Below are positions 1 through 33,796 of a stretch of DNA of 33,796 nt, in pieces. The notes under the pieces were generated by a model. It was not told the DNA's origin and did not search any database. It saw only the letters and a list, made by a program, of their open reading frames with translations. The stretch spans positions 1 to 33,796 of the forward strand of contig KN880686.1 of assembly GCA_000934385.1 (NCBI GenBank), in the 5' to 3' direction. A program made the translations under genes and the position numbers. The first letter of the stretch is position 1, and each line of letters starts with the position of its first letter. The DNA comes from Cylindrobasidium torrendii FP15055 ss-10. Its lineage: Eukaryota > Basidiomycota > Agaricomycetes > Agaricales > Physalacriaceae.

Positions 1-694
1 GTTTGAGGCTGGCCCAAAGACCACCTAGATGCGGTCTTAAAACAACCAAAGAGGCGGTATTAAATGTTGCCAATGTAGGTCGTAAATCTACCTAGCATAC
101 TGGACAAGAATGTAGCGGCGTCCGGTCCATTTTCTACCAAAAACCCACGGCACCGGCTCCGGGATCTCTTGGTAGATTGCGGCCATTTTTGGTCGAAAAT
201 ACCTTGACAAATCCCGGAAGAAATTCAACCGGGTATCAACCAAGGTTGGGTATACTTATGACCAAGGTTTGGTTGTTTTGTTTGGTTGTTTTTCGACTAA
301 TGATCGGTTCTCAGAGAGCGTAGGTAAACAGAAAACTATGAGATGGATTTACATACGTGTAACATGCCAAACCCTTATACCTACCGCGAAGAGGAACGCG
401 AGGGCAGCGAGGGAAGACATGCTAGTCAATCTTGTCGGCTAGTTTAACGACCAGGCGCGGGGGTAAGCGCAGCGAGGCGTAGATAAAACCGACGAAACGA
501 CGCGCACAATCTCACGCAAAGCAGAAAAAAAAGGTAAAATATCACGAATGGTGGTAGCAGAAAGACAAGTTCAGTCAAACATCACAGCCCTTTTTAACCA
601 CTCGGCAGGCAAACACGGCCAAACCAGTGTCTAGCTTGAACGCACTCCACGACGGTATACCTGCGCGTTCCTTGTCTCAACGCCTTTGGACATC
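1..694. other. Intergenic region upstream of PRP4
   Basis: No coding frame with family-like features is visible on either strand. The stretch around 225-300 has repeated GGTTTGGTTGTTTT-like and ACCAAGGTT words, which look like low-complexity drift rather than a defined element. The last 200 bases should contain the PRP4 promoter and leader, but no clear TATA box is seen. Confidence 0.5.
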
Positions 695-2517
695 ATGCCG
701 GACCTCACTATGGACACACTGGCGGATGATGGGAATTATTTGGGCTCAGAGCGCGCGCGGATCGAGAACCAGGCCATTTTGAACGAACTCGAGAGGAAGA
801 AGAAGGCGCGCACAACCGCGGTGCCTACGGACGACAACAAAGTCAGGCAGAGACTGAGGGAGATTGGAGAGCCTATAACATTGTTTGGTGAACGTGTATG
901 TGATACTATCGCAGAGCCCCAAAGGTTACTGACTCGGGACAAAGGCAGCAGACCGACGAGACCGTCTTATCTACGTCCTCACACAAATAAATGCTGCCAA
1001 GGGAGAGGATGGCATGGATGTTGATGATAGCGACAGCGGCGAAAGTGAAGAAGAGGTGAGCACTTGCAATGTTTTCCGTTCCGTTGTGCTAACAGTACCC
1101 CAAGGAAGAAGAGTTCTACACGCCCGGTTCGCTTGAATTGCTAGAAGCTCGAAGGAAAATAGCAGCATACTCCCTCCCTAGGTCAACCCTTCAATTGCAT
1201 ACACATTCAAGGTGCTTACTACCCTTTCTGTTCGTCCCTATGCAGAGCTCAAAAGCGCGTCGCCCAGCAGCGTATTGACAGTCGGATGGATCTCGGTCGC
1301 ATAGTGGACATTCGTAAGAAGGTCTTCACTGAAGTCAAGGTGCGTTCCTCCTCCACCCTTGGGGGATTCCCGTTAACCTTATCCAGAAATTCGCCAATTT
1401 AGGTTCACAAATTGGTGACGAACGCCCTATCTCCCAAGTAAGATTTGCGCCTAATAACGAAATACTGGCGACGGCTAGTTGGTCGGGGACCGTCAAACTC
1501 TGGAATGTGCCATCTTGTACCCCAATACGATCTTTACGCGGACATTCTGACCGTGTCGGTGGTCTTGCATGGCACCCACAAGCTACGATCGGCCAAGGAG
1601 ATGACTTAGTGAACCTTGCATCCGGCGCTGGAGATGGGCAGGTCAACTTATGGAACTTGAAAAGGTGCATTTTGGGCTGCTCTGTTTGCTCTCCTAGATC
1701 TGATTTCGCCCAAGCGACGCGCCAGTCGCGGTTATGAAGGGACATCAAGGGCGCGTGTGCCGTGTTGCCTTTCATTCTTCAGGTGATTATGTGGCAAGCG
1801 CCAGCTTCGACACAACGTGGAGATTGTGGGATGTCGAGACAGCGAAGGAACTCTTACTACAAGAAGGACATTCAAAGGAGGTTTATGCCATCGACTTCCA
1901 GAACGATGGTGCGTTGGTGGGATCTGGGTACGCATCAAGTCATTCTCTTCAAAGTCGTGGCTTAGTTGTCACAGTGGATTGGATGCCATTGGCCGTGTCT
2001 GGGACTTGAGAACAGGGCGTTCCGCCGTTGTATTGGATGGTCATGTACAAGCGATATACTCTCTGGCTTTCTCCCCGAATGGGTGCGTCCTCTCGACCTT
2101 TTCTGGGCTATAGCCTGACTGTCCCACAGGTTTCAAGTCGCAACCGGTGCCGGCGATGATACCATCCGTATATGGGACCTGCGCATGTCTTCGTCGCTAT
2201 ACACCATTCCTGCACATCTTTCCAACGTCTCCGACATAAAATTCTTCCACGCCAACGACAGGTACTTCAAGGCTCCGGAAACCAACCCTGAATCTGCCCA
2301 GGAAGAGTGGAACTACAGGTCTGGACTGTTCTTCGCGTCCGCAGGTTACGATGGTTTGGTGAAGATATGGAGTGCGGATGACTGGCAGCTGTTACGGACT
2401 TTGACTACCGATGCGGGCAAGGTTATGTCCGTAGATATTTCCAGTGACGGAAATATGCTGGCAAGTGGCACGTACAATAGGAACTTCCAGCTGTTTACCC
2501 CAGAAGAAATCGTTTAA
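695..2517 (+). CDS. PRP4: U4/U6 snRNP protein PRP4 (SFM domain plus WD40 propeller)
   Basis: Spliceosomal protein of the U4/U6.U5 tri-snRNP; in known PRP4 proteins the propeller docks on PRP3 and U4/U6 RNA in the nucleus. The ATG at 695 is used; a TTG codon nine bases upstream is in frame but is not a start. Exons: 695-893, 949-1055, 1105-1181, 1246-1339, 1387-1664, 1715-1927, 1975-2082, 2130-2517, giving 487 residues with no frame break. The N-terminus carries the splicing-factor motif ([16 protein letters not shown]), continued across intron 1 as RPDRRDRL. An acidic linker follows, then about seven WD40 blades with recognisable closing dipeptides: VKLWNV, VNLWNL, WRLWDV, GRVWDL, IRIWDL and VKIWSA. 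The length is typical of the family. It converges on the RNA-repair gene, with 235 bp between the stop codons. Confidence 0.95.
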
Positions 2518-2752
2518 GTGCCAACGAGACACATTATCTCAAAGAGGCTGCCGTAGATGCGAGAAATTGTACAGTGCCCAAATGTTGTGTATAGATGTAC
2601 CTCTTGAGACTATGTGTTCGCGCTTGAATGTGCCAACTCTCCGACGTTCTGGGGACATAAACATGGGAAAACGAGAGGAATAGTGGGCTCCTGTTAGCTT
2701 ACATTTTACAAACTAGATTGTGCGACTTGGAAACTACCAGTCCAATCAAACC

Positions 2753-5354
2753 TCAGCCTGAGCGTCCCATCGCATTCAACCTCAACGGCCCTCTATTCCA
2801 ATGTTCATTCCCCGCGATGAAATCGGCCCTAACGATCTTTGACCGGGACTTGACCACCCCGTCTCCCTCGACTTTCACATACAACCCTTCGATTCGTCCA
2901 TCCCAAAATGCAGACGTCTGTTGAACCCTATCCTTGAGAACAGCATCTGGCGGCATCGGGCCCTCGTATATGGTCGGGGTAACATGAATGCCACTATCAT
3001 TGAGCAGGGCAACTAGCGTCTGGCGGTCACAGAAGGTCCCAGTAACGCGGTCGAACATATCGAATGCCATGAACCAGTCGGGAAGCCGGGTGTACGGAAT
3101 CGAATGTGTGGCATAAAGCCACTCGCCGTACAGGGTATATCGCTCGGGGAAGTGAGCGTCGCGGCCCAGGATCTTGATGAGCGCATGTTTGTGCTCTTCG
3201 ATCCAGTGACCTAGTTTCTTGAATTGTGCGTGCGAGGATGGATTGACGTAGTGGGAGCGGTTCTGCGCAACAATGGACAAACGGTCGGGGGAAAGGCTGA
3301 AGCCCATGTTCGCGCCATCGACCTTCTCCGTTATAACAGCATGTCCTTGAATGAGATTCGTCGGCGGAAGGACCACGTCGTCGTCTGTCGCAGCCCCAAG
3401 GTTAAGCAGATGCGGTGTTCGAGGGAACTTGAGGAGGTCAATTCGGGGTGACAAGCGTGCCACAAGCTCTTCACACGCTGCAAACGAGCGAATGGTGACG
3501 ACTGCCTTGAATCCCTCGCCGACCGTCGGCACGTCCATTTGATCTTGCATCTGGGACACGGCGTTGTCCACTCTGTTTCCGGGGCGCAATGTCGGGTGGT
3601 GCGTCCGTTGTTGGGCGCGCGACAGGCAAAGTTCGCGGTCATAGTCGAAACGGACGCAGACTGGCGATGTGGCCCACGTCGAAGCAAGTGCTAGCCAGAG
3701 CTTCCTATCTGCACGAGATGGGTTACAACGATCGAGTATGACATTTTGCTTCAAAGCTGGAGCCCTCCCAATCGCATTCTCACACATGTCCCGGCTCCCT
3801 GCTTCATCCTGGCATATCCAATTCCATCCCTTCGGGTTGCGCTTCATCAATGCCTGCGAAAGCCATGACTTCCCGGACCCAGGGAGACCCACCAAGATCA
3901 AGAGGTCCGCACTCGTTCTGAGCTCGCCGTCCACCTCTAGTGCGCATGGGGCAGGTTCTGGTGGTAAATCTGGCAGAATGCACTGCCGTTTCCAGATAGT
4001 ACTGCACCATCGCGACACAAAATCTTCTTGCTGTTTCGTCTCCAGGCTCTCTGGCCTAATGGCGCGAAGTGCAGCAATAGCGTCTGGCGCAGACATAGTC
4101 GGGAATGCTAATGAGGGTTGAGGACGACCAAAACCATAGGCCGCGAGATAACAGGCTGCTACTGTGCCCGCACGACCCTTGCCCCCGCCACAGTGGACGA
4201 GAAGAGGAAGATTATCTTTCTGTTCGAATAGACGCAGAATGAGGGTCATCTGCTCAATGGTTGGCGGCATGTAGTTGGTCACAGGAATGAAGGTGTTTGA
4301 AACTGGTTTGCTGGCGAACCATGCTGGTGGCAGAGGCTGCTCCTCTGTCAAGGTAAGAACATGTTTTATGCCTAGAGTCGCAAGGGATGCGATGTCTTCT
4401 GCTTCGGTGGGAGTGGACATTACTGCAAGGTAGAAAGGAACAACCCATCGGAAGAAACGGGGAAGGCGCACACCGTCTGGGGATTTCCTTGATGGTAGAA
4501 TGAACAGAGGGACCCGTGGGGAAAGACACAGAGAGGTGACCGTCGACGCATTGGCAATCTCGTCGCGAAGTTCTGACGACCATGGCATGCATAGCGTGCT
4601 GCGAAACCGCGCCGTAATTTGACACTTCTCGTCTTCGGTGAATATGACGCCCCATTCTGTATGTCGTGAGCAGTCGACCATCTTCTTGATGGAGTGCTGT
4701 TTTGTTGCTGTGTTTGTTGTGTGTTCCCAGGCCTGGGCATATGCAAGCATCGCAAGCTTGAATAGCCCTTGCTGTAACGCAGATGTGGCCATTCGGAGAT
4801 ATCCCTTCTCGGATTGAGGGAAGGAGTTAATCATTTGGTGGATATACTTGTCTTCATTCCCTTGGTCTCCGAGCAGGTGGAGGGTATAGACAAGATGGTC
4901 GAGGAGTAGGATAGATGGACTTGATGAGAGCTGGTGGGGTGGTAAACATTGCATCTCGCTCTCTGCATCTTCATCGTCTTCACGGAGTGAGACTGAGAAA
5001 TGCCGCGGTGGAAGCCCAAGTTTGCGTCGAAAGGACTGTCCGAGAGCCCAAACGAGCACAAGATACTGCTTTCCGGTGTTCGTGAGTCCGATGCCTGTAA
5101 AATAATGAGCACAGCATTACTGGAAGGGTGGGCGACGCACCCAGTGCATATATATGCGTGACATCAACCTCTGGCACCGTATAGGTCACTTTCAAGCCGC
5201 GGCGTTCTTCGGCTGTGAGCAGCGTGGCATGATGGGGATAGTCCTTCCTCTGGTCTAGCTGTCCGCTCCTGAGCAGGGCTTCACGGACAATAGTGTCGAG
5301 AGCAGGCCCAGCAAGGCGTAAGGCTCCATTGGTGACAGACAAAGTCGCACACAT
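2753..5354 (-). CDS. Four-domain RNA end-healing and sealing protein: 2H phosphoesterase, DUSP23-like phosphatase, P-loop kinase, RNA ligase
   Basis: Two exons, 5354-5141 and 5094-2753, with a 46-nt intron (GTGCGT...ACAG), give 851 residues. Residues 1-115 look like a 2H phosphoesterase: HAT at 42-44 and HFS at 103-105. Residues about 125-200 are helical and TPR-like. Residues about 275-435 resemble DUSP23, with HC-x5-R at C373 and R379; the usual acid Asp is N345. Residues about 470-610 are a PNKP-like kinase: P-loop GLPGSGKS (474-481), QDEAGSR (D501, R506) and ILDRCN (about 524-529). Residues about 628-851 are an Rnl2-type nucleotidyltransferase: motif I EKVDGAN with K662, motif III YGEW with E729, FMAFD, motif IV EGLYVK, and KSRSK as motif V. 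I infer that it opens cyclic phosphates, phosphorylates 5'-OH ends and ligates RNA. Catalytic residues are present in every module except the phosphatase acid. It is divergent from the PLC gene. Confidence 0.88.
5095..5140 (-). other. Intron joining the two halves of the 2H domain
   Basis: A 46-nt intron with donor GTGCGT and acceptor TTTTACAG, phase 1. Splicing joins exon 1, which carries the first H-x-T motif, to exon 2, which carries the second H-x-S motif. Without this join the N-terminal domain is missed and the protein seems to begin at an internal GTG codon. Confidence 0.85.
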
Positions 5355-5713
5355 CAGGGAGGAGGAAGAATATCGTAGTTGTGCGATGATTCCGAGGTCG
5401 CATCTTTTATTTGGGCATCCATGGCGGGAAAGTCAATTCAAGTCATGAAACGAAGAGGGAAACTCAGGACTTGGCTCTCGGTGCCGTGCAACCGTCAGAT
5501 CACTGTGTCGCGCAGTTTGCCGAGCATTGATGGCACCTCTCACTTGCCTTTCACGCCAACGTTCACATTGTGTGAGCATATCAGACTCCTGAAGCATAAT
5601 ATTCCCAAATATTCGTCACACTTGGGCTTTTGTGAACTCCATCCATCGAGCGCTTGTCTGAAATCACCTGAATCACCTGGGCCGACTGCTGCGGCTCTTC
5701 CTGTTTTACCATC
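5355..5713. promoter_or_regulatory. Shared divergent promoter region, RNA-repair gene and PLC
   Basis: The 359 bp between the two divergent start codons must hold the 5' regions of both genes. No TATA box stands out. Open frames crossing it have no family features. Confidence 0.5.
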
Positions 5714-7243
5714 ATGACCTCGTCTGAGCTGGAGAACGAAATCGCCAACGCCTTCACGGTGAACACCCAAATCAACCTTCATCCTCTGCAAGCCGAAACA
5801 CTCCAAATCTCGCCAGCCCTCCTCGAGCTATGCGGTCTATCTGCAGAAGAACTCTCGCGCGAGCCATCGCTCAGCGTTCCCGAGACGCCAGCCGACAGAC
5901 CGTTGACGCACTACTATATCAATTCCTCCCATAACACTTATTTACTCTCCCGCCAGCTCGTAGGCAAATCTGTGCCCGAGTCTTATTCGCACATCATTCA
6001 CCGCGGCGGGCGATGTGTCGAGATGGATGTCTGGCCGGCGAAGAAAGAACTCCCTGAAGGCACATTTGCCACTAGCATTGAAGAGGAGCCAGTCATCACG
6101 CATGGATATACGCTTTCCAAAAGTATACCCTTTCGTGCCGCCTGTGAGGCTGTGAACGCAGCCATCACCCCCACGATGTGGCCTATCCTCATCAGCTTGG
6201 AATGCCATGTTCCACCTCAGGGACAAGACGACATCGTCCGTGTCATGAAGGAAGTCTTTGCCGACAAGCTCGTCGACCGCGAGCTGGAAGGGGTGGACGA
6301 TGAGAATGTATCGCCAGGCCAATTCCTAGGCCGCGTCCTGGTCATGGTTGAATTCTATGCCCCGCCAGGAGGGGACGACATCGAGGCTTCCTCCTCGTCG
6401 GATTCGGACTCTGACGCAGAGGGCCCCGCACCGCCCAAGCCCTCTGCCATTTCAGACTCTCTTGCCTCTGTAGGCTTCTATTGCCGGTCAATGAAACCAA
6501 CTTCCACCAACTGGCCCACATCTCAATTCCTGCCTCCTTCATATCCACGACACATCCTCATCAACGTCTCAGAATCCAGGCTCCATTCTCACAAGGTGGA
6601 TGACCTCTGGGCCCATGCCCTGCACCACCTTCGGCGTGTTTTCCCAAAGGGCACCCGCATCGGCAGCAGCAATATGGATGTCGTCCGCTGCTGGCGTAAC
6701 GGAAGCCATGTCGTGTCGGTGAACTGGCAGAAATACGACCGAGGCGCACAGCTAAACGAGGCCATGTTTGTGGGCACGCCCGGCTGGGTCATCAAACCCC
6801 CCGAAGCGCCTGTCCGAGGAAAGACGCGGTACACACTCCGCATAGCAGGTGTATCGGGCCTGACGTCGGATGAGCACCTCTACACCAAGGTCCAGCTCTT
6901 CCATAAAGATGGCGACAAGCTGTGGGAGAGCAAGAGCGTCAAAGCCGGCGAGAAAGGCCTCGTTTGGGACGAGACTGTTGAATGGAAGGAACATTGGGAC
7001 GAACTGGCGTTCTTGCGGGTGAGGGTGCTCGAGAACGAGTGGGGAAAGGATGATAGGTTGGGTATCTTCTGCGCCCGAGTGAAATATCTGAAAGAAGGAT
7101 GGCATGTTTGGCGACTTTTGGATAAAACGGGAAAGTGGAACGGCGCGACTTTGCTAGTCGAGTGGAAGGCTGAAGACGCCGAACATTTCCATGCAATGCA
7201 TGAATTGGGCAGGAAGATGAGAGGAGTGATGCATAGCGAGTAA
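5714..7243 (+). CDS. Phosphoinositide-specific phospholipase C (X, Y and C2 domains)
   Basis: Hydrolyses PI(4,5)P2 to IP3 and diacylglycerol in known homologues. Single exon, 509 residues, ATG at 5714. The X domain (residues about 60-215) keeps the catalytic set: NSSHNTYL with the first His, VEMDVW with Glu and Asp of the Ca2+ site, ITHGYTL with the second His, and ISLECH with Glu. An acidic Ser-rich X/Y linker (SSSSDSDSDAEG) lies near residues 222-235. The Y domain follows, with FPKGTRIGSSN and VSVNWQKYDRGAQLNEAMF, then a C-terminal C2 domain from about residue 375. There is no PH domain and no EF hand ahead of X, so it is shorter than yeast Plc1. It is the only gene here without introns. 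Confidence 0.93.
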   Translation: MTSSELENEIANAFTVNTQINLHPLQAETLQISPALLELCGLSAEELSREPSLSVPETPADRPLTHYYINSSHNTYLLSRQLVGKSVPESYSHIIHRGGRCVEMDVWPAKKELPEGTFATSIEEEPVITHGYTLSKSIPFRAACEAVNAAITPTMWPILISLECHVPPQGQDDIVRVMKEVFADKLVDRELEGVDDENVSPGQFLGRVLVMVEFYAPPGGDDIEASSSSDSDSDAEGPAPPKPSAISDSLASVGFYCRSMKPTSTNWPTSQFLPPSYPRHILINVSESRLHSHKVDDLWAHALHHLRRVFPKGTRIGSSNMDVVRCWRNGSHVVSVNWQKYDRGAQLNEAMFVGTPGWVIKPPEAPVRGKTRYTLRIAGVSGLTSDEHLYTKVQLFHKDGDKLWESKSVKAGEKGLVWDETVEWKEHWDELAFLRVRVLENEWGKDDRLGIFCARVKYLKEGWHVWRLLDKTGKWNGATLLVEWKAEDAEHFHAMHELGRKMRGVMHSE

Positions 7244-7272
7244 TTCACAATGCAGCCTGAGTCTCAATCGCA

Positions 7273-7289
7273 AATAAATGGGTAATAAA
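7273..7289 (+). promoter_or_regulatory. Possible polyadenylation signals of the PLC gene
   Basis: Two AATAAA hexamers (7273-7278 and 7284-7289) lie 30-46 bases past the PLC stop codon. Fungal genes use such A-rich elements loosely, so this is suggestive only. Confidence 0.4.
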
Positions 7290-7497
7290 TAATGTTGTAC
7301 ACTAAATGGGAGGCTTAGATTGAACACCACCCAAGATCGACAGCGCTACTGGCGGGCTGCCGTGTGCACCGACAGGTGGCAAATTCAAGGAAACAATTGA
7401 CAGGGGAGCTATCCAGTTCATAATGATGAGAAGCATGCAGGGTATCTACTCGTTAAGTATCGATGGTGAAAGCAAATGTTCCATATGAGCACACCGC

Positions 7498-9861
7498 TCA
7501 CTCCGTCGGCATTCCCGCCACGCCCTCACTCAGCGAAGACCAGTTACTGAGGACCGCCTCCGCGAACTCCATCTCTTCTTTCGTAAACGCATGCAGTAAC
7601 ACAGAAAGAAGGGTGTTCTCGCGGTTGTGAAGCACCACACGCAGCTCGTGCCACAGACTATGCCAAAGGGTCAGTAACAATAAAGTAGGATCGAAAGATT
7701 GCGCACCATGCCCGGATGAACACCCGTCGGTTCAATTGCGACGTGATTGTCGCCTGGTCCTTCTCCACCTGGCTCGCTAGACGGTCGGCCTCTTCTTCCC
7801 AGCCATCCTTCTGCTGTGCGCGAACGCCCTCCATCTTCAACGAGGTCGTCTCAACACGCCTCTTTAGACGCTCAACCTGGTCGATAGACAGGCGGTCATG
7901 TCGAATAAACAGCTCGCGTACAGCGACAAATAAATCACGCTGGGATCTCAGCGCCTCCAATGTCGTATCAAGTAGAACTCGCGTCTAGCCAATGATGAAT
8001 TGTGTGCTTGAGAGAACGGGGAAACACACACCCTAAGCTCAGATAGTTCGGTATGCCTTTGGAAATGTGCCGCGACCTGTTCCATACCCGCTCGCACTCC
8101 ATTCGACAGCTCGCACTCATCTCCGCGCCAACAGTGCTCATTCACCTCAACCACTGTGCGTACCGTATTGGTGAGCCGGGCAAGGTCTCCCTGATTGTCG
8201 GTCGCGTCCGGTGGGTGTGGCGTATGAGGAAGGTGGAGAACGTCCATGATAGAATGAATTGAGTTGGCCATTGAATGAATAGATGCGTTGGATGATATTG
8301 GAGAGGAAGGGGCAGAAGAGGAAAGCGACAACAAAGCCGGATGAGTCGGGAGTAACTGACGGCGAAACGATGCGTCTCTCACCGCAGCAGCTTCGCGCCT
8401 CTTGATCATTCTCTCGGATAGCATGCATATCCTCTGCCACTGGTCGATGAGCGGGGTGACTCGTGCTCGGACAGTCCTGTGTAATCATTAAGGAAGAAAA
8501 AGGAGATACGGCTGAAGCACGCACGCAATCTTGTCTTCAAGGTCGCTTGGAATAGCCATCTCCTCGACCTTGTCGATATGTTTGCCCGCTGACTCTTCGT
8601 CCAGGGTCACCGACGTAACCTTGCGCCAGTCTTCGAGCGACGGGACCGTCAGAAAGGTAGAAAGAACGGCGTCCTCTTTGATGATGGGATGATTCCTAGA
8701 TACATGTTAGCACAATAATACACAATGATTCCAAAAGCAAACATACCTAATGAAATTTAGACACCTTTGCAGGCCTCGTCTCCGCTGTTCGAGGAACTGT
8801 TCATCAGGACCAACTCGTTTTGGCGGTAGGGCAGGGAATAGGCGGAAAGGGTATCGTCGCGTGAGGACATCCCAGAGGTAGACAAACTCGGAATAGCGCC
8901 TAGATACAACTCCAAGCTCAGAGGTCACTTGATAAAGGGTGTATCGATTAAGGATGAATCCATGTTGGCCGAGGATGGCGACTGCCACAGTTTGTTGCTT
9001 CTTCCACCATTCAACTGGAAGGCCAGTCCCGGCCAGGGATGATAGTCCGCCGTTCCGTGGGGGCTCGCCGTTGATTTCACCCGGAGTGGGAGGGAGTGTA
9101 GAGCCGAGGCCGCGGGAGCCTGTATTCCAGGGATCGTCAGCGTACGAGGGTATAGACGCCCGCGCTGGTGCGGTACTCTGGCGGATGTTGGAGGGTGCGA
9201 AAGTGGAGACTGAGGTAGTTAAAGATTCGAGATCGAGCGCTGGTTCTGGCAGGGTATTCTGGGAGGAGAGGGCTGCGACCTGTTCGACACTGACATCTAA
9301 GAGATTGTAAGCACAACCGATACCGATAGGTACAGTATGCGCACCTTTTCCGGCCTGCGCAAGAGCCACAAGGGCAAGGGCAACAAAGAACTCGAGTTTG
9401 GATACGCGCGGACGGTTGCTGACCAGATTCACAATCTGTTTGTTCCGTCAGCCTGAAAGTCTGGCCGCGTCACATTTGGTTCGCGCACCCTCTCCACAGT
9501 TGCCGCTGGAAGGCCAGATGTAGCAAGCACCCTCGATAATGAGCCCACAGAGGTTTCCACAGAATTTGAGGGATTGACCGCGCTAAATGCGGAATTGTAT
9601 ATCGCAGGTACAGTGGCCTCGGCTGTCCTACGGTAAGCTGTTTCCTTTGTTATAGCCTTCGTTACCCATACCTATCACTGAGCTGAATACAGATGATGCT
9701 GGTGGCATCGGGGTAGGCGCTGGACTGGGCGCGGCACTCCACGGGTCGACGGAGTCGTACATCGAGCTAGCCAACGGATTGTCGTCCACAAAACTGTTCC
9801 CGAAGCCGTTTGGTGTCGAGGCCGCGCCGTAGCGGTGCGTGGGACGCGGTGCGTTGAACAT
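7498..9861 (-). CDS. MVP1: Sorting nexin MVP1 (SNX8-like), PX and BAR domains
   Basis: Endosomal sorting nexin; MVP1 and SNX8 bind PI3P and act in endosome-to-Golgi and vacuolar sorting. Exons: 9861-9672, 9622-9489, 9435-9345, 9296-8747, 8695-8525, 8476-8032, 7984-7707, 7657-7498, giving 672 residues in frame. The N-terminus is Pro/Ser-rich and disordered. An EH-like helical segment follows (IVNLVSNRPRVSKLEFFVALAL). The PX domain lies in exon 4, with the phosphoinositide-binding RRYSEF motif and the LPPKR and RRRGLQR sequences. The C-terminal half is helical and charged, as expected of a BAR dimer. The length is typical of fungal MVP1. It converges on the PLC gene with 254 bp between stop codons. 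Confidence 0.92.
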
Positions 9862-10174
9862 CGCTGGACGTCTCCGTCAACCTGGCCGTCGAAGAAGCAG
9901 TAACGGTGGCTGTGCCCGTCAATGGCTCACGATCATTCATTTGGGACAATGTGGCGGTAACCATTAAAGCCATTCGTCTGGGTCGTTACTCACAAACTCT
10001 CACGGATTTGACAGGGGTTTTATTGGGAATGGAAACGAGGGGATTGTCTTACAAAAATGACCCCTGTACATGTCAATCTTATGCGCTTCCTCCAAATCTC
10101 AGCGGTGGTCTGACCACAGACTTGAAGATACGTATACATATTTAGGTCTACGTGTGTAGTTCTATGCCAGTATA
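9862..10174. other. Spacer between MVP1 start and aminotransferase end
   Basis: About 313 bp holding the MVP1 upstream region and the 3' UTR of the aminotransferase gene. No other gene is seen. Confidence 0.5.
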
Positions 10175-11842
10175 CTATGCTTTGACATACTTCTTCAAAG
10201 CTTGGAGGCGTTCACCGGCGCGCTTGAGGGTGTCCACATCTTTGCAGAACGCGAAACGAGCGTACGATTCCCCAATGCTCGCGTGCTCTTCACAGTAAAA
10301 CTAAAGACACGTCAGAAGAATAGTATGTACAGCAAGGGCAGACTGACCTCGCTAACTGGAATAGTAGACACGCCGACCTCCAGAGCAATGAACCAGCAAG
10401 CACGGAAATCGCGTCCCCTACCGAGCACGCTCTGTGGGAATGCGTAATCATCCGGAATGTCGATAGTCGACACGTCCATGAGCGCGAAGTATGAGCCGTC
10501 CGGAACAGTGTACTTCACACCAAGCTTTTCGAACGCGGAAATGAGGATGTCCCTGCGCTCCTCGTACTCTGCGCGTTGGGTCTCAAAGAATTGCTTTTCT
10601 TTGACCTGCTCGAGTCCTTGTGCGACCGCCTCCTGCAGGGGCGAGTTTGAGCAAAAGACAATGCGGGTGGTAGCAGCAAGCGTGGGTCGGATGATGGACT
10701 CAGGTCCGATGAGCCATCCTACGCGCCAACCGGTAGCAGCGAAGGCCTCTGAAATATGCGTCAGATGCGGTTGGTTTCAATCTCGGTCATGATTTACTTC
10801 CTGCCGATTGCACAGTAACAGTGCGGTCCCACATTCCTGGGAGGGTCGCTATTCTGACATGCTCCTTGTCTTCAAAGGTGAGGATATCGTACTGAAATTG
10901 AATGAGGCCTCGTCTTCTCGGAGGCGGGGACAAGAACAAACCACTTCATCGGACATAACAAGCAAATTGAACTCCTGCGCAAGTGCAGCAATGCCCTCGA
11001 GCTCTGCGCGAGTAAAGACCTTGCCAACTGGGTTGTGTGGAGTGTTGACGATGATCATCTTCGTCCGAGACGTTATGGCGCGCCTGAGGCATTCTGAGAC
11101 CAGCGTGTACCATGGAGGACTGGGCACACACACCTAAGTTCATCGAGATCAATAGTCCAATCGCCGCTCGTCGATTTGTGCGCATCCGTCTTGGGAGGGT
11201 GCAGGGGAACGTAAACTGGGACACCTCCGTTGAAGGTCACGGAGGGAAGATACTGGTCGAAGAACGGCTCGAACAGAATAACCTCGTCTCCTTGTTCAAG
11301 GAATGCAGTGAAGACCGAGTACTGTCCTACGGCAAACAGTCAGCATATCACGCGACGATGGCGCAACAGCGTTCCCACCTTCGTTTGCGCCGCTTGTCAC
11401 GAGGATCTCCGTGTCTGGGTCGACTTCACGATTGAAAGATGGGCCATAAAAGTCGCGAATCGCGTTACGAAGACGGAGACGGCCCTTGGGGTGCGAGTAG
11501 TGGTTTGTGTCTGTGCGTGCGAGCGCCTCTTCAGCCGCTTGGCGCACCCAGGACGGCGGAGGGAAGTTCATGTATCCTTGTCCGAGATTGAGACAGTCTG
11601 CTGGCAGATTCGCAGCGCTGGATATTTCGTAAGGCTGTCATCTTTCGCTGGATTATTGCTACGCACTTGAAGATCGACCAGACATCCTCTGCTAGCGCAC
11701 GGCCTTCCCTCAGACGGGACGAGAACGGGATGAGTGCTTTGTTGCCCGTCGTGTTCACAGCAGCCATGGTGGTTGTCGAAATACAGCGATGAGTCAAAAG
11801 ACGGGGATGGAAGGATAAAGATTTCCTCGCGAACGCAAACAT
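10175..11842 (-). CDS. BNA3: Kynurenine aminotransferase-like PLP enzyme
   Basis: Fold-type I class I/II aminotransferase; the closest resemblance is to fungal Bna3 and mammalian KYAT, which turn kynurenine into kynurenic acid. Exons: 11842-11667, 11617-11379, 11326-11134, 11083-10942, 10891-10798, 10748-10348, 10300-10175, giving 456 residues. Seen: SIFNAANLP and LNLGQGYMNFPPP near the N-terminus, TSGANEGQYSVF, the NTPHNPVGK signature, the LLVMSDEVYD segment with the cofactor-contacting Asp, and SAGKAFAATGWRVGW with the PLP Lys at a splice junction. The N-terminus has Arg, Ser and Leu and no acidic residues, like a mitochondrial presequence. A second in-frame ATG at 11767 starts just past it. 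Substrate preference cannot be read from sequence, so the symbol is tentative. Confidence 0.88.
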
Positions 11843-13132
11843 TGGGTTTCGGCCGGCTTTCGGTCTGAATCCAGTCCCGATAAGTGCTGCTGATCGAGGG
11901 TAGATAGTGCCGTGTTAAAGTTCCATCGTAGCGGGGCGAGCGGGAATTTGGTGTGAGCTATATTGCACATGACGGCGAGTGCTAAACCTTGCTTGTGGGC
12001 CGGCCGGTACAGCGGTGTTTGTCCTCACGCGACGCGACAACGGTCGCGGCTCGGATCCTGGCCGATCTATTCCACATTTAGGCACATCGCGTGGTAATGC
12101 ATTGCTTATTAACGTTTTTAAGGAGACTTTGCTTCACTCTACAACTTCAAGTCCGCATCCTACGCACCAATAAAACCAGCAATATGCACTCATTTTCCTT
12201 CACTCATTTTTGCTACCTGAATAACATGATAGCCATAGTGACATATTATTGTCACTCGCGCCACCGGCCTTGTCAAACTCACCCTTGGTCAAATCCATTT
12301 CCTCGGTAGCCATTAAGCTTTGAGTCCTCAGTAATGGTTTATCAACGTTTATTCATCGCCAACAGCTTGATTATCGGCAACGATACTAGCCCATTGGCCG
12401 GCCGGGTGTTAGACTTGGAATGGTTCGCTTCATAAGGCCTCAAAGCCTCAAGGCTTCATCAACTTCAGGCTTCAGCTCAACCCGAAATTCTATCCGAACT
12501 TGAAGTCGGCTGAGACCAAGGTTACGTCCAATAAAGACGGGACTTCCGGGGCATCGTGGTGTCATGGGTGAAGACTACCATAACTAAACTTCAAGTTGCG
12601 GGTCCGGTAAGTACTACAGGGCTATTTTCAGTTTAGACAGTAGTAAGCTAGACAGCGGTACTCATTGACTATCGGCAACATTCTTTGAAGCAGACCGCAG
12701 CGTCGCTTTCCACTTGTGGATGCCGATGGATGGCTCAGAATCTTAAGACGATTGGCACTGATGCATGTACGCGCCTGCATGTTGCACTTGCTTGGCTATA
12801 GGACCTCTTTCATCATGAGGTGTTCTTGCTGGAAGGTTATGTTTTATGCGGTGTTCCATTGCGGCCTTTAAAGTAGACACAATGGCCGCTCCTTCCGTGT
12901 ATATATGTACAAGCTACAAGCAGCGTGAGGTTAATCCTACAATATGACCTGAGATGCAATAAAGATGGATAATGAAATCGAGAAGAATTTGAGAGTGAGA
13001 GTTGCAAAGATATACTTGGATGCTAATGAATGTGTGAGTGCGGTGAGCGTAGTGGTATAGGGAAACGTGAGATTTATGTTCGTGGGTAGCGTGCAGAGTC
13101 GTGAAGGAGAACCAAAGGGAAGGGGCGTCCAT
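11843..13132. other. Long intergenic region
   Basis: Nearly 1.3 kb without a credible gene on either strand; the short open frames show no family features. At about 12436-12477 there are short direct and inverted words (GCCTCAA, AGGCTTCA, AAGCCT/AGGCTT). A TATATAT run sits near 12900. It contains the aminotransferase promoter region (left end) and the 3' flank of the membrane-protein gene. Confidence 0.45.
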
Positions 13133-14003
13133 TCACGACATGAGCCGCTCGCCCCAGACTAGTTTGTGGCGGTAAGCCCGGTATGCGCCCATGAGTGCGA
13201 TCCAGGATATCCAGAAACACATGATGAAGAGAACGGCGAAGAGGAAACGCATGAACGTCTTCCATCTCCAAGAGACAGGACTGGTTGAGGTGAATATGAT
13301 GGTTCGCCAGCGTTCGTAAAACTCTGTGTTGAGCCATGTGAGGTCAGCAACAAGGATTTGGGCCTGGCAGAGGGTGCGAGATTAGATACGCCGTCGCGTA
13401 ACAGGGTATATAACCACCGACCTTGTTGCGGCCGGAGTCATAGACAGAACGGATGTCTGCGACTTGTGTACGAATGGTTGGGAGGGTGTCGGAGAGTGCG
13501 TCAAGGGCCTCCATCGCGTCGTCAAGCTCCGCTTTGATTTCTGGGATTTGGCTGGAAGCCGCTTTGTCTGCTCTTCGCGAATTATGCTGGCATGAATAGT
13601 CAGCGTGAGATGACCGGCGGCGGCAGGGCACACACCCGTAGGACAGTAAAGGCCTCCTGGAGGAGACTATCGATCGCGCGGAAGTTGGACAGGTTCTCTG
13701 TAAGTTTTCCCTGGTGAATAGCCATGAGTTGTCACGTCGACGCGGGATGCCAGAAACGCACCTCGAGATCCCGCATCTGCCTTTCGTACTGGAAGGCCTG
13801 CCTCGAAAGCCTGCCCAACGCCGTCTCTAGTTTGCTGCGAAAAATGTTGGCTCGGTGGTGACTAGACTATCAGGCGGCCGCACGCACGTTGTGGTAATCA
13901 CTGCTGTGCTGTCGACGGTGCATGCCCGTTGCGGCGGTAATTCCCAGATATCGGGCAGGCGCGAGGGCAGCATAGTTTGGCGAGGTGGAGGCAACGTCGA
14001 CGA
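13133..14003 (-). CDS. Unrecognised coiled-coil protein with C-terminal membrane anchor; 5' end unresolved
   Basis: I do not recognise the family. Exons that fit splice rules and keep frame: 14003-13888, 13834-13762, 13710-13636, 13586-13422, 13363-13133. An in-frame ATG at 13973 would give 209 residues. A pyrimidine-rich acceptor just before 14003 suggests another exon upstream. The middle (from KLETALGRL to VYDSGRNK) has heptad-like Leu/Ile/Ala spacing and is rich in Glu, Gln and Arg, as in a coiled coil. Near the C-terminus FLFAVLFIMCFWISWIALMG is a clear transmembrane segment, followed by a basic tail (YRAYRHKLVW). It is probably a tail-anchored or type II-like membrane protein. Kar5/Tht1-like and SNARE-like proteins were considered, but no diagnostic residues support either. 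Confidence 0.65.
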
Positions 14004-15207
14004 CTAATAGGCAGAGGGGAAGAACGTTTGGCAAGAGAAAAAGGAGTCCGTTATATAGCTTCTGATTCCAGCCATCCGAAATGAATTCAGGGACCATCGG
14101 CCTCTTCGGAAACAATGCGCCGATCAGTCTTTCATGCAGCTTTGATGCCTTTTGCAGCTCTCTCCGCTGCTTCCATGAACTTCTGGAACCAGGCGCCTCC
14201 AAGGTCGCAAAGAAAGAAAAACCAAGGCATCTATAACCTTTGTCCTAGCTGGAGTCCCACGCTCAAAGCTTTCCTTTGCCATCTTGACCCCGTGGCACGT
14301 CGAATTACAACACGCACCGAACCTCGTGTTCACTCGAAAATTGCACCCTGTCTCCTTCGAGGGACATAGTTTCGTCTGCCTGAGAATTCAGGCAGGCCAA
14401 ACACAGCAGAAGAATGGACAAATGCAGGTCAAAGCGTGACCATCCAAGCGGTCCAGCACTGATCCAGCTGCGCCTTGGACTCAATAAAGTGATCTCAGGT
14501 TATCATCTCGAGTGTTGCGAATCACCACTCACTCAGGATTGGGTAGCACATCATCCATATCAGGATTCGCACTCCATGAGTTCCACTGTCCAGTGTCCAC
14601 ACGCACAATGCGTGTATTGTACGCGGTCAAAGGGACATGAAATATAACATGGGTACGACCTGTGAGTGCGTCTTTCGCAGTGGCAAGCTTCTATCCAATA
14701 ACTCTTAGCTCATGGCGTCCTCTTTGGACTTCAAAAAGCTCTGCTGTTCGCAGAACTCCCACTATAGCAGCATCTGAGGGCTCTTTAGCAGCGAGTTAGG
14801 AGTGACGAAATGCATTTGAAGAAGCGCAATGGTCCTCGTATATCATGCTACTTGCTCTCAGAGCAAAGTTCAGCGTCAAGGCGTACAAGCACGAGCTGTG
14901 ATCAGAGCTTCCACCCTGCGCGAGGATGCTTTCTTTCGCTTCTAGTCTGCCCCAACTATCCATTCCTTGTATCATGCGGGAGCTGCATAAAACTTTCCCA
15001 AGATGTGCTTGCCGGGCTGATCGCATTTCTTCCCTTCTTTGGGTTTTCATTGTTTACAAATCATGCTACCGTTTTTCGGAGGTTCAATTGAAGCAAAGTT
15101 TTGCTTGAGAGCCATAGAACACAATTTTAAAGGTTCGGGATTATACGCTCTGTATAATACTTGTACAATAAGATTCGAATACGCTAAAATGAAGATCTTG
15201 TCATTCT
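14004..15207. other. Intergenic region between the membrane-protein gene and NSE2
   Basis: About 1.2 kb. The leftmost 200-300 bases may hold one or two unresolved 5' exons of the membrane-protein gene: an ATG at 14280 begins MAKESFERGTPARTK, but no clean join to 14003 was found. The rest has only short open frames and is the 3' flank of NSE2. Confidence 0.4.
14376..14395. repeat. Perfect 8-bp inverted repeat with 4-nt loop
   Basis: CTGCCTGA, then GAAT, then TCAGGCAG. It forms a short hairpin in non-coding DNA; it may be chance. Confidence 0.5.
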
Positions 15208-16417
15208 CTACTCGATCACCTCGTCCACTTCCATTTCCTCCTCCCTTCTCTTTTGCATGCGCCGGTGAGCTTTCAGACGCTTGTTAAAGTCCTTGTCGCT
15301 AACGCAGTCTGCGAGGGTAATCTTCTTGTTGCAACCCGATGCTGGACAGGACTTGCTCTCGCGTGAGTTAACAAAATATTGGCGAATGGCATCGCCTGAG
15401 TAGCTGTGACCGCAAATTTTTCTTGAAGAACATCAGTAAATGTTCGAAAAACATAATGGACACAAACGATTTAAGCGGGTTATCGAGAGGGGCAAGTGTG
15501 AGAGGGCACTTGTAATCTTGGGTGACGCCGCCAATCTCTACTTCATCGTCGTCGTCACTCTCATCTCCATCCTCTCGAGCAGGCGTCAATACCCATTCGA
15601 ACTAATGAAAGATGAGATATACCTTTGGGAATGAGCTCGGATACTGGAGGCATTCCACCTGCATTCCCGCTTGATTCCTGCGAAAAGTCAGGTGGAGAAA
15701 ATGATACATACTAGCGGACGAACCCATAACCGTTGTCGAAACTCTTTGTACCCCTCATGCCTTGCATATTTCTGACGAGTAGTCTTTTTCTTCCACGCCT
15801 TGTCGAGCTTCTCGACGCCATCGCTGTAAGCTTCCTGCAAATCATTCTACCAACCTTCTTTAGAGTGTTTTCCCAACCCAACACAGCATATTCACATACT
15901 GGTTGGTCCCCTTGCTGGACTGCTTGATACATGGCGTCCAGGGTTTGGTGATGATGAGACATGGTGTTTTCCATGAAAATGAAGTCGCGGTAGACTTGGT
16001 CTACCTCGTCTGTCCACTAAACAATGTATTAAGAATAAGGACTCGCAAGCGCAGGACCCGCCGCACCTTTTCCTTCTCATTCAGACTTGTATATTGAAGC
16101 AGATTTACCCCGACATCGTTGAGAGTGGTAACATGCAACATGACTTGCTCAGTCATAGACTGCCAGTCCGTCACAACATTCTTCAACTTGATCTTGTCTG
16201 AGTCGCTGAGCGGATGGTTCCCAAAGTTATCGATATCAATAGGCTCGTCGTCGTCGCCGTCGTCCTCCAGGTCTTCGAGTTCTTCATTCTTGCGACTGGC
16301 CCTGCGGCGCGGCTGGGTTGGCTGCTCCTCATCTTCCACGTCTTCACGGGCTGGTCTTTGAGTAGTTTCTTGTTCGTCGATATCGGAAGAGGCCTGATGA
16401 CGGTTACGACGCGCCAT
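15208..16417 (-). CDS. NSE2: SMC5/6 complex SUMO E3 ligase NSE2/MMS21
   Basis: SUMO ligase subunit of the SMC5/6 complex, acting in DNA repair and chromosome segregation. Exons: 16417-16067, 16016-15900, 15834-15724, 15677-15623, 15573-15468, 15421-15208, about 317 residues, in frame. The N-terminus is charged and disordered. The middle is helical (NVVTDWQSMTEQVMLHVTTL; EAYSDGVEKLDKAWKKK), as expected for the part that binds SMC5. The C-terminus is an SP-RING of the Nse2 type: YKCPLTLAPLDNP, then CGHSYSGDAI across an intron, then CPASGCNKKIT and LADCV. The Cys and His needed for the single zinc site and the conserved Ser/Pro residues are present. The acceptor before exon 5 (CTCGAG) is weak, so that junction is the least certain. 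It is divergent from MTHFR. Confidence 0.92.
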
Positions 16418-16509
16418 GGTGGAAGTAGTGAAACAGGCGAGATCGAGACGCGAGAGCGCGTCTGTCACGCGGTCCGATTGCCGATCGCATTCAATCTCTG
16501 CATTGCGCC
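16418..16509. promoter_or_regulatory. 92-bp bidirectional promoter region, NSE2/MTHFR
   Basis: Only 92 bases separate the two divergent start codons, so the two 5' regions must overlap. An in-frame upstream ATG for NSE2 at 16468 would narrow the gap to 41 bases, but the ATG at 16417 gives the more natural basic start (MARRNRHQ). Confidence 0.6.
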
Positions 16510-18498
16510 ATGAAGGTCATCGACAAAATCGCTAGCCGCGATGCCTCGCGTCCATTTTATTTCTTCGAATTCTTTCCGCCGCGAACAGACCAAGTGCGTC
16601 GTCCACAATACTTGAAATTGGTTCCATACCAACCCCATCTAGGGCTTCGAGAACCTACTTTCTCGAATAGCTCGCCTGGCATTCCTGAAGCCACTGGCAC
16701 TCAGCGTGACATGGGGCGCGGGAGGTTCCACCAAGGAGCGGTCCTTGGACTTGGCGGGGATCACACAGAAGGAGCACAAAGTCGACACCATATTGCACCT
16801 TACTTGCACCAACATGCTGCAAGGTATGGTCGACGACGCCCTGATGGTGCGTGTCCGACCATTTCGATTTCATAGTGCTAATGGCGGCAGACGGCGAAGC
16901 AGCGCGGAATCCAAAACCTACTTGCCCTTCGCGGTGATCCACCCAAGGGCAAGGAGGAATGGCTCCCAATCGACGCTCAGTTCCAATATGGTGTACATCT
17001 CGTCAAATACATTCGGGACCATCCAGACTTCGGAAACTACTTCTGTATCGGTGTTGCCGGATATCCAGAGGGGCACCCAGATACCGACAATGATGAGGAT
17101 GCAGAGATCGAATTCCTCAAAGCAAAGGTTGACGCCGGCGCAGACTACATTATAACTCAACTCTTCTACGACGTCGACAAGTTCTTGACTTGGCATGCCA
17201 AAGTCCGCGCGAAGGGTATCACAGTGCCCATCATTCCAGGTGTTATGCCTATCCAGACCTTTGCCTCGTTCCAACGTCTCATCAAGCTCACGGGTACTAG
17301 TGTACCAGAGCAGGTTATGCATGACCTTGAGGCTATCAAACACGACGATCAACTTGTCAAGGACTTTGGTGTCAATCTTGCAGTGGACATGGTGCAGCGC
17401 CTCACCGCGGAGGGAATCAATGGTATCCATTTTTGCACGCTCAATCTCGAAAAGAGTGTCCAGCGAGTATTGGAGAAGCTTGGGTGGACGGGTGCCCAGA
17501 ACTCACCGACTCTGCTCAAAAACAAGCTCATCGAGGACACCGTCTCGAACGACTTGTCCGTGGCAGCAAAGACGGCGACCACTGACGCCGCCGCTTCTCT
17601 TGCGTCTATATCCAAGACGGATGGCGAGGCAGGTGCTGGAGAACTCAACAATGCCGCCTCTTGGGACGACTTCCCTAATGGCCGTTTTGGTGACTTTAAG
17701 TCTCCCGCGTATGGAAACAGAGACCCATGGGGCAATCTCACCCACATTGTGGGTCACCTTTGTTGCCAATTCTCACTTATGACTGAATTTTACCCCCCAA
17801 GGCGCCCAGCCATCTCGGCAGCCCGAAAACCATCGGGGATTTGACAAACATATTTCTTGATTATTTGCATTCCAAGCGACAGACGACGCCCTTTTCGCCT
17901 GAACCTTTGTCGGCAGAGTCCGCGACTATTCTGCCTCACATTGAGAAACTCACAAAGCGTGGCTGGTGGACAGTTGGTTCACAGCCAGCTGTTGATGGTG
18001 CATCCTCTAGTGACCCAGTATTTGGATGGGGACCTCGTTCGGGCTTTGTGTTCCAAAAAGGATTTGTTGAGTTCTTCTGCGACGAGGAGGATGTCGACGG
18101 AATTGCACGACGGATACACGAACGCGGCCGGGGGTGGGTGCACTGGATCGCGGCGAACGCTCGAGGGGATATCCGCGGTCACGCTGCAAGCGACGATAGG
18201 AACGCGGTGACATGGGGGGTGTTCCCCGGGCAGGAGATCATACAAACGACCATCATCGAAAAGGAGTCGTTCTTGTCGTGGAAGGTCAGTTCACCTTGCC
18301 TCGTTGTTTGTCCCTTGCTTTACTAATGTATCCCCGTAGGACGAGGCATATTCAATCTGGGCGGAATGGGCGTCACACTATCGACCTGGGACTGAGGAGC
18401 GGGAGCTCCTCGACCAGATTAGAAAGAATAGGTGGTTGGTGAGCGTGGTGCACCACGATTATAAGGATACCGATGCATTGTGGATGTTGTTTGACTGA
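16510..18498 (+). CDS. Methylenetetrahydrofolate reductase
   Basis: Reduces 5,10-methylene-THF to 5-methyl-THF for methionine synthesis, with FAD and NAD(P)H. Exons: 16510-16593, 16643-16846, 16891-17748, 17802-18284, 18340-18498, giving 595 residues. The N-terminal TIM barrel shows FFPPRTDQGFENL, SVTWGAGGST, HLTCTNM, LLALRGDPP, CIGVAGYPEGHPD, YIITQLFYD and PIIPGVMPI, all family hallmarks. A Ser/Ala-rich linker leads to the C-terminal regulatory domain (VFGWGPRSGFVFQKGFVEFF, AVTWGVFPGQEI, WAEWASHYRP), which binds AdoMet in eukaryotic enzymes. Fungi often have two paralogues (MET12, MET13); I cannot say which this is. Confidence 0.96.
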
Positions 18499-18777
18499 TG
18501 CGGGAGGATAACATCTAATGTACCATACTATATATATTTTCGATAAGATTCAACCTCTTCTCTGTACTACATTTTCAGCACATCCATCATCCGGCGATGC
18601 TGTACGTGCCCGCAAGCCTGTTTGGTTTGTTCCGGTCAAATTTGCAGTTACTGAAATCAACAAAATATTGGACATTATGCATTACTTGTGAGAGTGCTAT
18701 GGTACTGAGAAACGTTCCAAAAATGAGTACAAGGGGGTACAAGCTTGGGATATATTGTTCGATGGTCCGTCCACGAA

Positions 18778-19558
18778 CTATGCTTGCACCGCGTTATAAC
18801 CCTCTAAGTCAGCGACATCCTTGTGTTTCTCGCGAATGTGACGGGGAATGGAGGTCGAATCTGAATATCGTGCGGGGCAGTGTGGGCAGCGAATCTCCTT
18901 CCCGCTGTGCTTGTCCGTATAGTGACCTGAAATGAATGGGAAATCACGATTATCAGCCTCATGTCCGGGGGTTTCCAAATCGATAAAGTCATGCGCACGT
19001 ACGTTGTAGCATCCGCTGGGTGGTGAAGCCCGTCACCCGGCTGTGGCAACCTTCGTACTTGCAGAAGAAGGTAGGCTTCTTGGTCGTGCGTTGTTTTTCA
19101 AGCGACCGCATGTCTGGAGCGCGACTTCTCTGGCGCCACAGGCCCTGGTCCGAGTCGACGGCGCTGAGCCCGTTAGGGCCACCACTGAATGTTTCTATGG
19201 GTGTGAAGGACGTCCACGGGGACGGGGGAAAGTCGTCAGGGTTTGCATCTGGCCGTCGGTGTCGAGGTGAAACCAGCGGCGGCAAGCTGCGCTGAGCATG
19301 GCGGTCGTATTCTTGTTTGGGATCAGATGCGGCGTCGAATTTGGGATGGTGTAGGCGCGCGAAAAACTCGCGCTCCTCTTTCCCAAAGTAAAGAGAGGTA
19401 GGGTCGGCGAGATGTTTGGGGGGAGGAGCAGGAAACATGGAGAAAAGCTCATGGCCAGTGAGTGGGCGCGGCCGATTCGAGGCGTTGTCGTGAGCAACAA
19501 GACGCGTAAAGTCTAATTCAAAGCCCATCCCGGGGAAGGACTCGTTCGTGGCAAGCAT
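18778..19558 (-). CDS. C2H2 zinc-finger protein, two C-terminal fingers
   Basis: Two exons, 19558-19003 and 18926-18778, give 234 residues. Most of the protein (1-165) is Pro-rich and probably disordered. Finger 1 is split by the intron: Cx4C in exon 1 (FCKYEGC), with the two His in exon 2 (HYTDKH). Finger 2 is regular, with CPHC, 12 residues, then HIREKH. This is consistent with a DNA-binding transcription regulator, but no specific family is recognised. A single intron (76 nt, longer than most here) carries a GTACGT donor. It converges on MTHFR, with 279 bp between stop codons that hold no gene. Confidence 0.8.
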
Positions 19559-20545
19559 CGGGAGCGCGTCGCAAATGGTGAGTGTCCAACTGGATGTGCA
19601 AGTTCATGCGATGAGCGGCTTTACAGCGTGATGAGCAAACTGGATGGGGCCGAGATGACCACTGACCGGTGGATGAGTTATCTGAACAAAGGCAAGATGT
19701 GTTCGGGTTCTCCCTAAAGCTCGTTGTTGCTGGGTGTTCCTCTCATTGCGCCGTGAGTTTGGGAGATCATGGTTGGAGGCCAACCGTGTCTGACTCCGGG
19801 TAGGCAAACGAATTTCCTACTCCGAACACTAAGTACACAAACGGAGCACCCTAGAGATCCGACTCAAATCCGGATAGTGCCCTGCATTCTCCCAGCTGTA
19901 AGATTGACTTTGGCCAGTACAGCTAGCAGTTCATAACGCACATAGCCGGGATGATGGTGACAATTCAGCGCAGAGGGTTCTTCGCATATTGTCCGCTATA
20001 GCACCTCGATAGCACCTACATAGATAGGCCAAACGGCAGGCAGGCCGACAATAGCGGTCACCGCGGAAATTTGGGATTGCGAGCCAAGTATCATGGCACG
20101 TATGTATGTCACGGACCGAAGACTTTCCTCTTTGACAGCGTCGGATGCAACGGTATTGGGTGGGCACTCGGGTATGCCGGAGACCGTAGAGTGTAGGCCT
20201 CGAAAGGCCAGGCTCACGAAAAATACAAAGGATGAAAGTCGGTAAATAGTGTCGCCAAACAGCAGCGACGGGCGTCCAAACGAAAGAACCGAGAAAGCAC
20301 TGCGGCATTCGCCGTGTCGCCGTCATCTAACTCGATCAAGCGCGCTAAATGGAACCCAATTCGGTATTCCCTTTTGGAAAGAAAGTATTGATTGCTTGTG
20401 CTTGGCTTCAGCCATACAAGTCTTTGCGAATTTCTATCAATAACAATACACGATAAATAATCCCCCACTAGTACACAAATTTATACACCAAAAGAATGAA
20501 TATGATAAACATTTCCCGCTCAGTGTAAACCCCCAATGGGGACTC
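19559..20545. other. Intergenic region
   Basis: Nearly 1 kb between the zinc-finger start and the chitinase stop. Open frames are short and show no conserved features. It should contain the zinc-finger gene promoter at its left end. Confidence 0.45.
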
Positions 20546-21853
20546 CTAGACAGGCCACGAAAGAGACCTCACGGTCTTGATCCAGGAAGAGTCGGCGTTA
20601 GGGTACTGCCAGGCCATAGCACCCCCGTCTACGTCTCATTAGTATCCTCGTTGTATATTATTATTCAGGGAAAACGCACTCCATCCTTTCCCCTTGGCTT
20701 CCTGAAGGCAGACAGCAAGATCAGAGGCGGTCATGAAGCCATTGTTGGCATCTCCTGTAGTCCCAGGCTTCCCGATCACAAGCTTCGACACGTCGACTCC
20801 GTTCCCTGCAATTTCAAAAACGGACGTCTCTGGCCAAGTGTCAGATGACTTGTTGAGAAGCCCATCGCAAGTCGTGTATTCCGCGGTCCCCTCTGAAGGT
20901 GTTTGTCAGCGCCGAGTCCTTCCTATTCACTGACAGAAGAGCGCAGAAGGGTAGGAATATGATAAGTGTGACGGCGCGTTTGACGCGTTTGTGCGAGGAG
21001 AGAATGGATACGTACGGTTGTAAAACTGGATGTTGTACCAGTCAATTGCATTCCCTACGGCCTGGAGACGCGGTCAGTACACTTTCCAGGAGTGCTTGCC
21101 ACTGTATGCAACCTACGTTGTGGACCTTCAAGTAGCCTCCCCCAGAATAGATCGAAGGAGTGAACCAAGGAGCCACTGGCGCATGGGTGATGATGAACTC
21201 CCCAGATGGAAGCTGGTTGCGGAGCTCAGTAGTGAACGAAATAAGCCAGTTCTGTAAAAGCTCGTTAGATTTCGCACACAGCAGAATTTAACGCATTCTT
21301 ACCTCGGCGGTACCCGCAGCGAAAGCGTTGAAGTCTTCATAATCAACATCAATGCCATCGAGCTCCCACGTCTTGACCCAGGCGGCCATAGTCTGTGCAA
21401 GAGCCACCGGGTCGTAGTTGGCAGACGTCGGAACGTCCGAGGAGCCAAACGCGGACACGACCAGCTTGATTCCTGCAGCAGCGTATTCGGCCTTGGCAGC
21501 AGTTCTCTCATCGGCGGTCATTGTTGTCCATTCGTATGCCTTGTCCCAAGGGCCGGCAGTCAGCAAGAACGAAAGTGCAAATACGTTGAAGCCCTTGAAA
21601 GTTCAACACTGTTAGGAGTTGAATAAGAGCGCCGACTGGGATTACGCGCCTCGATGTCAGCAACATCAGGAGCACCCCATTTTGTAGTGCTCTTGTCGCC
21701 GTAGACGACAAAGTGAGGCGCTTCTTGGACAGTAGCACGTTGGAGAACCTCGCGCGCCTTTGGACTCAGCGACGAGGTAATCGGCGAAGCACTCGCCGGC
21801 AGGCAGAGGGAGAGTGCGGACGCAACAACAGTGAGGAGAGTAGAGAAGAGCAT
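20546..21853 (-). CDS. Secreted GH18 chitinase or endo-beta-N-acetylglucosaminidase
   Basis: Hydrolyses beta-1,4-GlcNAc linkages in cell-wall chitin or related glycans. Exons: 21853-21650, 21593-21303, 21251-21117, 21061-21016, 20892-20680, 20628-20546, giving 323 residues. The start MLFSTLLTVVASALSLCLPASA is a signal peptide, probably cut near ASA-SP. The GH18 signature is DGIDVDYEDF (DxxDxDxE), with the catalytic Glu intact. Other hallmarks are GFNVFALSF, WYNIQFYNQG and GGAMAWQYPNAD. There is no chitin-binding domain, Ser/Thr-rich linker or GPI signal. Intron 1 seems to be of the GC-AG type, and intron 4 (123 nt) is the longest in the window. A small single-domain enzyme of this kind fits wall remodelling or nutrition; the exact substrate is unknown. 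Confidence 0.92.
21594..21649 (-). other. Probable GC-AG intron in the chitinase gene
   Basis: Exon 1 ends ATCGAG and the next bases are GCGCGT; the acceptor is TTTCAAG before GGCTTCAAC. This 56-nt intron restores DIE-GFNVF, the expected GH18 sequence. The closest GT alternative (21658) would delete three conserved-looking residues. Confidence 0.65.
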
Positions 21854-22923
21854 GATGAGGAGGGTGGGAGTCCACAGAAGAGAGTGTGGAAGTTAAAGAG
21901 TGTGGAGGGAAGATAAGAAACCCGGAGAGCAGGGATGAACAGGAGCTTTGACGAGGGAGACTGTTCGTTATATACTGCTGGGACAACACAGGGCATTGTC
22001 ACTGTCCCTGTAGAGAAGTGCTTGATTGCATCGTACAACACAATAATTCCATGCGTCCAGCAACCAGACCTGTGGGTTGGTAGTCGTAAATGGGATGTTC
22101 ACCTGGCTTACTGTCTATTTCTTGTCAGGATGCTCAAGTAAAGCATGAGCACGACGATAGTGAAACAGGCGTGTAACGAGATTGTATTTCGACGCTGCGT
22201 GATAGTGAGGCCTAGGTACATCGCGGCACATGTGGGTTGGTGATGGAGCAAACAAGCGCGATGTTTAACCTATATGGAAAACCTAGAAAAGAGCCTTCTT
22301 ACGCAAATGTAGAAACAGGGACGAGAACAGTTCATAGGAGATTTCCCGAAAGAAAGCCATAAACAGCAGCACGCACACGCTAAGATGCTGGTAGCTCGAC
22401 GGCATGGACTCAGACGAGAAGGATTATTCCCGACAATGAACACATGTAAAGGATTTGTCGGCATCCGGGGACTGCAACATGACACCACCACGAAGGCCTT
22501 AGCAAGATAACGCACGAATTCGAAGCTGCCGCATTTGATAAGTAGTGAGTTCTGAGCAGGCGCAGGTCGACTGCATTCTCGAGCATGGAGTGCCTATGAG
22601 TTTGACCGTCGAGGTCATTGGCTGTCGTAAGGAAAGGCGAGGTGCTCGGAAATGGCTACATCGGTGCTAGCGGTGCGAAATAGGGAGTTGAATCGAGAAA
22701 GGCGACCTTTGGGTTGGACGGCTAGCCTTGAGCGCAACGATTCCTAGCTCTACCCTAGTTTGATGCTTGCTATGCTCATGACGGCAAGGAATAAAGCATG
22801 TAGTGATGCACGTGGCTCTCATCCAGATTCCAGAGCCATCATAGGCGCTTGATCAGTGCGGACGCGAACCACCCTCGTCGTCGCGATAATCTGCCACTAA
22901 TTGCGCGACACTGCACCGTCGAG
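21854..22923. promoter_or_regulatory. Divergent intergenic region, chitinase and VPS9
   Basis: About 1.07 kb with no credible gene. The chitinase side has a good TATA box; the VPS9 side shows none. The length is unusual for this compact window and may reflect regulated expression of the chitinase. Confidence 0.45.
21968..21974 (-). promoter_or_regulatory. TATA box of the chitinase gene
   Basis: TATATAA on the minus strand, about 115 bases before the chitinase ATG. The position suits a transcript leader of roughly 80 bases. Confidence 0.55.
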
Positions 22924-25548
22924 ATGGAATCGAAGCCAACAATACCCGACTTGGACGCGTTGCGGATATCTGAGCCTCAATCGTCCAGGACTGACGACGT
23001 ACAACAGCCTGCTCCTGCAGTGCCGTCAATATCCTCCACGTTCACGGAAAATGCGGCCACCGTCTTACCCGAGCCGAAACCTGTGTCGCTATCCGAGGAA
23101 CAAGCTGGGGTGAATCCATGGGCGTCAACATCAGCTACTCCAGTTGACCAGCTACCGCCGTCAGAGGCCTCAATAATACCGAGGGAGGGCGAGCAGATAG
23201 TGGCTGGTATAGGGCAAACGACAGTTCAAGATACTCCCGACAATGCCACTCGCAACGAGGTCGAGCCGCATGAGAAGGAGGGTAATGTGTGGGCCGAAAG
23301 TGCCTCGAAGGATATTCCCCCTCCCCCTCCTGCGAAATCTATACCGCCACCATCTACGCACGCTGAAATCGGGCTTCCAGAAAGCGCACCGCCGCCGCCG
23401 CCCACGAATTCTGACACGCCGCCGCCGTCCTTCGCTTCTATCTCGGCCTTTGCACGATCGTTCTCCCTCTCACACAAGAAAGGGCACATGAGTGTCGACA
23501 TGGCCGCGTCTGTGCCATCCCCGAACACTCTCAGTTCATTTGCTACCCAGCAACAGGCGGCACCTGCAGGATTACAGACTGAAGCTATACGCGAGAAGGA
23601 CGAGACCAACGACAGCTCGTCTAGCTCTACCTCCCAATCAACATCACCACGGCCTAATGAGGACGTTCCCTTTGATTTCCAAAAGTTCCTCGACCAGATG
23701 AAGACGCGTTCAGCAGAGCCTGTCAGCAGATACCTCAAATCGTATGTTCTGACCCTTCCGCGCAACCATTGCCTCACTCTGCCGTAGATTCCTCACCAAC
23801 TTTGCGAAGCGAACTTTCACGGTCACGGATCAGATCAAAATCATCAATGACTTTCTGACGTTCATCGCCAAGCAGATGGTTGAGTGCGACATCTGGCGGG
23901 ATGCAACTCCTGCCGAGTTCGACAATGCGATGGAGGGCATGGAGAAACTTGTGATGAACCAGTTGTACCAGTTCACATTCACCCCGGCCATTGCGCAGAC
24001 ATCTCGACGTGCTCAAATCACTGCGGATGACTTGGAAAGGGACCGCGTACTAGTCCAACGAATCCGTCTGCTGGAATGGATTGAGCCGAGGCATCTTGAC
24101 ATTCCCACGGAGGAACAGGCGGGTGAGGGCTTCCTGGCCTTTGCACAACAAGGTTCGTATTACCGACACAACCGTCAAATAAGGCTCATCTTCACCCACA
24201 GAACTGCTCAAGATTAACTCGTACAAAGCACCTCGGGACAAACTCATCTGCATTCTCAATTGCTGCAAGGTTATCTTTGGATATCTTCGACATCTCAAGA
24301 AAGAATCAGAAGCGGCTGGCGCTGATGACTTTCTGCCCATTCTCATTTACTCGGTTATCAAGGCAAATCCGGACAACCTCCTCAGCAATGTTGAGTTCAT
24401 TTCAAGATTCCGGAACGAGAAACACCTGGGAGGAGAGGCAGGATATTACCTCAGTAGTCTGCAAGGCGCCGTCGCGTTTATCGAGACAATGGATCATACA
24501 GCACTATCGAACATCACTCAAGAGGAATTCGAAAGGTACATAAATCTGCTATCAAATTCATGTCATTGACCCCTTGAGCAGGAATGTGGAAACCGCAATC
24601 CAGTCGTTACCTCGAGATACACCTGAAGCCTCCCCATCTATGCCGTCCTCTGCCTCTGACCAGGGCCCGCTAACACCCAACCGCGCATCCACTCCCAATC
24701 CTTCTTCGATTTCGCGACCATTTACGCCTGATGCACTTTCCTTACCCGCTGTCGAGCGGCTCTTACAAAAGACTGGCAGTGCGCTTGGTCGGATGTGGAA
24801 TGAGGCATTAGACGGTGTAGAGACGTTGGCGACACCGCGACCCGTTAGAAGCAGTTCAGGCTACAATCCAAATGCGCCTCGGCCGGGGACATGGCACGGC
24901 GATCCTGAACAGCAGTGGAATCAGCAGCAACTCCAACAACAGTATGCCCAGCAACAGCAATACGCAACACCTGCCCCTCAGCGTCCACCATTAAACGAAC
25001 CGCCCTACCAGACGCCATACAAGCCGCGAGTGAGGCGGGTGTCGCCGAGTCCGTCTTTCGTTGAGGATACGCCGTCAAGACCTAGTGTAGCAGACCAAAT
25101 GTACCAAGCACAATTTGCTCGACACGGTAGACAGGCTTCGTATCCTTCGCCCAGTCCGGGATCAGTGTCTCCCAGCATGAGAGCATCGTCGCCATTCGGG
25201 GGCGTGCCGCCGCCGCCAAATTTCACTGCACGACCAAGCGGGGCTAGTTCGAGATTGGGGATAGAGACAGAGTATCCGGGCCAGGCTGCGAGGGAGGAGG
25301 CTGCGTTCAGGGAGTCGCGGTCAGCACCATCGAGTATAGCCCAGTCTGCGCCATGGAACGCTACCCCGCAGGGCATCGTTCCGCCTAGTCCGTCATCGCT
25401 GCAGACGACGGATCCTGCGGCGTTAGATACGCTGATGCAGATATTTCCGACCATGGATAAGGAGATTGTGGAGATGGTATTGGATGCAAATAGTGGGGAT
25501 GTAGGAAGAAGTATTGAGGGGTTGCTAGAGATGAGTGACGGCACATAA
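22924..25548 (+). CDS. VPS9: VPS9-domain Rab5/Vps21 GEF with C-terminal CUE domain
   Basis: Guanine nucleotide exchange factor for Rab5-type GTPases on endosomes. Exons: 22924-23741, 23788-24152, 24202-24535, 24582-25548, giving 827 residues. The ATG at 22924 is preferred; the frame stays open upstream but without an ATG. Residues 1-240 are disordered, with Pro runs (PPPPP) and Ser runs. A helical bundle begins at FDFQKFLDQMKTR. The VPS9 core shows DDFLPILIYSVIKANP, NVEFISRF, GGEAGYYLSSL and AVAFIETMD. A long Pro/Ser/Gln-rich linker follows (QQQ clusters around 24910-24960), then a CUE domain at the end (LMQIFPTMDKEIVEMVL) that should bind ubiquitin. The order matches yeast Vps9; the disordered parts make it longer. 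Confidence 0.94.
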
Positions 25549-26085
25549 ACCGACGTTGGGCTGTAGGGGAGTAGTAACCTTGAATCTTTTGATCTATCGT
25601 AGACTGAGTCCAATCGATATCGCCTCAGCAGTATACATAATATTGACAGTTAGTAATAATACGGTCGGTCCCCCTTGCTCGATGCACTGGCACCCCCGTG
25701 TCCTGGCGGCATTCGCGTCCCTCAATTCGTTCATGCCTCGAACTTAATATTGTGCGCTGTTGGATTTCCCATTTCTTTCAGGTCCAGAACGTGCTTCTGA
25801 TGCCTGAGTTGTGTTTGTCGGACTCGCTGTACGCTGCTGTGAACCTATCGTAGAACTTAAAGTCAGAGCCAAGATTATCCCTATCTCTGTGTGCTAAACC
25901 GAAGATTGACAAACAATCAAATCAAACCATCTCGTGTCGTTATTCGACTTGAGTTTCTGGTCGGTATTCATGGACATTACTGTACTCGGAGCCTCTCTCA
26001 GCGCTGGTCGGTGTTTGTGCCCGTTGATCGACAGCACGTGACCGTGCTCTTTCTTGTTTCCTGCCAACCTGCTGCCAACGATAAC
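25549..26085. other. Intergenic region, VPS9 end to CAP-G start
   Basis: 537 bp with no gene seen. It contains the VPS9 3' UTR and the CAP-G promoter. The CAP-G frame stays open upstream to about 25891 but has no ATG there. Confidence 0.5.
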
Positions 26086-29000
26086 ATGCCGCCTAGTCAG
26101 GCGCTGGACGACATTTTCAGTAAACTTGACAAGCAAAAGGCGGCCCAGAATATCGTCAAGTTCTTCAAAGACACGCAAAACGAGAACCAATTCATCGGCA
26201 GCTCTAAGGCCCTCGCGCGCGCCCACCATCCAATCCCTTACTCGGCCTGTCGCGCTTTCGATTCCGTCTCTCTAAAGTCCATTCACCAAAATCTTCTGGA
26301 ATATCATGATGCATTCACCAACCGGTTTATCCTCCAAGTTGCCAAACCTTTCCGGGATGGTCTTAGCAAACAGCATACCAAGTCTGCGGACCATATGTGC
26401 ACGGCATTGTCTTACTACGTGAAAACCCTCAACGAACGCGGTGCGTGCTTATCTAACCCATTATTCCTCTGCTCATTGAGCGCAGCCTACATGGACCATG
26501 CTGCAATTAGAGAGGATGGCATTGGAATCGACGACGCGTTCAACTATGCGGCAACCTTCACGGGCGAGCTCCTTGGGTTTTTAGCGAGACTCATTGGCGA
26601 AGACGGTGCTCCCAATAATCTGACTCGTGCTTGCGCGTTGAAAGCCATCCAGGGTATCCTTGCCAACCTGGACGAAATTGAGTTTGTTGACAGACTCTGT
26701 CATAAATAATTCCTTCTAAATGTCTCCCAGAAATGAAGTCTTAAATATCCTGCAGAAGAAGATTGCCGAAAGCTTGCAGGACGGATGCCCTGCCGTTCGT
26801 GTGCTCGCCATTGAAACCCTTTGTGCCCGAGACGGTCTACTCAGCAGGAACTTTGACTACGATGCTACCTACGACAAGGGCGCAATCGAATCATTGGTCG
26901 AAGTACTGGGCGACTCCAACCCGTGCGAGCCAGTTCTTGATTCAATGTGTCGCACTCTGACATTCTTCTTGTAGGTCTGTATCCGAGGCCGTCGCGCAGC
27001 ACCTACCCGCTCTTCCAGAAAGCAAGATTCATGAAGCTTTTGTGTCATGTGTGAAAGACGCACAACCATCTCTTCGCCGCCAAATCGTGGCCCGCTATGG
27101 TCAGCAGAAACATTTTCAATGTCTCAGTAACGCGCAACGCCTCCAGTTGCTCAAGCATCTTATGCCTGTGTACCAAAGAAAGGCCTGGCAGTCCAAACCT
27201 GGAATAGAAAAACCGAATGCAGAAAAGCTCAAGAAGCTCGAGAAGGAGCTCGATGATGATCGCAAAGCCATTGACAAGATGGGGTGGAATTGGTTCAAAT
27301 ATGTTTCTGCCGCGCAGCCACTGGACGAGAGTGTCGACATCCTGTTTCGACTGCTTGTGCTGTATGCCGAAGATATCCTGGGCGACGCGGACGAAAGCGC
27401 CGCAGATGCTGTTGTTTTCGCTGTGACGACCGTTCTGAATGGCGGTGGGCTCAAGCTTGTTTTCGACGGTTAGAAGCTATTTTAAGCTTGTGTGACAATT
27501 ACTCACACGGAGTAGACAATGTTTTGGATGACTTGGATGTTTGCAGAGCGCTCGTCATTCGCGCCTACGCTGGCCATGTCAAGAAAGGGGAACACGACCA
27601 ACATCTCCACCTCACTGCAGTTTCGAAGACGCTCGAAAGTCTTAGGAACAGCGTGGACGCTCTCGACCAGATGGACGACACCACTGTACAAGTCTTTCAC
27701 GAACTCATGCGCATCATACCCCTCCTCGATAGCGACGATCCACTTGGTGCTGGCAAAGTAGCGAGCGAGCTTGGTGAGCACTTCGACTTCAGCCTCTCGG
27801 AGCATTGACCTATAGAGTCCAAGACAAAATCTTCGAAGCAGACAAACTTGCCGACGAAATTTACCAAGCATGTGCAGATGTAATGGAGATTGTCGAACCC
27901 CTCCCGCGGCATCGCGTTGACCGTCTGGTCACCATTATTTCCCGATTGAACCCTCTTCCGGAGAGAACAGAGGAAGAGATTGAGGAAGAGGAAGAGCGCG
28001 ACGAGGGATTGGTTCCCGAAGAACGAGCAGCGGTTCAGAAGCGAAGACGGGATGCCCGTATGCAGAGCTATCGATCGGGGCTGTCGTCAGTCGATGTCGA
28101 GGAATTTGACCGCAAGATCACGTTGTGTTTGGTGCGGCTCATTGCGGTACTTAAGGGTATCCCTCAGACTAGTGTAGCTTTTCCCTCTGCGTTCTCGCTA
28201 GGAGGCTTACTTTTGACAGACTCTGGGTGAACACACAGTATTGATGGGCACGATGGAAGAGTTTGTGAAGCCATTTCTGTATGATTCGGCCATTCATCAA
28301 AACTACAAATTGCGCGAGCTCGCCTGGGAAGCTCACATCTCATTTGTGCTACTGTCCAGGAAGACCGTACGTGCAAGCTATTTGTTCTAGTCAGTGTACT
28401 GAGCAACACCGTCTCTATAGGAAGAGATAGACGCCATATTTGTGTATCTCATTCGGTTCTTGAAGTCTCCAGCGACGGGTTCCGAAATGAGGCGGCTGTC
28501 AATACATGGATTTTTCGATTTTATCGTCGAGCGGGGACTGAAAGCCTCTCCAGAACAAGTTCGTGGCCAAATAGAGTGCTTGATTGGTGGTGCTCATCCA
28601 AACTCAGTACAACACAGCCATGCTCTGTCTCAAGAAACTGATCCAAGATGATAAGCCTGAACAAGACGTGTGGCTAGGCCTCTATAAGCTCATTTACACC
28701 GATCGCATACCGGACGAGCACAAGAAATGGGTATGCTTGTGACTCGTAGCATTGGTTTGTGCTGATTGTCTGTTAGGCGCACGAGGCCCTCTTCGAACAA
28801 TACTTTCTTACGACTGACCTTTTGCTCGTTCCTGTATTTGGCGAAGTCAACAACAGAATCGCAAACAGGTCTGCGTCAAATAAGAATGACATTGGGAGGG
28901 TGCGTTCGGGCAGCACTACCTAAAAATTTGTCTTGACTCTACATCCCCATCCCCAGAAATTCTATGACCTCTTCAAGAAACTATACGTCGATAAAGTGTT

Positions 29001-30860
29001 TGGTCAGCCAAGGGTCAATGCCACAGAGTGCATCAAAACCATACTTCAGTGGTCGGATCCCCGCGCCATCATGTAAGTTGTTGGATTAATCGGAATTCAA
29101 ATCTAACATGGTACAATCACAGGGATGCAAAAGAACAAAGGGATTGTGTGGGGGTGCACACCGACATCATCGCACCCGATTTGCTAAAAATGATACTGTA
29201 CATTCGCAATACAGCAAACCACTCCCTCGAAAGGGCTGAGGGTTCGTACTCTCTCTTCTTGTTTGGAGTGAGCATCAGATGACCAGTGTCATCCAGCGAC
29301 TACCTTGAAGAACACCTTGGTCAACTGTCTAACAGATGGCAAGATTATCGCATGGCCAGAAAAACACGACGCTCAGGCGATGATAAGTCTTTGGATTTAC
29401 GTGACGGCTGTTCTTGATGTGATTCCCTCTTTTGACAATACGGCGCACGACTGACATTCTCCTAGCACAACGCTGTTGGAAAGAAGGATGCAAAGACGGG
29501 GTCCCCTTTGAAGCTTCGGAAATTGAAAGAGACCCTGGAGAAGGACTACGAGGCTGTAGGCGAACTTGTGGGTATGTCGGACGAGGATCAGAGGGCGCAA
29601 TACCACGAAACATTCGGAGATATTGACGACCTTGTACCACCGGAAGTGCAGGAGGAACACAAGAAACGGCCCAAGCGGGAACAGACTAGCGATACGGATG
29701 GGAATGAGGTGCCCAAGTCCGAGCCTATGGATGAAGAGAATCAAGTGCCCCCGCAGGACGATACGATGAAGCCTGAGCCAGAGGAGGATGAGATTCCACT
29801 GCCTCGAAGGACGAGTGGAAGGAGAACTAAGAAGTACGTCAGATTCTGAATAGGTGTGATGAAGTCGTTGACCATAATGATAGGCGACAGAGCTTGGTCG
29901 TGGATACGGAGGATTTCAATCTTGAGCTGGGAGTGCCCGGACCGTCGCCAAAGTAAGTCTTGCTCCTGATCTCCTGTTCTCGGGCTGATGTGGCATATAG
30001 ACGCCGTCGGCTCACGTCTATATCTATGTCCCCGCCTCCGTTACCCCCACCCATCATCAAGCGTAGGTCACGGCAAGAGCAACGGGATAGCAAGAGAGAT
30101 ATGGGAAAGACGCCGAAAATCAAGAGCGAGGAAGTGACGGTGTGCGTCTGACAGATTTTCACCACTTGCACTGCCTAATGTTAAACACCTTCACAGTTCT
30201 CCAAATTCGAAGAAGACAAAGCCTATATCTGGACCTGGGAGTTCCAAGGACAAGGCCATCGTGCTTTCTGATGACGAGGGTGGCACTGCTGATGCTCCTA
30301 TTGAAGTTTCGTCGGACGACGACATTACTCAATTAGCTCCATTGGCGCGGTCGAGGGCCAAGAGGGAAAATGCGAAGAAGGTGGATAGGAAGAATGAGCA
30401 TGTTAAGAAGGAGGACGTCAAGCAAGAGGTTAGCAAGAAGGAAGAAGAAATTATGTCTGGAGAAGGAACGGCAAACAAACCAATCCAAATTAACTCTTCC
30501 GACAGCGAAGATGAGGAGGAGGATGATGAAGGAGAGAAAATGGAGGAAGTGCAGGAGGAGGACGGAGACGCACCGCCGGATCCATCACAGTCGCCCTCTC
30601 CGGAACCAGGCAGAGTTCCTAATCCCGGCAGCATCTTCAACGGGCTTGATCCCGAAGACTATGAAAACGAGGATGATTCCATTGTTGACGGTACAGATGG
30701 GTACGACTCAATTATGGGTCCACCTTCGGGTACGGTATCAAGAGTTGGAATGTCTGCCTCCCGGGCTGGGTGGGGTGCCCAAGACGGCGAGAACGATGAA
30801 TCGTCGGAGAATTCGGAAATGGAGGTGGAGAATTCGTTGATAGTAGAGTCGGACGACTAA
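26086..30860 (+). CDS. YCG1: Condensin HEAT-repeat subunit CAP-G/Ycg1 (Cnd3) with long acidic tail
   Basis: Non-SMC subunit of condensin, which compacts mitotic chromosomes. Seventeen exons: 26086-26440, 26486-26681, 26731-26922, 26975-27444, 27516-27773, 27818-28156, 28239-28366, 28421-28558, 28608-28730, 28777-28899, 28957-29072, 29123-29241, 29297 to about 29400, 29466-29833, 29884-29952, 30001-30141, 30197-30860; roughly 1,300 residues. Phases agree throughout; the ends of exons 6 and 13 have alternatives. CAP-G-like HEAT features: GILANLDEIENEV, LQDGCPAVRVLAIETL, LGDSNPSVSEAV and LSNAQRLQLLKHL, in the family order, and later a segment like the Cnd3 C-terminal domain (GTMEEFVKPFL). The last 450 or so residues are disordered, with a KKRPKRE-type basic patch, acidic runs and four SIM-like motifs. 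The family call rests on pattern order, so it is less sure than for the other genes. Confidence 0.75.
26441..26485 (+). other. 45-nt frame-neutral intron in CAP-G
   Basis: Donor GTGCGT, acceptor GCGCAG. Its length is a multiple of three and it has no in-frame stop, so retention would simply insert 15 residues after LNER. Confidence 0.7.
30258..30857 (+). other. Cluster of four SUMO-interaction-like motifs in the CAP-G tail
   Basis: Hydrophobic cores followed by acidic or Ser residues: IVLSDDE (30258-30278), PIEVSSDDD (30297-30323), PIQINSSDSEDEE (30480 onward) and LIVESDD (30837-30857, the extreme C-terminus). Each fits the SIM pattern of three or four aliphatic positions next to Asp, Glu or Ser. 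Confidence 0.6.
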
Positions 30861-31317
30861 GTGCGAGGAGCTGAGCCAAGGTTACAGTCATGATCTTATG
30901 TACAATATAGGCTACGTTATATATCCTTCGATTTTTTGATATTACAATCTTCTTACTGTACAGTTTATGAACTACTATGATGTGCTTTCAATCCTGGTGG
31001 CGACATATGCAGACGCGTATGTCGTTTGAGAACGTGGGGCTCGTATGTCTTCGAAGCCAACACTGACCAATACTATCCACAATACGTCTGTCATGCATTT
31101 CCTTCAGAGTCGTCTATTCAAGCAGTCAATGGGTAGCTGTGCTTGTCAGTATTCCAATCTTGAAGCCACCTTCTAAATCGGGTCGAACAAAGGCGAGGCT
31201 CACACGGGAGAATCTTCGTTACGGCATGGTCATTGGCAAGCAAATGAAATGTCCTATGTATCCAAATCTACCTCGTAAGTCTGATTACACCGTGTGTCCA
31301 TCCAGAAACTGCCAGCA
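30861..31317. other. Convergent intergenic region, CAP-G and SWIM-RING gene
   Basis: 457 bp with both 3' UTRs. A short plus-strand open frame at 31139-31321 has no family features. AT-rich stretches near 30900-30960 may serve CAP-G 3' end formation. Confidence 0.5.
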
Positions 31318-32535
31318 CTAAGCATTCTTTACATCACCACACGATACACACGTCTTCCCGTTCACCTTACGCCCTGTAAGGCAAAAGGTCAATCAGCTAC
31401 GATTCATGCAACTTTTGGATAATTAGACATACATTGCTCTAAACAGCCTTGATGTATCGCCTCTCCGCACTCTTCGCACCAGCCCGTCTCGGAATTGGCG
31501 TTGGAGAATTTACTATCCTTTTTGTCGTATATGCGCGAGAAGCATACGGGACACTCGAACACGTCGTCCTCCAGTGAGCGTTTCTCAGCTCCTTTGGGAC
31601 GCGAGATGGGCGGCGGGGCGTCTGCAAATATACCTTGTAGTTCGGAGGTGATCAAAGCTCTGTGAGCTTTGTTGAGGAATGATATGAGGGAGGTGAAAAG
31701 ATAACGAACCGCTGGTACCATAAATTGGATGAATTGGGCACTTTGAGGACGCGCCAGAAAACGATGAGCTGCTAAAGGTCAGTATGTGTCTAGAGAAATA
31801 TACGTTGACTACGCACGATGTGCTCGCAATTGTTTGGATTCTTTTGGCCGTATGGACCTATCAGGACCTGTCAGCACATGTGGGGTTGGATGAATTGGGT
31901 AGACACACAATCGCATGTAAGCCGATGTCCAATTACCACATTCACAATCTACAATTACCACTTTTAGCCTCAGAGTACGGCTGGGCACGCAGAACACACA
32001 CCTTTGACACCTCCTCGTCCTTGGTCAAAATTCCAATTTTGAAATGCTCCTCCACTTCACCAACCTTCTCTCGTCCGAGGATATAAAACCTAGCTCGAAA
32101 TTAGCATTGCTACATGTTCACATTACTGAGAACGCACTTTTTGGTGGTCATCGCATATCGGTTGCGCACTTCCTCTGGACACTTGAGTTTCCAACGCGCC
32201 AGCCGTTTCTCCTCTGGTGGCTCACTGCCATCTTCGCCGTCCTTCTCCTTCTTGGCAGCGCCGGTCACTGTATTTTTCTCTTTCTTCACACTGTCTTTCC
32301 CCTTTTTTCCCGCAACCTTCTTGGTCGACGCCGGAGCTTCCTCATCGACCTCACCCTTGCTTTTCTTCTGCCGTTTGCGCGCGTTGGTGGCGGTCGTTTC
32401 TACCGCCTTCGCCGCCCCTGCACTCTTCCGGCCTGTCTTTGCTGTTGAGCTAGTCGGCTCATCAACGCCGGACGCCTCGTTGTCCAGCGAAGACGCGTAG
32501 TCTGACTCTGCGCGCGTTCGTTTCCGGGGTGGCAT
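31318..32535 (-). CDS. SWIM plus RING zinc-finger protein, candidate E3 ubiquitin ligase
   Basis: Exons: 32535-32138, 32089-32011, 31948-31907, 31867-31817, 31771-31710, 31659-31433, 31373-31318, giving 304 residues. The first 110 residues are Lys/Ala/Ser-rich and highly charged, with likely nuclear localisation signals (ARKRQKKSK). The SWIM finger is spread over small exons: CDC (31907-31915), then CEH in the next exon, making CxC-xn-CxH, flanked by FYILGREK, VNVVIGH and FWRVLKVPNSSNLWYQR as in ZSWIM2/MEX-like proteins. The RING follows: CPVC, WCEEC, AIHQGCLEQW and CVSC, eight zinc ligands. SWIM-RING proteins can be ubiquitin ligases; the target is unknown. The acceptor of exon 5 has two choices three bases apart. 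Confidence 0.85.
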
Positions 32536-32799
32536 AATGAATGATGTTGATGGTCAAGAGTGAAGTTATTTGATTTTAAAGGGCCATCGACGGCGATATC
32601 ATTGACCGTTGCCGAGCACGATGCAGATATTGATTGACTTGACAACAGACAATTGTGAAGATCATCTCAAGCTCACGCGAGCGCAATGCAACGGATTTGA
32701 GCGGCGAGGGAAAGATTTTGTTATGAGAGATCGCTTCGATTCAAATACAGACTGGTGTACAACATCAAATCGTCCTGCTTCATACAAATAATAGCCGCT

Positions 32800-33435
<636 letters not shown>

Positions 33436-33796
33436 CCTAAGGACGCTTCTGTCTGTCCAACGAGCTTAACGGTGGAGTCTTCGACGAAAGCAAGTGCCGT
33501 TGAGAAGATTGAAGATGTCTGTTGGGTTTCAAATTTGGTTGTCACTGTCCATCACGAAAATAAGGTTTCATCTGATCCGGCCGACGTGTGGCGTTGCGCC
33601 TAGTGTACAGACATCTGTCTAGCTAGTGTTGCCGATAGATCGAGTTGACTCGAGTCGAGTTCGTCTCGATATCAGGGGCTTGCCTTTTTGAGCGAATCGA
33701 TATCGTATCGACTCGATATCAACTCGATATATTGATCGCACTGTGTGCGCCAAATGTTGCAGCTGGGCAATGCAGCGACTCCGACATTGTATAAAA
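33436..33796. other. Upstream region of the ubiquitin-eS31 gene
   Basis: No gene is seen. It contains the promoter of the ubiquitin fusion gene and, at its right part, a cluster of TCGATATC words. Confidence 0.5.
33639..33731. repeat. Cluster of palindromic TCGATATC words and a 10-bp inverted repeat
   Basis: TCGATATC occurs at 33666-33673, 33697-33704 and 33713-33720, with a variant at 33724-33731. ATCGAGTTGA (33639-33648) is matched by its exact reverse complement TCAACTCGAT at 33719-33728. CTCGATATCA is repeated at 33665 and 33712. Confidence 0.7.

Follow-up and report, generated by a model that had tools for sequence, protein, structure and literature searches.

The contig KN880686.1 of Cylindrobasidium torrendii, which was analysed as a window of 33,796 nucleotides, encodes on its minus strand an 851-residue protein that is, judged by its domains, a member of the recognised Swiss Army Knife family, and that probably mends, by a clean seal, RNA breaks that leave a 2',3'-cyclic phosphate and a 5'-OH. 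Along the chain, Pfam finds a 2H phosphoesterase, a dual-specificity-type phosphatase, a P-loop kinase and an RNA ligase, in this order and all above the curated cut-offs.

The sequence confirms that the gene is real and intact: its start ATG lies at 5354, and the reading frame, with one predicted intron, remains intact through to the stop codon at 2755-2753. The gene and the encoded domains are arranged as follows.

5354..2753, minus strand: whole gene, ATG to stop codon, 851-residue protein (spliced translation and Pfam scan)
5141..5354, minus strand: exon 1, residues 1-71 and the first base of codon 72 (spliced translation)
5095..5140, minus strand: predicted intron of 46 bases, GTGCGT...ACAG (GT-AG), from the frame and the 2H-SAK match across the junction
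2753..5094, minus strand: exon 2 including the stop codon (2755-2753), 787-codon open frame
4985..5318, minus strand: 2H phosphoesterase (2H-SAK, PF22547), residues 13-108, with the intron inside; Pfam 30.7 bits, cut-off 27
4700..4918, minus strand: linker, residues 131-203; weakly predicted, four helices in a single-sequence model with a block pLDDT of mostly 50-70
4016..4462, minus strand: DSP/PTP phosphatase (PTP-SAK, PF22784), residues 283-431; Pfam 189 bits, cut-off 27
3530..3904, minus strand: P-loop polynucleotide-kinase-like domain (AAA_33), residues 469-593; Pfam 52.6 bits, cut-off 27
2861..3340, minus strand: RNA ligase (PF09414), residues 657-816 (modelled 623-851); Pfam 109.9 bits, cut-off 27

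As the intron is derived from the sequence, the start of the 2H domain and the remainder could in principle be separate genes that were joined by a faulty gene model. This is extremely improbable, since the splice site lies inside the 2H match and exon 2 by itself carries the second 2H motif together with the phosphatase, the kinase and the ligase in one frame. The 2H-SAK match crosses the splice junction at residue 72 and thereby supports the predicted intron, and for the frame of exon 2 a stop-free run of 787 uniform random codons has a probability of about 4e-17. No noteworthy repeats flank the gene. A divergent phosphatidylinositol phospholipase C gene lies on the plus strand at 5714-7243, its start codon about 360 bases away from that of the repair gene. 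On the other side, WD40-like repeats, recognised by eye at 1333-2517, belong to a convergent gene that presumably resembles Prp4.

The earlier note had proposed four RNA-end enzymes on one chain at 2753..5354. The coordinates are right, the strand is minus, and all motifs were located at the residues given: HAT (42-44) and HFS (103-105) in the 2H domain, the phosphatase loop CGGGKGR (373-379, with C373 and R379), the kinase motifs GLPGSGKS (474-481), QDEAGSR (500-506) and LDRCN (525-529), and in the ligase K662, E729 within YGEW (727-730) and EGLYVK (807-812). Motifs alone were rejected as proof of the domains, as several are found near chance level: when the protein was shuffled 2000 times, 11% of the shuffles had two H-x-[ST] motifs within the first 150 residues, 72% had C-x5-R at any position, 4% had HC-x5-R, 1.2% had a P-loop and 11% had K-x-D-G. 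The domain calls thus rest on the Pfam profiles, and the profile search that the note had recommended matched the 2H, PTP-SAK, AAA_33 and RNA_ligase models above their cut-offs within the one gene, which bears out the single-chain claim. The weakest of the four matches is 2H-SAK, which lies 3.7 bits over its cut-off. The linker at residues 131-203 matched no Pfam family, and the single-sequence fold of the exon-2 protein has a mean pLDDT of 34.8.

Proteins of this kind have already been recognised, as Pfam holds the models “Swiss Army Knife, 2H phosphoesterase domain” and “Swiss Army Knife protein, DSP-PTPase phosphatase domain”, and the idea that the architecture is undescribed as a kind was rejected for this reason. 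The fungal protein shares with the family the 2H-SAK and PTP-SAK domains, the latter with C-x5-R, and its chain also carries a kinase and a ligase, a combination that we take to define the family. It differs in that HAD_SAK, which is found in some named members and is not required, has no Pfam match in the 851 residues. The family name reportedly stems from a survey by Burroughs and Aravind in 2016. In a passage of a jumbo-phage review, “Swiss-army-knife” is used for a HAD phosphatase family, with citation of Burroughs and Aravind 2016 (PMC7824862). Limited literature searches by the family names returned neither a description of such a fungal protein nor a functional test of such a protein.

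In case of the kinase, the closest solved structures are 9drz (5.7e-19) and 9d8a (7.1e-18), the latter named as a kinase of Rhizopus azygosporus, while mammalian PNKP follows at about 6e-6. QDxxGSR and DRCN are common to the window kinase, 9drz and 9d8a, whose chains are 165 and 176 residues long. The NCBI equivalog cut-offs were missed for bifunctional PNKP (TIGR01663, 42.8 vs 502.8 bits) and for bacterial Pnkp (TIGR04075, 23.7 vs 750 bits), and a literature search with these PDB codes brought up only unrelated work in the matches listed.

The ligase domain, of which a model from 54 rows has a mean pLDDT of 90.7, retains K662, D664, E729, H735, E807 and K824 as invariant residues in a 56-row alignment, in which 47 bacterial rows share 35-44% identity with it and are identical at these positions. 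In a PDB fold search, the leading matches are the trypanosome TbREL1, the Naegleria RNA ligase NgrRnl and T4 Rnl2, at 14-22% identity, and a few DNA ligases stand further down the list. By sequence profile, the best E-value (1.1e-7) belongs to a short stretch of Aquifex 3qwu, labelled as a DNA ligase, and the Naegleria ligase comes second (2.4e-5) over a longer stretch. With the nucleotidyltransferase fold that it shares with the Naegleria gruberi ligase, T4 Rnl2 and Trypanosoma REL1, and with motifs I, III, IV and V in the usual numbering of ligase motifs, the domain has features of Rnl2. The previous designation as “Rnl2-type” therefore holds for the fold, but not for the NCBI Rnl2 equivalog TIGR02307, which reaches only 12.4 of the required 197.15 bits.

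The same genome contains the loci of the well-known Trl1 route, found by profile matches:

contig C80, 50198-49377, minus strand: Trl1 ligase domain (PF09511); a longer match reads through one TAG, perhaps an intron
contig C80, 49010-48576, minus strand: Trl1 kinase domain (PF08303)
contig C80, 48515-47898, minus strand: Trl1 CPD domain (PF08302)
C4:359616-360357: Tpt1-type locus (PTS_2-RNA)
C186:11197-11911: Tpt1-type locus (PTS_2-RNA)

In the two Tpt1-type loci, parts of the match pass through stops, perhaps because of introns. As a Trl1 locus and two Tpt1-type loci are present, the repair protein would be an additional system. A check for a separate TRL1 had been proposed, and the three Trl1 domains were indeed found together on C80. 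The possibility that the repair protein is itself a Trl1 variant was rejected, as its ligase belongs to PF09414 and not to PF09511, and the Trl1 domains sit separately on C80. In both proteins, a single chain combines a sealing enzyme with a 5' kinase and a 2H-type healing enzyme, but fungal Trl1 has the order ligase, kinase, CPD, opposite to that of the repair protein, which moreover has an AAA_33/PNKP-like kinase, a ligase of another family and an added Cys phosphatase. The reversed order is borne out by the Pfam matches, and the claims of a different ligase family and of an extra Cys phosphatase (PTP-SAK) likewise held. Elsewhere in the genome, the next PTP-SAK match reaches 59.8 bits, compared with 193.6 for the repair gene, and the one other RNA_ligase (PF09414) candidate that was scored remained below the cut-off (18.5 vs 27 bits). 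The search of the genome with HAD_SAK_1 was empty, with a control that also gave no signal. An exon-by-exon search for 2H-SAK found none and missed even the repair gene, whose 2H domain is split by the intron; with a control that was again silent, this search cannot show that 2H-SAK is absent elsewhere.

No four-domain relative of the protein was found among the phage, plasmid, viral and prokaryote sequences searched. None of the 17 phage or 31 plasmid records spans 80% of the exon-2 protein, a first scan of prokaryote genomes with this protein gave no relative, PADLOC had no match for it, and viral contigs scanned with the kinase gave none either. When phages were searched with the phosphatase and kinase part, nine Vibrio phage records matched, in the phosphatase part only. 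On a viral contig (L013:4833-7146), two DSP-type phosphatase frames are neighbours, and the match on this contig corresponds to a short frame that resembles a phosphatase.

Taken by itself, the ligase domain has numerous relatives: 296 loci were confirmed on viral contigs, prokaryote genomes contributed at least 568, and the best 80 of each set were retained. A ligase tree of 121 rows was built from the window, 80 bacterial sequences and the best 40 of 96 long viral or phage matches. In this tree, the window ligase and all 80 bacterial rows form one supported set (96/90), and no smaller supported set holds the window ligase, which stands on a long branch and with weak support (90/10) beside a ligase from Myxococcales (L111). 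As the tree comprises no eukaryotic relatives, a bacterial origin of the ligase domain is suggested by it, and not established. In the Myxococcales locus (L111:3893-5919), the frame after the ligase carries HD and AAA_33 kinase domains. This is another pairing of healing and sealing, and it may, by analogy, be counted in favour of the healing-plus-sealing reading of the fungal protein. The genome of L111 gave no 2H-SAK match, in a search whose control was below the cut-off. Searches by phmmer with the 2H, phosphatase and kinase domains of the window found none of them in the best 80 bacterial loci, but they are insensitive, as they missed the AAA_33 domain of L111 that is found by Pfam. On a Cloacimonadota contig (L107:102-1921), a ligase relative lies directly behind an Apea-like HEPN protein, possibly as a nuclease-ligase pair.

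The bacterial relatives belong to the same ligase family as the window domain and differ from it in that they are mostly stand-alone frames behind two other genes. These conserved three-gene cassettes (L101-L180, L189-L193, L196 and L197-L199; examples are L177:2065-4663 and L116:2101-4669) consist of a DUF3696/AAA ATPase (HEC-03B), a gene that was termed PIN-like on the basis of a DTN motif (HEC-03A), and the RNA ligase. Within the best 80 of the at least 568 prokaryote loci, the ATPase and the PIN-like gene share the locus with the ligase in 72, of which 69 agree with a strict just-upstream rule and three have both genes but miss the rule; one further locus has the ATPase alone, and seven have neither by the rule. 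Among these seven, the sequence of L112 covers less than 600 bases upstream. In another (L133:1031-4675), ATPase and ligase matches lie in one open frame, possibly a fusion; its record is labelled Klebsiella, but in the ligase tree it clusters with the MAG of an alphaproteobacterium. By PADLOC, 7/7 ATPases have HEC-03B and 5/5 PIN-like proteins HEC-03A as best match, all hand-picked from the 72 loci, and the one ligase tested matches no model; Pfam gave no match for the five PIN-like proteins. In 282 genomes of the phylum of L111, HEC-03A was found at eight places in seven genomes, and a ligase lies within about 3 kb around six of these, the two weakest matches being the ones without it. The cassette is also present in the three plasmid records that were inspected out of 31, one of which is the same record as L114. 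The bacterial relatives thereby hint at a possible third HEC-03 gene: the ligase may be part of this candidate defence system and may reseal the cuts of the PIN-like protein. HECs have been described as “Hma-embedded”, several of them, with HEC-06 named, having antiviral activity (PMC12988326), and in the relevant part of another study HEC-03 is merely listed among detected systems (PMC13356809). A limited literature search brought up no study of how HEC-03 functions and none of its ligase.

How could the four domains cooperate? The 2H domain would open the 2',3'-cyclic phosphate to a monophosphate, which the DSP-type phosphatase would strip to yield a 2',3'-OH end. The P-loop kinase would phosphorylate the 5'-OH, and the ligase would then self-adenylate on K662, transfer the AMP onto the 5'-phosphate and seal the break. 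The resulting joint would be without a 2'-phosphate, unlike the joint that Trl1 leaves, and Tpt1 would therefore be unneeded, unlike in the Trl1 route. T4 Pnkp generates a 2',3' cis-diol, whereas the yeast and plant route generates a 2'-phosphate, on which its ligation typically depends (PMC3400036). The presence of a 2H opener and an added phosphatase on one chain fits the cis-diol outcome, and from this we infer the four steps up to a clean seal, the reactions, their order and the RNA substrate all being deduced from the domains. The phosphatase is the enzyme that is absent from Trl1 and that is required for a 2',3'-OH end, and the main catalytic motifs are intact in all four domains, with the exception of Asn345.

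This Asn345 is the chief doubt about the clean-seal mechanism. The closest PDB matches of the phosphatase are 25xa, a DSP family protein (2.1e-15), and DUSP23 (8e-13), and Asn345 aligns with an Asp in both, which in DUSP23 we take to be the general acid. As the Pfam DSPc cut-off was also missed (25.4 vs 33.5 bits, while the related PTP-SAK model is matched), the phosphatase may be altered, or may lack activity. The same machine could then have a phosphatase of low activity or one that is used elsewhere, for example on 5' ends or for binding, and the joint would retain a phosphate or another enzyme would dephosphorylate it. We regard this as rather unlikely, because Cys373 and Arg379 are retained, the domain matches PTP-SAK strongly, and some DSP-type RNA phosphatases probably manage without the Asp. 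Similarly doubtful is a role as dedicated processing ligase for an mRNA or tRNA splicing event of the fungus instead of damage repair: ligases of the same chemistry take part in splicing in yeasts, but Trl1 and Tpt1-type loci are already present in the genome, and among the ligase-domain relatives examined, most lie in defence-like operons. That DNA or another nucleotide is the substrate is very unlikely. P-loop kinases and nucleotidyltransferases of these folds do occur in DNA repair, and the similarity of the kinase to mammalian PNKP as well as the DNA ligases lower in the fold list could be seen in this light, but 2H domains typically act on RNA-type phosphoesters, the ligase belongs to PF09414, and RNA ligases head the list of its fold matches. 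The clean seal of broken RNA thus is the reading that we prefer, and it is an attractive and testable mechanism.

A comparable task is fulfilled in bacteria by Pnkp1-Rnl-Hen1, which heals and seals ribotoxin-cut RNA in one assembly (PMC4411300); this system consists of three proteins instead of one, and the fungal protein has no methyltransferase match in Pfam. For bdelloid rotifers, two papers describe acquired RNA ligases that are induced after fungal attack or radiation, and one of them proposes a repair of ribotoxin damage. These ligases are a parallel, and not evidence for the fungal repair gene.

If the proposed mechanism is true, a fungus already equipped with Trl1 and Tpt1-type genes maintains another RNA repair enzyme, which is complete in itself and differs in the chemistry of its joint. 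It is conceivable, though we advance this only tentatively, that a fungus has two parallel RNA-rejoining pathways that produce different joints, one by Trl1 with a 2'-phosphate for Tpt1 and one that is clean, and that the ligase of the latter came from the ligases of bacterial HEC-03 operons and was fused to healing enzymes against RNA-cutting attack. With the clean-seal mechanism, the purpose of Swiss Army Knife proteins would become visible.
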